Source: Frankia casuarinae
GTDB taxonomy: Bacteria > Actinomycetota > Actinomycetes > Frankiales > Frankiaceae
Direction: 5' to 3'
Assembly (NCBI RefSeq): GCF_000013345.1
Contig: NC_007777.1
Span: 5,332,001-5,396,000, forward strand
Length of the DNA: 64,000 nucleotides
Shown: in pieces, positions 1 through 64,000 of the stretch
How positions within the stretch are numbered: the first letter of the stretch is position 1
Layout of the letters: each line of letters opens with the position of its first letter
Translations under genes and position numbers: made by a program
Notes under the pieces: model-generated
The model's database searches: none
What the model was told of the DNA's origin: nothing
Seen by the model: only the letters and a program-made list of their open reading frames with translations

Positions 1-338
1 TCGATCTGATCCTTGAAGGCCACCCCGACCAGGCCGATGGGAATCGATCCGAGAATGACGGCCCAGCCGAACCGGTAATCCGGATGCTCCCGCCAGGCGG
101 GATCGCGCACACCGCGGCCCCACGCCGCCAGAAGGCGCCGGAAATCATGCCGGAAGTAAAGCAGGGTGGCGAAGACCGCACCGACCTGGATGATCGCGGT
201 GAAAGCGGTGATGTCCGGGTCGTCGATGTCGTGGCCGAGCAGCTTCTCCAAAATTGTCAGATGTCCGGTGCTGGACACCGGCAGAAATTCCGTCAGCCCC
301 TCGACCGCGCCGAGAAACACCGCTTCCAGGACGTTCAC
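1..338 (-). CDS. uppP: Undecaprenyl-diphosphatase UppP (3' end outside window)
   Basis: Membrane pyrophosphatase that recycles undecaprenyl-PP to the lipid carrier used in cell-wall synthesis. Only the first ~112 residues are visible; the gene runs off the left edge. The family signature EFLPVSSTGHL lies at residues 17-27, and hydrophobic helices follow. I start at GTG (338) because a GGAAGGG ribosome site lies about 7 bases upstream; the ATG two bases earlier is out of frame and meets a stop at once. The family is usually about 270-280 residues, so more than half of the protein lies outside. The upstream 255 bases to the next gene hold nothing I recognise. Confidence 0.9.
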   Translation of the reverse strand, partial: MNVLEAVFLGAVEGLTEFLPVSSTGHLTILEKLLGHDIDDPDITAFTAIIQVGAVFATLLYFRHDFRRLLAAWGRGVRDPAWREHPDYRFGWAVILGSIPIGLVGVAFKDQI

Positions 339-593
339 ATGGACCCTTCCGCACCGGTACACGCCACCTGCTGATCGCGCAGGGCAGTGTATGACGACGA
401 GGATCATCTGCTCCCGGTGGGGCGGGCCACGCGGCCGTCAGGCGGCCAGCGCCCGGGTCAGCGCACATCGAGCCGTCGCCCGGGCGACGGCCGCCTCGGT
501 GCGGGTCACGACGGGCAGATCCAGCCGGGTCAGGGCCCGCCCGCCACAGCAGCGCCGCGGACGAGGAGAACGAGAGTCCCGCCGGCGTGCGGT

Positions 594-1562
594 TCACCTT
601 GCCTGATGGGTGAAGAAGGCCCAGATGGTCGCGGTGGCATTCAGGGCGGTTGACGGCGGGTCGAGATGCAGGATTCGCTCGGCCGTCGGGTGGCGGGCAC
701 CGCCGGGCCACTGGTGGCCCGCGCCGGCAATGGTGACCAGTTCCACGGCCCGTCCCTGCGGGCAGGTGGCGATAAAGGTGGTGACGCTTTCCGTAGTGGT
801 TGTGGCCGGGGTGGCACAATGATCGGCGGTACGCCACATCGCGTTCACGAACGGGACGGCCGGTCCGTTGATTTTTGCGACCCCGTCACCCTCGCCGCCG
901 TAGTAGCGTACGGTGTGGTCCGCGGTGCCGTGAATGGCGATGACGGAGATTGGCCGCGGTGCGGGGCAGGTGCCGAGCAGGGTCGCCGAATCGGGTCCGA
1001 TCGCGGCGAAAATGGTGGTGTCGCAGGCCAACCGGTAGTCCATCATGCCGCCGTTGGAGATTCCGGTGGCGTAGATACGGGCGGTGTCGACCGGTACGGC
1101 GGCTTGGATGGCGGCTACCATGCCAGTGATGAAGGCGACATCATCCACGCCGGTCGCACCGGGCTTTCCGCAACAACCGCCGCCGACGGACCAGGCATGG
1201 TTCTGCCCTTCGGGATAGGCGACGAGAAAATGGCCGCGGTCGGCCTCGGCGTCCCAGCCGTAGGAGTTCTCGGCCTGCTCCGCGCCACCGAAACCGCCGT
1301 GGATCATGACGACGAGCGGCGCCCGCGCGGGCAGAGTCGGCGGCCGGTACAGCCGGTAGGCGCGGGTGGCGCCGCCGACGTTGATCGACCGTACCGACGA
1401 TCCGACCGGGACAGCGGCCGGCGTAGAAGCCGTCGCGGTGCTGGCGGGCTCTGCCGGGCCTGCCGCGGAGCGCCGAAGCGGCCCCGAGCAGCCGGTGAGG
1501 GCGACCGCGCCAGCGACGAACACGGCGAGCAACCAAGACGTGCGGGGGAAGCGGATGATCAT
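594..1562 (-). CDS. Secreted lipoprotein esterase, PHB-depolymerase/LpqC-like
   Basis: Predicted exported serine esterase of the polyhydroxybutyrate-depolymerase / feruloyl-esterase-like (LpqC) group, 322 residues. Residues 1-25 form a lipoprotein signal peptide ending in the lipobox LTGC (Cys25), so it should be anchored outside the membrane. An oxyanion-type HGG occurs near residue 88, the nucleophile motif GISNG at 167-171 (Ser169), and GAGHQWPGG near the C terminus supplies the likely catalytic His. I use the internal ATG at 1562, which follows a GAGGGG site; an upstream extension would bury the signal peptide. Its natural substrate is not evident. Confidence 0.8.
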   Translation of the reverse strand: MIIRFPRTSWLLAVFVAGAVALTGCSGPLRRSAAGPAEPASTATASTPAAVPVGSSVRSINVGGATRAYRLYRPPTLPARAPLVVMIHGGFGGAEQAENSYGWDAEADRGHFLVAYPEGQNHAWSVGGGCCGKPGATGVDDVAFITGMVAAIQAAVPVDTARIYATGISNGGMMDYRLACDTTIFAAIGPDSATLLGTCPAPRPISVIAIHGTADHTVRYYGGEGDGVAKINGPAVPFVNAMWRTADHCATPATTTTESVTTFIATCPQGRAVELVTIAGAGHQWPGGARHPTAERILHLDPPSTALNATATIWAFFTHQAR

Positions 1563-1889
1563 CGAACCCCTCTGGTCGGCGCCCATAAGCGGGCAAGGGA
1601 ATGCCCACAGCCTGGCATACCCGCCCAACCATGATTTTGATCTGCTCGCGCCATAGCGTGCCGGGAGCGGGCGGCGTGGTGCCGACCGCGCCGAGTACGA
1701 GTTCGACAGCCACCTACGCCACTACGTCTCACCACCCGCTTTCGTACGGAATTCACATCTTTCTTGTATGGAATGCGGGGTGCGACGAGCCGCTGACCTC
1801 GTAGTGGCCGGGGGTGGAGCCCGCCGGCCGGGCTGGCGAGGGCTGAAGGGCGGCGGAAAGAGGTGGGGATGCGGGAAGAGGTGGGGATG
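1563..1889. other. Intergenic stretch, no gene seen
   Basis: About 330 bases between the esterase lipoprotein start and the kinase remnant. No convincing ORF, tRNA or strong hairpin was seen. It probably holds the promoter of the minus-strand esterase gene. Confidence 0.4.
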
Positions 1890-2377
1890 AGTGCGGGAGA
1901 CCCGGCCAGGGTGCCGCCGGCGCCGGTGCTCACGTTCGCCGATGTGACCCTGGACGAGGCCGCCGCTGGTGCGGCCGTACTCACGCTGACCGGTACGGCG
2001 GCTTGGCTGTTGCTCGGCCGGGGGCTACGCCCGCTGCGGGACATCACCCGTACGGCGGCCGCCATCGCCGGCGGCGACCTGGCTCGGCGGGTCCCGCCGG
2101 GGCGTCCGCGCACCGAGACCGGTCAGCTCGCGGCGGCGCTCAACACCATGCTCGGCCAGATTCAGGCGGCCTTCGAGGACCGTCGGCGGCCGGCAGCCGC
2201 GGCGGTGGCCGGACCGGCAGCGGCCTCGGAATGGCGATCGTCGCCGCCATCGCCGCCGCCCACGACGGCACCGCCACCCTCGACAGCGCCCCCGGCGCCG
2301 GCACCACCGTCCGCATCGTCCTCCCCGCCGGCACAGGGGAGGAATTGGCCGCGGTCCGGCCCGTCAACCTCCTCTGA
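1890..2377 (+). pseudogene. Decayed sensor histidine kinase (HAMP joined out of frame to HATPase end)
   Basis: Remnant of a two-component sensor kinase. One frame (from about 1863) reads a membrane helix and then a HAMP domain with GLRPL, AIAGGDLARRV and LNTMLGQIQAAF, typical of actinobacterial kinases. Shortly after 2170 that frame turns into low-complexity sequence. The frame two bases on (about 2200-2377) instead reads GSGLGMAIVAAIAAAHDG followed by APGAGTTVRIVLP, the G2 box and end of a HATPase_c domain. The HisKA region with its phospho-His and most of the ATPase are missing, so an internal deletion with loss of frame is the simplest account. No partner response regulator lies adjacent. 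Confidence 0.75.
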
Positions 2378-2643
2378 CCGGGCCGGCCCGTTTCGACCAG
2401 TGACGCCGCGTTCACCGCCTCCGCGGGTTGCCCGGTCATAGCAAGAAAACTGCGGATCCGAATGTGCCTCACATCTTGCCGGAAAAGGGTTCTCATTCCA
2501 GGCTGATGTTCTTGCCTTGCTGGCAGGGGACACGGGCACAGCCGGTCCACGGAAACCGTGGCACCCAGCCGGCTGGCTCCCACGGTCACCCGTCGGGGCC
2601 ACCTGACCATCTCCGATCTCCCGAAGGCAGGTGTCCCGTTCCC

Positions 2644-3216
2644 ATGAACCTTCAGGCTCCGGTCCGTCGAGGTCTCGCAACGGCTACCGTTGCCGGCGCG
2701 GCGCTGCTTACCATCGCGGCCTGCCAGCCTGGCGCCCGGGTAGTGACCGCCGCGCCGGCGACGGCGACCGCCGGGCAGGCAGCCGACCAGCCAACCTCAA
2801 CGACACCGGTGTCGGCGGCGGCGTCGGCTGCCGCGACATCCACGGATGCGGTCGGGAAGGGTGCCGGCGGGCCGGGCTCCCTGACCGTGGCCATCACCTC
2901 CCCGGTGGCGGTCTCCGGCCACGTCGACACGGTGGTGAGCTGCCAGACCGCGGGCGCCCGCTACGTGGCGTCGGCGAGCGGCTCGGTCCACGGCTACGCC
3001 GTCTCGGACGTCGTGCGGGTGGCCGGTTACCACGGGCCAGGGAGCTACCAGGCTTCGGTGACCGTGTCGATGACCGGCCCGGATGCCCACTACGCGGTCA
3101 CCGCCGTACCGGCCACCGCGCAGGTCACCGCTACTGGTGGCGACGTCTCCTTCTCGGCGACGAGCACCGGCGGCCGAACGCTCGCCGGTTCGATCGCGTG
3201 GGCCTGCTCCGCGTAG
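2644..3216 (+). CDS. Putative lipoprotein of unknown function
   Basis: A 190-residue secreted protein. Residues 1-27 make a lipoprotein signal peptide with lipobox IAAC (Cys27). A Ala/Thr/Ser-rich linker (about 30-75) leads to a small beta-rich domain of about 115 residues with two cysteines that could form a disulfide. It resembles the many short actinobacterial lipoproteins with a linker and one compact domain, but I do not recognise the family. The ATG at 2644 was chosen because it opens the signal peptide; the open frame upstream is not coding-like. The following membrane-protein gene is 36 bases downstream on the same strand, so they may be co-transcribed. Confidence 0.7.
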   Translation: MNLQAPVRRGLATATVAGAALLTIAACQPGARVVTAAPATATAGQAADQPTSTTPVSAAASAAATSTDAVGKGAGGPGSLTVAITSPVAVSGHVDTVVSCQTAGARYVASASGSVHGYAVSDVVRVAGYHGPGSYQASVTVSMTGPDAHYAVTAVPATAQVTATGGDVSFSATSTGGRTLAGSIAWACSA

Positions 3217-3252
3217 GCGCACATGCGACCAGTGACTTTAGGAGAACATTCG

Positions 3253-3801
3253 GTGACCAGGCCGCTCGTCGGCCACGGGGGCACGCCGGCCCGGAGACGT
3301 CTGCGCCGTCTGCTCCTGGTGGTCGCGGCCGTGGCGGTCCTGCGCGGTGTGCAAGCCGGCGTCGCTGCGCTCACCGTGCTGACGGCAGCGGCACTGCGGC
3401 TCGAACAGCAGCTGCCGCACCTGCATGTCACCCGCCTGGCCGAGACTGGGCCCGAGCCGCTGACCCCGCTGACCGCTCTGGTCATGGTCGCCGTGTCCGC
3501 GGCCGTGTCCGCCCTTCTGCTCCGCGCTCGCCGGACGGTCACGGCCTTCGCGGCTGTCAAGGCATTCGCCCTTATCGCGGCGTCGACCATCGCCGGCGTC
3601 GTCGCTGCCGGCCCGGTGGGCCTTCGACTGGCCGTCGCGGGGTGCGGCGCGAGCCTGGCCGTCCTGCTGTGGCCGGCGGTCCGGCGCGCCGCCGTAACCC
3701 TGCTGACGGCGGTCGGCCTGCCGCACGCCACCGGCCGGACCGCCGACGTCGCCCTCGCCGTGAAGATCGGCCTTCTCGTCGCGGTGGTGCTCGTCAGCTA
3801 A
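3253..3801 (+). CDS. Small integral membrane protein
   Basis: About 182 residues with an Arg-rich N terminus and four hydrophobic segments (near residues 20-45, 75-95, 105-130 and 140-180). There is no catalytic motif. The GTG at 3253 is preferred to the in-frame ATG at 3223 because AGGAG lies 8 bases before it. It follows the lipoprotein gene closely and precedes the P450 by about 90 bases. Function unknown; a role as membrane partner of the lipoprotein is only a guess from position. Confidence 0.6.
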   Translation: MTRPLVGHGGTPARRRLRRLLLVVAAVAVLRGVQAGVAALTVLTAAALRLEQQLPHLHVTRLAETGPEPLTPLTALVMVAVSAAVSALLLRARRTVTAFAAVKAFALIAASTIAGVVAAGPVGLRLAVAGCGASLAVLLWPAVRRAAVTLLTAVGLPHATGRTADVALAVKIGLLVAVVLVS

Positions 3802-3894
3802 TCGGCTATTAGCACCGCGCGCCCTCAGCACCGCGCGCCCGCTTCCCCTGCGTCCACCCCACTCGCTCCCATCTCCGCCCGAAAGGAAGTCGTG

Positions 3895-5364
3895 ATGAGC
3901 CGCGCTCCCCACGTCCGCTCCGTCGCCGCGCCACCATCCACAGCCAAGACCTCCGACATCAAGACCTCCGACAGGGTGCCCGGCTCGGGAGAGGGGCCGG
4001 TCGAGGCGATCCGGCGGCTGCGTGCCGACCCGCTCACCCGGCTCAACGAGCTGGCCCGCGCCCATGGGCCAGTGGTGCGCCTGGCGAGCTGGCCGGTGTC
4101 GGCCTTCCTCGTCACCGACCCGGACGCGATCGCTGACGCCCTGGTCAGCGGACACCGGGCCTACGCCAAAGGTGCCGTACGCCGCGGCGCCGGTTCCCGG
4201 CGAACGGTGGTGCAGCCGCTGGCACTGCTGCTGGGCCAGGGCCTGCTGACCAGCGCCGGGGACACCCACCGCCAGCAGCGCCGGCTGCTGCAGCCGCTGT
4301 TCCACAAGCAGCGGATCGCCGGCTACGCCGACGCCTTCGCGGCCATCGCGGACAAGACCGCCGACGGCTGGCGGGACGGGCAGCGCCTCGACGTGCACAC
4401 CGAGATGACCGAGATGACCCTGGCGATCGTCGCCCGGACCCTGTTCGACGTCGACCTGGACAGCCACGTCGTCGACGTCATTCGGGCCGCTCTCGACCAG
4501 AACATGCCCGCAGCCCGCCGAGCCCAACTTCCCGGCTTCACTACCCTCGAACGGCTACCGCTCCCGGCGCCCCGGCGCCGACGAGACGCCCGGAACGCGC
4601 TCGACCGCGTCGTCCACGATCTGATCGCCGACCGCCGCGCCACCGGCGCCACCGGTAACGACCTGCTGTCCCTGCTGCTGACCGCCCGCGACGCCGACAC
4701 CGGCGCGTCGATGGACGACTCCCAGGTCCGCGACGAGGCGCTCACCCTCCTGCTCGCCGGCCACGAGACCACCGCTAACGCACTGACCTGGACGTTCCAC
4801 CTACTCGGCCGGGATCCGGAAGTACTGGCGACTCTGCAGGCCGAACTCGACCGGGTGCTCGGCGAGCGGCGGCCGACGATCGACGACCTGCCCCAGTTGC
4901 CCTACACCAACGCGGTCATCAGCGAGGCGATGCGGCTGTACCCGCCCGTCTGGGCCATGGGCCGCCACCTCGTCGAAGACCGCGACGTCGCCGGCTACCG
5001 CCTGCCCGCCGGCTCCACCCTGGTCTTCAGCCAATGGGTGGTGCACCGCGACGAGCGCTGGTGGCCGCGACCGGAACTCTTCGACCCCATCCGCTGGACC
5101 GGGCCCGACACCGCCGATGAGCCGGCCGACGCCGGGCCGAAGATGCGGCCTCGCTTCGCCTACTTCCCGTTCGGCGCCGGCCCCCGCCAGTGCATCGGCA
5201 ACACCTTCGCCATCACCGAAGGCGTGCTCGCCCTGGCCGCTATCGCCCGCCGCTGGTCCTTCACCCCCGTACCCGGCCTGCCCGTCACACCGCAACCCCT
5301 GGTCACCCTGCGACCGAAGGACGGCCTACCCATGATCGCCCACGGTAGGTACCCGAACCGGTAG
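3895..5364 (+). CDS. Cytochrome P450
   Basis: Haem-thiolate monooxygenase of 489 residues. The I-helix motif AGHETT sits at 288-293, the K-helix ExxR (EAMR) at 344-347 and the haem loop FGAGPRQCIG at 426-435 with ligand Cys433. The length is larger than most actinobacterial class I P450s (about 400) and fits the CYP110/CYP102-like branch that acts on fatty acids or terpenoids, although the substrate cannot be read from sequence. GAAAGGAAG lies 5 bases before ATG 3895; GTG 3892 is an alternative. No ferredoxin or reductase gene is adjacent. The OsmC gene ends 9 bases away on the other strand. Confidence 0.92.
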   Translation: MSRAPHVRSVAAPPSTAKTSDIKTSDRVPGSGEGPVEAIRRLRADPLTRLNELARAHGPVVRLASWPVSAFLVTDPDAIADALVSGHRAYAKGAVRRGAGSRRTVVQPLALLLGQGLLTSAGDTHRQQRRLLQPLFHKQRIAGYADAFAAIADKTADGWRDGQRLDVHTEMTEMTLAIVARTLFDVDLDSHVVDVIRAALDQNMPAARRAQLPGFTTLERLPLPAPRRRRDARNALDRVVHDLIADRRATGATGNDLLSLLLTARDADTGASMDDSQVRDEALTLLLAGHETTANALTWTFHLLGRDPEVLATLQAELDRVLGERRPTIDDLPQLPYTNAVISEAMRLYPPVWAMGRHLVEDRDVAGYRLPAGSTLVFSQWVVHRDERWWPRPELFDPIRWTGPDTADEPADAGPKMRPRFAYFPFGAGPRQCIGNTFAITEGVLALAAIARRWSFTPVPGLPVTPQPLVTLRPKDGLPMIAHGRYPNR

Positions 5365-5373
5365 CGGCCTTTA

Positions 5374-6090
5374 TCAGGCGATCTCTATGCCGACGTCGGG
5401 CGGCTGGTGCAGCGAGTTGTGGACGGTGCAGTGCGAGGCCACCGCTACGAGGCCGGGCCGGCGCCGTTCCGGCAGACTGGCGGGAACGGCGATTCGCAGC
5501 CGCACCGCCGCCACCCGGGCGGGTCGGTCAGTCGCCATGTCGAACTCGGCAGCAACCCGCAGACCGTCCCGGCACACGCCATGGCGGGTGAGGTACCGGC
5601 CGGCGTAGAAGGCGACGCAGGATGCGAGTGAGGCGACGAACAACTCTGTCGGCGTCGCCGCGATGTCGTCACCACCGTGCCGCAGCGGCTGGTCAACCAG
5701 CATCTCGTGTCCACGGACCCCGATCGCGTACGACTCACCCGCAAGGTAGGCCACATCGATCCGGCCCGGGTGACCGTCTCCGGACCCAGCCGTGTCCCGC
5801 CCGCGGTCAAGCGCCGAGTCTGCTGTCCCGACGGCATCCTCGCGGTCGCGTTCGGCTGCCGCGGCCTGCGCCAGCAGCCGTCCGGCCAGCTGCCGCGCCT
5901 CGGGCACGGTCAGGTGCGCCCACTCCTCGCCGCGGTCGTGCCGTTGGCAGCCGACGTTCAGAATGATCTGGCTGGCGCCCTGGCCCTCCCCATCCAGGGG
6001 AAGCCGTCCGATGATCATGTCCTGCCCATGGGCGGTCCGGATCACGTCGCGCGCGAGCGCATCGGCTGACTTCGTTCTCGGTCCGTTCAT
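5374..6090 (-). CDS. OsmC-family peroxidase-like protein with N-terminal extension
   Basis: A 238-residue protein. Residues ~110-238 form an OsmC/Ohr-type domain: an N-terminal beta region (YAIGVRGHEML), the conserved LASCVAFYAGRY helix with the reactive Cys, and a second Cys in ASHCTVHNSL. These two thiols reduce organic hydroperoxides in the family. Residues 1-85 are an extra acidic segment with one Cys (NVGCQRH) that I do not recognise. The open frame continues upstream into an unrelated transposase fragment; I start at ATG 6090 because a GGGGGG ribosome site lies 4-5 bases before it. The gene converges on the P450. Confidence 0.75.
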   Translation of the reverse strand: MNGPRTKSADALARDVIRTAHGQDMIIGRLPLDGEGQGASQIILNVGCQRHDRGEEWAHLTVPEARQLAGRLLAQAAAAERDREDAVGTADSALDRGRDTAGSGDGHPGRIDVAYLAGESYAIGVRGHEMLVDQPLRHGGDDIAATPTELFVASLASCVAFYAGRYLTRHGVCRDGLRVAAEFDMATDRPARVAAVRLRIAVPASLPERRRPGLVAVASHCTVHNSLHQPPDVGIEIA

Positions 6091-6255
6091 CACGCCCCCC
6101 TGACGTCTTGTACCTGCCATGCCGAGGTTAGGACGATGAACGGTATTGATCAGGGGCCATCGGTCCCGGCCAGCGGGGCCAGATGGACGCCCACCGCGCT
6201 GGGGATGAGGTCCTTTGAACGGCGTGGCGCGGACCGGCCCTGCCGCATGTCCGCC

Positions 6256-6393
6256 GACGAGGATCAGCCCACCGACCTTGCGCGCCGGAACCGGGAGCAC
6301 ACCGGCCGCGTACCAACGGCGCGCGGTCACGTACGCCACGGCCTGCGACTCGGCCCACTCCTTAAGGCTCGCGTGACCATCATAGACCGCCAC
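6256..6393 (-). pseudogene. IS607-type TnpA (serine resolvase) N-terminal fragment
   Basis: About 46 codons matching the MerR-like DNA-binding start of IS607-family resolvases: SLKEWAESQAVAYVTARRWY followed by AGVLPVPARKVGGLILV. The catalytic serine-recombinase domain is absent; the frame instead runs into unrelated sequence ahead of the OsmC gene. The fragment starts only 11 bases from the divergent LanB-like ORF, so insertion and later decay of this element probably removed the 5' part of that locus. A second IS607 relic, with the opposite ends, lies at 47250-47646. Confidence 0.7.
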
Positions 6394-6404
6394 AGAGCGC
6401 TACG

Positions 6405-7187
6405 GTGTGGTGCCAAGACTGGCGTGCCGCCGAACATCTGGGGGTTACCCAGCTGGCACCACTGCTGACCTCAGCTGAGCAGACGGACGGGATCAGCCTG
6501 TGGTGGTTCACCAGGAAGGCAGCCTCCTGGCGGATCCGCTGGCGCCCAGGCCCAAATCGGGACGGGCGCAACCCCGCGGAGTCCGGCGACGGCAGGCTCC
6601 GCGCCGTGCTCAACGGCGACGCGGTCCACCGCTGGGCACCCGCCGTCTACGAGCCTGAGATCCACGCCTTCGGTGGCCCCGCCGGCATGGACGTCGCGCA
6701 TCAGCTCTTCCACCACGACAGCCGCAACGTCCTCGCCCACCTCGACCGAGCCCGCCCCGAGCATCGGGCCGAGGTCGGACTCGTGCTGGCCGCGGCGCTG
6801 CTGAGGTCAGCTGGCCAGGACTACTACGAACAGGGTGACGTCTGGACCCGCGTCGCCAGTCACCGCCGCACCCGCCAGGCCAGTGCGCGGCAGCCCGCCG
6901 CCACGGCGGCTACCCGAAACGCCGTCCGGCAACTTCTCGCCGCCCGCACCGTGCAGCCCCTCAAAGCGCTACCGGCGTGGCCGGCAGCGTTCCGGCACGC
7001 GGGTCGGTCACTCGCGAACCTCGCCAACCAGGGCCAGCTCACCCGCGGCCTCCGCGCCGTTCTTGCCCATCACATCCTGTTCGCCTGGAACCGGCTCGGC
7101 TTCCCCGCCGCCGACCAGGCGCAGCTCGCCCACACCACCGCCGCCATCATCTTCGATGACCCCGGCCCGATCCCTGACGAACGGTGA
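6405..7187 (+). CDS. Thiopeptide/lanthipeptide dehydratase C-terminal-domain protein (LanB-C like)
   Basis: A 260-residue protein matching the SpaB C-terminal / thiopeptide-type bacteriocin biosynthesis domain, which eliminates glutamate from glutamylated Ser/Thr in class I lanthipeptides. Typical blocks are WWFTRKAASWRIRW near residue 33 and YEPEIHAFGGPAGMDVAHQL near residue 82. The large N-terminal glutamylation domain (LanB-N), a LanC cyclase and a transporter are not in the window. A stop codon at 6363 leaves GTG 6405 as the only start. The ORF opens right beside an IS607 fragment and ends in a 4-base overlap with the methyltransferase gene. Confidence 0.8.
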   Translation: MWCQDWRAAEHLGVTQLAPLLTSAEQTDGISLWWFTRKAASWRIRWRPGPNRDGRNPAESGDGRLRAVLNGDAVHRWAPAVYEPEIHAFGGPAGMDVAHQLFHHDSRNVLAHLDRARPEHRAEVGLVLAAALLRSAGQDYYEQGDVWTRVASHRRTRQASARQPAATAATRNAVRQLLAARTVQPLKALPAWPAAFRHAGRSLANLANQGQLTRGLRAVLAHHILFAWNRLGFPAADQAQLAHTTAAIIFDDPGPIPDER

Positions 7188-8395
7188 CCACGATGACCAC
7201 CCGCACCCCCGAACAGCTCCGCGACAACCTGGTCGCCGACATCCACCGCTGGGGCACATTCCGAACCGCCCAGGTCGAAGCCGCGTTCCGCACGGTCCCG
7301 CGACACCTGTTCCTGCCCGACGTCGACCTGGAAACCGCCTACGCCCCCCAGGTCGTCGTCACCCGCCGCGCCCCCGACGGCACCGCGCTGTCCTCAGCAT
7401 CCCAACCCAGCCTCGTCGCCGCCATGCTCGAACAGGCCGGCGTCCACCCCGGCCACCGCGTCCTGGAGATCGGCACCGCCACCGGCATCAACGCAGCACT
7501 CCTCGCCGAACTCACCGGCCCGACCGGCCAGGTCACCACCATCGAGATCGACGAGGAGCTCGCCGCAGGCGCGCGCACCGCACTGGTCAAGGCCGGTTAC
7601 GAACGCGTGGACGTTGTCCACGCCGATGGTGCGGCGGGCCACCCGGGCGGAGCGCCCTACGATCGGATCGTCATCACGGCCGGGGCCTGGGACCTGGCCA
7701 AGGGCTGGTGGAACCAGCTCGCCCCCGCCGGTCGTATCGTCGTGCCTCTCCGTCTCCACGGAAGCGGCCTGACCCGCTCCCTCCCGCTCGACGCCGTTGA
7801 GCCGGGCCGGCTCGTCAGCCGCTCGGCGCTCGTCTGCGGATTCGTCCCCCTACGTGGCGCCGACGCCCACACCGGCCGTACCCTCGCCCTCGCAGACGGT
7901 GTCGCCCTGCACGTCGACGACCACGACCCCGCCGACGAGCCGGCGCTGCGCGCCGCGGCGGCCAGCCCACCCCACAACCTATGGACGGGGCTGACGATCC
8001 ACGACGACGAACCGACCGCGCACCTCGACCTGTGGCTCGTCACCATGGGCGCCCGCTTCGGCCGCCTCGCCGTCGACACCACCGTCCGCCCTGACAGCCA
8101 GCTCACTCCGACACGGCGCTGGGCCGGGGCCACCATCCACGACGGCACCACCATCGCCTACGTCACCCTGCGTCCCCTCGCATCCGACACCGACGAACTC
8201 GGCGTCACCGCCCACGGACCCCACGCGGCCACCCTCACCGCGCACCTCACCGATCTGCTGCACCAGTGGCGCAAAGAAGGCCCCGCCGAACCTGTCGTAA
8301 CGGCCCATGCCGCGGACACCCTGGAGGACCAGACCGTCGCCGGACACCGCGTCGATCGGCCGAACAGCCGACTCACCGTCCGCTGGCAGCCCTGA
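7184..8395 (+). CDS. FxLD-system methyltransferase (PCMT-like)
   Basis: A 403-residue SAM-dependent methyltransferase of the protein-L-isoaspartate O-methyltransferase family, in the subgroup found with FxLD-type lanthipeptides. Residues ~10-220 carry the fold; the SAM motif VLEIGTATG is at 93-101, the pre-SAM region holds SSASQPSLVAAML, and the acidic IEIDEE follows. The C-terminal ~180 residues are the extension usual in this subgroup. It would methylate an Asp or isoAsp in a modified peptide. GTG 7184 overlaps the stop of the dehydratase-like gene; ATG 7193 is an alternative start. Coupled translation supports a joint role. Confidence 0.82.
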   Translation: MTTMTTRTPEQLRDNLVADIHRWGTFRTAQVEAAFRTVPRHLFLPDVDLETAYAPQVVVTRRAPDGTALSSASQPSLVAAMLEQAGVHPGHRVLEIGTATGINAALLAELTGPTGQVTTIEIDEELAAGARTALVKAGYERVDVVHADGAAGHPGGAPYDRIVITAGAWDLAKGWWNQLAPAGRIVVPLRLHGSGLTRSLPLDAVEPGRLVSRSALVCGFVPLRGADAHTGRTLALADGVALHVDDHDPADEPALRAAAASPPHNLWTGLTIHDDEPTAHLDLWLVTMGARFGRLAVDTTVRPDSQLTPTRRWAGATIHDGTTIAYVTLRPLASDTDELGVTAHGPHAATLTAHLTDLLHQWRKEGPAEPVVTAHAADTLEDQTVAGHRVDRPNSRLTVRWQP

Positions 8396-8411
8396 GAAGA
8401 GGCGGGACCCG

Positions 8412-8747
8412 ATGGCCTTCACCACATCGACAGATGCGGCACCCACGACGTTCGCTCTCGTCGCACCACGGTTTCCCCTCGTCCCCCGTGACCGGCCATC
8501 CTGCCCAGCCCTCGACGCCCGGATCTACCGGGGTGGATCACCCGCGGCGCCACCCGCGGCGCCACCCGGATGGCAGGTCCCGGGTCATCATCGCCGACGC
8601 CGAGATGCAGCGGCTACGCGAGCGCCGGCCCCCGGCTACTACACTCGCTGGGTGCCGATAACCGACGTTTCGCCAGCTGCTTCGCATCGAGTCGGACGGG
8701 ACAAGAGCCAAGCGGGCACACCACGTCGGTGGAGGGGTAGGCTGTAG
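8412..8747 (+). CDS. Small ORF, possible degenerate FxLD-type precursor
   Basis: Open frame of 111 codons starting 16 bases after the methyltransferase stop. The first residues contain TTFALVAPRF, which loosely recalls the F-x-L-D leader motif of FxLD lanthipeptide precursors, but the Asp is not conserved and there is no Ser/Thr/Cys-rich core. The tail is Pro/Arg-rich and could be non-coding. The upstream AGAGGCGGG is a modest ribosome site. Position is the main reason to list it; it may be a decayed precursor or not a gene. Confidence 0.3.
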   Translation: MAFTTSTDAAPTTFALVAPRFPLVPRDRPSCPALDARIYRGGSPAAPPAAPPGWQVPGHHRRRRDAAATRAPAPGYYTRWVPITDVSPAASHRVGRDKSQAGTPRRWRGRL

Positions 8748-8876
8748 GTGTTGCTTGTTCTTCCGTGCGTGACCTACGCAGAGAACGGCACGACTGGACC
8801 ACGGCACCGGCCGGGGTCTGGGGCGAGGCCGGTACGCGAAGGACGCTTACCGGGAGCGCGGCAAGGAGAAATAATC

Positions 8877-9080
8877 GTGGCGCAGGGTACCGTCAAGTGG
8901 TTCAACGCGGAGAAGGGCTTCGGATTCATCTCCGTCGACGGTGGCGGCCCGGACGTGTTCGTCCACTACTCCTCGATCGTGGCGGACGGCTACAAGTCCC
9001 TGGATGAGGGCCAGAGCGTCCAGTTCGAGATCGTGCAGGGCCAGAAGGGACCGCAGGCGGACAACGTCCAGCCCGTCTGA
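8877..9080 (+). CDS. cspA: Cold-shock protein (CspA family)
   Basis: A 67-residue single-stranded nucleic-acid-binding protein that acts as an RNA chaperone. RNP1 (KGFGFIS) and RNP2 (VFVHYS) are intact, and the start [18 protein letters not shown] is the actinobacterial form. GTG 8877 is preceded by AAGGAGAA 7 bases upstream. It is a single gene with a perfect hairpin terminator 27 bases after its stop. Confidence 0.97.
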
Positions 9081-9106
9081 GGCCGTACCACCCCCAGCCT
9101 TACGCG

Positions 9107-9140
9107 TCGGCGCGCGGCTCCCGTGGGAGCCGCGCGCCGA
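9107..9140 (+). terminator. Hairpin terminator after cspA
   Basis: Perfect 16-base inverted repeat (TCGGCGCGCGGCTCCC and its complement) with a 2-base spacer; a 4-base loop is more realistic. No T-run follows, as is common in high-GC actinobacteria. Confidence 0.8.
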
Positions 9141-9255
9141 TGTTGCGTTGGCCGATGTTGTGTTGGCAGGCCGGTAGTCTCACCGCAGTAGTTGACCGAC
9201 GCCGTCGGCGGGCACCGCTCGATCATGGGCCATGTGCACCTGACGAGCGACCAGA

Positions 9256-9702
9256 TCAGCGCCCGGGCAACCGAACCACGGTGATGAAGAAGTCGTCGAT
9301 GAACCGCACGTCGTCGACGAACCGGTCGAAATCGACCGCCTTCGTCACGTAGGCGTTGGCGTGCAGGTTGTAGCTGCGCAGGATGTCCTCGGCAGCGCCC
9401 GAGGTGGAGAGCACCACGACGGGGATGCGTCGCAGGTCGGTGTCGGCCTTGACCTCGGCCAGCACCTCGATGCCGCCCCGGCGCGGCAGGTTGAGGTCCA
9501 GCAGGATCAGGTCGGCCGCCGGGGCCTGTGTGAAGGGCTCCTCCCGGCGAAGGAACGCCATGGCTTGGATGCCGTCGTTCACGACATGCAGCCTGCCGTT
9601 GATCCGATCATCCGCGAACGCTTCGCGGGTCATGAGGACATCCCCCGGGTCGTCCTCAACCAGCAGTACGTCGAACGGGTCCGTACGGACACTCGCCGTC
9701 AT
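9256..9702 (-). CDS. Single-domain response regulator (Rcp1-like)
   Basis: A 148-residue stand-alone receiver domain of the Rcp1 type, usually paired with phytochrome-like or hybrid kinases. The acidic pair VEDD is at 15-18, the phospho-acceptor Asp69 in LILLDLNLP, the conserved Ser/Thr in VVLSTSG and the Lys in YVTKAVDFDRF. There is no output domain, so it must signal by protein contact. The ATG at 9702 is chosen over the longer frame because the family starts just before FDVLLVEDD. No kinase gene is adjacent. Confidence 0.88.
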   Translation of the reverse strand: MTASVRTDPFDVLLVEDDPGDVLMTREAFADDRINGRLHVVNDGIQAMAFLRREEPFTQAPAADLILLDLNLPRRGGIEVLAEVKADTDLRRIPVVVLSTSGAAEDILRSYNLHANAYVTKAVDFDRFVDDVRFIDDFFITVVRLPGR

Positions 9703-10158
9703 CTGGATACCTCGAAGTAGAGGCCGCCATGGCATGGCAGCCGGACGAGAAGCGGGGGTAGGGGATGTAAAGCGGGGCCAGGGCGGACAGGACAATCAGC
9801 GCCTACGGCGCGGGACGGCCGCTCCTCGAGAGCGTGAGCGGGGCCGCGAGCAGGCGCGGGCGGAGTCCGTCCGGCCCGGAACGGTAACCGGACACCCCGG
9901 AATCGATGCACGGACTTTGGCGATGTCTGACGGTACGCCAATGGAAGTGGTCTGTCGCCCCCCTAACAGGGACAAGTCCGAGGACGAGCCGAGGCTCACC
10001 GTTTTCGGCCTCGCCGCGACCGCCCGGGCACCCACGACCCCACGACCGCCCGGCTACCCCGACCGCCCGGCTACCCCGACCGCCCGGGCACGAGGCCGAG
10101 CTTCGGCCGTTCCCGGCGTGGCGGTTCCCGGTCGTCCCCGGCGGGAAGGCAAGGGGTC
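9703..10158. other. Intergenic region with a short tandem repeat
   Basis: About 455 bases between a divergent response regulator and the AhpD-like gene. The only structure seen is the 17-base repeat at 10044-10090. It probably holds both promoters. Confidence 0.4.
10044..10090. repeat. 17-base tandem repeat, about 2.8 copies
   Basis: Unit GACCGCCCGGCTACCCC is present twice exactly and a third time in part, in the non-coding stretch before the AhpD-like gene. Confidence 0.85.
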
Positions 10159-10608
10159 ATGAGCTCCGGCAGCCCGGTCCAAGACGAGATCCGCCCGCAT
10201 GCCCGCGAACTGCGTCGGCTGATCCCGGACGTATACCGGGGGCTCGGCACCCTGGGCGACGCGGCTCTCCGTGACGGCGCCCTGGACAGCCGCACGAAGG
10301 AGCTGATCGCACTGGCGCTCGCCGTGAGCACCCAGTGCGACGGTTGCATCGAGGCACACGCTCACGGCGCCGTCCGGCAGGGTGCGACCTGCCAGGAGGC
10401 GGCCGAGGCCATCGGGGTGGCACTGCTGATGAACGGCGGACCGGCGTCGGTCTACGGCCCGCGCGCGTTCGCCGCCTTCAGGCGTTTCCGCGCCGAGCGG
10501 CACGAGGCGGGGGACGGTACGGCGCCGCTCGGGCACGTAACCCCGGCCTCGCCGGGACACGCTCCATCAACCGCCCAGGTTCAGCCCCCCGGCAACACCG
10601 ACGTCTGA
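10159..10608 (+). CDS. AhpD-like / carboxymuconolactone decarboxylase-family protein
   Basis: A 149-residue alkyl-hydroperoxidase-like protein. The core (about 10-115) has the family motif STQCDGCIEAHAHGA with the redox pair Cys60 and Cys63 and proton-relay His67. The CxxC marks the peroxidase-type branch rather than the decarboxylase branch. The last 35 residues are a Pro/Ala/Thr-rich tail that looks disordered. It is a single gene, 320 bases upstream of the ferredoxin and on the same strand. Confidence 0.85.
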   Translation: MSSGSPVQDEIRPHARELRRLIPDVYRGLGTLGDAALRDGALDSRTKELIALALAVSTQCDGCIEAHAHGAVRQGATCQEAAEAIGVALLMNGGPASVYGPRAFAAFRRFRAERHEAGDGTAPLGHVTPASPGHAPSTAQVQPPGNTDV

Positions 10609-10746
10609 ACCGGCGACAGAGGACCCGCCGCGCCGGCGGCCCAACGGACGGTGGTGCCCGCAGACCGTCGTCAAGACCGGCTGAGGACACGCCGGCGCGG
10701 GTGCCACCGCCCTCCGGCGGACGGGCCCGGACGGCCCGGCTACAGG

Positions 10747-10779
10747 CAAGGAAAATCTCATGGTTAAAAATATCCCTGG
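10747..10779. promoter_or_regulatory. AT-rich palindromic element B, upstream of the ferredoxin gene
   Basis: Imperfect inverted repeat: half-sites CAAGGAAAAT and ATATCCCTGG around an AT-rich centre with TTAAAA. It begins 182 bases before the ferredoxin start. A closely related element lies at 30204-30235 upstream of nifV, and the similarity continues just outside in a TTTCC-then-C-rich tail. In DNA this GC-rich, two matching AT-rich palindromes at the two outer genes of the nif island suggest a common regulator site; that role is inference. Confidence 0.5.
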
Positions 10780-10928
10780 AGATTTCCTCGTCCCCCGTTT
10801 CGGGCCATCGAAATTCGTTGCCCTACGGACGAGTTGTTTACCTGTCCTTTACAGTTCCACCCACCCCGGCCGGCGGCATCCTGTTACGATTTTCCCGTGA
10901 CCGCAGGCGAACGGGGAAGAAGGCTCCG

Positions 10929-11264
10929 ATGACGTTTGTCGTCCTGTCGCCCTGCATTGATGTCAAGGACACCGCCTGCGTGGAGGAGTGCCCGGTCGAC
11001 TGCATCTACGAGGGCAGCCGCAAGCTGTACATCAACCCGGACGAGTGCATCGACTGCGGAGCCTGCGCGTCGGTCTGTCCGGTCGACGCGATCAAGAGTA
11101 CCCGGATCGTGCCGGCGAGCGAGGCCGAGTTCATCGCGGACGAGGCCCGGTTCTTCACCGACATCCTGCCTGGTCGGGATGCTCCGATCGGTAATCCGGG
11201 CGGCGCCGGCAAGATCGGCCCGATCGGAGCGGACACCGCTTTCGTCGCGTCCTACAGACGCTGA
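10929..11264 (+). CDS. fdxA: 7Fe ferredoxin ([3Fe-4S][4Fe-4S])
   Basis: A 111-residue bacterial-type ferredoxin. Cysteines fall at 9, 17, 21, 25, 40, 43, 46 and 50. The usual second Cys of the first motif is replaced (Val12), as in Azotobacter-type 7Fe ferredoxins, so one [3Fe-4S] and one [4Fe-4S] cluster are expected. The C-terminal half lacks metal ligands, as is normal for FdxA. GGGGAAGAAGG precedes ATG 10929. It faces the korB end of the nif cluster with a shared terminator between them, and shares an upstream palindrome with nifV. It is therefore a good candidate to carry electrons from KorAB to NifH. Confidence 0.92.
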   Translation: MTFVVLSPCIDVKDTACVEECPVDCIYEGSRKLYINPDECIDCGACASVCPVDAIKSTRIVPASEAEFIADEARFFTDILPGRDAPIGNPGGAGKIGPIGADTAFVASYRR

Positions 11265-11751
11265 CGAGACAAGCCGCCGGCGAAGGCTGACGCGGCCACG
11301 GCGTCAGCGAGACCGCCGGCCCACGGCCGGTGCTCAGGACCCACCCCGTCCGGGCACCGGCCCTCTACATTTCGGGGGCGAAACAGGGGCCGAGACCGAA
11401 GCAGAGTTGCGGGTTTCCCAACGGGTGATGTCGACCGGTCGTGCCGTCGACCAGATGACGCGCCGCGGAATGTCGATTGACGAGAAGGCGGCGTGACAAA
11501 AATCCCGGAAAACGGCATGCAGACGTCATCGCCAGGCGACCGGAGAACATGACGGAAACCACGTGGGGCCGGAACCGAAATCACTCCGGGCCGAGGCCGG
11601 GGCGGGCACCGTAACGGACCCCCTGAGGGGATCAGGCCAGCCCCGACAGGCCTGATCCCCCGCCCCCCGAGCATCCATCCGACGACCGTCCATCGGTCCG
11701 GTTCGCCTCAGCCGTAGGTCTCATCCCGGCCGTAGGTCACCCGGCTGCGAC
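11265..11751. other. Convergent intergenic region, fdxA to korB
   Basis: About 490 bases with no supportable gene. A strong hairpin at 11627-11660 is the only clear element. Confidence 0.5.
11627..11660. terminator. Bidirectional hairpin between fdxA and korB
   Basis: Perfect 12-base inverted repeat (GGGGATCAGGCC / GGCCTGATCCCC) with a 10-base loop, placed between two convergent transcripts, so it can serve both. Confidence 0.75.
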
Positions 11752-12831
11752 CTACCCGGCCACCGTCCAGGAGTCGGCGCCCTGGAGCAACGTCCGCAGA
11801 TCGCCCAGGCCGCCGGGCCGGGCGGTCGCCAGCCGCTCCTGGAACAGCTGGTCGAACACGGGATGCGAGACCGACCGGTAGACGCCGATCGGCGGCTCCG
11901 GAAACTCCGCCTGCGCCAACTGGGCCAGGGCGTAGGCATAGGTCGAGTTCTCCACCGTCGGATCGTGCACCACGACGCGGGGGTCACCGCTGTGCCCGAC
12001 CGCCAGCTCCCCGGTGGCCGGGTCGCGGATCACGGCGTACTGCTCGTCCACGCCGAAAACCACCGGCATACCGGGCGAGAGCCGGATCGGCCCCTGCTCG
12101 CCCTTCGCCCCGGCGGCGCCGGCATCGGCATCGGCATCGGACCGCTTCGGCTGACGGGGGATCGCGTTGAACGTGGGGCAGCCCTGCCGGATCTCCACCA
12201 GCGCCGCTCCCTGATGCGCCGCGGCGGCGGTGAGGGTGGCGGTGAGGTGGCGACGGTCCGAGTCGATCGTGCGGGCGACGAACGTCGCGCCGGCGCCGAG
12301 CGCGAGCGCAACCGGGTCGAACGGGTTGTCGAGCGACCCGTGGGGGCTCGACGGGCTGATCGTGCCGATCCTGGAGGTCGGCGAATGCTGACCCTTCGTC
12401 AAACCGTAGATCTGGTTGTTGAACAACATGATCTTGAGATTCACGTTGCGACGCAGCGCGTGAATAAGGTGGTTACCGCCGATCGACAGCGCGTCGCCGT
12501 CACCGGTTACGACCCACACCGCCAGGTCCGGCCGGTTGATCGAGACACCGGTCGCGAAGGACGGCGCCCGGCCGTGGATCGAGTGGATGCCGTAGGTGTC
12601 GAGGTAGTAGGGGAACCGCGAGGAGCACCCGATGCCGGACACGATCACGATGTTCTCGGGCGGGACGCCGAGGGCCGGCAGCAGACCCCGCATCGTCGAG
12701 AGGATGGCGTGGTCCCCGCAGCCGGGGCACCAGCGGACCTCGTTGCCGGTCATGTAGTCCTGCGCGGTCAGCGCCGGCCGTCCCGCCAAGTCACCCGACG
12801 GTTCTCCGGATCCACCATTCAGCGAGATCAT
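11752..12831 (-). CDS. korB: 2-oxoacid (2-oxoglutarate):ferredoxin oxidoreductase, beta subunit
   Basis: Thiamine-pyrophosphate subunit (359 residues) of a two-subunit 2-oxoacid:ferredoxin oxidoreductase, which decarboxylates 2-oxoglutarate to succinyl-CoA and reduces ferredoxin. WCPGCGDHA at 34-42 supplies cluster or TPP-site cysteines; GDGDAL...GGNHLIHA is the TPP/Mg motif. ATG 12831 overlaps the korA stop by 4 bases; the longer open frame upstream is the korA shadow. The pair is the last part of the minus-strand nif run, which suggests it feeds nitrogenase. Many actinobacteria carry a housekeeping KorAB, so this could also serve the TCA cycle. Confidence 0.9.
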   Translation of the reverse strand: MISLNGGSGEPSGDLAGRPALTAQDYMTGNEVRWCPGCGDHAILSTMRGLLPALGVPPENIVIVSGIGCSSRFPYYLDTYGIHSIHGRAPSFATGVSINRPDLAVWVVTGDGDALSIGGNHLIHALRRNVNLKIMLFNNQIYGLTKGQHSPTSRIGTISPSSPHGSLDNPFDPVALALGAGATFVARTIDSDRRHLTATLTAAAAHQGAALVEIRQGCPTFNAIPRQPKRSDADADAGAAGAKGEQGPIRLSPGMPVVFGVDEQYAVIRDPATGELAVGHSGDPRVVVHDPTVENSTYAYALAQLAQAEFPEPPIGVYRSVSHPVFDQLFQERLATARPGGLGDLRTLLQGADSWTVAG

Positions 12832-14831
12832 CGTCCTGCCTCCCCGGCCGTGCCGAGCTTCGAACCAAGGTGTACGTTCAACCGGGCGCTCACGTCCCCG
12901 ACCGGCTTCGAGGCCGCATCCGCCGACGGCTCCTCGTCGATGCCCTGGATGATCCGGCTGATGACGGAGGTAAGCTCGGCGACCCGGAACGGCATGCCGC
13001 GGGTCTGGTTGTAGCCGACGGTGTCGATCAGGCATTCCCGGCGCAGGAGTCCGGCGAGCTGCCCGAGGTTCATCTCGGGGACGAGCACGGTGTGGTACTC
13101 CGACAGCACCGAGGCCAGGTTCGCCGGCAGCGGGGCGAGATGGCGCAGGTGCGCCTGGGCGACCTTCATGCCGTCGCGCCGCACCTGGCGGCAGGCTTCA
13201 CCGATCGGCCCCCACGTCGAGCCCCATCCGATCACCAGCACATCGGCGCCGGATCCGGGGGGCCCGCTGGGATCATCGACCTCCAGGAGCGGCACGTCGA
13301 TGTTATCGATCTTGGACTGTCGGGTGCGGACCAGCAGGTCATGGTTGTCGGGGTCGTAGGAGACCGCACCGGTCAAGTCGGCCTTCTCCAGACCGCCGAT
13401 GCGGTGCGTGAGCCCCGGGGTACCCGGGATCGCCAGCGGGCGGGCCAACGTGATCGGGTCCCGCACGTACGGCAGGAAGATCGGGTTACCGGCCTCGTCC
13501 ACCCCGTTCGGGCCGGTGGCGAGATCGATCCCGATGGTGGGCAGCTCCGCCGTCTCGGGCACCCGCCACGGCTCGCTGCCGTTGGCGACGTAGGCGTCGG
13601 ACAGCAGGATGACCGGGGTGCGGTAGGCCAGCGCGATCCGGGCTGCCTCCAGCGCGGCGTCGAAGCCGTCCGCGGGCGAACGCGCCGCGATCACCGGCAG
13701 CGGCGCCTCGCCGTGCCGGCCGTACAGGGCCTGGAGCAGGTCGGACTGCTCGGTCTTGGTCGGCAGACCGGTCGACGGCCCGCCGCGCTGCACGTTGACG
13801 ACAACGAGCGGCAGCTCCATGATCACCGCAAGGCCGAGAGCCTCGGTCTTCAGGGCCATCCCGGGACCGGAGGTGACGGTCACGCCGAGCATCCCGGCGA
13901 AGGACGCGCCGATCGCGGAACCGATGGCGGCGATCTCGTCCTCGGCCTGGAAGGAGCGCACGTCGAAGGAGGCGAGCGCGCTCAGCTCGTGCAGAATGTC
14001 GGAGGCGGGAGTGATCGGGTAGGCGCCGAGGAACAGCGGCATCCCGGCCTGCTGCGCGGCGGCGACCAGGCCGTAGGCGATCGCCTTGTTGCCCTTCATG
14101 TGCCGGTAGGTGCCGGCGGGCAGCTTGGCCGGCTTCACCTCGTAGGAGAGCGCGAAGGCCTCGGTGGTGTCGCCGTAGATCCACCCGGCCCGCAGCGCGG
14201 CGATGTTCGCGGCCTGCACGTCCGGCTTCGCGGCGAACCGCTTCTGCAGGTAGGCGATCGTGTCCTCGATGGGCTGACTGAACATCCAGGACACCAGGCC
14301 GAGCGCGAACATGTTCTTCGTCCGGGCGGCGTCCTTGCGCTTCAGGTTGAACTCGGCGACGGCCGTGGCGGCGAGACCGGTGAGGTTGATCGCGTGCACG
14401 TGGTAGGCGTCCAGCGACCCGTTGGTCAGGGGATCGGCCTCGTAACCGGCCTTTTCCAGGCCCATCACCGTGAACGCGTCGGTGTCCACGATCAGGACCC
14501 CGCCGGGACGCAGCTCGGCGATGTTCGCCCTGAGCGCCGCGGGGTTCATGGCGACCAGAACGTCGGGCCGGTCGCCCGGGGTCCTGATGTCGTGGTCAGC
14601 GATGTGGAGTTGGTAGCTCGACACCCCGGCCACGGTTCCGGCTGGCGCCCGGATCTCCGCCGGGTAGTTCGGCAACGTTGCCACGTCGTTGCCGCCCGCG
14701 GCGGCCTGGGCGCCGAACCGGTCACCGGTGAGCTGCATCCCGTCGCCGGAGTCACCGGCAAAACGGATCACCACGTGTTCCAGTTGCGTGACCCCCGGAT
14801 CTGGTCGTTCGGACAACTGTTCGGTTGGCAT
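12828..14831 (-). CDS. korA: 2-oxoacid (2-oxoglutarate):ferredoxin oxidoreductase, gamma-alpha fusion subunit
   Basis: Partner of KorB, 667 residues. The N-terminal ~190 residues are the gamma domain (RFAGDSGDGMQLTGDRF near 23); after a linker, the alpha domain begins with the MKGNKAIAYG block, followed by YPITPASDI, and runs to the transketolase-like C-terminal domain. The gamma-alpha fusion is the form common in actinobacteria. ATG 14831 lies 114 bases after the nifS stop, so read-through from nifS or a separate promoter in that gap are both possible. The overlap with korB implies coupled translation. Confidence 0.9.
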   Translation of the reverse strand: MPTEQLSERPDPGVTQLEHVVIRFAGDSGDGMQLTGDRFGAQAAAGGNDVATLPNYPAEIRAPAGTVAGVSSYQLHIADHDIRTPGDRPDVLVAMNPAALRANIAELRPGGVLIVDTDAFTVMGLEKAGYEADPLTNGSLDAYHVHAINLTGLAATAVAEFNLKRKDAARTKNMFALGLVSWMFSQPIEDTIAYLQKRFAAKPDVQAANIAALRAGWIYGDTTEAFALSYEVKPAKLPAGTYRHMKGNKAIAYGLVAAAQQAGMPLFLGAYPITPASDILHELSALASFDVRSFQAEDEIAAIGSAIGASFAGMLGVTVTSGPGMALKTEALGLAVIMELPLVVVNVQRGGPSTGLPTKTEQSDLLQALYGRHGEAPLPVIAARSPADGFDAALEAARIALAYRTPVILLSDAYVANGSEPWRVPETAELPTIGIDLATGPNGVDEAGNPIFLPYVRDPITLARPLAIPGTPGLTHRIGGLEKADLTGAVSYDPDNHDLLVRTRQSKIDNIDVPLLEVDDPSGPPGSGADVLVIGWGSTWGPIGEACRQVRRDGMKVAQAHLRHLAPLPANLASVLSEYHTVLVPEMNLGQLAGLLRRECLIDTVGYNQTRGMPFRVAELTSVISRIIQGIDEEPSADAASKPVGDVSARLNVHLGSKLGTAGEAGR

Positions 14832-14945
14832 GGCGAAACCTCATCTCAACTTCTCAGCTACGCACGCCCGCGCCGGGCGAGCGGAACCGCGCGTGGCAAC
14901 GCTGACAGCACGGAAGCGGGGTCAGGGAAGCGTGGGGGGAACGGG

Positions 14946-16298
14946 TCAGGGATAGGCGGATCGGGGGGCGGGCACCTCGGGCATGCGCAGGGCCCGCGAG
15001 AACACCCGGTCGGTGGGGATCTCCTGCGCCCGGAACTCGGTGGTGGGGCCGTCGAAAAGATCGTTCGACCGGTTCTGCTCCAGGGCACGCACGCGCAGCA
15101 CCGCGCGAGCCACCGCGGCGGCGGCGGCGTGGATCTGGTCGACGCTGGTGAACCGGCCCACGCTGAACCGCAGGCTCTCCATGGCCGCCGTGGTCGACCG
15201 GCCCATCGCGGTGAGCACATGGGACGGCTCGGCGCCGCCCCCGTGACAGGCGGAGCCCGCGGACACCGCCACGTCCGGCAGACAGGCCTGGACGGCGTCG
15301 GCGTCGGCACCGACGAACCGCAGGTTGATGGTGTTCGGCAGCCGGCATTCGCGGCTCCCGCCGCGCTCACTCGGCCCGTTGAGCTCGACGGCATCGACGC
15401 CGAGCCACTCGACGAGCAGATCGTGCAGCAGCTCGGTCTGGGCCCGCTGCCGCGGGGCCTCGTCGTCCATCACCGCGGCGGCGATCCGCGCCGCGGCGCC
15501 GAAGCCGACCACCCCGGCGGTGTTGACCGTGCCGGCGCGCAGGCCCCGTTCCTGCCCACCGCCGTGGATCAGCGGTGCCAGCTGCGACCGGGCGTGTCGG
15601 CCGGCGATCAGCGCGCCGGTGCCCTTGGGCCCGTAGAGCTTGTGCGCGGACGCGAGGGCGAGGTCGATGCCGGCGTCCGCGACCGAGACCGGCATCCGGC
15701 CCAGTGTCTGGGTGATGTCGGCGAGGTAGAACGCCCCCGCCCCGTGGGCGAGCTCGGCGATGGGCCGCGGGTCGTTCAGCGTCCCGGTCTCGTTGTTCGC
15801 CGTCATCACCGCCACCAGGGCGACCTTCGAGACGGAGGCCCCGAGAACCCCCCCGTTCCCCGCGACGGCGGAACCGTCCCATACCGGTTGCAGCAGCGCG
15901 CGCAGATGATTGAGGTCGATCGTGCCGTCGGGATGAACCCGGATGGTCTGCACGATCGCCCCGTGCACCCGCGCCGCGGCCTCCGCCGCGGCGAGGACCG
16001 CCCGATGCTCGGTCGCTCCGACGAGTACGCGGCGGCAGGACGGCGGGGCGGTGGCCAGGACCCCGGCGATCGCCAGGTTGGCCGCCTCGGTCGCCCCGCT
16101 GGTGAAGATGACGTCACGCGGCTGGGCGCCGGCGAGGTTCGCCACGTCCCGCCGGGCTCCTTCGACGAGCCGGGCGACGGCCTGCCCCGCCGGGTGCGAG
16201 CTGGCCGGATTCGCGAAGTGGTCCCGCAGCAGCGGCAGCATCGCCCGGACAACCTCCGGGTCGACCGGGGTCGTCGCGTTGTGGTCAAGATAGATCAC
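14946..16298 (-). CDS. nifS: Cysteine desulfurase NifS
   Basis: PLP enzyme (450 residues) that takes sulfur from cysteine for the Fe-S and FeMo-co precursors of nitrogenase. YLDHNATTPVDP opens the protein, EHRAV near 98 stacks on PLP, Lys220 in ASAHKLYGPKG is the Schiff-base Lys, and Cys351 in VSAGSACHGGG is the persulfide Cys. The last ~40 residues are an extra tail. The start is GTG 16298 with GGAGG 8 bases upstream; it overlaps the HesA-like stop by 4 bases. Linkage with the HesB-Nfu fusion argues for the nif-specific form rather than IscS. Confidence 0.92.
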   Translation of the reverse strand: MIYLDHNATTPVDPEVVRAMLPLLRDHFANPASSHPAGQAVARLVEGARRDVANLAGAQPRDVIFTSGATEAANLAIAGVLATAPPSCRRVLVGATEHRAVLAAAEAAARVHGAIVQTIRVHPDGTIDLNHLRALLQPVWDGSAVAGNGGVLGASVSKVALVAVMTANNETGTLNDPRPIAELAHGAGAFYLADITQTLGRMPVSVADAGIDLALASAHKLYGPKGTGALIAGRHARSQLAPLIHGGGQERGLRAGTVNTAGVVGFGAAARIAAAVMDDEAPRQRAQTELLHDLLVEWLGVDAVELNGPSERGGSRECRLPNTINLRFVGADADAVQACLPDVAVSAGSACHGGGAEPSHVLTAMGRSTTAAMESLRFSVGRFTSVDQIHAAAAAVARAVLRVRALEQNRSNDLFDGPTTEFRAQEIPTDRVFSRALRMPEVPAPRSAYP

Positions 16299-17131
16299 GG
16301 TGCGCCTCCAGAGCCGCAGTCCACGCAGGCGGGATCGCGCCGCGTCCGCGGCGTACGCAGGTCCGTGTCCCACAGGTCGAGGTGGATCAGCCGGCCGACC
16401 GCCGGCTCGGCGAATCCACCGGCGATCTTCAGCGCCTCGGTCGCCGCCAGGCAGCCCACCGTTCCGGCGACCGCGCCGAGCACCGGGAAACCGAGGGGCT
16501 CCCAGGACGGGTCCCCCTCCGGGAACACACACCGCAGGCAGGGCGAACCCGACCGGACCACCAGCAGATACGCCTCGGTGGCGTTCATCGCGGCGACGAC
16601 CAGGGGGATCTGCGTCGCCAGGCACAGCCGGTTGAGCAGATACCGCTCGGGGAAGTTGTGCCGAGCGTCGACCACCACGTCCGCCTCGGCGATCAGACGG
16701 GGCAGGCTGGGATCGGTCAGATCCCGGTCCAGGGCGACGATCTCGACGTCCGGGTGGTGTGCGCGCAGGGTGTCGGCCGCGCACTCCACCCGGGCGTCGC
16801 CCACCCGGTCGGGCCGCATCAGGGTCTGCCGGTTGAGGTCCGGCTCCTCCAGAACGCCCGGATGGACCAGGATCAGCCGGCCGATGCCGGCGGCGGCCAG
16901 GTAGGTCGCCGCCGCTCCGCCGACCCCGCCCACCCCCGCCACCAGGACGGTCGCGCCGCTGAGCCGCCGCTGAGCGGACACTCCGAAGCCCGGAATACCC
17001 AACTGCCGCTCGTACCGTCGATTCGGGTCGAAGACGGACGGCGCCTGCCGACGGGATGGGTACGGTGCCGGCGGCCCGGCACAGATGGACCCCAGCAGAC
17101 GCGGGTGGGAACGGAATCGGGCGGTGACCAT
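16295..17131 (-). CDS. hesA: HesA/MoeB/ThiF-family adenylyltransferase
   Basis: E1-like enzyme of 278 residues. The nucleotide loop GVGGVGG lies near residue 66, LNRQ and the ARHNFPERYLLN region form the active site, and two CxxC pairs (CLRC and CVDC near the C terminus) bind zinc. In cyanobacteria and Frankia, hesA lies in nif clusters and is thought to help load sulfur or molybdenum for cofactor assembly; its exact reaction is not settled. The C-terminal zinc site is intact. It overlaps nifS by 4 bases and starts 47 bases after the HesB-Nfu gene. Confidence 0.88.
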   Translation of the reverse strand: MVTARFRSHPRLLGSICAGPPAPYPSRRQAPSVFDPNRRYERQLGIPGFGVSAQRRLSGATVLVAGVGGVGGAAATYLAAAGIGRLILVHPGVLEEPDLNRQTLMRPDRVGDARVECAADTLRAHHPDVEIVALDRDLTDPSLPRLIAEADVVVDARHNFPERYLLNRLCLATQIPLVVAAMNATEAYLLVVRSGSPCLRCVFPEGDPSWEPLGFPVLGAVAGTVGCLAATEALKIAGGFAEPAVGRLIHLDLWDTDLRTPRTRRDPACVDCGSGGAP

Positions 17132-17178
17132 CGGGCGCTCCCCGGGTTAGGCCGAACAGGTGATCAAGTAGTGCGTTG

Positions 17179-17799
17179 TCAGGACACCAGCGCGACCCGG
17201 CCGATCTCGGGCAGGGCCTCCTTCAACCGGCTCTCAATGACGCCGGTCAGGGTCGCGGTGGCGCTGGAGCACCCGCCGCAGGCTCCGGTAAGGCGCAGGT
17301 GCACCTCCGCCGTCCCGGGCTCGCCGTTGCCGGCGAGAGTCGCGACGACCTCGGCGTCCCCGCCGTCTCCCCGCAGGAAGGGCCGGATCTCCTCCATGAT
17401 CTCCTCGACCTGCTCGCGCAGGCGGGCGTCCGCGGCGGTGCGCTCGGTGGAGTCCGAGGCACCGAAGGACGTCCCGCAGCCGCAGGAGCTGGTCGCGTTC
17501 GGGTTCTGGAAGGTGAACCCGGAGGAGGTCAGCGTCTCGGTGTAGTCCACGCGCAGCCCGCGCAGCAGGTGAACCATCGACGAGTGGACGACGACGTCAA
17601 AGCCGTCCTGGCCGATGACGACGTCCTCGGCCTCGGCACCGGGGACGAGCGCCAGGTTGTAGGTGAAGCCGGCGCAGCCACCGGGGTCGACGCCGATCCG
17701 CAGGCTGAACCCGCCCGTGCCGGGGGTCGAGGCGAGCAGGTGACGGACCTGCTTCACGGCCCGGTCGGTCAGTTCGACGGTGGGGGTGGTGGCGCTCAT
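17179..17799 (-). CDS. HesB (A-type carrier)-Nfu fusion Fe-S scaffold
   Basis: A 206-residue two-domain protein. Residues ~1-110 are an IscA/HesB-type carrier with cluster cysteines in GGCAGF and SSCGCGTSF. Residues ~125-206 are a NifU C-terminal (Nfu) domain with GACGGCSS (CxxC). The IscU-like and [2Fe-2S] domains of classical NifU are missing, so this fusion probably replaces NifU in passing clusters from NifS to nitrogenase proteins. ATG 17799 follows GGAGG by about 10 bases and overlaps the nifB stop by 4 bases. Confidence 0.9.
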
Positions 17800-19379
17800 C
17801 GGACGGCAACCTCCGCTTCGGCACGATGTGCGACAAGGCGGGAGCCGACCTCGGCCACCGCCTTCTCGATCAGGTCGTAGAGCTCCACCGGTTCGATCCC
17901 GGCATTCTCGAGCGCCTCGCGCGGCCCGAGGCCGATCTTGCTGCACAACACCGCCGCGCAGTCGGACAGCATCGCGACCGTCTTGTCGAGCTTGGAGGCG
18001 TCCTCGTCGCAGTCCGACGGGCCGTTGCAGTAGCGGTCCACGTCGCGGGTCTGCACGAGCCGGGCCCAGCCCGGACCCCCCTCGTAGATCCAGAACTCGG
18101 TCGCGTGACCGAAGTGCTGGTTCACCACGCCGCTGCCCTTGGTCGCTACAGCGACGAGCACGACGTTCTCCGGGCGGGCGTTCCCCGGGCGGGCCCCGGC
18201 CGGGGTGCCCTCATCGGGGGATGCGCCCGGGCCAGAGGGAATGACCGCGCCGGTCGAGATGTTCAGCGCTCCCCGGGTGGCAGCCACCTCGGAGCGCCAC
18301 CGTTCGATCTCGCTATGCGTCTGCCGGCGGCCTTCGAGGTCGTATTCGATCTCACGGCCACGGAACGCCTCGGGAGTGAACTCCTCACCCCGGTCCTCAC
18401 CGAGCAGGCCGACGGCGTCGGCGCGGCACTGCCGGCAGTGCCGCATCATGTTCATCTCGGCGCCGTCGTCCTGCTCGCAGCGGTCCTGCAGCGCCTTGAG
18501 CTCCTGTGGGGTGGGGCCGCGCTGCCCGGTCAGGCCGAAGTGGGTGCCGTGCTCGGGCGCCGACACCAGCGGCATCACGTTGTGCAGGAAGGCGCCGAGC
18601 TCCTTGACCTTCCGGGAGACCTCGACGAGGTGGTCATCGTTGATCCCGGGGATCATCACCGAGTTGACCTTGCAGAGAATCTTCCGCTCGGTGAGCATCG
18701 CCAGGCCCTCGAGCTGACGCTCGGAGAGGATCCGGGACGCCTCCCGGCCGGTGTACCGCTTACCGCGGAAGGCGATCCACGGGTAGATCCGCTCCCCGAC
18801 CTCGGGGTCGATCATGTTGATCGTGATGGTGACGTGGTCGACGTTCAGTTCGGCGATGCGGTCGACGTGGTCCGGCAGGGTCAGCCCGTTGGTAGACAGG
18901 CAGAGCTTGATGTCCGGGCAGTCCCGGGCCACCAGTTCCATCGTCCGGAAGGTCGGCTTCGGGTTCGCCAGCGGGTCGCCGGGGCCGGCGATCCCCAGCA
19001 CGCTCATCTGCTTGATCTCGCTGGCCACCAGCTTGACCTTGGCGAGGGCGTCCTCGGGGGACAGCAGGGTGCTGGTGACGCCGGGACGGCTCTCGTTGGC
19101 GCAGTCGAACTTGCGGTTGCAGTAGTTGCACTGGATGTTGCAACCTGGGGCGACCGCCACGTGCATCCGGGCGTAGTACTGGTGGGCCTCGGCGCTGTAA
19201 CAGGGATGATTGGCGATCTTCTCCGCGATCTCCGGGTCCCGCACCGGAGCGCTGGTGCCACAGCTGGACTTGCTCGCGCAGCCGGCGGCGGTGTCGGGCG
19301 CCGGCCCGGTGGCCTGCCGGGGCATCTCGCCTGCCGGGTCGGTGGGCAGCATCGGCAGGCTGACGGGGGTTGCCTTCAC
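17796..19379 (-). CDS. nifB: NifB, FeMo-co core (NifB-co) synthase
   Basis: Radical-SAM enzyme of 527 residues that fuses two [4Fe-4S] clusters with a carbide and sulfide into NifB-co. The radical-SAM motif CNIQCNYC lies near residue 78, further ligands are in [10 protein letters not shown], and the C-terminal ~110 residues are a NifX-like FeMo-co-binding domain ([18 protein letters not shown]). The Ala/Gly/Pro-rich linker between the parts is long. GTG 19379 overlaps the nifZ stop (GTGA). All catalytic cysteines are present. Confidence 0.96.
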
Positions 19380-19735
19380 GACCGCCCTTCCTTCCCCCCG
19401 GCGGTCGCCGTGCCGGTGGCCGGAGCGGTCGCCGAGGAGGTCGCGGTGGTCGTCGCGGCGGGTGCGGCGGTACCGGCGGCGACAGCCGCGGCCTGCTGCC
19501 ACTGCTCGGGGGAGACGAGCTCACGTTCCAGCGCGCCGACGATGCGGCCGTGGTCGAAAGCCACCGCGTACACGATGTGTTCCTGCAGGTAGAGGCCGAC
19601 GTTGATGACCTGGCCACGGGTGCCGGCCTCGACGAGAACCTCACCGACGGCGATCGCCGGGTCCGGATACGTGCCGTCGTTACGCAATGCCTTGACGGCG
19701 ACCACGATGTCGCCGACGTCGTAGGTGCTGTTCAT
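19376..19735 (-). CDS. nifZ: NifZ, P-cluster maturation factor
   Basis: A 119-residue protein with the NifZ domain in the first ~75 residues ([17 protein letters not shown], then [10 protein letters not shown] and HIVYAVAF). NifZ acts in forming the second P-cluster of NifDK. The remaining ~45 residues are an Ala/Thr-rich tail of low complexity. It overlaps nifW and nifB by 4 bases each, so the three are translationally coupled. Confidence 0.93.
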
Positions 19736-20187
19736 CGGGTTCCACCCAGGTAGTCGGCGGACGCGGCGGCGTGGTGCGGCCAGGCGGACTGGGACGGCTC
19801 CACCGGGTCGGACGGCGCCGACGGCTGGGGCACCGTCGGGGTCAGCCGCTCGACGGTGATCGACGACGCGGGCACGAACGACGACTGCGGAGCGCGGTCC
19901 TGCAGCACCTTGAACAGGCGGTGGTCCAGGGCGGAGGCGGTGGTGAAGGCCTCATAGGAGCGGATGAGCGCGTCGCGATACTCCCGCAGCAGCTCCACCG
20001 GGTTCCCGGCCTCGGTCCGAGTGTCGTGCAGCTCGACCAGCTGGTTGGCGAAGTACCGGAGGATGTGCAGCCGGTTGACGGCCAGGACTCGCGGGTCGTA
20101 GTCGACGTCCAGCAGGATGAAGTACTCCTCGGCGGTGGAACAGCGGCGGAAGTCCGCCAGCTGGCCGGCGGCCATGCTCACGCTCAT
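19732..20187 (-). CDS. nifW: NifW, nitrogenase stabilising/protective protein
   Basis: A 151-residue protein with the NifW core at about 8-105 ([20 protein letters not shown], then [16 protein letters not shown]). NifW binds NifDK and is linked to oxygen protection and P-cluster maturation. The C-terminal ~40 residues are Pro/Ser-rich. It overlaps both neighbours by 4 bases. Confidence 0.94.
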
Positions 20188-20450
20188 CGCGATGTCTCCT
20201 TCTTGAGCAGGCCCTCGAGGAGGGCGATCTCCGCATAGGCGTCGTAGGTGCGGCGGGCGGCGTCGAGCAGGCCCTCCCAGCCGATCGGGAGGTCCTCGGC
20301 GAGGTCGTGCAGGTCGAGCTTGAGCTGGGAGGCCCGGCTGCGAAGCTTGCGCAGCCGCAGCTCGGTGTCGGCCGGGGCGCCCCCTGCCGGGGTGTCGGCG
20401 GCTTGGGCGTCGGCGGCCGGGGTGTCGGCGGCTTGGGCGTCAGGAGTCAT
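20184..20450 (-). CDS. Small nif-associated protein, CCE_0567 type
   Basis: An 88-residue protein. The second half ([20 protein letters not shown]...[17 protein letters not shown]) matches the helical CCE_0567/DUF683-type protein found between nifX and nifW in many diazotrophs; its role is unknown. The first ~25 residues are a repeat-like Ala/Asp/Thr/Pro segment made of AQAADTPA units, encoded by a GGCTTGGGCGTC-type DNA repeat. It overlaps the NifX-associated gene by 11 bases and nifW by 4. Confidence 0.85.
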
Positions 20451-20883
20451 CGCGGGCCACCTCGTTCCATCGTTCGATCTGCTTGGTCGCGCCGGTCACC
20501 AGCGACTCGCCCCGGGCGGAGAGCTCGTCCATGGAGCCGAAGCCGAACCGCTGCACGTCCCGCAGCGCGTCGGAGAGGACGACGAGCCGCCCGGCACAAA
20601 TGATCACGCGCCCGAACCCCTCGTGGCTGAGGTCGAGCACGGTGGTGGTGAACGCCCCGGTCGCCTTCTCGGTGGCCGCCGCGACCGCCTGGTAAAAGGA
20701 GCGCACCCGGCCCTCTACGGCGGCGTCGATGTCGCAGTTCACCGCGATCTCGCGGCGCTGCTCCCGCGTGACGATGAACGGGCGGAGCAGGTCCTCGTCG
20801 GAGAACCGTTCCAGTTGGCCGTAGGTGTCCCCGGCGCGCAGCTGGTCGACCAGGTCGCCGAGGAAACCGGTCTTCGCGGTCAT
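20440..20883 (-). CDS. NifX-associated nitrogen-fixation protein (DUF269)
   Basis: A 147-residue protein of the NifX-associated (DUF269) family, nearly always next to nifX; it is thought to help FeMo-co traffic, but its biochemistry is unknown. Recognisable blocks are [30 protein letters not shown] and [15 protein letters not shown]. It overlaps nifX by 4 bases. Confidence 0.93.
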
Positions 20884-21314
20884 GCCGCGTCCCCCTTGGG
20901 CTTCAGAGCCGTAGCACCGCCGCGGGTCCAGGTCGCCGCCGGCTGCGGCTCGTGGGACCGCAGCACCTTGCGCAGCCAGGGCGGAGGATTGCCGGCCAGC
21001 GTCGAGGTGTAGCGGCGGAGCAGCTCGGGGATGGCGGTGCCCTTGACCACCTTCACCGGGTGAACCCGGGCCTTCACCACCTTCGCCGCGGCCGTCCCGC
21101 CGATATCACTGATGTTGAGAATCGCGCAGTCCGAGACCGCGGCGAGCCTGGATTCGATCTTGTCCTGTTCGTCCGTCGGCGCCGCGTCGAGCGCGCGGGT
21201 CTCCAGGAACCTGGCCCCCTCGGGGCCGACCTCGTACACGTCGAACCGTTGGCACCACCCGAAATGCTGATCCACAGCGGTGCCGTCGCTGGTCGCGAAG
21301 GCGATCTTCAACAC
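20880..21314 (-). CDS. nifX: NifX, FeMo-co precursor carrier
   Basis: A 144-residue NifX/NafY-family protein that holds NifB-co and the VK-cluster between NifB and NifEN. It starts [20 protein letters not shown] with the conserved HFG; the domain ends near residue 115 and a short basic tail follows. It overlaps the nifN 3' end by 7 bases and the NifX-associated gene by 4. Confidence 0.95.
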
Positions 21315-23035
21315 GGAGACTCCTGGAACAGGTTGTCGAGTTGATCGGATTCACCCGCGGAGCCGGGTTGGGTGGGGATCTCGGTCCGGTGGGCGGGCTG
21401 TCCATCCGCGCCGGACACGGAGAACCTCCGCCCGGAACGGCGGTGCACGTGCTCGTGATCGAGCAGACGATTCGCGGCGTCGATGAGCAGGCGCAGGCTT
21501 CCGGCGTACCCGGCGGTACCGGCCAGCGCCGCGCCGAGCCGATCGAAGATCGGGAAGCCGACGGGCAGGTGCGCGGCGCCAATCCGGTCGGCGACCTCGC
21601 GGGCGTGGCTGGAACCGAGGACGAGGTGCGCACCACCCGCCCGAGCCCGTTCGGCGAGGTCGGTCAGATCACCGACGACGACCTCGTCCCAGGGCGCGTC
21701 CGCGAGGACCGGCGCGGCGGTCGGGGACACCGCCGCCACGACCTCGGCCCCGACGTCGTGCAGCAGGGAACCGACGGCGACCAGGGTCTCCGGCTCCATT
21801 GCCAGCGCGACCCGGGCGCCACCGAGGACGAAGTGCGTGTCGAGCAGACCGTCGGCGAGCCGGGCCCGGGCCTGCCGGACCCGGGCCGGCGCGGACGCTC
21901 CGGTGAGTTCGATCAGCTCGGTGACCAAGGTGTCCATCTCCGTCAGCCCGCTGAGATGACGGTGGCGGAGGATCCGGGCGCCGGTCCGGGCTGCGAGCAG
22001 GTCACCGGCCGCCGCCGCGGTCGCACCCGCGACGAGCACGGCCCGCGACCGACCGAGCGCCCGCAGCCGCGCGAGCCCGGTGCCGCCGGTCGTCGTGGGC
22101 TGCCAGGCGGGGGCCAGGTGCCCGTCCACCGATCCGGACAGGTCGGGGACGAGTACCGGGTCGAGCCCGAACGCGCGAATCAACTCACCGAGCTCGTCGA
22201 GGTCGGCCGCCGTCAGGGACGGGCCGACCAGGACGGCGAGCTGGCGCGGGTCCAGAGCACCACCGTCCGCCGCCGCCACCCGTCGGGCGGCGGACCCCAG
22301 GGACCTGGCGGACCTGGTGGACCTGGCAGCCTCGGCGGACCCCAGGGACCTGGCGGACCTGGTGGACCTGGTGGACCTGGTGGACCTGGCAGCCTCGGCG
22401 GACCCGGCGGACCCGGGGGTAGTGAGATGCGTTACGGGAGCGCTGGCCGCGATGAAGGCGGTGCGCCCGGTAAAATATCTCGCTTCGGAAGGCTCCGTTT
22501 CGGAATGCTCTGCCGGCACCACCGCTCGGACCAGCGCCTCCAACGCGGCCGACCAGCCGTCGGACAGCCCCCCGATGAAGTCCGGGGTGGAGACCCCGAC
22601 GATCAGCGGGGCCCTGCCGGGGGCGGAGCCGTTCGCGCCCGCCTCCGGCCCGCTCGAGTCGGTCTCGTTCCAGGCCGAGAGGTACTTGCGCAGCTGGCCG
22701 CCGACGTCCTCGCCGCTGACCTCGGTGACCCCCGTGGTGAGCAGGCCGATGATCTCCGGCCGCTGCTTCTTCCGGATGGCATCGAGCGTCTCCACCATCG
22801 CCTCACCACTGCCGAGGACCGCGGTCACCTCGGTGATCGCGGTGGTCTGCAGCGGGATCGGCTCGTTGAAATGCCGGGTGAGCAGGGCCTTGGCGAATGA
22901 CGCGCACCCCTGCGCACCATGCATGATCGGCAGCGAGCCGGCGAGGCCCAGGAAGACCAGCGCACCCCCGAGCGGCTGGCTGTGCTTGAGCGGGTCGATC
23001 GTCGCCTGCCGCTCTCCGGTCACGATCTCGGCCAT
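21308..23035 (-). CDS. nifN: NifN, FeMo-co scaffold subunit (repeat-expanded)
   Basis: Beta-type subunit of the NifEN scaffold on which NifB-co is converted to FeMo-co. The start [20 protein letters not shown] and the block [20 protein letters not shown] are standard. At 575 residues it is over 100 longer than typical NifN. Much of the excess is a Ser/Arg/Ala-rich segment (about 200-250) built of [14 protein letters not shown] units encoded by a tandem DNA repeat, and a Pro/Ser tail. The flanking conserved blocks are intact and in frame, so the gene looks functional. It overlaps nifE by 1 base (TGATG). Confidence 0.93.
22290..22418. repeat. Nested tandem repeat inside nifN
   Basis: A 9-base motif GGACCTGGT/C is repeated within a larger block (GCGGACCCCAGGGACCTGG ... 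CAGCCTC) that occurs twice in near-identical form. All units are multiples of 3, so the NifN frame is kept. Confidence 0.85.
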
Positions 23036-24405
23036 CAGCGGGCTCCGACCAGGTCCCAGGGAGCGGGCCGGCTGACCTGCTCCCAGACCGGGCTCGCGAT
23101 CGCCAGGTCGAGGCGCCGGGCGAGCTCGACCATCCCGGTGTAGCCGGCGTAAGGGATATGCCGCTCCTGGTTGATATCGAGGAACGGCAGCCGGCCCTTC
23201 AGCGCGGTGTACTGGTTGCGGCCGCCGGCGACGAGGATGTCCGCCCCGGTCTGTTCGGCGACCCGCAGCAGCTCGCGCGGACTGCCCTCTTTGATCATTT
23301 TTGCGTCGCCGAGCAGCTCGCGGATCTTGTCCACGTCGCCGTCGGAGCTCTTGGTAATGCCGCTGCCGACCACCTCGATGCCGAGGTCCTGCAGCGCGGA
23401 CACGATCGACCAGCTCTTGACCCCGCCGGTGTATAGCACCGCCTTACGCCCGGCGAGCCTGCGCCGGTACGGCTCAAGTGCGACGGCGACGGCCGCCTCC
23501 TCGACAGCGATGAGCTCCTCCGTGCGGCGGGAGAGCTCGTCGTCCTCGAGCAGGCGGGCGAAGCCGCGCAGGGTGTCGCCCATCGCCCGGGTGCCGTAGA
23601 AGCTGCCCTCGAACCACGGGATCCCGTAGCGTTCCTGCAGGCCACGGGCGAGTCCGAGCAGCGCGCGCGAGCAGACCACCATCGTCGCCCTGGCCCGATG
23701 GGCCGCGGCGACGTCACGGTAGCGGGCATCACCGCTGATGCACGCCTGCACCCGAAGGCCCAGCCGGGACAGCAGCGGCAGGACGTCCCACAACTCCCCG
23801 GCGATGTTGTACTCACCGATCAGGTTGACGTCCCGGTCGGTGGTGAGCTCCGGCTCAACGGTGCCGATCACGTGGTCGAGCAGGGCCTGGCCGGCGAGCC
23901 GGTTGCCGAGGTTCTTGCTGCCGACGAACCCGGGCGAGTGGATCGGGATCACCGGCACCCCGGACTCGGCGGCGGCAGCCGCGCACACCGCGTCGAGATC
24001 GTCTCCGATCATCGCGGTGACGCAGGTCGAATAGACGAAGACCGCTGGCGGCGAGTGCCGCTCGACGACCTCCAGGATGGTGTCGAACAGGCGCTGTTCC
24101 CCCCCGAGCACCACGTCGTTCTCGGCCATGTCGGTGGTGAAGCCGTGCCGGTAGAGCACCGGCCCGGACGACAGGCTGCCTCGGCCGTCCCACGAGTTGC
24201 CCGCGCAGCCGATCGGGCCGTGGACCACATGAGCGCAGTCGGCGATCGGGACGAGGGTGATCATGGCTCCGTCGAAGGCGCAGCCTCCGGAAGTGCCCCC
24301 GGGCTTGGGTTTGGGACAACCCGCCTTGCGGGCCTTGGTGCTCTTGGCGTTGTTGTGGTTACAGGCCGGTTCGGTGAACAGCGCGACGCGTTCTGTGGCT
24401 GCCAT
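23035..24405 (-). CDS. nifE: NifE, FeMo-co scaffold subunit
   Basis: Alpha-type subunit of NifEN, 456 residues. Cluster-ligand regions include [10 protein letters not shown] and [19 protein letters not shown] at the N terminus, [15 protein letters not shown] and [12 protein letters not shown]. The C-terminal block ...[20 protein letters not shown] is also typical. ATG 24405 lies a few bases after a GAGGA site; the frame upstream is not conserved. It is separated from nifK by 208 bases holding two strong hairpins, so it heads a second part of the nif transcript. Confidence 0.95.
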
Positions 24406-24469
24406 GGGCCATCCTCGGAAGGACGCGGTTCTACGGGCACGGTTCTTGAAAGAGGTGAGACGGGGGCGA

Positions 24470-24505
24470 GGGGTCGATCGATCCGGGAGGTGATCGATCG
24501 ACCCC
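24470..24505 (-). promoter_or_regulatory. Hairpin 1 between nifK and nifE
   Basis: Perfect 14-base inverted repeat (GGGGTCGATCGATC and its complement) with an 8-base loop. It lies in the nifK-nifE gap, nearer nifE. It could stabilise the nifHDK mRNA end or act as a partial terminator. Confidence 0.65.
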
Positions 24506-24513
24506 ACGGCGGG

Positions 24514-24561
24514 GTGGTCGGCCGGTCGCAGGGAGCGCGGTGGGTGCGGCCGGCCGACCAC
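24514..24561 (-). promoter_or_regulatory. Hairpin 2 between nifK and nifE
   Basis: Perfect 12-base inverted repeat (GTGGTCGGCCGG / CCGGCCGACCAC) with a 24-base loop, 52 bases after the nifK stop. Together with hairpin 1 it probably lowers read-through from nifHDK into nifEN. Confidence 0.65.
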
Positions 24562-24613
24562 GTTCAGATCCGGCCGGGAGCCGGACCGGCCACAGCTGTG
24601 CCCGGTCGGACGC

Positions 24614-26170
24614 TCAGCGGACGACGTCGAAGCTGTGGTCGGGGCTGGTGCGGTCCAACTCGTCGAGCACCGTGTTGACGAGCTGGGTGAGCAGGTGCAG
24701 ACCGCCGGTGTAGCCGACGATCGGGAAGCGGTGCAGGTGGTGCCGGTCGAAGATCGGGAAACCGACCCGGACCAGCGGCACGTTCGCCTCCCGGGAGATG
24801 TACTTCAGGTACGAGCTCCCAATGAGCAGGTCGACCGGCTCGGTGAAGACCAGCGACCGCAGGTGCCAGAGGTCCTTGCCCGGCCAGACGGTCGCCGCCT
24901 CGCCGAACTTGCTAGTCGAGAGGACCTTCTCCAGCCTGGGCGCGAAGGAGTTGTCGGCGTTCGTGCTCAGCAGGTGGACCGGGATCATCCCGAGTTCGAG
25001 GGCGAAGCCGGTCATCGCGATGACGAGGTCAGGGTCACCCGCGATGGCGACCCGCTTGCCGTGCAGATAGGCATGCGAGTCGGTGAGCGCGTCCACCAGG
25101 CGGCCACGCTCGGCGGTGAGCTCGGCCGGGATCTCGACCTCCGCCAGGCGGGCCACCTCAGTCAGGAAGCGGTCGGTGTTCTTCACCCCGATAGGGGTCT
25201 CGAGCACCACCGTCTCCTGCTTCCACCCGTCCCGGACGAACTCCGTCGTCTTGCGGGTGGTGGTCTCCTGAAGCATCACGGTAGCGCGGCTGAACCGAGC
25301 CGTGGCGGCCTCGGCGAGCGGGGTACCACCTGGGTAGAGCTCGTACTCACCCGTCGCCGGCGAGTCCAGGGAGCTGCTGTGGTCGCCCAGGATCAGGGGG
25401 TCGACACCCATCAGCTCGAGGATGCGGCGGTACTCGCGGTGGTTGCCGACGTAGGTCTCGAAGCCGGGCACGATGTTCAGCCGGGGCTTCCCGGGGGACT
25501 CGACCTTGTCGGCGTCCGCTGTCCTGCTCAGGAGCTCCAGGATGCCCTTGAGCATGCTGTCGTAGCCGGTGAGGTGCGAGCCCACGAAGCTCGGCGTGTG
25601 CGCGTACGGCACCGGGTAGTCGGCGGAGATCGCGCCCTTGTCCCGCGCCGCGCCGATGTAGGCGAACAGGTCCTCCCCGATCACCTCGGCCATGCAGGTG
25701 GTGCTGACCGCGACCATCTTGGGCTTGTACAGGGTGGTCGCGTTCTCGAGCGCCTCGACCAGGTTGTTCAGCCCGCCGAAGACGGCGGCGTCTTCGGTCA
25801 TCGACGAGGATGCCGCCGGGACGGGCTCCTTGAAGTGCCGGGCGAAGTGGCTGCGGAAGTAGGCGACGCAGCCCTGCGAGCCGTGCACCAGGGGCATGGT
25901 GCCCTCGAAGCCGAGGCCCGCCAGGACCGCGCCGAGCGGCTGGCACGCCTTGGCCGGGTTGACGGTCAGCGCCTCCCGGGCGAAGTTCTTCTCCCGGTAC
26001 TCCCAGCCGCGGGTCCACTCCAGGACCCGGGCGACCTCGGCGGCGTCGCTGCCGTTCTCGAACTCGCGCTTGCCCTCGAACTGCTTCTGGTAGACCTCGT
26101 CCTTGAACAGCTCGCTGTGGTCGAGGACCCGCAGCGGGACGGAACTGTTTGTTTCCGGAGTCGTCGTCAC
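24614..26170 (-). CDS. nifK: Nitrogenase MoFe protein beta subunit NifK
   Basis: Beta subunit of dinitrogenase, 518 residues. P-cluster ligands are Cys76 (AKACQPLG), Cys101 (GSQGCVAYF) and the Cys of [12 protein letters not shown]; the serine of [12 protein letters not shown] is also conserved. The N-terminal ~60 residues ([11 protein letters not shown]) wrap the alpha subunit. The gene starts 67 bases after nifD on the same transcript. No defect is visible. Confidence 0.97.
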
Positions 26171-26237
26171 CGGACATCCTCCCTTCTACCGTGGCTGATG
26201 ACTGCCGGCTACCGCCGGCGGGGGCCGGACCGGCCGG

Positions 26238-27698
26238 TCAGAACACCTCTCCGGCCTTCGACCAGGGGGTCTCCATGAGGTCCCAGGTCGGGCTGTTGAT
26301 CGCGATGTCCATGTCACGGGCGAAGACCGCGAAGCCGTCCACGCCGTGGTATGGCCCGGAGTAGTCCCAGGAGTGCATCTGGCGGAAGGGGACGCCCATC
26401 TTGTGGAAGACGTACTTCTCCTTGACGCCCGCGCCCATCAGGTCCGGCTTGAGCCGCTTGGCGAACTCCTCCAGCTCGAAGGCCGTCGGGTCGTCGTAGA
26501 GGACCACGCCCTCCGCGAGAGCGGGGTAAGTACGGGTGTAGTCGTCCTTGTGCGCGAACTCGTAGCCGGTGCCGACGACCTCCATGCCGAGGTCCTCGTA
26601 GGCACCGATGGTGTGCCGGGGCCGCAGTCCGCCGACCGCGAGCATGACCCGCTTGCCTTCCAGGCGCGGCCGGAAGGCGTTCGTGATCTCGTCGAACCGG
26701 ACCTGGTAGCGGGCGATCGCAGCCTCGGTCTTCTGCTTGATCTCGTCGTCGAAGAAAGCCGCGATCTTCCGCATCGAATCGACGATCTTGGTAGGACCGA
26801 AGAAGTTGAACTCGGTCCACGGAGTGCCGTAGCGCTCCTCCATGGTCGTGCAGATGTAGTTCATCGACCGGTAGCAGTGGATCAAGTTCAGCTTCGACAG
26901 GTGCGTCGAGGCCATCTCGTTGATCGTGCCGTCACCGGACCACTGGGCGATGACCCGCAGGCCCATCTCCTCCAGGATCTTCCGGGAGGCCCAGGCGTCG
27001 CCGCCGATGTTGTAGTCGCCGATGAGCGCGACGTCATACGGCGTCTGCTTGAAGGTGTTCCCGCCGGTACCCAGCACGTGGTCGCGGACCGCGTCGTTGG
27101 CGATGTGGTGGCCGAGGGACTGGCTGACCCCGCGGAACCCCTCGCAGCGCACCGGGACGACCGGCAGCTCGAGCTTCTTCGAGGCCTTGCGGGAAACCGC
27201 CTCGATGTCATCGCCGATCAGACCGATCGGGCACTCGGACTGGACCGAGATCCCCTTGGCCAGCGGGAACAGCTCGACGATCTCGTCGCAGACCGTCTCC
27301 AGCTTCGGGTCACCGCCGAAGACGATGTCCTTCTCCTGGAAGTCGGTCGTGAACTGCATCGCGGCGAAGTTATTCACGCCCCAGGGGCCGCGGGCGTAGT
27401 TGCGCCGGGTGGCCCAGGAGTACTGGCCACAGCCGACCGGGCCGTGGCTGATGTTGACGATGTCCTTGACCGGGCCCCACACCACACCCTTGGAACCGGC
27501 GTAGGCGCAGCCGCGGATCGTCATGACCCCCGGGCGGGATTTGATGTTGGACTTGACCTCGCACTCCTTCGACCCATCGGGGTCGTTGGCCTTGAGGTGC
27601 TTGGCCCGGAACTTGGCCGTCTTCGCAGGGTAGTTAGACAGCACCTCGGCGATCATCGCCTCGGTCTCGGCCTTGATAGGTGCCGGCGTCGTCGTCAT
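26238..27698 (-). CDS. nifD: Nitrogenase MoFe protein alpha subunit NifD
   Basis: Alpha subunit of dinitrogenase, 486 residues. P-cluster ligands are Cys64 (RGCAYAG), Cys90 ([10 protein letters not shown]) and the Cys of [12 protein letters not shown]. FeMo-co is held by the Cys of [14 protein letters not shown] and the His of [12 protein letters not shown]. His in [16 protein letters not shown] is also conserved. It lies 43 bases after nifH. Confidence 0.98.
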
Positions 27699-27741
27699 GG
27701 TCGGGACCTCATCCTCGACGGAGTCGGAGCAGGTGACAGGG

Positions 27742-28746
<1,005 letters not shown>

Positions 28747-28778
28747 TTAGTTGTTGATCTACCCCGTTGCGTCTGTCA

Positions 28779-28806
28779 GCCGGGTCCGGGTCCTGCCGGA
28801 CCCGGC
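28779..28806 (-). terminator. Hairpin directly after nifV
   Basis: Perfect 11-base inverted repeat (GCCGGGTCCGG / CCGGACCCGGC, 6-base loop) abutting the nifV stop codon. It suggests that nifV ends its own transcript, or is at least attenuated, before nifH. Confidence 0.65.
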
Positions 28807-30009
28807 CTAGGACGGCGGGGCCTCCACTCGGGGGGCCGGCACTTCGGCCCGCCCGAGAAGCTCCTGGAAGTCACGGCCGTGCAGGCCGCGCTTCGTCTGG
28901 GTCGCCGTGGTCCGGACCCGCTCAAGCAGCGGCTCGATCTCGCTGTCGTCGGCGGTGATGCCGTACTGGGCCAGCGCGTAACGCACCGAGGCCCGGCCAC
29001 TATGCTTCCCGAACGCGAGCCGCCGTTGCCCGCCGACTTCGGCGGGGTCGAACGGCTCGTAGGTCGACGGGTGTCGCAGCACGCCGTGGACGTGGATCCC
29101 CGACTCGTGCGCGAACACCGACTCACCGACCACCGCCTTGCCTACCGGCAGCGGGCGGCAGGCGGCCCGGGCCACCATCCGCGCGAGCCTGCGGAACGAG
29201 GTGGTGTCCAAGTCCACCGGCACCTTCAACAGGTGCCGCAGGGCCATCGCCACCTCCTCGAGCGGGGCGTTGCCGGCCCGTTCCCCCAGACCCAGCACCG
29301 TGGTGCTAACCCAGGTGAATCCGGCCTGAACCGCGGCGAGGGTGTTTGCGGTCGCCAGACCGAAGTCGTCGTGGGCGTGGATCTCCCACTCCCCCGGGAC
29401 CGCCTGGACCAGCCGGCCGAGCCGGGTGTAGGCGCTGACCGGGTCCAGCAGACCGACCGTGTCGGCCCAGCGGATCCGGGTGGCGCCCCACTCGCGCAGC
29501 TCGCCGGCCAGCTCGATGACGAAGTTGTCGTCCGCGCGGGAGGCGTCCTCCAGGCCGACGCTGAATCGCAGCCCGCGGTCGGCCGCGTCGAAGACGCAGT
29601 CGCGGATGCGGCGCCGCGCCCATCCCCGGTCCCGGCCCAGCTTGCTCTTCAGATGCAGGTCGGAGACGGGAATGGTGAGGTGCGCGGTGACAATTCCGCA
29701 GGACACCGCGGCATCGATGTCGCGGCGGTCGGCCCGGCACCACGCCACCACGCCGGCCTGGGGTTGCGTCGCGAGGATCTCCCGCAGGACATCCCGTTCG
29801 GCGGGTCCCATGGCAGGTATTCCGGCCTCGATCTGGTGTACGCCGATGGCGTCCAGAGCAGCGGCGATGGCAAGTTTCTCGGCTGCGGTGAATGCCACTC
29901 CAGGCGCCTGCTCGCCGTCGCGCAGGGTGGTGTCGCAAAACCTGACCGGCGCGGCCGGCTCGACCGTAGGCGCGGATGAGCTGGGAAAACGGGGACCGGG
30001 CACTGTCAT
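28807..30009 (-). CDS. nifV: Homocitrate synthase NifV
   Basis: Condenses acetyl-CoA with 2-oxoglutarate to homocitrate, the organic ligand of FeMo-co; 400 residues. DTTLRDGEQAPG at 26-37 is the family signature; metal ligands are in HAHDDFG and HESGIHVHG. The first ~22 residues are a Pro/Ser-rich leader. Starts GTG 30012, ATG 30009 and GTG 30003 are all possible; none has a strong ribosome site. In legume rhizobia nifV is often absent and the host supplies homocitrate; its presence here fits a free-living nitrogen fixer. Confidence 0.95.
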   Translation of the reverse strand: MTVPGPRFPSSSAPTVEPAAPVRFCDTTLRDGEQAPGVAFTAAEKLAIAAALDAIGVHQIEAGIPAMGPAERDVLREILATQPQAGVVAWCRADRRDIDAAVSCGIVTAHLTIPVSDLHLKSKLGRDRGWARRRIRDCVFDAADRGLRFSVGLEDASRADDNFVIELAGELREWGATRIRWADTVGLLDPVSAYTRLGRLVQAVPGEWEIHAHDDFGLATANTLAAVQAGFTWVSTTVLGLGERAGNAPLEEVAMALRHLLKVPVDLDTTSFRRLARMVARAACRPLPVGKAVVGESVFAHESGIHVHGVLRHPSTYEPFDPAEVGGQRRLAFGKHSGRASVRYALAQYGITADDSEIEPLLERVRTTATQTKRGLHGRDFQELLGRAEVPAPRVEAPPS

Positions 30010-30060
30010 CACCAGCCGTCGATCGAGAACAGAAGGCCATGGGATCGCCCCCGAACAGTG

Positions 30061-30093
30061 GTTCTTCGTTTGTCCGGTGGCGACACGAAGAAC
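30061..30093. promoter_or_regulatory. Inverted repeat 50-85 bases upstream of nifV
   Basis: Perfect 9-base arms GTTCTTCGT / ACGAAGAAC with a 15-base spacer. The position fits either a regulator site near the promoter or a leader hairpin in the nifV mRNA. Confidence 0.5.
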
Positions 30094-30203
30094 ACTAGGA
30101 GCCGTTTATTTCAGCCCTGCAAGCCCCGGTAACTTCGGCGTTAACAGGTATTCCGTCGGGATGACTGGAAGCTTCTCCCGAAAGATACCTCGAAGGATAT
30201 TCT

Positions 30204-30235
30204 CAAGGAAAAATCTTTAATTAAAATTTTCCTGG
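30204..30235. promoter_or_regulatory. AT-rich palindromic element A, upstream of nifV
   Basis: Inverted repeat with half-sites CAAGGAAAAAT and AATTTTCCTGG around a TTTAATTAA-type core, 195 bases before the nifV start. It matches element B (10747-10779) upstream of the ferredoxin gene at most positions of the arms and in the flanking TTTCC-plus-C tract. Confidence 0.55.
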
Positions 30236-30701
30236 AAACTTTCCCCCGTGGCGCCGCCCACATAGCCCCGGGCGCGCCGCCGAAGTGGTCCGGAGCACAC
30301 GGTACGCCAGGAAGATCGCCCGATTACGGGGATCCCCCAGCTCCGTCGGCGCGATGTAGATGACAGTAGCAAACGCCCCGTGCAGATGAGATGTTATCGG
30401 AACATTCGAACAAGAGTTTCAGCGAGGTACCTGCCATGTTACGTAGAGATGTCGGCGCTATCGATGCTGGTCACGGCGGATGAACAAGATGACTCACATT
30501 CATGTTGGCAGCTTCCCGACCGCCGCGCGATCCCGATCACCAGGATTAACTTTTCCGAAACCGACAAGGTCCGTCGTGAGTGGACCTCGCCCGAGGAGTC
30601 GGTTATCTTATGGATAACAGTTATTTTCCGCCGGGCGACGCCGGGCGACGCCGACCTGGCAGCACGCAGTGCTTTCCTATGGAGAGCGGAAGGAGCTGGG
30701 C

Positions 30702-30752
30702 GTGTCGGTTCGCGCATACGTGGAGTACTTGGGTTGCCAGTCGGGATGGTAG
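30702..30752 (+). CDS. Tiny upstream ORF (16 residues), coupled to the next gene
   Basis: GTG start with a strong AAGGAG site 7 bases upstream, reading VSVRAYVEYLGCQSGW and a TAG stop two bases before the ATG of the next gene. An in-frame GTG at 30669 would give 27 residues. The ribosome site clearly belongs to this ORF; the downstream gene has only a weak one, so translation is probably coupled. It may be a leader peptide, a small protein, or the relic of a longer fused N terminus. Confidence 0.45.
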   Translation: MSVRAYVEYLGCQSGW

Positions 30753-30754
30753 AG

Positions 30755-31192
30755 ATGACGGACACGCAGATGGTCGGCGTGCCGTCCGACCCGCCGGGAA
30801 CGTGGGAGGACCTGCGTGCGACCGTAGTAGGCAACAACGGTGTCTTCCGGATCAACATGGGGACACTGCGGGAGATCGGCGGCTATGGCCGATTGGGTAC
30901 CAACGTGCGGCAGATCCTGAGCCGGAACCTCGCCGGCATCGGTCTCGGGCACCTGCCCACGGAACTACCGTCCTACCAGGACAAAGAGGTTCTGCTCTTC
31001 CAGTTCGGCACACCGGCGGCAGAGATCGTCGAGGCGGTCCGGGAGGGCGCCTCCGACGGAGCTGAATCCGCGCTGGTCAGGCTGAACTCCTCGCAGGACA
31101 TCGCGAAGGTGCGCGACGCCTCACTCAAGGCTGTCGAGCTCCTCTCGATTCTGAACGACCGCTGCCGGGACTGCATGCGCCCGCTGCATTAA
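30755..31192 (+). CDS. Conserved-looking protein of unknown function
   Basis: A 145-residue soluble protein with good actinobacterial codon use. I do not recognise the family. It begins MTDTQMVGVPSDPPGTW; a segment NNGVFRINMGTLREIGGYGR is followed by a helical stretch with PTELPSYQDKEVLLF and a C-terminal CRDCMRP with two cysteines. No signal peptide or membrane helix. It is divergent from nifV, preceded by a tiny coupled ORF, and followed by a clean terminator, so it is a one-gene (or two-ORF) unit at the edge of the nif island. Confidence 0.65.
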   Translation: MTDTQMVGVPSDPPGTWEDLRATVVGNNGVFRINMGTLREIGGYGRLGTNVRQILSRNLAGIGLGHLPTELPSYQDKEVLLFQFGTPAAEIVEAVREGASDGAESALVRLNSSQDIAKVRDASLKAVELLSILNDRCRDCMRPLH

Positions 31193-31207
31193 GCGACCGG
31201 TGGCCGT

Positions 31208-31245
31208 CACCTCCGTCGCCGGCCTGACGGTCGGCGACGGAGGTG
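31208..31245 (+). terminator. Hairpin terminator after the unknown gene
   Basis: Perfect 13-base inverted repeat CACCTCCGTCGCC / GGCGACGGAGGTG with a 12-base loop, 16 bases after the stop. Confidence 0.8.
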
Positions 31246-31684
31246 TCTGGTCGTGGCTGCCGGAGGCGGTGGACCGCCAGGTCAACCGGGGGAAATCCGG
31301 CAGCTTCGTGTTCGTCACGCCTATGTTTGATCATGGCCGCGAACCACGGCGTGGGAACGACGGCGACAAAGCGTCATCGTGGCGACGGCGCTGTCCCGCT
31401 CCGCCCACGCCATCGCCCAGTGGAAGTGGCCATATCGTGGCTGACCGTCATGGTTGGCGGCACGGACCGGGACGGCGGGCGGCGTTTTCCAACGCCACCC
31501 GCCGTCTTCGGCATTGAACTCGCCGTTGAGCTTGGCGTTGAACGCCATGAGACAATGCACCGTCGATCGAATCCCGCATCGCCGGGACGGCCCCCGCATT
31601 CGCGGAGCGCACTTGCATTTGCCGGAACGCACCTGCGCTGTCGGCCTGCCCCCGTATTTACCCGGCGCCCCGCATTGTTGTTGA

Positions 31685-31745
31685 GCACTCGCATTCGCCG
31701 GACGCCGCTGCACTCGCATTCGCCGGACGCCGCTGCACTTGCATT
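31685..31745. repeat. 25-base tandem repeat, about 2.4 copies
   Basis: Unit GCACTCGCATTCGCCGGACG + CCGCT twice exactly, then a partial third; a diverged relative (CACTTGCATTTGCCGGAACG) lies at about 31610. Confidence 0.85.
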
Positions 31746-32101
31746 GAGCGCCCGGAACAGACGTGGATGCCTTCGGTGGCCGCCCGGTCCGGCGTCCCGT
31801 ATCCGTGGCGTCAGGGGTGGAGTCAGGCCGCGGTGCCGGTTGTTCCGGCCGGCCCCGTCGACGGAGGCAGGCGGGCGGGATTCGACGCCGGCAATCCGGT
31901 GGTTCGACTGTTATCGATGACCACTACCGGGAACTGTACGGCCAGCAGCTCACCGGTATCGGCGTCGACTCACTGCCGGTGGACTGGCAGCGCGAGCAGC
32001 TTGAGTGGTTCGCCGCCGACGTCGCCCCCCGAACTGCGTCGCCCCCCGAACTGCGTCGGGCGTATCCGAGCACCCGCTGGGAGCCGCAGGATTCGGCCCA
32101 G

Positions 32102-32233
32102 ACCGCGTCACAGGCTTCGACGTAGGCCGCGTCACGGGCCTCGTCACGGGCTTCGACGTAGGCCCCGTCACGGGCCCCGTCACGGGCTTCGACGCAGGTC
32201 CCGTCACGGGCCCCGTCACGGGCTTCGACGCAG
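32102..32233. repeat. 36-base tandem repeat, about 3.7 copies
   Basis: Unit CCCGTCACGGGCCCCGTCAC + GGGCTTCGACGCAGGT in three nearly identical copies after one partial copy (two thirds). On the plus strand it could encode VTGFDAGPVTGP units. There are no spacers, so it is not a CRISPR array. Confidence 0.85.
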
Positions 32234-33789
32234 GTCCCGGTTGGCTGACCCCGATCAGCCGAGAGATGTCGGCCGCCGCGGATCGCCGGCCGAGAGCCGA
32301 CGACTGCTGACGGGGGTCCGCGGCACCACCCACAGGAACGCTCCGAACCCCGGATCGATGGTCGCGCGACGCAACGCCGCCAACACCACGCGTACGTGAA
32401 AGGCTCCGCAGGAAACCGAGAAGCCTTTTTCCATACCGCAACCATGCCCCCAACCGACCAAGCGCCGCGACCGGCGCAGGCGTGCCGCTATAGCAAGTGA
32501 TGAGTGAGCGCGCACTTGCGCTAACTCCAGCCGGCAGCCGAGCTAGCAGGCGGGCGCTAACTGTTGAAAGCGTATCAGCTAGCACGGCAATCACCGCTCG
32601 ACCACTTCTCGTCCGGCTTATCGAAGGTCAGTCCGTCTCGTCGGACCGGTCCAGTGATACCACCGCCGCGCGACGAGCGGATCGGGCGACCGCGCCGCAC
32701 CGATCACAATGCACAGCCAGCCGCACATCCAGACATCCGGCCGACCATGAACGCGGTGCCGAGGAGGAACGGTCCCCTCAACGTCGTTGACCGACGCCCG
32801 TTCCGGAGCACTCCAGCGGCGGTTCCAGCGCGAGGGATGCGCACCCCTACGAGGTAGTCCGACACCGGAAGCGGGGGTACCCCTTCTGGCCCCCTCATCG
32901 GGAGGTAGGCCATGGCCCGGAACATTCTCGGCTTCCCTGAACACCGTTCCCCGCAGGCGTGTCGGGAATACGGATGACGGGGACAGCCGGGTACAGCGAA
33001 AACAGCCCTACGAGGCCCTCCGCAAGCCCCCTACGGGGTTAGTCCGGAGGTTGGCTCGGGGGTTAGTCTGGGGGTAGTCCGGCCTAGGCGCCGGTTCCAC
33101 CGTCGGCAGCCGTTGCCATCGGCCGCCGGCCATCGGCCATCGTGATTCTCCGCGGCTCGGCTACCCGGTCGGCTACCCGGGGCAGCCGCTCGGACGGTCC
33201 GCCGAGAGTTGCCGTTGTTTAATGTTGTGCGCTTTCGTTGCTTCAGCACGATTGCCCGATGTCATACGACGATGATCTGTTGTTGCGGGGGTGGACGCCA
33301 GTCGGATGATCGGCGGGGCTGCCGCCGAGGGAGGCCGGGATTTCTTTGGGTCGCAGACGTGGGTGGATCAGGCGCGGGTGACCTGGCGCCCATGCTGGCG
33401 GCGAGGTAGGTGTGTTGTCTGACATGACAGTGGGTAACAGTAGAGCTTCTGGCGACATTTCCTGCCTATCCGTTGTGTCAAGGCAGTGTTCTGTCGGTGC
33501 GGGGCGCCTGCGTGCGGGAGGCCGGACTCTCGGGGTCGGTGGTCGACATCGACCTGTTCGGGGTAGGCGAACCGGTGGCACCGCACTGCCCGCTCCCCCC
33601 GACGCGGGCGGTGCGACCCGCACGGACCGATCAGGCGCGACCGCCTGTCGGACATCACTCGTCCGCAGGACCCTTCCGCACGACTGTTCCGCACGACTCT
33701 TCTGCAGGTGAGGCATGTACGCGGCACGGACGGACGGGTAGGAGTTGACTGACGGCACCTGGCGGCACCCGAGAGGACAAGGTGGACCG

Positions 33790-34212
33790 ATGAGCCTGAG
33801 CATCCGCAACCGACTGACCGGAACCGTCACCGACATCACCGAAGGTGCGGTGATGAGCACCGTGACCGTCGATCTTTCCGGCGGGCAGACCGTCACCGCC
33901 GCGGTGACCCTTGATGCGATCAAGGATCTCGGCCTCTCGGTGGGGGCCACCGTCGAGATTCTGATCAAGTCCACCGAGGTGGCGCTGGCCACGGGCGGCG
34001 TGGACGGTCTGAGCATCCGTAACCGGCTGCGCGGCACGGTATCCAGCCTGGAGACCGGCGGTGCCATGGCCGTCGTGCACATCGCCCTCGACGGTGGCGG
34101 CGTGCTCACCGCGGCGATCACCCTGGCCGCCGCGACCGACCTCGCTCTGGCCGCGGGTTCCTCGGTGACTGCCCTGGTCAAGTCGACGGAGGTGGCCCTC
34201 GCGACAGCCTGA
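33790..34212 (+). CDS. Di-Mop molybdate-binding protein (molbindin)
   Basis: A 140-residue protein made of two tandem Mop domains (about 1-70 and 72-140), each with the start LSIRNRLxGTV and the end STEVALAT. Such molbindins assemble into rings that store or buffer molybdate in the cytoplasm. The setting, between the nitrogenase cluster and a hydrogenase, fits molybdate supply for FeMo-co, although no transporter genes (modABC) are adjacent. ATG 33790 follows AGAGGACAAGG. Confidence 0.92.
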   Translation: MSLSIRNRLTGTVTDITEGAVMSTVTVDLSGGQTVTAAVTLDAIKDLGLSVGATVEILIKSTEVALATGGVDGLSIRNRLRGTVSSLETGGAMAVVHIALDGGGVLTAAITLAAATDLALAAGSSVTALVKSTEVALATA

Positions 34213-34290
34213 CGGGGCCGGCTGCGCGCTTAACCGCGGAGTCGAGCCGGGTCTTGGTCCCGGGGCACGTTCGAACAGGGGAGAGACGCT

Positions 34291-35436
34291 GTGCGGGCGA
34301 CCTTCGTGGTGGGACGGATCGCTGGAGTCCGGATCGGGGTCCACTGGAGCGTGCTGCTCATCTTCGGCATCATCGCGTTCGGCCTCGCGCAGGGCCGCCT
34401 CCCACAGGCCTACCCGGGCCATGCCCTGGTGGTGTACTGGGTGGCGGCTCTTGCCGCCGCAGTGGTTTTCTTCGCCTCGCTGCTCGCCCACGAGGTGGCG
34501 CACGCCGTGGTGGCCCAGCGCAACGGGGTGGCCGTGGACGACATCGTGTTGTGGCTGCTGGGCGGGGTGGCCCGGCTGAAGTCGGAGGCGTCGAGCCCGG
34601 CAGCGGAGCTGCGGATCGCTGGTGTCGGCCCACTCGTCAGCCTCTTGCTGGGCGGGCTCTTCGTGCTGGGCGCCTGGCTGCTCGCCCTGGCGTCCGCGCC
34701 CGAACTCCTGATCGAGGTGGTGGCCTGGCTGGCGGGCATCAACCTGCTGCTCGCCGTCTTCAACGCCTTTCCCGCCGCTCCGCTCGACGGTGGGCGGCTG
34801 CTGCGCGCCTTCCTGTGGTGGCGTACGGGAGATCGGCTGCGGGCGACCGCCGGGGCCACCGCGGCCGGACGCGTCCTCGGCTGGCTGCTCGTCGTTCTGG
34901 GACTCCTCGTGTTCATGAGAGGCGGCGGATTCGGCTGGCTCTGGCTGGCCCTGATCGGCTCGTTCCTCATCGCGGCCGCCACCGCCGAGGGACGGCAGGC
35001 GCAGTTGCGCGGTGTGCTCGCCGGCGTCCCGGTACATGACGCCATGACGACGAAACCGCTCACGGTGCCCGCGGCCCTGACCGTCGCGGACCTGCTGGCC
35101 GGCCCGCTGTACCGGTACCGGCACTCGGCGTTCCCGGTGACCGGCGAGAACGGAGCCCCGGTCGGGCTGGTGACCCTGGACGGCGCCAAGCAGGTGCCGC
35201 CGGAGAAGAGCGGCACGGTAACGGTAAGCGAGGTGATGGTGCCACTGTCGCGGACCACCATCGCGGGTCCCGACGACCCGCTGGCGGATCTGCTGCCGCG
35301 CATGGAGCCCGGCGCCGAGCACCGCGTCCTGGTGATGGATCAAGGCAGACTCGTCGGGATCCTGTCCCTGTCGGACATCAGCCGCACGGTGACGTGGCTG
35401 ATGAACGCCGCCCCCGGGCCGCGCGAAGTCCCGTGA
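34291..35436 (+). CDS. Site-2-protease-like M50 metalloprotease with CBS domains
   Basis: A 381-residue integral membrane protease. HEVAH near residue 67 and NAFPAAPLDGG near residue 155 supply the zinc ligands within membrane helices; residues ~245-370 contain two CBS modules (VHDAMTTKPLTV, then VSEVMVPLSR) which usually sense adenine nucleotides. The combination is common in actinobacteria and archaea; substrates are unknown. The GTG start at 34291 follows GGGAGAG. It ends in a terminator shared with the convergent hydrogenase operon. Confidence 0.9.
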   Translation: MRATFVVGRIAGVRIGVHWSVLLIFGIIAFGLAQGRLPQAYPGHALVVYWVAALAAAVVFFASLLAHEVAHAVVAQRNGVAVDDIVLWLLGGVARLKSEASSPAAELRIAGVGPLVSLLLGGLFVLGAWLLALASAPELLIEVVAWLAGINLLLAVFNAFPAAPLDGGRLLRAFLWWRTGDRLRATAGATAAGRVLGWLLVVLGLLVFMRGGGFGWLWLALIGSFLIAAATAEGRQAQLRGVLAGVPVHDAMTTKPLTVPAALTVADLLAGPLYRYRHSAFPVTGENGAPVGLVTLDGAKQVPPEKSGTVTVSEVMVPLSRTTIAGPDDPLADLLPRMEPGAEHRVLVMDQGRLVGILSLSDISRTVTWLMNAAPGPREVP

Positions 35437-35445
35437 CCGAACCCC

Positions 35446-35482
35446 ACCGCCAACGCGGGCCTTCGGCTACCGCGGTTGGCGG
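35446..35482. terminator. Bidirectional terminator, M50 protease / hydrogenase operon
   Basis: Arms ACCGCCAACGCGG and CCGCGGTTGGCGG pair with one bulged base around an 11-base loop, between two convergent stop codons. Confidence 0.7.
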
Positions 35483-35485
35483 CGG

Positions 35486-36019
35486 TCAGCGGAGATCGTG
35501 GGGTTCCCTGGCGGCATCGTCAGGTTCCCTGGCGGCATAGATCGCTGTTTCGGCGCGGATGGCGGCGGCCACGTTTCGGGCCGCCGCCGCGACCTCGGGG
35601 TCAAGTCCGAGGCCTGCGGAGAAGGTATGGCCGCAGATTGCGTAGATGACGAGATGCCGGGGAAGCCAGCCGAGTGTTCGGCTGATCTCGATGGTGTCCG
35701 CGAGGCCGAGCGCGTGGGTCGATGGCCCGACGAGATCCGCCGGTAGTGTGCGCTCGTTGGCCGGTATGCGGTGCACAGTTCCGGGCGGGGCCGCGGAATG
35801 GGCGGCGTCGATGATCCAGACGGCGTCGGCCCCTTCCCAGGCGGCGAACAGCCCTGTCGGCTCGCCGGCGCCTTCGAGTACGTCGACGCCGGCTGGGAGC
35901 GTGCAGCGTAGCTGCCGCGCGACTGCCAGGCCGACGGCGTCGTCGTGTCGGTAGGGATTGCCGATCCCGATGACGGTCAGCCGTGTTCGATGTGGAGAGT
36001 CAGGAAGTGGGTCGCACAT
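35486..36019 (-). CDS. Hydrogenase maturation endopeptidase (HyaD/HycI family)
   Basis: Nickel-checking protease (177 residues) that trims the C terminus of the hydrogenase large subunit after the active site is built. GIGNPYRHDDAVG near residue 17 and the acidic IIDAAHSA region are the family motifs. It overlaps the hydA 3' end by 43 bases, so it is the last gene of the operon and almost certainly acts on HydA. The final ~20 residues (AAREPDDAAREP) are repetitive. Confidence 0.9.
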   Translation of the reverse strand: MCDPLPDSPHRTRLTVIGIGNPYRHDDAVGLAVARQLRCTLPAGVDVLEGAGEPTGLFAAWEGADAVWIIDAAHSAAPPGTVHRIPANERTLPADLVGPSTHALGLADTIEISRTLGWLPRHLVIYAICGHTFSAGLGLDPEVAAAARNVAAAIRAETAIYAAREPDDAAREPHDLR

Positions 36020-37269
36020 GAGATGCAGGGGTCGTAGTTGCGGATGGCCCGTTCGCAGCGCAGGGCGAGTTCGGGCTCCGACAGGTTCATGAAGCGTTCC
36101 ACCACACCGCGCAGGTCTTCTTCGATCGGACGTTGGTTCTGGGCGGTTGGTGGCACGATCTTTGCGTCGAGGATGGTGCCGTTGTGGTCGATCGTGTAGC
36201 GGTGGTAGAGCAGGCCGCGGGGTGCCTCCGTGACCCCGTATCCGGTTCCCGCCCGGGGCGGGGCCTCCAGCGCGGAGGGGTCGGGCTCGGTGTAGTCCGC
36301 GATGATCCGCAGCGCCTCGTCGGCGGCGTGGACCATCTCGATGCAGCGCACGATGATGCTGCGGTAGGGGTTGCGCTCCGGTGGGCGCAGGCCGATCTCG
36401 GCGGCGGTCTCGCGGGCGGCGGGCGCCAGCCGCTCCGCGCCCAGCGCGAAGCGAGCCAGCGGTCCGGTGAGGTAGGAGCCGCCCGCGGCCAGGGTCGAGT
36501 GCAGGGCGTTCGACCAGGGCACCTGTTCTTCGGTGAAGTGCCGGTCGTAGTCGGCCGGGGCGATGTCGAGGCCAGCGGTGGAGGCGATCCGGCCGCGCTC
36601 AACGGGGTATTCGCCAGGTTGGTGGAGCGCGACGAAGGTCTGGTGGAGTTCGTCTTCGGGGAAGTCCAGGGCGGCGGTGAATCGGGCCGTGTCCCGGGCG
36701 ATGTCTCGCGCCTGTTCCAGTTGCCCGACAAGCTCGGTCAGGTCACGCCGGCGTGGTGCCCGGTACCAGCCGCCGACCCGCGCGTTGACGGGGTGGATCG
36801 CGCGGCCGCCGATGACCGTCATGAGCGTGTTGCCGGCCTTCTTCAGCGTGAGTCCCAGCTTGACCAGGGCGGGCTGGTCCTGGGCAAGATGCAGTGCGCT
36901 GTCGTAGCCGAGGAAGTCCGGTAGGTGCAGCAGGAAGACGTGTAGTGCGTGACTCTCGATCCATTCACCGCAGTAGATGAGCCGCCGTAGGGCGGCGGGT
37001 GGGCCGGTGACCGTGACGTCGCAGATTTGTTCGATGGCCGCCAGCGCGCTCATCTGGTAGGCGACCGGGCAGATGCCGCAGATCCGGGCGGTGATGTCGG
37101 GTGGCTCGGTGTAGGCCCGGCCGCGGAGGAACGCCTCAAAGAAGCGCGGCGGTTCGAAGATCTTCAGGTGGGCCTCGTCCACCCGCCCGTCGGTGATCTT
37201 GATTAGCAGCCTTCCTTCGCCCTCGACCCTGGTGAGTGGGGGAGGTGCGATGGTCCTAGTCGCGCGCAT
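35977..37269 (-). CDS. hydA: Group 3b [NiFe]-hydrogenase large subunit (HydA/HyhL)
   Basis: Catalytic subunit of about 430 residues. The N-terminal nickel motif is RICGICP (Cys64, Cys67); the C-terminal motif is DPCISCATH (Cys415, Cys418, His421), the form typical of group 3b NAD(P)-linked bidirectional or sulf-hydrogenases. The nine residues after the His would be removed by the maturation protease. ATG 37269 is favoured over GTG 37278 on spacing from GGAAG; both overlap the end of hydD. The whole set hydBGDA is present. Confidence 0.93.
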
Positions 37270-38092
37270 CGGTCTCACCGCTTCCCGAACCCTCGCCGGG
37301 GGCGTCGCGGAATGCCGGCGCGGCGGTGTTGAACGTCCGGAACACTCGGTCGACGTTGTCCTCGTTCATCCCGAGGACCCGTAGCTGGCGGATCAACGCG
37401 GGGGTGTTGGGGCTCTCCATCGGGCCGAAACAGCCGTAACAGCCGCGGTGATAGGCCGGGCAGATCGCACCGCATCCGGCATGCGTGACGGGGCCGAGGC
37501 ACGGCGTGCCGTGCGCGACCATCACGCACACCGTCCCCCGCCGTTTGCATTCGGTGCAGACGGCGGACGAGGAGATGTTCGGGCGTCGGCGAGCGAGGAA
37601 CGCGCTGATGACTTCGAGGAGCTGGCGAGGGTTGATCGGGCAGCCCTGGAGTTCGAAGTCCACCCGGACGTGCGTGGAGATCGGGGTGGAGGTCGCCAAC
37701 GTCGAGACGTACGCCGGGGTGGCGTAGACGGCCGCGAGGAAGTCACCGACGTCGGCGAAGTTGCGGAGCGCCTGGATGCCGCCGGCGGTCGCGCAGGCGC
37801 CGATTGTGACCAGACGCCGGGACGCGGCCCGGACCTGGTGGATGCGTTCCACGTCCTGTTCGGTGGTGACCGAGCCCTCGACGAGGGAGAGGTCGTAGGG
37901 ACCGTCGACGGTCGCGCTGGATGCCTCCAGGAAGTAGGAGACGTCGATCTCGCCGGCGAGCGAGAGCAGCTCATCTTCGCAGTCGAGCAGGGTGAGCTGG
38001 CAGCCGTCGCAGGAGGCGAACTTCCAGACGGCGAGCCGGGGCCTGGCTGGGCTGGTCGGCGTCGGCGTCGGCGTAGACATCGGCATCGGCAT
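37256..38092 (-). CDS. hydD: Group 3b hydrogenase small subunit (HydD/HyhS)
   Basis: Electron-transfer subunit of 278 residues with the [4Fe-4S]-binding pattern [14 protein letters not shown] near residue 25, then IGACATAGG, and C-terminal cysteines in [18 protein letters not shown] for further clusters. The first ~18 residues are Met/Pro/Thr-rich from a short repeat. It overlaps hydG by 1 base and hydA by 14. Confidence 0.92.
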
Positions 38093-39006
38093 CACAGCTC
38101 CCGGACGGCGAGCAACGGTTCCAGGCGGTCGTAGCCGCAGACCGGTCCGTCCAGACAGAGCATCAGCGGGCCGAGCTGGCAGCGGCCGCAGTGACCGAGG
38201 CCGCAGTGCATGTTGCGTTCCATGGACAGGTGGATGCGGTCGGCGAGTACGCCGGCGTCGACCAGGGCCCGTGCGGTCAGCCGCATCATGATCTCGGGTC
38301 CGCAGGTGAACGCGACGGTTCTGGCCGGATCGAAACGCACGTGCGGGAGGAGGGTGGTGACGACGCCGACCCGGCCGTCCCATCCGGGCCGCGCACCGTC
38401 GACGGTCACCAGGGCTTGGAGGTCGGTGCGGTCCTGCCAACCGGCCAGCTCCCGGCGGTAGAGGATGTCCGCGGGTGTACGGGTGCCGACGAGCACGACC
38501 ACGTTGCCGTAGTCGGCGCGCCGTCGCAGGATCTGCCGGACGACCGGCCGCAGCGGCGCCAGCCCGAGCCCGCCCGCGACCACGACGACGTCCAGCCCGG
38601 CTGCGGCGCCTACCGGCCAGCCTCGCCCGAACGGGCCACGCACCCCGAGGACGTCGCCCGGGCGGGACGCGCAGATCGCTTCCGTCACCGCGCCGACCGC
38701 TCGGACGGTGTGCACAAGCGGGCTGTCGGTACCAGCCGCCACGGAGTCGTCGCCCGCCACGGAGTCGTCGCCCGCCACGGAGTCGTCGCCCGCCACGGAG
38801 TCGTCGCCCGCCACGGAGTCGTCGCCCATCGCCGGGTCGCAGCCCGTCACGGACAGGGGGACCTCGCCGACGCCGAAAGCGTAGACCATGGTGAACTGGC
38901 CGGGTGCGGCGATGATCGGAGCGTTGGAGAGCGGCGCGAGTTCCAGGGTCCACGTGTCACCCGTCTCCTGGTGGCGGCGGGTCACCCGGAACGGCCGAGG
39001 GGTCAT
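38092..39006 (-). CDS. hydG: Group 3b hydrogenase FAD/NAD(P)-binding subunit (HydG)
   Basis: Diaphorase-type subunit of 304 residues linking the hydrogenase to NAD(P). A ferredoxin-reductase-like FAD domain ([14 protein letters not shown]) leads to the nucleotide site ([12 protein letters not shown]) and a C-terminal [2Fe-2S] motif [17 protein letters not shown]. About residue 60-90 is an insert of five GDDSVA units encoded by an 18-base DNA repeat, which interrupts the FAD domain in a surface loop. ATG 39006 is my choice; ATG 39051 would overlap the cNMP gene. Confidence 0.9.
38738..38827. repeat. 18-base tandem repeat, 5 exact copies, in hydG
   Basis: Unit GCCACGGAGTCGTCGCCC repeated five times without change; encodes (GDDSVA)5 on the minus strand and keeps the frame. 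Confidence 0.95.
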
Positions 39007-39022
39007 CTCCCCGGCCGCGCCG

Positions 39023-39490
39023 TCAGCCCTGGCCCGGGTTTGCGTAGACATCGAGCAGCCGCAACCGGGTGGCCTGCAAGCGCTCGATGAGCACCTGCGC
39101 AAGGTGGGACAGCACGTCGTAGCCCAGCGCCGGGTCCTGGGAGAACTTCCCGCGTAGGCAGGCACCGTCGATGGCGGTGGCGCGGACCAGCGAGAGGGCA
39201 CGGGCGTCGAAATGGAGCCGGTACGGCGGGAACAGCCAGGACCAGCCCACCACATTGCCGGCTCCGACGGTCTCGATGGGGACCAGACCCCGGGTCGGGA
39301 CGAAGGTTTCGATCGCGACCGTGCCGTGCCGGATGACGTAGAGGGTGTCGGCCGGGTCGCCTTCCCGCAGGAGTACGTCGCCCGGGCGGAAGATGGCGTG
39401 CCGGGCACACCCGGCGAGGAGGGCGAGGTGGTCCGGGTGCATACCGGCGAAGACGCCGACCTCGCCGAGCGGTGCCTCAACCAACGTCAT
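39023..39490 (-). CDS. Cyclic-nucleotide-binding-domain protein in the hydrogenase operon
   Basis: A 155-residue stand-alone Crp/cNMP-type domain: beta-roll motifs [20 protein letters not shown] and [11 protein letters not shown], then a long helix. There is no helix-turn-helix, so it is not a transcription factor. It sits between hydB and hydG, overlaps hydB by 14 bases and is 16 bases from hydG. A similar domain occurs in some actinobacterial group 3b loci, which suggests a part in controlling the enzyme by a bound ligand; the ligand is unknown. Confidence 0.85.
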
Positions 39491-40664
39491 CGCCGGCCGC
39501 GGAGTTCGCTCGAATGGCGGTCAGTTCCTCGGTGACGTCGATGCCGACGGGACACCAGGTGATGCACCGTCCGCAGCCGACGCATCCGGACGTTCCGAAC
39601 TGGTCGTGCCAGGTGCCGAACTTGTGGGTCAACCACTGGCGGTAGCGGGAGCGTCCGGAGGCACGGACGTTGCCGCCGTGGAGGTAGGAGTGGTCCAGCG
39701 AGAAGCAGGACTCCCAGCTGCGCCAGCGCTCCGCCTCACTTCCGGTGAGGTCGCTGACGTCCTCCACCGAGGTGCAGAAGCAGGTTGGGCACACCATCGT
39801 GCAGTTGCCGCAGCTCAGGCACCGCTGCGCCACCTCGTCCCACCGTGGATGTTCGAGGTTGTCCGCGAGCAGGTCACGCAGGTCGGCCGCGTCGACGGTG
39901 CGTCCCATCCGGTCGGCCGCCCCATCCACGGCCGCCTGGGCCGCGCTCCGGTCGGCGGCTTCGCCCGGGCGCCCCGCCAGCTCGCCCAGTATCTCGACAC
40001 CCCGAGGGGTGCCCGCCTCGACGAGCAGCCGGTGGTCACCGGCCAGGACTTCGCTGAGGACCAAGTCGTAGCCCTCCCGCACCGCCGGGCCCGTGTTCAT
40101 CGACACGCAGAAGCAGGTCCCACCCGGCTCGTGGCAGTTCACCGCGACGATGAACACATCGCTGCGGCGAGCAGCGTAGTCGCGGTCGGCGTGGCGCCCC
40201 CCGAGCAGGATCCGGTCCTGGGTCGCGATGGCCTGCAGCTCACAGGAACGGACGTCGAGGAATGCCACCGCTGCCCGCGGTAGCGGTTCCTCCGCCACCT
40301 CGAAGCCGCCGTCCCCGAAGCCGCCGTCCCCGAAGCCGCCATCGCCGAAGCCGCCATCGCCGTCGCGGCGGGTCGTCAGCAGGCGCAGCCGGGGCGGCAG
40401 CAGGTTCTGCTTCCACGAATGCGGCCCCACCGCGTAACCGAACAGCGCCGCGTCGCGACGACGCTCGAGCCGGTAACGACCCGCCTCCTGGACATCGGTC
40501 CACCCCACCGGGAGCTGCGCCGCGCTACTGATCTTGTCGTACACGATCGCGCCATCCCGCACCGTCGGGCCGACGACCTGATACCCGCGTGCACGCAGCA
40601 CGTCAACGAGCGTCCCGAGCACCGCCGGCTCGACGACGAGCTCGGCCACACCTGCGTCCGTCAC
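39477..40664 (-). CDS. hydB: Group 3b hydrogenase Fe-S subunit (HydB)
   Basis: Electron-relay subunit of 395 residues. The C-terminal third has two cysteine clusters, [16 protein letters not shown] and [14 protein letters not shown], for [4Fe-4S] centres. The N-terminal part contains a GDGGF repeat (four units) at about 100-120. GTG 40664 is chosen because GGAGG lies 5 bases upstream; the open frame extends much further but without similarity. First gene of the hydrogenase operon, so its promoter should lie in 40665-40900. Confidence 0.9.
40305..40364. repeat. 15-base tandem repeat, 4 copies, in hydB
   Basis: Unit GCCGCCGTCCCCGAA (two exact, two with point changes); encodes GDGGF-type units and keeps the frame. 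Confidence 0.9.
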
Positions 40665-40907
40665 CTCACCCTCCACTCCCCGGACAGCGGTAACCTTCTG
40701 TGGCGAGTTCCATACCCCTGGGTGCCGTCGGGGAACATGCGCTTCAGGTGGGGATCCCCGCCCTGGTAGCGATGGACGCCGCGGACGGCCCGACCGCGAT
40801 CCGCGCCGCCGGCGGCGGGTTGTCGACCGAGGCTTGCGGGACCGGGTCTTGCGGGGATGTGCCCGTCGTCCTGGCGCCGCGGCGGCTGGAGCCGAAGACT
40901 GGACGGC

Positions 40908-41825
40908 ATGAAGTCGTCGGCTGATCCCTGGGATAGGCCGGTACGGGTCGTAGGTGCCGCCGGTGGGGTGCTGTGGCGGCCCACGCGGGACGGGCGGCAG
41001 ATCGCGGTCGTGCACCGGCCACGGTACGACGACTGGTCCCTGCCCAAGGGCAAGCTGCGTCGGCGGGAACATCCGTTGCTCGGTGCGTTGCGGGAGGTCG
41101 AGGAGGAGACTGGTTACCGGGCCTGGCTCGGGCCCCCGCTCGGCGAGTACCGCTACCTGACGGACGGCGGCAGGACGGTGAAGACGGTCCGGTACTGGGC
41201 GATGCAGGCCCGTTCCGGCACGTTCGTCCCCACCCGGGAGGTGGACAGGCTTGCCTGGCTGGCGAAGGGGGATGCGGCGCGCCGGGTCAGCTACGACACC
41301 GACCGCCACGTCCTCGCCGAGTTTGGTCGGCTGCCGGCGCCGACGGCCGCACTCGTCGTCATCCGCCACGCTCGGGCCGCCCACCATCGGCGCTGGGACG
41401 GGCCTGACCGGCTACGCCCGCTCGATGAGCGCGGCCGGGCCCAGGCGAACGCACTGGTGCCGCTGCTGACCAGCCTGGGGATTCGCCTGTTGATCAGCGC
41501 CGACCTGCCCTGCTGCACCGCCACGCTCGCCCCGTACGCGCGCGCGGCCGGGCTCGCCGTCGAACCGGAGCCGGCGCTGGCGGACACCGGCTATCCCGGA
41601 TCGGAGGCGAGGGTGGTCGCTACCTTGATGGGGCTCGCGGCGTCCGGGACTCCGACGGCGATCTGTAGCCAGCGCACCATCGTTGCCGACCTGATCCGAC
41701 GGCTCCTGGACGGCTGGTGCTGGCCGGTCCCGGACCAGCTCGGGGTACGGGAGGGCGGCTTCTGGCTGCTGCACTGCCCTCCCGGCAGGCTGGTCGCAGC
41801 GGAACGTCACGATCCCGTAGCATGA
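40908..41825 (+). CDS. NUDIX hydrolase-histidine phosphatase fusion (MutT1-like)
   Basis: A 305-residue two-domain protein as in mycobacterial MutT1. Residues ~12-135 are NUDIX with the box spanning GKLRRREHPLLGALREVEEETGY; residues ~145-305 are a histidine phosphatase domain with the RHA motif (VVIRHARAAHHRRW). MutT1 hydrolyses 8-oxo-GTP/dGTP and diadenosine polyphosphates. In this copy the canonical RHG is RHA, as in MutT1. ATG 40908 is the only start close to the domain; the ribosome site is weak. Confidence 0.88.
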   Translation: MKSSADPWDRPVRVVGAAGGVLWRPTRDGRQIAVVHRPRYDDWSLPKGKLRRREHPLLGALREVEEETGYRAWLGPPLGEYRYLTDGGRTVKTVRYWAMQARSGTFVPTREVDRLAWLAKGDAARRVSYDTDRHVLAEFGRLPAPTAALVVIRHARAAHHRRWDGPDRLRPLDERGRAQANALVPLLTSLGIRLLISADLPCCTATLAPYARAAGLAVEPEPALADTGYPGSEARVVATLMGLAASGTPTAICSQRTIVADLIRRLLDGWCWPVPDQLGVREGGFWLLHCPPGRLVAAERHDPVA

Positions 41826-41879
41826 TTAGCCTGACGGTGCGTGTTTGTCACGCATGCAGGGTTGAACCCGTCGTCCTTT

Positions 41880-42590
41880 TCAGCCGGTGCCGCTGCGGGC
41901 CTCCTCGGGAGGGTGGCGGACCTCGGCGTCCGGTCCCGGGTAGACGAAGCTGACGTGCCCGGTGTCGGACCAGCGGACGGTGAACGGTGGGTCGCCGGCA
42001 GGCGAGCGCACCTCAAGGATCTCCCCAAGGCGGTCCGGTTGCGTGACGGTGGGACGGTGGACAACCAGGGTGTCGCCGGGATGGGCGCGCATCGCCCTAC
42101 GCCGGGGCGGCAGTTCGAGCGCCAGCTCGACGGGCTCCTCGCCGGTGGTAGCCAGCGGTGGGGCCTCGCGGTGGGGGGCAAAGACCTCATCGGCGAGCGG
42201 GTGTACCAGCTCGGCCATCTCGTGCTCGGTGCGGATGAGCAGATCGTCGACGGACAGCAGGCCGACGAGCCGGCGGCCGTCGACGACCGGGAGCCGGCGG
42301 ATCGCGTGGTCACGGAAGATTTCGTAGGCCCGTTCGAGGTCAACGCCGGACGGTACGGTGATGACCTCGGTGGTCATGAGGGCGTCGATCCGGCTGTCCG
42401 TCGGGATACCGCGGGCAACGCCGCGTAGCACGATGTCGCGGTCGGTGACGATCCCGACCAGGCGGTCGTTCTCCATGACGAGGAGCGCGCCCACGCCCTG
42501 CCGTTCCATCTGCGCCGCCGCGTCCCGAACCGTGGTGGACCGCTCCACGGTGACCGGCAGCCGGACGATCGTGCTACGAATGTCGGCCAT
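41880..42590 (-). CDS. CBS-pair protein with DUF1918 domain
   Basis: A 236-residue cytoplasmic protein. Residues ~8-130 are two CBS motifs (GALLVMENDRLVGIVTDRDI and the second with LPVVDGRRLVGLLSVDDLL), usually an adenine-nucleotide sensor; residues ~170-230 match the small SH3-like DUF1918 domain (MRAHPGDTLVVHRP, then RWSDTGHVSFVYPGPD). ATG 42590 follows GGAGGGG by 6 bases. Converges on the MutT1-like gene. Partner unknown. Confidence 0.88.
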   Translation of the reverse strand: MADIRSTIVRLPVTVERSTTVRDAAAQMERQGVGALLVMENDRLVGIVTDRDIVLRGVARGIPTDSRIDALMTTEVITVPSGVDLERAYEIFRDHAIRRLPVVDGRRLVGLLSVDDLLIRTEHEMAELVHPLADEVFAPHREAPPLATTGEEPVELALELPPRRRAMRAHPGDTLVVHRPTVTQPDRLGEILEVRSPAGDPPFTVRWSDTGHVSFVYPGPDAEVRHPPEEARSGTG

Positions 42591-43222
42591 GCTTACCCCT
42601 CCAGGAAGGTGCTCGCCCCCGGGCAGTGACCCCTGGCCCCAGCCCCGCGCCGGCCGAGCAGCCCCGCCGCGGACGTCCGCGCCTGCGACCTGGGCAGACC
42701 CAACAGATCGGACCAGTTCCGCCGAGGGCGCTGGCGTTCCATGCTCGCCATCTGGTTGTTCCGTCCTGGCGGCAGGCAGCTGCCCGGCCCAGCCTGCGCC
42801 ACACACGCCCGCCTGCCGGACGCCGCCGGCCCGTTGTAGACGGGCCCAGATGCCACCGGATGAGCGTCGCCAGACGGTCGCCGAGTCGCGCGGGTAAGGT
42901 CACAATCTTCTCTTCCCCCTAGAAGAATGCAGATCATCACCCAGTGTGTCCATTCTGACCACTTTCAGTCTCTACCCACGCCTGGCTCGCCCGAACCACA
43001 GACCGGCCAGATCCAGGCCCACGACGGGCTAGCTCGCCCCGGCCGCTCCATCTCGGCAGGACGCCGATGATCGCCATCTATCCGCTCAGGTGCGCGCTGC
43101 CCCCGGTCGGATCACCCCCACGGGCGTGGGGAGGACCGAGGTGGTATCTGCCCGGCAGAGCGGGCAGGCACAGTAGTGACCAAAGCTTCACCGTATGCTT
43201 TCGCCTGGATCAGGGTTTCGAC
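42591..43222. other. Intergenic region, CBS protein to DoxX protein
   Basis: About 630 bases between divergent genes. A minus-strand open frame at 42593-42940 has neither similarity nor a ribosome site that I trust. The stretch after 42900 is lower in G+C and probably holds the promoters. Confidence 0.4.
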
Positions 43223-43816
43223 ATGAAACTGCTCGCTACGCGGCACCGGGCATCCCTCCACCTGGCACCCGCCACCCCCGCACCGCCCGACGCCTCCCAC
43301 CCGGGCCCGTCCCGCACGGGCCCGTCCCACACGGCCGTGTCCGCAGCCGACCTCGGGCTGCTGCTGCTTCGGATGACCTTCGGTCTGCTGCTCGCCGGGC
43401 ACGGTGCGCAGAAGCTCTTCGGCATGTTCGGCGGCCACGGCCTCACCGCGACCGGCAAGGGATTCGCCCAGCTGGGTTACCATCCCGGCACCTTCTTCGC
43501 CGGGCTGGCCGGCGCGTCCGAGTTCCTCGGCGGCCTCGGCCTGGCGGTGGGCCTGCTGACTCCGTTGGCGGCCGCGGCCGTGATCGGTGTGATGATCAAC
43601 GCAATGATCGTGACCGCACCAAACGGACTGTGGGAAACCGACGGCGGCATGGAGTACCCGCTGTGCGTCGCGGTGGTCGCGATCACGGTGGCTGCGGTCG
43701 GTGCCGGGCGGCTGGCGCTCGACCGCCTCTTCCGGCGGCGCGACGGCGGGCTGCCCGAGGCGGCCTTCGCCCTCGGCCTCGGCGGCATCAGCGCCGCCAT
43801 CGTGCTGGCGGTCTAG
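43223..43816 (+). CDS. DoxX-family membrane protein
   Basis: A 197-residue protein with four predicted membrane helices from about residue 45. The DoxX signature GLLLAGHGAQKLFGMFGGHG and AGASEFLGGLGL are clear. The first 40 residues are a Pro/His-rich extension. In the family, members take part in thiosulfate/quinone or redox stress membrane complexes (for example with SodA and SseA in mycobacteria); the role here is open. Confidence 0.88.
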   Translation: MKLLATRHRASLHLAPATPAPPDASHPGPSRTGPSHTAVSAADLGLLLLRMTFGLLLAGHGAQKLFGMFGGHGLTATGKGFAQLGYHPGTFFAGLAGASEFLGGLGLAVGLLTPLAAAAVIGVMINAMIVTAPNGLWETDGGMEYPLCVAVVAITVAAVGAGRLALDRLFRRRDGGLPEAAFALGLGGISAAIVLAV

Positions 43817-44035
43817 ACCGAACTTACGTGATCTTTCTCTGCCGAAAGCGGCCGTGGCCAGAGTGTTCGAAGAGTTCGAGTCGGCACGCTCGAACCAGCG
43901 TTCGAAAGTGGACTTACCTTTACAAGAACAACCGCTCTTCCCTAGGGCCTGCAGACCACCGTTGCCCGTAAACGTAGCCAAACGATGGCTCATTACCGTA
44001 CTCTTACCTGTGACATAAGGTGAGGGAGTAGTGAC

Positions 44036-46465
44036 GTGCTTTTGGATGGACCGGCAGCGCGCATCCCCGCCACCGCTGCGTCGACCGCCGGCACGTCGAC
44101 CGCCGGCACGTCGACCGCCCATCCTCCGACGACCGCCTCGTCGACGCGAGACGCCGACCCGCTGCCAGAACCGTCGGCCCTCGGTCAAGCCGTCCTGCTC
44201 GGGATGGAGATCGACGGAGTCCAGCGACAGATCCAGCACCTGACCGACGTGCTGAAGCAGTTACGCCGCCACCGCCAGCACTGGGAAGCCGGTGGCCGGG
44301 CCGAGCAGAGTGTGGTCCGAGTGCTGGTCGGTATGGACGACGCAGGGTGGCACGTGCTGCCGGACCGACGGTGGCCAGGCACCCGCCGGGCCAACATCGA
44401 CGTGATCGTGGTGGGGCCTGGCGGAGTCTTCGTGGTAGACGTGAAGAACTGGCGAGAGATCACCGTCGAACGCGGCCGGTTATGGCGTGGCGACGCCGAC
44501 GCGGACGACGACGTCCGCAAACTTCTGGATCAGACCGTAGCGGTGGAGGAGGTGCTGGTAGAGGCAGGTCTGCCACCGACCGAGGTGGTTCCGCTGCTGG
44601 TTCTGGCCAGGCGGAAAAACGTCCGGGCACAACTCGACCGGGTGACGGTGCTCGGCGAGCAGGACCTGACCCGCGACCTGGCGCGTCGTGGCGCACGCCT
44701 GGCACCGGACCTCGTTGAACAACTACTGGACCGTCTGGCACGCGGTTGCCCGCCGATGCCCCGCGCCGCCGCCGTCACCACCGTCACGGTCGCCGAGGCG
44801 CCGACCTCACGGTCTGTCCGCCGTCCGGTCGCGCGCCGGGCAGGTCCCTCTTCGAACGGTACGGCCGCGACCGAAAGCCCAGCCGCTATCGAGCGGCCCA
44901 CTCAGGCCTACTGTCCGGCTCCGGCCGGGCGTCCGACTTCTTCCGAGCCGCTGTCGCCGCCCGAGCAATCGGTTCCACCAGATCAGGATGCGCTGCTGAG
45001 CCGCGAGGAGCTGTGGCAAGAACTTCTCGACGCCGCCGCCCGAGAGCCGATCGAGACGTGGATGACCTGGCTGCACCCGACGCAGGCCCGCCTGGCCGGC
45101 CGGCAGTGGTCGGGTCCGGCCCGCGTCCGCGGCGCGGCCGGTACCGGCAAGACGGTTATCGCGTTGCACCGCGCCAAGTATCTGGCCGCCCGCGGGGAAC
45201 GGGTGTTGTTCACCTCGCTGGTGCGTACGCTGGGGCCGGTCTACCGCGCACTGCTGACCCGGATGGCCCCCGAGCACGTCGACCGGATCGAGTTCGCCAC
45301 CGTCCACGCCGTCGCCACACGTTGTCTTCGCGAACACGGCTTGGCAGACCGGCACCAGCAGGAGGCCGCCGACACCTGTTTCTGGCGCGCCTGGGGGCAG
45401 GTCGGGCAGTTCTCGGTTCTGCCCGGGCTCGGCCTGGCTCCCGGGTATTGGAAGGACGAGATCGCGACAGTCGTCAAGGGCCGAGGCCTGACCGACTTCG
45501 AGCAGTACGCCAAGCTGGCACGCGTCGGGCGCAGCACTCCCTTGCAACCGACCCACCGGCGTGCGGTGTGGGAGCTGTACGAACGGTACGAGCAGCTCCG
45601 GACAGAGCGCGGCGTCCTCGATCGCGACGACGTGCTGCTCCTGGCTCGCGACCTGGTGCGCGAGAGTTCCGACACCCGGTACGACGCGGTGATCGTTGAC
45701 GAGGTACAGGACCTGACGTGCGTCGGTCTGCAACTGCTGCATGCCTTCGTCGGCGACAAGCCGGACGGCCTGCTCGTGGTCGGCGATGGCCAGCAGTCCA
45801 TCTATCCCGGCGGTTTCACCCTCGCCGAGGCCGGCGTCGCCGTCGTCGGACGCTCCACCGTGCTCGGGAGAAACTACCGTAATCGCGAGAAGATCCTGCG
45901 CTACGCTCAGGCGGTAGTCGCCGACGACAGCTTCGACGACCTCGACGGCGTCCAGGAACGCGGGCGGCGCGAGGTCGACGTCGACCGGCCGGGAGGCGAG
46001 ATCCGCGAGGTCACGGTGTCGGGCACCGTGGCGCAGGATGCGGCGCTCTGCGAGCACCTCGTGGAGTTCCATGACAATCGGAACGTCCGTTACGGCGATA
46101 TGGCGGTGCTCGTGCCGACGAACGCCGCGGCTGCGCGGTGGCTGCGCGTCCTCACCGAGCGGGGCATTCCAGCGGTTTCCCTCAAGGAGTATGACGGAAC
46201 CAGCTGTGAGGCGGTCAAGGTCGGGACGTACCACCGGGTCAAGAGCCTCGACTTCGCCCATGTCTGTATTCCCGACCGCAACCTCTTCCCAAAGCCGCGG
46301 CGGCCGTCCGAATCGGCCGACGCGTTTCGCGAGCGAACCCAGTTGGAACGCCGACAGATGTACGTGGCCATCACGAGGGCACGAGACAGCGTGTGGGCCG
46401 GTATCCGCGAGGTACCCGACTCGGACCACTCGATCCCCGCCGAGATCGGACACAGCTCCAGGTAG
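44036..46465 (+). CDS. NERD-domain UvrD/Rep-type helicase
   Basis: An 809-residue protein. After a repeat-like Thr/Ala N terminus, residues ~100-215 form a NERD (nuclease-related) domain with NIDVIVVGPGGVFVVDVKNW. From ~330 a superfamily 1 helicase follows: Walker A GAAGTGKT at 366-373, Walker B DEVQDL at 555-560, motif around YHRVKSLDFAHV and the C-terminal RRQMYVAITRARDSVW. Such fusions occur in DNA repair and in some phage-defence loci. GTG 44036 follows AGGGAG by 7 bases. It stands alone, beside an IS607 relic region. Confidence 0.88.
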   Translation: MLLDGPAARIPATAASTAGTSTAGTSTAHPPTTASSTRDADPLPEPSALGQAVLLGMEIDGVQRQIQHLTDVLKQLRRHRQHWEAGGRAEQSVVRVLVGMDDAGWHVLPDRRWPGTRRANIDVIVVGPGGVFVVDVKNWREITVERGRLWRGDADADDDVRKLLDQTVAVEEVLVEAGLPPTEVVPLLVLARRKNVRAQLDRVTVLGEQDLTRDLARRGARLAPDLVEQLLDRLARGCPPMPRAAAVTTVTVAEAPTSRSVRRPVARRAGPSSNGTAATESPAAIERPTQAYCPAPAGRPTSSEPLSPPEQSVPPDQDALLSREELWQELLDAAAREPIETWMTWLHPTQARLAGRQWSGPARVRGAAGTGKTVIALHRAKYLAARGERVLFTSLVRTLGPVYRALLTRMAPEHVDRIEFATVHAVATRCLREHGLADRHQQEAADTCFWRAWGQVGQFSVLPGLGLAPGYWKDEIATVVKGRGLTDFEQYAKLARVGRSTPLQPTHRRAVWELYERYEQLRTERGVLDRDDVLLLARDLVRESSDTRYDAVIVDEVQDLTCVGLQLLHAFVGDKPDGLLVVGDGQQSIYPGGFTLAEAGVAVVGRSTVLGRNYRNREKILRYAQAVVADDSFDDLDGVQERGRREVDVDRPGGEIREVTVSGTVAQDAALCEHLVEFHDNRNVRYGDMAVLVPTNAAAARWLRVLTERGIPAVSLKEYDGTSCEAVKVGTYHRVKSLDFAHVCIPDRNLFPKPRRPSESADAFRERTQLERRQMYVAITRARDSVWAGIREVPDSDHSIPAEIGHSSR

Positions 46466-46930
46466 GAACTCTGGTTCGATTCCCCCCAAAAGCGGACAGT
46501 GGTTAACTGGTTTGATATATTTAGGTAATATCCGTGCGCCACCGTCTCCGACATGTGACGCTACGTACGCGAGATACGCTTCCATCACTAGCTCTGGGGG
46601 GAGAGGTGTTGTGGCCCTCATGCCTGTGACTCGGATGGTTGAACGGCCCCATCCGGAACAGGGAATACGGAGATCAAGGAAGCGATCGTTCCTGTCTATT
46701 GAGACTTCCACGCACCCGTTTACTGGTCCGATCGGGTAGAAAAATTGGCCAGGAGCGCAGCCGGCAGTCGAGAAAATTCCGGCCGGAACGTGCGGTGTTC
46801 TCTCCACGCCGGCACACGCAGAGATGCCTCCTGCTAACTCCTGTTTTCCGATGGCCAGGTCTTTCTCGAAACCATACGAACCTACTCCAGCCAGGAGAGG
46901 TTTCCCCCGCAAGCCAGAATGGAGCAGACC
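46466..46930. other. Intergenic region with AT-rich patch
   Basis: About 465 bases; the patch around 46508-46532 (TTTGATATATTTAGGTAATA) is strikingly AT-rich for this genome and could be a promoter or transferred DNA. No gene seen. Confidence 0.4.
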
Positions 46931-47233
46931 ATGGCGGAAATTGACCTCGGATTGGCCACGGACTGGGATGAGGGCGACACCCACGGCCGAATCAGGTTGA
47001 GGCAGAACCAGAAGTACCCGAACTCGCCCAAGAAGGATGTGCTCATCAGCTCACCGGTGAGCATCGAACTCTCGGTCAACACAAACTACTCCACCTCCCA
47101 GGAAGCCGACAAGATCTTCTTCACGACCCACCACGGCAACCAGAAAAAGATCATCGCAATACTGGACTCCAACGGAGACCTCTACATCGCTGGCCGCGTG
47201 ATCGAAGGGCAGTCGAACCTGTCCTACGAGTAG
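46931..47233 (+). CDS. Small protein of unknown family, atypical base use
   Basis: A 100-residue soluble protein, MAEIDLGLATDWDEGDTHGR at the start, rich in Asn, Lys, Ser and Thr with a beta-strand-like pattern (DVLISSPVSIELSVNTNYST). Codons with A or T in the third place are more frequent than in neighbours, which suggests acquisition. ATG 46931 follows GGAG by 6 bases; ATG 46919 is an alternative. The following sequence is an IS607 remnant, so the gene may be cargo or a neighbour of a mobile element. Confidence 0.6.
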   Translation: MAEIDLGLATDWDEGDTHGRIRLRQNQKYPNSPKKDVLISSPVSIELSVNTNYSTSQEADKIFFTTHHGNQKKIIAILDSNGDLYIAGRVIEGQSNLSYE

Positions 47234-47249
47234 CCCGACAGCTCGGGGT

Positions 47250-47646
47250 GGGCCGGCACCGCCGCGCCCACCCCGGCACGGACGTCGCTGCCATGCTCGC
47301 CCCGCTGGGCCGGCGGCTGCTGGTCGTCGACCCGGCCGAGGTCGACGACGACCTGGTGCGCGACGTCACCGAGATCCTGACGTCGCTGTGCGCCCGGCCG
47401 CACGCAAGCCTGACACTGTCCGAACTCACGTTCACCTGCCAGTCCTGCGGGCTGGTAGGCGACCGCGACCTGAACGCCGCGGTCAACCTGTCCAACCTCG
47501 TCGCCGCCAGTACATCGGAGACGGTAAACGCCCGTGGAGCCGACCGTAAGACCCCGTCCGCGGGGCGGGCGGCTGGGAAACGGGAACCCGGCACGGCTCC
47601 GGCCGGTCAGACCGGGAGTGCCTCACCGCAAGGTGAGGCGGCATGA
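47250..47646 (+). pseudogene. Chimeric IS607 remnant: TnpA end joined to TnpB end
   Basis: A single open frame that reads the C-terminal end of an IS607 resolvase (LLVVDPAEVDDDLVRDVTEI, LTSLCA) and then directly the zinc-ribbon and tail of a TnpB nuclease (FTCQSCGLVGDRDLNAAVNL, ETVNARGADRK). The TnpA catalytic core and the whole RuvC core of TnpB are deleted. Only one CxxC of the TnpB zinc finger remains. Two GC-rich hairpins follow at 47621-47665 and may be the end of the element's omega-RNA region. Confidence 0.8.
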
Positions 47647-47665
47647 GCGCCGCTATCGGGCGCTC
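47621..47665 (+). other. Twin hairpins at the end of the TnpB remnant
   Basis: First stem CCTCACC/GGTGAGG with a GCAA tetraloop, second GAGCGCC/GGCGCTC with a 7-base loop. TnpB omega-RNAs derive from just this position (3' end of tnpB to the right end of the element), so these may be an RNA scaffold relic. Confidence 0.35.
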
Positions 47666-47695
47666 TTATGCAACGGTTACTCCGATCCCCACGTC

Positions 47696-47737
47696 ACTCC
47701 CCTATGTCCCCTCCCCTGTGTCCCCTCCCCTGTGTCC
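47696..47737. repeat. 14-base tandem repeat, 3 copies
   Basis: Unit CCTCCCCTGTGTCC (two exact, one with changes) in the non-coding stretch after the IS607 relic. The rest of 47738-48133 has no gene that I can support. Confidence 0.85.
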
Positions 47738-48133
47738 ACGCCGCGATGTCCCGGTCCGACGCGATGCTGTGAGGGCGCGTGCTCGTCGAGTCGGCCGCGT
47801 TGTCCGGCCTCCACACACGGCCGAACACCTGGTAGGACTGCCCCCGGGCACCGAGGAGGCGGCCCCGCCAGCACCGGGACTGGCGGATAGGAGGCCCTTC
47901 CGCGTCTGACGCGGCCCCGCCGCCCATCGGCCAGCCAGGTGGCGGTGCTCATCCAGAAGCATAACCGGCAAGATCATTATGCTCCGTCCGTCTGTGGCTA
48001 CATAACGAACAACCCAGCCCCCGCCAGGTCGGGCGAAGCCCGACACTCGGGGGTCCGGGGGTCGCCCCCCGGGCAGGCATAACGGCCGATGGCGCAGCCG
48101 ATCAAAGATCGGCAAGCAGCCGAAGCCGGCGCG

Positions 48134-48206
48134 TGGAGACGAGGGGACTCGAACCCCTAACCCCTGCCTTGCAAAGGCAGTGCTCTGCCAATTGAGCTAC
48201 GCCCCC
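48134..48206 (-). tRNA. tRNA-Ala (anticodon TGC)
   Basis: 73-base tRNA: acceptor GGGGGCG/CGTCTCC with discriminator A, D-arm GCTCAATTGGCAGAGC, anticodon arm CTGCCTTTGCAAGGCAG with TGC, and T-loop GGTTCGAGTCC. The 3' CCA is not encoded. No duplicate 3' end marking an integrated island was noticed nearby. Confidence 0.95.
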
Positions 48207-48403
48207 CGCGGGACGCACTCCGGCCGGGACGGAACCACCCGACGATGACCACCTCGGCGAAGCGCTTCACAAGCGTACGGCATGACGGTCTCCTCGGACG
48301 TTGGTCCGGCACGGGAACCATAGGGGGACACCGATGCTCGGGTTGATCCGGTCTTCCGGCGATCACAGTGCCCGCCTACGACCATCGGGCCCCGCGGGCG
48401 CCC

Positions 48404-48450
48404 TGTGGATAACCGGGCCGCGACTCCCCCAATCGCCACCCTGTGGATAA
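48404..48450. promoter_or_regulatory. Two consensus DnaA boxes
   Basis: Two copies of CCTGTGGATAACCGG, 38 bases apart; each contains the exact reverse of TTATCCACA. They lie between the tRNA and the 3' end of the ParA gene, in a stretch (48207-48523) otherwise without a gene. Confidence 0.55.
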
Positions 48451-48523
48451 CCGGCCCGCCGACGCCGCCGTCAGCGATGGCTACGGCTACGGCCGTGCCG
48501 GCACCGGCCGCGAGGCCCGTCGG

Positions 48524-49588
48524 TCAGGACCGGCGCAGGGTCGGATCGATGAAGGCCAGCCGCTCCCGCACCTTAACCGCGAGATCCCGGAAGTCGGAGT
48601 AGCAGCGCCGCACCGCGCTCTGCGTACCGCCGAGTGCGCCGTCTCCGGCCCGCAGCTCGAACATCGGCTTACGGGCGTCGTGCGCCAGCGGGATCAGGTT
48701 CGCGTAGTGCCCCAGGGTGGCGATCTCGAAGGAACGGTCATGCGGTCCGGGGTTCCCGCTGGTGAGCACCGAGGTCGCGAACACCTCGGGAATCCGGTCG
48801 AGCCACCGGTCGTGCGCCTTCGCCGGCCGGTCGGTCCGCGTCGGCGGCTGCATCACGATGTACCCGATCGGCATCATCAGCCCGCGCGGGGCCGAGATAC
48901 GCTCGGGAATCTTCGGCAGCACCATGCCCTGCCAGGTGGAACGCCACTCCCGCAGTGTGGGGCCGAGGTTGCGCAGCCCTCGCAGCGAGAATAGGTCCGC
49001 CGTCAGTGGCATGAGCACGGTGTCGGCGGACAGCAGCGCGGCCCGGTTGATGGCCCCCAGATTGGGCCCCACGTCGATGAGCACGATCTCGGCGCCGACC
49101 GAGCGGGCACCATGGTCGATGACCCGGTGCAAAGCCGTCGTCGTACGCAGCGCCGCGATGTCCTTGCCGAGGAAGCTGTTCGGCCAGGCGGCCGACAGCC
49201 GGTCCTCGAAGACGCTCAGCTCGACGTCGCCGGGCAGCAGCCACAGACCGTCCTCGATCGTCACCGGATCGAAGAGCGTGACGTCCCCGACCCCCTCCAT
49301 GATTGGCCCGATCGCCGTCGCCATCGTCCCCGTACCGGGGACGATCCGAACCGGGCGCACGTCGAGGTCGATGATGGACTTCGGCGCGGACGACGCGGTG
49401 ACCTCCGGCTCCTCCCACAGCTGGGTCAGCTCGTCCTCGTCGAGGAACTGGGCGGTCAGGTTCGCCTGCGGATCGAGATCGACCGCGAGCACCCGGTGAC
49501 CCATGCGCTGCAGCATGTGCGCCAGGTGGTAGGCGAGGGTCGTCTTACCGACGCCGCCCTTGTTGTTGAACAAGGCCATCGTGATCAT
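48524..49588 (-). CDS. ParA/Soj-family ATPase (orphan)
   Basis: A 354-residue MinD/ParA-type ATPase. The deviant Walker A KGGVGKTT is at 10-17, followed by VDLDPQANLT and the Walker B VLIDVGPNLGAINR. Such proteins segregate chromosomes or plasmids or position cell complexes. No ParB gene or parS-like site is adjacent, so it is probably an orphan with its own task or a relic of an integrated replicon. ATG 49588 is preceded by a few weak purines only. Confidence 0.88.
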   Translation of the reverse strand: MITMALFNNKGGVGKTTLAYHLAHMLQRMGHRVLAVDLDPQANLTAQFLDEDELTQLWEEPEVTASSAPKSIIDLDVRPVRIVPGTGTMATAIGPIMEGVGDVTLFDPVTIEDGLWLLPGDVELSVFEDRLSAAWPNSFLGKDIAALRTTTALHRVIDHGARSVGAEIVLIDVGPNLGAINRAALLSADTVLMPLTADLFSLRGLRNLGPTLREWRSTWQGMVLPKIPERISAPRGLMMPIGYIVMQPPTRTDRPAKAHDRWLDRIPEVFATSVLTSGNPGPHDRSFEIATLGHYANLIPLAHDARKPMFELRAGDGALGGTQSAVRRCYSDFRDLAVKVRERLAFIDPTLRRS

Positions 49589-49775
49589 GAAAAGCCCCGG
49601 CCGCGATCCCCACGTCGCCCGCGCGCCGCCTCACCCCAGTTGTCCCTGTTGTCCAACACGGCAGACATTGTCGCGCTAGCCGGAAACCTCAGAAGAAGCC
49701 CGCCCCGTCGCGGGTCCCGCCGGCCCCCGACCCGGGACACCGAGCGGCCGGCCGGTCAGTCCGAGAAAGCGCCGG

Positions 49776-50630
49776 TCATTCCCAGGGGGCGAGGGTGGGC
49801 CAGTCCGGCCGGCCCGGATCCCGGCCGGCGAGCCAGCGCAGCGTCGGCCTGGTAGGCGCGTCGACGACCACGCGCCGCTGCCCGCGACCGACGGCGGTCG
49901 ACGGCCGGTCCCCCGGCGCCAGCACGACGGTGATCTCCGGGGGTACTCGGGCCGGCAGCCCGCGCAGGGTCCACTCCCATTCGGCCTGGACGTAGGCCGG
50001 GCTCAGGTCCGCCCAGCCGGGACCGCCGAGATCGGCAAGATCGAGGTCGACGAGGTGTATCTCGGTCTCCCGCCAGCGGAGGAAGACCAGATCGGCAAGG
50101 GTCGTCAGGCCATAGGTGGCGGTGTGCCCGAGACCCGTGCGCCAGACGTCGACCTGCACGCCGTCCCAGGCCCGCTCCAGCCGGGTCACCGCGGCCACCA
50201 GGTCGTCGCGGACGTGCGCGGCGGGCAGATCGCGACCGGCGGCGATGCCGTCCTCCCGCTGCCGCGCGCCCCCGGGATACTGGGCCCGGATCCCACCGGC
50301 CCGGGCGGCTTCGACCATGCCGGTGTGACCGTCCGCGTTGCGGGCCAGGTGGGTGAGCAGATGACCGACCGTCCAGCCCGGCAGGCCCAACGGACGGCGC
50401 ACGACGACGTCGTCCAGCCGGCCGGCCACCTCCAGCAGACGCCGATGGGCCGCCGCGCATCCGGCGAGCCGATCGTGCGGAACCACCGAGGGGAGGTAGG
50501 AGGGACCGGACGGCGGCGACGTGTCGATGCTCGACTCCTGAGCGATGCTCACGCCCGCCCCGGGGTCGGCATCGGCTCCCGCGCCGGGAACGAGGGCGTC
50601 GGACGGTCGAGACGAGGTCGGGGTGGTCAT
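49776..50630 (-). CDS. Maleylpyruvate-isomerase-family (mycothiol-dependent type) protein
   Basis: A 284-residue member of the DinB/MDMPI superfamily. After a ~50-residue Ser/Pro/Asp-rich leader, the N-terminal helical bundle carries LGLPGWTVGHLLTHLARNAD with the metal-binding His, and HLVDLDLADL later supplies further ligands. Enzymes of the family use mycothiol to isomerise or conjugate substrates. I start at ATG 50630; the longer frame lacks a ribosome site. It is a single gene near the ergothioneine locus, with no proven link. Confidence 0.8.
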   Translation of the reverse strand: MTTPTSSRPSDALVPGAGADADPGAGVSIAQESSIDTSPPSGPSYLPSVVPHDRLAGCAAAHRRLLEVAGRLDDVVVRRPLGLPGWTVGHLLTHLARNADGHTGMVEAARAGGIRAQYPGGARQREDGIAAGRDLPAAHVRDDLVAAVTRLERAWDGVQVDVWRTGLGHTATYGLTTLADLVFLRWRETEIHLVDLDLADLGGPGWADLSPAYVQAEWEWTLRGLPARVPPEITVVLAPGDRPSTAVGRGQRRVVVDAPTRPTLRWLAGRDPGRPDWPTLAPWE

Positions 50631-50854
50631 GGTTCTACGGTGCCTCCCCACGCCACCACACGCCAGGTCAAGCCTTCTGCCAGCGTCTTTACCCGCAGAT
50701 TCCTTATAGTCGGCACACTCCACGCTCGAGATCCACGCCGCGCCCGACGCTCCCTCAATGGCCGACGTAACGCGGTGGAAACAGCTCCGAGCGAAAATAC
50801 CCAGAGGAAGATACGGAAAGCATGCACACGGATACCCGACGGAAGGATGAGCGG

Positions 50855-51202
50855 ATGTTCACGACTCCTCGCTTCCTGCAGGGCATTGTCCCCTTCGAGG
50901 GCAAAGGTCTGGATGTTCCGATTTCGCTTGGCTCGTCGTTCAGCTACGTCGTCCCAGCCGGCATCACCGCCCAGCCGCTCTACTTTCGGGGCGGTAACTC
51001 GACGGACGAGCTGATCTGCCCGATCCTCCTGCGGAACGGGATTCCCATGCGCTTCTTCCCGATCGGAGCACGGGGTTCAATCCACGTGCCGCTGCGCGTC
51101 GTCGAGGATTTGGTACCGGAGACGCACATCGAGCTGCACCTCGCCGCCCCGACCGGGCTGGTCGGCACCCTGGTCGTCGACGTGGGCCTAGTCGAGCTCT
51201 GA
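50855..51202 (+). CDS. Conserved-looking protein of unknown function
   Basis: A 115-residue protein (126 if ATG 50822 is used). It is rich in predicted beta strands: SYVVPAGITAQPLYFRGGNS, then MRFFPIGARGSIHVPLRVVE and a final VGTLVVDVGLVEL. No Cys pair, signal or membrane helix. I sense it is an actinobacterial family of unknown role but cannot name it. AAGGA lies 8 bases before ATG 50855, which decides the start. Confidence 0.6.
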   Translation: MFTTPRFLQGIVPFEGKGLDVPISLGSSFSYVVPAGITAQPLYFRGGNSTDELICPILLRNGIPMRFFPIGARGSIHVPLRVVEDLVPETHIELHLAAPTGLVGTLVVDVGLVEL

Positions 51203-51281
51203 GGCCCTGAGCTGGAAGCTTTGACGGGCTGACACCTCGGGCACCTCGGGCCGGGGTGGCAGCCCGGCCTTGCCGCGGACC

Positions 51282-51428
51282 TCAGCGCCCGCCGGCCGGG
51301 GCGCCCGCCGCGGAGGTCGCCTCCCGCCAGAGGTCGATCTCCTCCTTGCCCCTGCCGCGGCGCCGGACGGCGGTCAGCGCGGCTCCGGCGCTCGCCAGTA
51401 GAGCCAGCACGGTCACCTTGCGAACCAT
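51282..51428 (-). CDS. DLW-39 family protein
   Basis: A 48-residue actinobacterial micro-protein: a hydrophobic N-terminal helix (VTVLALLASAGAALTA), a basic patch RRRGRGK and the diagnostic EEIDLWREAT. The family is nearly universal in actinobacteria, often near gyrA; function unknown, probably a membrane-anchored peptide. GAAGGAG precedes ATG 51428 by 6 bases. Confidence 0.85.
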   Translation of the reverse strand: MVRKVTVLALLASAGAALTAVRRRGRGKEEIDLWREATSAAGAPAGGR

Positions 51429-51529
51429 CTCGTCTCCTTCGTAGGCCACCTTCACCCAACGGTATCCCGCCCGCCGGCACCGTGGTCGGACCGGGTCGCA
51501 TCGTCCTGATCAACGTCACTGCGAACCGA

Positions 51530-52369
51530 TCAACGCCGCAGCAGGCCACGCAGCCGGGATCGGGCCGGCCAGGACGGCGGGGGTCCCGACACCGCATAGG
51601 CCGGGAACACCCGCCCGGCCACGTCGACCAGCATCGCCACGTCGATGGGCCGAAGCACGACCCCGGCGGAGAGCACGTAGTCGGCCACCCCGGTGGTGGG
51701 CAGCAACAGCACGCCCTCGACGAGGGCCAAGCCGGCGGGAAGATCCGCGCGGGCGAAGGCTACGACCGGCTGGACCTCCAGCTGCCAGCCCGCCGGCAGT
51801 TCCGCGAGGAGCTGCGCGGTGGCCTCCTCGCCCATCCACGCGACCAGCCCCAGCATCGCCCGCAATGGAACCTTGCCGGCCCAGACCCCGGCGGTGTTCT
51901 GGCGGATCGGTCCCGGATGGGCGTCGGTCTCGATCACCCAGGCCCCGGATGGCCCGATGACGAGATGGTCGATATTGCCGGCCGAGTCGGCCAGCGCACG
52001 GTCGTGCAGGACGGTGTAGCCGGCCCGGGCCAGACGGTCCAACGCCCGTGCGGTGCTGCGTTCGGCCTCCGCGTCCTCGCGCCAGGCCTCGATCTCCGGC
52101 GGGGACCGGAGAAACCGGGTCGCCGCGACGAGGACCACCACGACGGCCGAGATGATCGCGAGCTGCACGGCCACGAGCGCGGGCAGCCCGGCCAGGAGGA
52201 TGACCACGGCGACGACGAGGGTGACGGCACCCGCCGTGGCCCCGGCGACGGCCATCGCCCGCCGTTTATGATCGCTGCGCTCGGCGACGTAGAGCTGCTT
52301 GCGCCGCAGGTACTCGGCCATGGCCGAACGTCCCGCTGACTGCCGATCGGACACGTCCGCGGTCACCAC
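51530..52369 (-). CDS. NERD-domain membrane protein
   Basis: A 279-residue protein with two adjacent membrane helices at about 40-85, then a NERD (nuclease-related) domain at about 105-225 (SAGNIDHLVIGPSGAWVIET). The rest is a short C-terminal region with a basic end. NERD proteins with membrane helices are common in actinobacteria; their function is unknown. Several GTG starts (52369, 52366, 52354) are possible behind GGGAG. It is divergent from egtA. Confidence 0.8.
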   Translation of the reverse strand: MVTADVSDRQSAGRSAMAEYLRRKQLYVAERSDHKRRAMAVAGATAGAVTLVVAVVILLAGLPALVAVQLAIISAVVVVLVAATRFLRSPPEIEAWREDAEAERSTARALDRLARAGYTVLHDRALADSAGNIDHLVIGPSGAWVIETDAHPGPIRQNTAGVWAGKVPLRAMLGLVAWMGEEATAQLLAELPAGWQLEVQPVVAFARADLPAGLALVEGVLLLPTTGVADYVLSAGVVLRPIDVAMLVDVAGRVFPAYAVSGPPPSWPARSRLRGLLRR

Positions 52370-52707
52370 CTCCCGGCGCCGTCACGACGCCGTTGCGCTC
52401 GGCGTTGTCTCCGGGTCCGGAACCGGCTCCGCCGTCAGCCAATCACGGCGCGCTGCCGACTCCCGGTCCGTCCCGGTCCGTCCCGGCCACCATTCCATCG
52501 AATACACAACAGCGACAGGGTCAAGGGCGTGGAATATGCGAGGGAGAAGAACGTTGGAAACACATCTATACCACCCATCGGCGAGACGGCCGAGGCGACA
52601 CCGGGTACGGCGGCCGGGTAGGGGGCCGGCGGCGCAGGGGAGAACCCACCGGAGGCCGCCGTCGGGCGCGGTGTCGAACAGTTGCAGTGCCGGAGAGGAG
52701 CCACAGG
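52370..52707. other. Divergent promoter region before egtA
   Basis: About 340 bases between the NERD gene and egtA. No gene, riboswitch or strong hairpin recognised. Confidence 0.4.
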
Positions 52708-54216
52708 ATGCCACGCCACGTGACACCCGAGGGGATCCGGAATGACGAGCCGCAGCCACCACACCCTCACTCACAGCCGCAGCGGCGGGCGATCGACACC
52801 GACCAGGTATGGGCCTTCGCGGCCGGCTGCGTCACGCCGGTCCACGGGACAGGCGATGAGGCGGCCTACGGGAACGACCGCGGGAACGACCGCAAGGGCA
52901 TCCGGGGGAACGACCGCAAGGACACCCGGGGAAACGGTGGCCCGACGGTACCGGGAGGATGCGTCGGCATCGAGACGGAGTGGCTGATCGTCGACACGCA
53001 GGCAGTCCACTGTCTGATCCCGCCGGCCCGCACGCTGGCGTCCCTCGCCCGGATTCCCGGGACCACCCCGGGTCCCGGCGGGCCGGTCCTGCCCGGGGGC
53101 AGCCGCATCACCTTCGAGCCCGGCGGCCAACTGGAGCTGTCCGGGCCGCCGGCCGAGCTCACCGCGGCCGTGCGGGCGAGCTCCGCCGATCTGAACCTGG
53201 TCCGCTCCGCCCTGGCGGTCGACGGCCTGGCCCTCGTCGGCATGGGGGTCGATCCCCTGCGCGTCGGGATGCGGCAGACCACCGCGTCCCGATACGCGGC
53301 GATGGAGGAGCATTTCCGGACCGGGGGCGGGGCGTCCGGCACGGTGATGATGTACTCGACCGCCTCCGTCCAGGTCAACCTGGACCTCGGCGGCTCGCCT
53401 GCCGAGGCGGCGCGGCGGTTCCAACTCGTCCACGCTCTCGGCCCGGTCCTCACCGCCCTGTTCGCCGCCTCACCCGCGTACGCCGGCCGCCGGACCGGAT
53501 GGCGGTCGACCCGCCAGGCGGTGTGGGACGGCATCGACGCGAGCCGAACCCGGCCCGTCGCGGCCGCTCTCACGGCCCCGGGGTCCGGGGACACCGAGCC
53601 CGATCTCGTCGACCTGTGGGCGCGGTACCTGCTCGACGCCAAGCTGATGATGGTCGAGAATCCCGCCAGGGCCGGCAACCCCGAAGACGATCATCATTTC
53701 GTCCCGGTCCGGGACGACTCAACCTTCGGGGACTGGCTCGCCGGCCGCGGCCCGGTCACCCGTCCCCCGACCCGCGAGGATCTCTCCTACCATGCGACCA
53801 CGGTGTTCCCCCCGGTCCGACCGCGTGGCTGGTGGGAACTGCGCTACCTCGACGCGCAACCGGGTGACGGCTGGCAGGCTGCCGTCGCGATGCCGACGGT
53901 ACTGCTTGACGACCCGGTCGCCGCGGACGGAGCGTTCGAGGCGTGCCTGGCCGTCGCGCATCGCTGGCCGGCCGCGGCGATGCTCGGCATGGCCGACGAG
54001 CCCCTGCGACGCGCGGCGGTGCGCTGCGTCGACCTGGCCGTGAGCGCCCTGCGCCGCGGCGGCGCGACCGATCTCGCCGAGACGGTCGAGTCGTTCGCCG
54101 GGCGCTACCTCGACCGCGGCCGATGTCCGGCCGACGAACTGACCGAACGACTTCTCGCGATCGGCCCGGCCGGTCTGCTGCGTGAGGAGGCCCACCGGTG
54201 CGTCTCACTCGTCTGA
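52708..54216 (+). CDS. egtA: EgtA, gamma-glutamylcysteine synthetase
   Basis: First enzyme of ergothioneine synthesis: joins glutamate and cysteine to the thiol donor used by EgtB. 502 residues of the GCS2/EgtA fold, with GIETEWLIVD (about residue 90), FEPGGQLELSGPP and MMYSTASVQVNLDLG. Residues ~50-80 are a low-complexity insert of GNDRK/GIRGNDRK units. ATG 52708 is right after GAGAGGAGCCACAGG. It overlaps egtB by 19 bases, so the operon is tightly coupled. Confidence 0.93.
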   Translation: MPRHVTPEGIRNDEPQPPHPHSQPQRRAIDTDQVWAFAAGCVTPVHGTGDEAAYGNDRGNDRKGIRGNDRKDTRGNGGPTVPGGCVGIETEWLIVDTQAVHCLIPPARTLASLARIPGTTPGPGGPVLPGGSRITFEPGGQLELSGPPAELTAAVRASSADLNLVRSALAVDGLALVGMGVDPLRVGMRQTTASRYAAMEEHFRTGGGASGTVMMYSTASVQVNLDLGGSPAEAARRFQLVHALGPVLTALFAASPAYAGRRTGWRSTRQAVWDGIDASRTRPVAAALTAPGSGDTEPDLVDLWARYLLDAKLMMVENPARAGNPEDDHHFVPVRDDSTFGDWLAGRGPVTRPPTREDLSYHATTVFPPVRPRGWWELRYLDAQPGDGWQAAVAMPTVLLDDPVAADGAFEACLAVAHRWPAAAMLGMADEPLRRAAVRCVDLAVSALRRGGATDLAETVESFAGRYLDRGRCPADELTERLLAIGPAGLLREEAHRCVSLV

Positions 54217-55661
54217 CCCGGTCCCCGGCATCCCTGGCATCCCCAGCCGCCCCGGCCGACCGGGAGACCGCCGCCGACCAGGATGCGAAGCCGATCCGGG
54301 AGGCGAAGCCGATCACCGCCGACACCGTCGCCGACGCCCTGCGGACCGCACGCCAGCGTTCACTCACGTACACCGACATCGCCGCGGAGGATCTCCTCCG
54401 CCAGCACTCGCCGCTGATGTCCCCGCTGGTCTGGGACCTCGCCCACGTCGGCAACTACGAGGATCTCTGGCTGGTGCGCGCGCTGGCCGGCGGCACCGGG
54501 ACGCGGCCGGGGCTCGACGACATCTACGACGCGTTCCGGCACAGCCGCGCGAGCCGCAGCCGGCTGGCCCTGCTCGGCCCCGCCGAGACCAGGGCGTACC
54601 TGCACGAGGTCCGCGGCCGCACTCTCGACCTCCTCGACCGGTTCGGACCCGACCGGTTCGGACCGATGGCTGGCGCCGGCGCGGAAACCGCTGCCGTACC
54701 GGAGCGGGAACGACTGCTCGCCGACGGCTTCGTCTACGGCATGGTCGTGCAGCACGAGCACATGCACGACGAAACGATGCTCGCCACGCACCAGCTCCGC
54801 CAGGGACCGCCGGTACTTGCTCCCGGCGCGGCGCCACCGCCCGGCCGCCGGGTGCCGCGGCCGGAGGTCCTCGTGCCGGGCGGCGAGTTCACCCTCGGCA
54901 CCAGTATCCATCCCTGGGCCTTCGACAACGAGGATCCCGCCCACCGCGTCCACCTCCCCGCGTTCTGGATCGACACCCTCCCCGTCTCCAACCGGGCGCA
55001 GATCGCCTTCATCGACGCCGGCGGATACGACGACGAGCGGCTCTGGTCGGCGGCGGGATGGGAATGGCGCCAGACGGAGGGCCTGAGCGCGCCCGCGTTC
55101 TGGTGGCGCGAGGGCGGCACCTGGCTGCGCCGCCGGTTCGGCCGGGTCGAGCCGGTTCCCCTCGACGAGCCGGTCCAGCACGTGTGCTGGTACGAGGCCG
55201 AGGCGCATGCCCGCTGGGCCGGCAGGCGGCTACCGACCGAGGCCGAGTGGGAGAAGGCCGCCGCCTACGACCCGGTCACCGGACGTTCACGGCGGTATCC
55301 GTGGGGGGACACCGATCCGACTCCGGAGCGTGCCAATCTGGGCAACTGGACGAGCGGCCCGGCCCCGCTGGGGGCCTATCCCGCGGGCGCGAGTCCCTGC
55401 GGAGCCGAACAGATGATCGGGGACGTCTGGGAATGGACGGCGAGCGGGTTCACGCCGTACCCGGGCTTCGTGTCTTACCCCTACCGGGAGTACAGCGAGG
55501 TCTTCTTTCCGAAGGCCGGGCGGGAGTCGTCCTTCCGCGTCCTGCGCGGAGGCAGCTGGGCGACGGACGCCGTCGCCGTCCGCGCCACGTTCCGGAACTG
55601 GGACTACCCGATCCGCCGGCAGATCTTCGCCGGATTCCGGCTGGCCCGCGACGCCGGGTGA
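54198..55661 (+). CDS. egtB: EgtB, hercynine sulfoxide synthase
   Basis: Non-haem iron enzyme (487 residues) that adds gamma-Glu-Cys to hercynine with O2. The DinB-like N-terminal domain has the iron motif HEHMHDE; the C-terminal FGE/sulfatase-modifying domain shows VPGGEFTLGT, RLPTEAEWEKAA and VLRGGSWATD. GTG 54198 has AGGAGG about 8 bases upstream inside egtA. The N-terminal ~35 residues are low-complexity. Confidence 0.95.
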   Translation: MRLTRLTRSPASLASPAAPADRETAADQDAKPIREAKPITADTVADALRTARQRSLTYTDIAAEDLLRQHSPLMSPLVWDLAHVGNYEDLWLVRALAGGTGTRPGLDDIYDAFRHSRASRSRLALLGPAETRAYLHEVRGRTLDLLDRFGPDRFGPMAGAGAETAAVPERERLLADGFVYGMVVQHEHMHDETMLATHQLRQGPPVLAPGAAPPPGRRVPRPEVLVPGGEFTLGTSIHPWAFDNEDPAHRVHLPAFWIDTLPVSNRAQIAFIDAGGYDDERLWSAAGWEWRQTEGLSAPAFWWREGGTWLRRRFGRVEPVPLDEPVQHVCWYEAEAHARWAGRRLPTEAEWEKAAAYDPVTGRSRRYPWGDTDPTPERANLGNWTSGPAPLGAYPAGASPCGAEQMIGDVWEWTASGFTPYPGFVSYPYREYSEVFFPKAGRESSFRVLRGGSWATDAVAVRATFRNWDYPIRRQIFAGFRLARDAG

Positions 55662-55691
55662 CGAACGAGCACGCGTGCGAAGGAGACCTCG

Positions 55692-56429
55692 GTGTGCCGG
55701 CACCTCGCCTGGATCGGAACGCCACGGACCCTGGCGGGGCTGACCTTGGAGCGTCCGTACAGCCTGCTGCGCCAGTCGTGGTCGCCGAGGCGGATGCGCC
55801 ACGGCACGGTGAACGCCGACGGGTTCGGAGTCGGCTGGTACGCCCCGGCGCTGCGGGCGGCGCCGGCCCGGTTCCGCCGGGCCGTGCCGATGTGGACGGA
55901 CGCCTCGTACGCCTCGATCGCCGGCGCGGTCGCCTCCGGCTGCGTGCTGGCGGCCGTGCGTAGCGCCACCGTCGGCATGCCGATCGAAGAAAGCGCGACG
56001 GCTCCCTTCACCGACGGCCACCGGCTGCTCAGCCACAACGGCCGGGTCGACCCGGTGGCCGTCCGGCGGATGCTGCGCGACCGGCCCGACGCTCCGGTCC
56101 CGGACTCGACGTGCGACTCCGCGCTGCTCGCCGCGCTGGTGTGGGAGCACGCCGGGAAGCGTCCACTCGCCGAGGCGGTCGCCGAGGTCGTGCTGTCGCT
56201 GGACGCGGCGGGTTCGGGCGAGCGGGCCCGGCTGAACCTGCTGGTGGTGGATGGAACCCAGATCGTGGCGACCGCCTGGCGGGACAGCCTGTCATACCGG
56301 AGGGAGAAGGATGGAGTCCTGGTCGCAAGCGAACCAGACGATGACGAACCGGGCTGGGTGGACGTTCCGGACCATCACCTCCTGGTAGCCGACACACATC
56401 AAGTCACTCTTCGTAACATGATCTCCTAG
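55692..56429 (+). CDS. egtC: EgtC, gamma-glutamyl-hercynylcysteine sulfoxide hydrolase
   Basis: Class II glutamine-amidotransferase-type hydrolase (245 residues) that removes glutamate from the EgtB product. The nucleophile Cys2 follows the start Met (MCRHLAWIG), and NADGFGVGWY and the SHNGRV block are standard. The start is GTG 55692; the Cys at position 2 fixes it. Confidence 0.94.
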   Translation: MCRHLAWIGTPRTLAGLTLERPYSLLRQSWSPRRMRHGTVNADGFGVGWYAPALRAAPARFRRAVPMWTDASYASIAGAVASGCVLAAVRSATVGMPIEESATAPFTDGHRLLSHNGRVDPVAVRRMLRDRPDAPVPDSTCDSALLAALVWEHAGKRPLAEAVAEVVLSLDAAGSGERARLNLLVVDGTQIVATAWRDSLSYRREKDGVLVASEPDDDEPGWVDVPDHHLLVADTHQVTLRNMIS

Positions 56430-56472
56430 ATCAGTTACCGTGGGTTGCACCACGTTGATGGAGGGTACATCC

Positions 56473-57552
56473 ATGACACCAAGGACTCCGACAACCACCC
56501 GAGCGGATGATGCCGTCCCTGAGGGGACGGGCGCGAACGGCACGGCGGAGATCCCGTTCCCGGGCCTCTCCGTCGACCGCCACCTGCACGAGTCGGATCG
56601 CGCCGTCACGCTGGCCCGCGACGTGCTCGCCGGCCTCACCGCGAGCCCCCGCGAGCTGCCGCCGAAGTGGTTCTACGACACCACCGGCGGCATGCTGTTC
56701 GACAAGATCACCCGGTTGGCGGAGTACTACCCGACCCGGCGGGAACGGGCCATCCTGGTCAGTTACGCCGACGAGATCGCGGCTGCCTGTCCGGCCGACA
56801 CCCTCGTCGAGCTGGGATCGGGAACCTCCGACAAGACCAGGCTGCTGCTCGACGCGCTGCGGGCGGCCGGCAACCTCCGCCGTTTCATCCCCTTCGATGT
56901 CGACGAGGCGGCCCTGGTGCGGGCAGGTCGCGGAATCCTCACCACCTACCCGGGGCTCTCCGTGGCGGCCGTGGTCGGGGACTTCGAACGGCATCTGCAC
57001 CAGTTGCCCCGAGGTGGCCATCGGTTGCTCGCCTTCCTCGGCGGCACGGTCGGCAATCTGCGCCCTGCGCAGCGGCAGAACCTCCTCCGTACGCTGCGCG
57101 AGCAGGCCGAGAGCTCCGACGCCCTACTACTGGGAACGGACCTCGTCAAGGACGTCGACCGCCTCGTCGCCGCGTACGACGACGGTGCCGGGGTCACCGC
57201 CGCTTTCAACCGCAATGTGCTGACGGTGATCAACCGGGAACTCGGGGGCGACTTCGACATCCGCGGATTCGCGCATGTGGCGGTCTGGAACGCCGAGAAC
57301 TCCTGGATCGAGATGCGGCTACGTTCCGTTCGGGAGCAGCGCGTCTCGATCGCGACCCTCGCCGTTACGGTCGACTTCCAACCGGGGGAGGAGATCCTCA
57401 CCGAGATCAGCGCTAAGTTCACCCTGGACGGCATCGCCTCGGAGCTTGCGCTGGCGGGCTGGGCGGTGGCGCGGCAGTGGACGGATCCCGATGGGGATTT
57501 TGCCGTGACGCTCGCGACGCCGTCGTCCGCCCCCGCCGCCGTCCCGGTCTGA
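56473..57552 (+). CDS. egtD: EgtD, L-histidine N-trimethyltransferase
   Basis: SAM-dependent enzyme (359 residues) that makes hercynine from histidine, the first committed step. PPKWFYDTTGGMLFDKIT, LVELGSGTSDKT and FLGGTVGNL are diagnostic. ATG 56473 is favoured by GGAGGG 7 bases upstream. egtE (the PLP lyase) is not next to it in this window; another desulfurase could take its place. Confidence 0.95.
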   Translation: MTPRTPTTTRADDAVPEGTGANGTAEIPFPGLSVDRHLHESDRAVTLARDVLAGLTASPRELPPKWFYDTTGGMLFDKITRLAEYYPTRRERAILVSYADEIAAACPADTLVELGSGTSDKTRLLLDALRAAGNLRRFIPFDVDEAALVRAGRGILTTYPGLSVAAVVGDFERHLHQLPRGGHRLLAFLGGTVGNLRPAQRQNLLRTLREQAESSDALLLGTDLVKDVDRLVAAYDDGAGVTAAFNRNVLTVINRELGGDFDIRGFAHVAVWNAENSWIEMRLRSVREQRVSIATLAVTVDFQPGEEILTEISAKFTLDGIASELALAGWAVARQWTDPDGDFAVTLATPSSAPAAVPV

Positions 57553-57610
57553 ACCCGTCCCGGTCCGAACCAGGCCCGGTCCGAACCAGGCCCGCCCGGA
57601 CGCCGCCTCA

Positions 57611-59464
57611 TCAGCCGCCGAGCAGACCGACGTCGCGCGCGGCACCGGTGGAGGCCGAGGTCGCCATCGCCGCATAGGCCCGCAGCGCCATGGACACCGG
57701 CCGTTCCCGCCCGGTGGGACGGTAGCCGCCGGCCGCCTCCAGCGCCGCGCGTCGGCTCGCCAGCTCCTCGTCGGAGACCACGAGCTCCAGCCGGCGGGCC
57801 GGGATGTCGATCTCGATGATGTCCCCGTCGCGGACCAGGGCGATCGTCCCGCCGTGGGCCGCCTCCGGGGAGACGTGACCGATCGACAGTCCGGAGCTCC
57901 CGCCGGAGAACCGGCCGTCGGTGATCAGGGCGCACTTCGGGCCGAGACCGCGGCCCTTGAGGAACGCGGTGGGGTAGAGCATCTCCTGCATCCCCGGACC
58001 GCCGCGAGGGCCCTCGTAGCGGACGATGATCACATTCCCGGCCTTGACCCGCCCGGTGAGGATGGCGTCGACCGCTTCTTCCTGGCTCTCGACCACGAGC
58101 GCCGGGCCGCGGAAGGTCCACTGGCCCTCGTCCACACCGGCCGTCTTCACGACGGCGCCCTCGACGGCCAGGTTGCCGAACAGCACCGCGAGCCCACCCT
58201 CGGCGGAGTAGGCGTGCTCGACCGAACGGATGCAACCGTCCCTGGCGTCGGTGTCAAGGGTGTCCCACCGATTGGTGGAGCTGAACGGCTCGATCGTGCG
58301 CACGCCACCCGGCGCCGCGTGGAACAGCTCGATCGCGTCCGGCGAGGGGCTCGGGCCGCGGACGTCCCAGCGGTCGAGGAACTCGCGCAGGCTCGCGGAG
58401 TGCACCGTGTGCGGGTCCGGGTCGAGCAGCCCGGCCCGGTCGAGCTCGCCGAGGATCGCGGGGATGCCGCCCGCCCGGTGGACGTCCTCCATGTAGTAAC
58501 GGGTGGAGCTCGGCGCCACCTTGCACAGGCAGGGGACGGTGCGGGAGATCTGGTCGATGTCGGCGAGGGTGACGTCAACGCCGGCCTCGACGGCGGCGGC
58601 CAACAGATGCAGCACGGTGTTCGTCGAGCCGCCCATCGCCACGTCGACCGCGAAGGCGTTACGGAAGGCGGCGGCGGTCGCGATCGACCGGGGCAGGACC
58701 GCCTCGTCGTCCTTCTCGTAATAGCGCCGCGCCAGGTCGACCACGAGGCGCCCGGCCTCGACGAACAGCTCACGGCGGGCGGCGGCGGTGGCCAGGGTCG
58801 ACCCGTTGCCGGGCAGGGACAGCCCGATCGCCTCGGTCAGGCAGTTCATCGAGTTCGCCGTGAACATGCCGGAGCAGGATCCACACGTCGGGCAGGCCGA
58901 ACGCTCGATCGTCGACAGGTCGCCGTCCGAGACGTCCGGGTTGACCGCCGCCGACATCGCGGTGATGAGGTCCAGCCTGGACCGAGCCGTGCCGCCGGAG
59001 ATGACCGCGTTGCCCGACTCCATCGCTCCGCCGGAGACGAACACGGTCGGGATGTTCAGCCGCAGTGCCGCGAGCAGCATCCCCGGGGTGATCTTGTCGC
59101 AGTTGGAGATGCAGACCAGGGCGTCGGCGCAGTGGGCGTTCACCATGTACTCGACGCTGTCGGCGATGAGCTCGCGGGACGGCAGCGAGTAGAGCATCCC
59201 GCCATGCCCCATCGCGATGCCGTCGTCCACGGCAATGGTGTTGAACTCGCGCGCCACCCCACCGGCCTCGGCCACCGCCCCGGCCACCAGCGAGCCAAGG
59301 TTACGCAAGTGCACATGCCCCGGGACGAACTCGGTGAAGCTGTTAGCCACGGCGACGATCGGCTTGCCAAAGTCGTCGTCGGTCATCCCGGTCGCGCGCC
59401 ACAGGGCGCGGGCGCCGGCCATGTTCCGGCCGTGGGTGGTGGTGCGGGAGCGCAGGGCGGGCAT
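57611..59464 (-). CDS. ilvD: Dihydroxy-acid dehydratase IlvD
   Basis: Fe-S dehydratase for branched-chain amino acid synthesis, 617 residues. It starts [20 protein letters not shown] as usual; cluster cysteines lie in [13 protein letters not shown] and [18 protein letters not shown], and GRFSGGSSG is near the C terminus. The ATG at 59464 is the family start, after GAGGTCGAG; the 17 residues upstream in the open frame are not conserved. Single gene here. Confidence 0.96.
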
Positions 59465-59574
59465 CTCGACCTCGAAGATCAATTCAGTGGCACTGCTGGC
59501 GGGGACCGCCGGCACTGACAGACGATGACACGACGGTACGCCACCGCCCGGACGGGTCCAGCCTGCCGTGTCGC

Positions 59575-59598
59575 GCCGCCCGGCCCGCCGGGCGGCGA
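59575..59598 (-). terminator. Hairpin between the membrane-protein gene and ilvD
   Basis: Perfect 10-base inverted repeat CGCCGCCCGG / CCGGGCGGCG with a 4-base loop, 64 bases after the membrane-protein stop. Confidence 0.55.
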
Positions 59599-59661
59599 AC
59601 GACGAGCGACGGAATCAGGCGCCAGAGACCAGGAACCGGACCAGAAATCAAGAACCCGTGA

Positions 59662-60453
59662 TCAGGAATCAGGGTCCGCCTCGGCCGGTGGCGGGGACGG
59701 GGGCGCGCCGGGTGGTAGGCCCCCCGGTCTGGGCCCGCTGGGCGGAACGGCCCAGGGGTAGCCGGCGATCCGCCGACCGGCCCCGCGACCGCCGTCCGGT
59801 GCCGCCCGATGACCCGCGGGCCCAGACTGATACCCCGGCTGACCGGGATCACCCGCCCCGCCTGCCGGGTCGTCTTCTCCCCCGCCCGGACCGTCTTCTC
59901 CCCCGCCCGGACCGTCTCCTCCCCCGCCCGGGCGGGGCTGATCCGGCTGCGTAAGCGAATATCCGGCGGTCTCGGGATACCCGGATGGACCTCTCGCGAC
60001 CGGCCCGGCCTGCGGCATGGGGGGGTACGGGTGGCCGGGCTGATGCGGATAACCCGGCTGCACCGGCGGGCCGGGGTAACCCGGCTGCACCGGCGGGCCA
60101 GGGTAACCCTGCTGGACCGGCTGGACCGGGCCACCACGTCGCCTGCTCGCCACCTGCCGCGTGCCCAGTGGCCGATGCCGGCGCCACTGCCGCCGAACAG
60201 CCCAGAGGAGGGCCAGGGATGCGACGGCGCCGGCCGCCGGCGCGACGTCGTGGCCGGCGTCCAGCACCAGCAGGTAGAGGGCCATCAGCCCGCTGAAGAC
60301 GTAGCCGGTGACGAAGAACGCGAAGGGCCGCAGGTTCAGCCGGCTCACCACATCCGTGTTCCGGAGCAGGATCGCCGGCACCAGCCAGATGAGGAAACCG
60401 AAGAAGAGCGCCGTAAGCGGCGCGAAAAACAGGTACCCGAGGAACGCTGCCAT
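59662..60453 (-). CDS. Small membrane protein with Pro/Gly-rich repeat tail
   Basis: A 263-residue protein. The first ~90 residues have three membrane helices (FFAPLTALFFGFLIWLVPAI first). The remaining two thirds are a disordered Pro/Gly/Tyr/Gln tail with two tandem motifs, GYPGPPVQP and GGGEDGP, encoded by DNA repeats of 24 and 15-21 bases. Function unknown; such tails often interact with the cell envelope. It lies 27 bases downstream of the monooxygenase-fold gene. Confidence 0.75.
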   Translation of the reverse strand: MAAFLGYLFFAPLTALFFGFLIWLVPAILLRNTDVVSRLNLRPFAFFVTGYVFSGLMALYLLVLDAGHDVAPAAGAVASLALLWAVRRQWRRHRPLGTRQVASRRRGGPVQPVQQGYPGPPVQPGYPGPPVQPGYPHQPGHPYPPMPQAGPVARGPSGYPETAGYSLTQPDQPRPGGGGDGPGGGEDGPGGGEDDPAGGAGDPGQPGYQSGPAGHRAAPDGGRGAGRRIAGYPWAVPPSGPRPGGLPPGAPPSPPPAEADPDS

Positions 60454-60480
60454 GATCAGAGGTCCGGCGGTCGTCGAGGG

Positions 60481-60828
60481 TCAGGCCGGGCCGGGAGCGG
60501 CGGGGACGTCTGCGCTGTGCGCCACCGTCGGGGTGCCGTCGAAGTACGGGCCGAGGGCGGCACGCCAGCGGACAAACCGCTCCGACTCCCGGAAGTTCGT
60601 CAGATGGGCGTCCAGGCTGTCCCACTCGACGAGCAGCACGAAACTCGACGGTGACTCGACCCCGCGGGTCATCCGCGCGGAACGACAGCCCGGCGTGCCG
60701 ACGAGCTCCGCACGCACCCCGTGATACGCGGCGACGAAATCGTCCTCGCTGCCCGGTTTGATGTCGAACCGGGCAACTTCGAGGACCGCCCCGGCGGGCC
60801 GCCCGCCGTCCCGCCTCTCACTCGCCAT
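60481..60828 (-). CDS. Antibiotic-biosynthesis-monooxygenase (ABM)-fold protein
   Basis: A 115-residue small ferredoxin-like-fold protein with ABM signature: LEVARFDIKPGSEDDFVAAY, then SFVLLVEWDSLDAH and the conserved F/H near FRESERFVRW. Members act as haem- or quinone-related oxygenases or as simple binding proteins. Start ATG 60828. Probably co-transcribed with the membrane protein that follows. Confidence 0.82.
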   Translation of the reverse strand: MASERRDGGRPAGAVLEVARFDIKPGSEDDFVAAYHGVRAELVGTPGCRSARMTRGVESPSSFVLLVEWDSLDAHLTNFRESERFVRWRAALGPYFDGTPTVAHSADVPAAPGPA

Positions 60829-60994
60829 GGATGATCCTGAAACTCATACCGCCCAGTCTGGCAGCATCGGGAGATCTGCGGTCCGCCAACATGAACCATG
60901 ACCACGCCAAACACACCCGGGCACCCACCCGGGCCGCTGGCGGGCCGCTGGCGCTCTCCACCCGTGGGCCTCGTCCCGCTCCCGGGCCGAGAAT

Positions 60995-62353
60995 TCAGTT
61001 CGCCATGTCGACGAACCGTGAGTAATGACCCTGGAAGGCGACGGTGACGGTGCCAGTCGGCCCGTTGCGGTGCTTGGCGATGATGAGGTCCGCCTCGCCG
61101 GCGCGCGCCGACTCCTTCTCGACCGTGTCCTCCCGGTACAGCAGGATCACCGCGTCGGCGTCCTGCTCCAGGCTTCCGGACTCGCGCAGGTCGGAGACCT
61201 GGGGACGCTTGTCGGCCCGCTGCTCGGAGGCGCGGTTGAGCTGGGAGATGGCGACCACCGGAACGTCGAGCTCCTTGGCGAGCAGCTTCAGCGACCGCGA
61301 GATCTCGCTGACCTCCTGCTGACGGTTCTCCACCTTCTTGGGCGACGACATCAGCTGCAGGTAGTCGAGGATCACCAGACGCAGCTCGTTACGCTGCTTC
61401 AACCGCCGGGCCTTCGCCCGGACCTCCATCATCGTCAGGTGCGGGCTGTCGTCGATGAACAGCGGGGCCTCCGCGACCTCGCCTATCCGGCGGGCCAGGC
61501 GACCCCAGTCGTCGTCGGTGAGCCGGCCCGTGCGGATGTTCTGCAGGGACACCCGCGCCTCGGCGGACAACAGCCGCATGGTGATCTCCATGCGGCTCAT
61601 CTCCAGCGAAAAGATGACCGACGCCATCCCGTTCTTGATCGACGCCGCCCGGGCGAAGTCCAGGCCGAGGGTCGACTTGCCCACGGCCGGCCTGGCCGCG
61701 ACGATCCACAGCTGGCCGCCGTGCAGGCCGTTGGTCAGCTCGTCGAGGTCGACGAAACCGGTGGGCACCCCGGTCAGCGAACCGTCGTGCCCCTGGATGG
61801 ACTCGATCTCCTCCAACGCCGGGTTGAGCAGCTCCCCCAGCGGCAGGTAGTCCTCGTTCGTCCGGCGCTCGGTCACCTCGTACACGGCCGCCTGGGCGCG
61901 GTCGACGACGTCGCTGACGTCCGGAGCCGCGCCGTAGGCGAGCTGCACGATGCGGGTGCCGGCCTCCGCGAGGCGGCGCAGGACCGCCTTCTCCGCGACG
62001 ATACGGGCGTAGTACCCGGCGTTGGCCGCAGTGGGCACGCTCGAGATGAGGGTGTGCATGTAGGCCGGACCGCCCACCCGTTCGAGCAGATCTCGGCGGC
62101 TGAGCTCGGCGGCGACGCTGATGACGTCCGCAGGCTCCCCCCGGCCGTAGAGATCGCCGATGACCTCGTACACGAGGCCGTGCGCGGGACGGTAAAAGTC
62201 ACCCGTCCGCAGGACCTCGACGACGTCGGCGATGGCGTCTTTCGACAGCAGCATGCCGCCGAGCACACTCTGCTCAGCGGGCAGGTCGTGCGGGGGAGTC
62301 CGGTCGAACTCTGCACTCCCACCGGAACCACGCGAGATCTCGGTGACGCTCAC
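60995..62353 (-). CDS. dnaB: Replicative DNA helicase DnaB
   Basis: Hexameric replication-fork helicase, 452 residues. N-terminal DnaB-N (PHDLPAEQSVLGGMLLSKDA), a linker, then the RecA-like core with Walker A ARPAVGKST and Walker B LVILDYLQLM, and the C-terminal NGPTGTVTVAF. No intein. GTG 62353 follows GGGAGGG by 6 bases; the 54 upstream codons in the open frame are not conserved. In actinobacteria dnaB follows rplI closely; here 610 bases separate them. Confidence 0.96.
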   Translation of the reverse strand: MSVTEISRGSGGSAEFDRTPPHDLPAEQSVLGGMLLSKDAIADVVEVLRTGDFYRPAHGLVYEVIGDLYGRGEPADVISVAAELSRRDLLERVGGPAYMHTLISSVPTAANAGYYARIVAEKAVLRRLAEAGTRIVQLAYGAAPDVSDVVDRAQAAVYEVTERRTNEDYLPLGELLNPALEEIESIQGHDGSLTGVPTGFVDLDELTNGLHGGQLWIVAARPAVGKSTLGLDFARAASIKNGMASVIFSLEMSRMEITMRLLSAEARVSLQNIRTGRLTDDDWGRLARRIGEVAEAPLFIDDSPHLTMMEVRAKARRLKQRNELRLVILDYLQLMSSPKKVENRQQEVSEISRSLKLLAKELDVPVVAISQLNRASEQRADKRPQVSDLRESGSLEQDADAVILLYREDTVEKESARAGEADLIIAKHRNGPTGTVTVAFQGHYSRFVDMAN

Positions 62354-62471
62354 GACGCACCCTCCCGGGACTCCCGTAGACCCGTATTCGAACGTATGTT
62401 CGTACAGATCGGAACCGCTGTCAACGACCGCTCCGCCCCCGACCGGCCGGGGCTTCCAGCAGGGACCGAAC

Positions 62472-62508
62472 GGGCGGCGCCCGGTGAGCCTCTCGCCGGG
62501 CGCCGCCC
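62472..62508 (-). promoter_or_regulatory. Hairpin in the dnaB leader
   Basis: Perfect 13-base inverted repeat GGGCGGCGCCCGG / CCGGGCGCCGCCC with an 11-base loop, 119 bases upstream of the dnaB start. It could be a terminator or leader structure. Confidence 0.5.
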
Positions 62509-62605
62509 GCGTCACCGAAGGAGGCCTGGCCCGATCAGGCTAGAAGTACCTTCCTCGGCCTGGAGGGTCCGACCTTACGGACCGGCGGGCACACCCACCA
62601 AAAAG

Positions 62606-62758
62606 TTATCCACAGGCCCTTGTGGAAAAGCTGTGGGCAACCGGCCGAAACCTGGGGAGGACATCGGGACGGAAATCGGAAACCTGTGGACACCCGAGAC
62701 CACAACCTCGACGAAACCTAGCTGGCAGGCGCCTGCATCCCGAGTGCCCTGTGGATGA
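62606..62758. promoter_or_regulatory. Cluster of five DnaA-box-like sites upstream of dnaB
   Basis: Sites: TTATCCACA at 62606 (exact), TTTCCACAA (reverse, 62620), TTGCCCACA (reverse, 62632), GTGTCCACA (reverse, 62685) and TCATCCACA (reverse, 62750). At least one is a perfect consensus and they crowd in 150 bases. Confidence 0.5.
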
Positions 62759-62806
62759 GAAAAAGTTTCGGATCTGGTCGTCGCCCCTTGCCCCACACAC
62801 AACGAA

Positions 62807-62845
62807 CTCCCCTGGCCGACCACCTGAGACGGTCGGCCAGGGGAG
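62807..62845 (-). terminator. Terminator after rplI
   Basis: Perfect 15-base inverted repeat CTCCCCTGGCCGACC / GGTCGGCCAGGGGAG with a 9-base loop, about 120 bases downstream of the rplI stop. Confidence 0.75.
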
Positions 62846-62963
62846 CCCGTACAGCGAGCGCGGCGGTACAGCGGGAGAAACGGCGGATGCCACCCCGTCA
62901 GACCCGCCTGACCTCGGGCCCATCCGGCCGCGATCAGGCCCGCCCTGCCCTGGTCAGACCTGA

Positions 62964-63416
62964 TCAGGCCTGCGTGACCTGGAGCTTCACGGTCGCGGTC
63001 ACCTCGGGATGCAGATGCACGGCGACGGTGTAGGCGCCCAGGGACTTGATCGGCGTGGTGAGCTCGACGCGGCGCCGGTCGAGCTCGGGGCCACCCGCGG
63101 CGGTCACCGCCTCCACCACATCGGCCGCCGTCACGGAACCGAACAGGCGGCCTTCCTTGCCCGCCCGGCTGGTCAGCTCGACCTTGAGGCCACCGAGCTG
63201 ACCGGCGATCTCCTGAGCGTGCCCGAGATCGCGAACCGCGCGGGCCGACCGGGCCCGCTTGATCTGCTCGACCTGACGCTCCGCGCCCTTGGTCGCGAGG
63301 ATCGCGTACCGGCGGGGCACGAGGTAGTTACGCCCGTACCCGTTCGCGACCTCCACGATGTCACCCGGACTGCCGAGACCGGGGACCTCCTGGGTCAGGA
63401 TGAGCTTCATTGCCAC
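62964..63416 (-). CDS. rplI: 50S ribosomal protein L9
   Basis: A 150-residue ribosomal protein. The N-terminal domain MKLILTQEVPGLGSPGDIVE is standard (here after an extra MA), followed by GRNYLVPRRYAI and the long helix. It ends the ssb-rpsR-rplI group; 3 bases separate it from rpsR. Confidence 0.97.
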   Translation of the reverse strand: MAMKLILTQEVPGLGSPGDIVEVANGYGRNYLVPRRYAILATKGAERQVEQIKRARSARAVRDLGHAQEIAGQLGGLKVELTSRAGKEGRLFGSVTAADVVEAVTAAGGPELDRRRVELTTPIKSLGAYTVAVHLHPEVTATVKLQVTQA

Positions 63417-63419
63417 CCC

Positions 63420-63656
63420 CTACCGGGCCGAGGCGGTGTAGGGCAGCAGCGCCATCTCGCGGCTGTTCTTCACCGCCGTCGCCACGTCGCGCTGGTGCTG
63501 GCTGCAGTTACCGCTCACCCGACGGGCCCGGATCTTACCCCGGTCGGAGATGTACTTGCGCAGCAGCGAAGTGTCCTTGAAGTCGATGTAGTCGACCTTG
63601 TCCTTGCAGAAAACGCAAACCTTCTTCTTGGGCTTGCGCACGGCCGCCTTGGCCAT
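63420..63656 (-). CDS. rpsR: 30S ribosomal protein S18 (zinc-binding type)
   Basis: A 78-residue protein, [20 protein letters not shown] at the start. CVFC plus C..H in GNCSQHQ form the zinc site, so this is the C+ form; actinobacteria often have a second, cysteine-free copy for zinc starvation, not seen here. ATG 63656 is the conserved start. Confidence 0.96.
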
Positions 63657-63706
63657 GGGTGTGCTCCTACCTCGTTGTGTCGTTCGCGAGGACGACGACC
63701 GGCCGC

Positions 63707-64000
63707 TCAAAACGGTGGCTCGTCGGAGTAGCCGCCGGCCGGTTGCGACCAGGGGTCATCGATGGGTGCTCCACCACCACTACCGCCGCCGTAGCCGCCG
63801 CCGGCCGGAACGCCCGCGGGAACACCGGCAGGTGCGCCGGGGGGCGCGCCGGCAGGCGCGCCGTAGCCGCCTCCGCCCCCGTAACCGCCGCCACCACCGC
63901 CACGCGCGGCCTTGACGACCTTGGCGGTGGCGTAGCGCAGGCTCGGACCGATCTCGTCGACGTCGAGCTCGATCACGGTGCGCTTCTCACCCTCGCGGGT
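63707..64000 (-). CDS. ssb: Single-stranded DNA-binding protein, C-terminal part
   Basis: The last 97 residues of SSB; the 5' end is outside the window. The visible part has the end of the OB fold ([20 protein letters not shown]), a long Gly/Pro/Ala linker with GAPAGAPPG- and GVPAG-type repeats, and the acidic tip DEPPF that binds partner proteins. Gene order ssb-rpsR-rplI is the usual actinobacterial one. Confidence 0.95.

Follow-up and report, generated by a model that had tools for sequence, protein, structure and literature searches.

How do Frankia species connect nitrogen fixation to nitrogen supply, and is a gene of no named family at the border of the nif cluster part of the answer? 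Nitrogen-responsive control of nif is a problem common to Frankia and the proteobacteria, where it is the task of NifA and RpoN. Unlike that proteobacterial system, Frankia has no nifA, nifL or rpoN, and its nif switch-on has not been worked out (PMC5745019). The window analysed here is a 64,000-nucleotide stretch of the 5,433,628 bp genome of Frankia casuarinae. Within it, nifV (homocitrate synthase; 28807..30012, minus strand), which has orthologues in 10/10 genomes searched, is separated by a divergent region of 742 bp from a plus-strand gene of 145 codons (30755..31192; ATG at 30755, TAA ending at 31192). Just ahead of this gene sits a 16-codon leader ORF (30702..30752, plus strand) that opens with GTG at 30702 and closes with TAG at 30750-30752, leaving a gap of two bases (AG) before the ATG. 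A Shine-Dalgarno sequence, AAGGAG (30690..30695, plus strand), lies 6 nt before the GTG. A first-pass annotation had described a small ORF with a strong ribosome site ending two bases before the 145-residue gene, and had its coordinates right; it gave no identification of the protein and included neither the nif-only distribution nor the GlnR boxes described below. It had also credited the unit with its own terminator. A 17-bp hairpin (31208..31245, plus strand) is indeed present 3' of the gene and is a probable terminator, although it lacks a T-run and is for that reason missed by the standard terminator scan. Between nifV and this hairpin there is a single plus-strand transcription unit.

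The most secure part of a regulatory reading of this region is its pair of GlnR-type boxes. On the gene side, the box TTAAC-TTTTCC-GAAAC (30546..30561, plus strand) follows the pattern TTnAC-n6-GAAAC; on the nif side, TTAAC-GCCGAA-GTTAC (30129..30144, minus strand) follows TTAAC-n6-GTTAC and lies upstream of nifV in Frankia or of nifH in Parafrankia. We compared 13 loci from Frankia and Parafrankia, and each has a box on both sides. The half-sites of the gene-side box are fixed in 13/13 loci apart from the free third ('n') position while all six spacer positions vary, and those of the nif-side box are fixed in 13/13 with a variable spacer. Both divergent promoters match, at all 13 loci, the published GlnR consensus sequences gTnAc-n6-GaAAc, GTnAC-n6-GTnAC and t/gTAAC-n6-Gc/aAAC (PMC10704036). 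In a pattern search, the strict box occurs at 33 sites on both strands of the 5.4-Mb genome, whereas its reversed control occurs at 3; a strict-box site about 100 nt upstream of glnA served as a positive control. A further strict GlnR-type box, GTAACGCGGTGGAAAC, lies at 50767-50782 on the plus strand of the window. The genome encodes a GlnR orthologue with 73% identity (an approximate value) to the Streptomyces protein; the next-best homologues in the same genome reach 34-37%. Control of both promoters by GlnR is, on these sequence grounds, well supported, and GlnR would be expected to occupy both boxes. The likeness to the actinobacterial GlnR regulon (glnA, amtB and others) extends to the box sequence, the n6 spacing, the GlnR orthologue and the box 5' of glnA. 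The difference is that here two boxes flank a divergent pair consisting of nif and a gene outside the named families.

Further promoter elements accompany the gene-side box. Read from alignments, a -35/-10 pair with 18-nt spacing lies 3' of the box in Frankia and Parafrankia. The probable promoter of this strain is GTGGAC - 18 nt - TATCTT (30580..30609, plus strand), with TTGGAC as the -35 in most relatives and CTGGAC - 18 - TAGCGT in Parafrankia; a consensus promoter scan places it below threshold in this strain. The palindrome that had been noticed at 30602-30618 is present (GTTATCTTATGGATAAC, unstranded). It covers the probable -10, and most Frankia s.s. retain it while Parafrankia does not, making it a possible operator in Frankia s.s. 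only; its form, TTATC-N5-GATAA, has two exact sites genome-wide. On the nif side, an AT-rich sequence of palindromic form (GGAAAAATTTATCC-like) at 30200-30240 is conserved in both Frankia and Parafrankia and is a possible second regulator site.

The distribution of the 145-residue gene ties it to nif. We found the gene in 19 Frankiaceae genomes (12 Frankia s.s., the window strain included, and 7 others), all 19 of which have nifH, and in 0/10 nif-negative Frankiaceae genomes. It is carried by 12/13 Frankia s.s., 6/6 Parafrankia and one further family member. Its absence from the 13th Frankia s.s. genome (G007) is only apparent: only 583 nt upstream of nifV are left on its contig, too few to reach the expected start of the gene, and the nif-side box is present. 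In Parafrankia nifV is located elsewhere, and the gene stays directly divergent from nifH at a distance of 831-909 nt. Three metagenome-assembled genomes (MAGs) carry the gene together with nifH, two labelled Mycobacterium and one Frankia. The MAGs STB_95 and WOFB04 (labelled Mycobacterium sp.) have an actinobacterial nif cluster with the same divergent gene; diazotrophy would be unusual under that label, and binning errors may be involved. No GlnR boxes were seen at the HOG45C and STB_95 MAG loci.

Linkage to nif is not universal. The gene is absent from five nif+ genomes of presumed Protofrankia; nif as such can therefore do without it, and its function could lie elsewhere. At one presumed Protofrankia locus, korAB-type oxidoreductase genes lie beyond nifV in its place. 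A similar box, GTwAC-n6-GATAC, stands upstream of nifV in all three presumed Protofrankia inspected (L028, L029, L030), and thus GlnR control of nif probably predates the gene or does not require it. GlnR-type boxes before nif in Frankia, Parafrankia and, in similar form, presumed Protofrankia offer a testable answer to how the nitrogen signal reaches nif. They occur even where the 145-residue gene is missing, and are a candidate general answer to nitrogen control of nif across the Frankiaceae.

We then turn to the protein itself. Searches of the 145-residue sequence against Pfam, NCBIfam, PHROGs, PADLOC and PDB sequences returned nothing significant, and with no Pfam, NCBIfam or PADLOC match it fits no named regulator family. 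We regarded weak PDB matches to organic hydroperoxide resistance proteins as coincidental. Distant relatives with 31-50% identity are found on actinobacterial plasmids, one alphaproteobacterial plasmid, a few actinobacterial chromosomes and three phage-like contigs; a phage database and a first viral scan contained no relatives. AlphaFold2 gave a poor model with near relatives alone (mean pLDDT 61.5) and a better one after the phage-contig relatives were added (mean pLDDT 74.6), in which the blocks of a core at residues 21-90 average 79-93. The order of elements in the model (helix, strand, helix, helix, strand, strand) is that of a winged helix-turn-helix, predicted at residues about 17-96 and followed by a long C-terminal helix at residues 116-140. 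Structural comparison with the PDB gave weak matches, with a best Z of 3.8 and every Foldseek E at 0.36 or above; the basis of the fold assignment is therefore the order of the elements together with the confidence of the model. Low-scoring structural rows over residues 15-85 include the winged-helix proteins RepE, CtsR, Stn1 and SelB. With RepE and CtsR the modelled protein shares the H-E-H-H-E-E order over about 60-70 aligned residues; it differs from such winged helix-turn-helix proteins in that Z is below 4 and there is no sequence similarity, and in having the C-terminal helix and a CxxC motif in a protein outside Pfam and NCBIfam. This CxxC tail (C137, C140) is invariant in nif-linked members, occurring in 9/9 of them versus 0/8 of the other members inspected. 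Invariant basic residues lie in and around the predicted recognition-helix region. Judging from the model, the protein likely binds DNA, and it probably acts as a dimer; the C-terminal helix and CxxC tail could together form a metal or redox sensor.

These features are suggestive of an arrangement to which we give an even chance: that the region is a GlnR-controlled nif divergon whose divergent gene encodes a local DNA-binding regulator. Under nitrogen limitation, GlnR, an OmpR-type regulator, would bind the box before the nif operon (the nifV-nifH side) as well as the second box before the 145-residue gene, switching on transcription in both directions. The winged-helix product would then probably act on nif and/or on its own promoter, with DNA binding as its presumed activity and nif as its presumed target. 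A more ambitious version, which we consider doubtful, sees in this protein the nif-specific regulator that Frankia and Parafrankia are missing. It would be an activator or repressor of the winged-helix type, induced by GlnR, with a CxxC at the dimer interface for sensing oxygen, metal or redox state, and it would tune nif transcription in place of the proteobacterial NifA layer. The divergent gene, predicted to encode a DNA-binding protein, is a concrete candidate for control at a second level specific to nif. Both halves of the divergon are worth testing because Frankia lacks the proteobacterial regulators and must control nif by means that have yet to be worked out. In the literature we searched, no paper describes control of Frankia nif by GlnR or mentions the gene under any locus tag tried. 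A published study of CcI3 mutants checked the nif range Francci3_4472 to 4489 for mutations (PMC5745019), and the 145-residue gene lies just outside that range.

The same evidence can be read differently. The gene could encode a nif-linked accessory protein, co-regulated by GlnR and serving nitrogenase maturation, protection or metal handling through its CxxC, that does not act on DNA. Such a role is possible, if rather unlikely: it would suit a nif linkage that is strict yet not universal, a CxxC tail specific to the nif clade and a fold whose PDB matches are weak, but against it stand the predicted winged-helix order and the invariant basic residues in and around the recognition-helix region. 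Relatives that occur apart from nif, on plasmids and phage contigs, also point to a general domain rather than to nitrogenase chemistry. Those relatives raise a second alternative, in which a winged helix from a mobile element, acting in partner binding or counter-defence and not as a transcription factor, was captured and fixed beside nif in part of the family. The relative on the Aureimonas plasmid pAU20f has the phosphorothioation genes dndC/dndD a few genes away and adjoins a RelE/ParE pair, and one on a Rhodococcus plasmid is near Swt1-HEPN and DUF1156 genes; we take these surroundings as a mobile-element, defence-type neighbourhood. While such settings favour capture, the nif-linked gene is under strong purifying selection (dN/dS 0.12), keeps its position and orientation, has its own GlnR box, and shows a nif-only distribution across Frankia, Parafrankia and the Mycobacterium MAGs, all of which make this alternative quite improbable. 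The local DNA-binding regulator remains the reading we prefer.

Within Frankia s.s., a further feature of the unit is the leader ORF, whose 16 codons encode VSVRAYVEYLGCQSGW. The AAGGAG (invariant), the GTG, the 16-codon length, the TAG and the 2-nt gap are kept in 12/12 Frankia s.s. genomes with the gene, and a run of 53 nt here is free of indels in all 12 while the sequence immediately 5' is indel-rich. The first-pass annotation had allowed the ORF 16 to 27 codons; the shorter form is the one that is conserved, and the 27-codon version (start at 30669) is not kept, as one-base indels between that GTG and the ribosome site break its frame in relatives. The encoded peptide is not conserved. 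Its dN/dS is 1.41, compared with 0.12 for the body of the 145-residue gene, and variable sites by codon position number 9, 8 and 4 of 15, so that third positions vary least. Constant residues among the 12 Frankia s.s. are Val1 (read as Met), Ser2, Val3, Gly11, Cys12 and Gly15; the leader has only one conserved Cys, and its Trp is substituted in 3/12 species.

What is conserved, then, is the arrangement, and we consider the leader most likely to be a start-stop-restart device for translation coupling, judging from its sequence. In Frankia s.s., ribosomes would initiate at the leader's strong site, terminate at its TAG, 2 nt short of the ATG, and reinitiate there on the larger gene. Termination-reinitiation coupling of neighbouring genes has been described (PMC6728339, PMC12548453), and the present case has the same 2-nt stop-start distance with a strong upstream and a weaker downstream ribosome site; in contrast to those gene pairs, the upstream partner is a 16-codon ORF with no conserved peptide. 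The proximity expected of a coupled pair is found here as TAG-2 nt-ATG. Relative to 1500 random stretches of the window, anti-Shine-Dalgarno pairing falls in the 1% tail for the leader (-11.9 kcal/mol) and between the 5% and 10% tails for the 145-residue gene (-8.6 kcal/mol). The earlier statement that a good ribosome site belongs to the small ORF alone therefore holds as a matter of degree and not as an absolute. That the larger gene depends on the small ORF is plausible in Frankia s.s., where every genome compared keeps the arrangement. However, the gene's own site, at about -8 kcal/mol, is not negligible and suffices in Parafrankia, so coupling may merely boost expression.

Beyond Frankia s.s. 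the leader has few counterparts. The MAG HOG45C has a related 11-codon ORF that starts Met-Ser-Val and ends with a TAG two bases before the gene's GTG. Parafrankia has no leader ORF: an in-frame TAG lies two codons (6 nt) upstream of the GTG start, and the only candidate counterparts are ORFs with no ribosome site that are not present in all strains. In the Mycobacterium MAGs the leader is absent and the gene starts directly behind its own ribosome site. The conservation check proposed for the small ORF thus gave a divided answer, with the ORF kept within one genus and, HOG45C aside, absent outside it.

The small ORF could also be a chance occurrence, with the gene starting from its own site. 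Short ORFs are frequent in GC-rich DNA, and since all 12 species have two of the three frames open here, an open frame is weak evidence by itself; together with the adequacy of the gene's own site in Parafrankia, this gives the idea some force. Chance would nonetheless have to account for a ribosome site, start, length, stop and gap retained together in an indel-free segment beside indel-rich sequence, and for the same TAG-NN-start spacing in HOG45C, and we think it unlikely. The suggestions of leader-peptide control or of a peptide with a partner fare worse: a peptide that senses an amino acid such as Cys by ribosome stalling or attenuation would fit the strong ribosome site and the Gly-Cys that is invariant mid-peptide in 12/12, but it is very unlikely. 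The peptide is not under purifying selection, its Trp is not conserved and only one Cys is; RNA folding is not significant in this strain (z -1.0 and 0.6), no Rfam family matches, and Parafrankia has no such leader. On the same observations we rejected an amino-acid attenuator and a structured leader or riboswitch. A frameshifted N terminus was likewise discarded. Although the reading frame of the larger gene continues open well 5' of its ATG, the conserved protein begins at 30755; Parafrankia has its in-frame stop, the Mycobacterium MAGs start at the equivalent place, and no homologue fuses the two frames. Translation coupling is the probable role that we retain for the leader. Downstream of the unit, an ORF at 33745-34212 resembles, by eye from its sequence, a tandem Mop/TOBE molybdate-binding protein.
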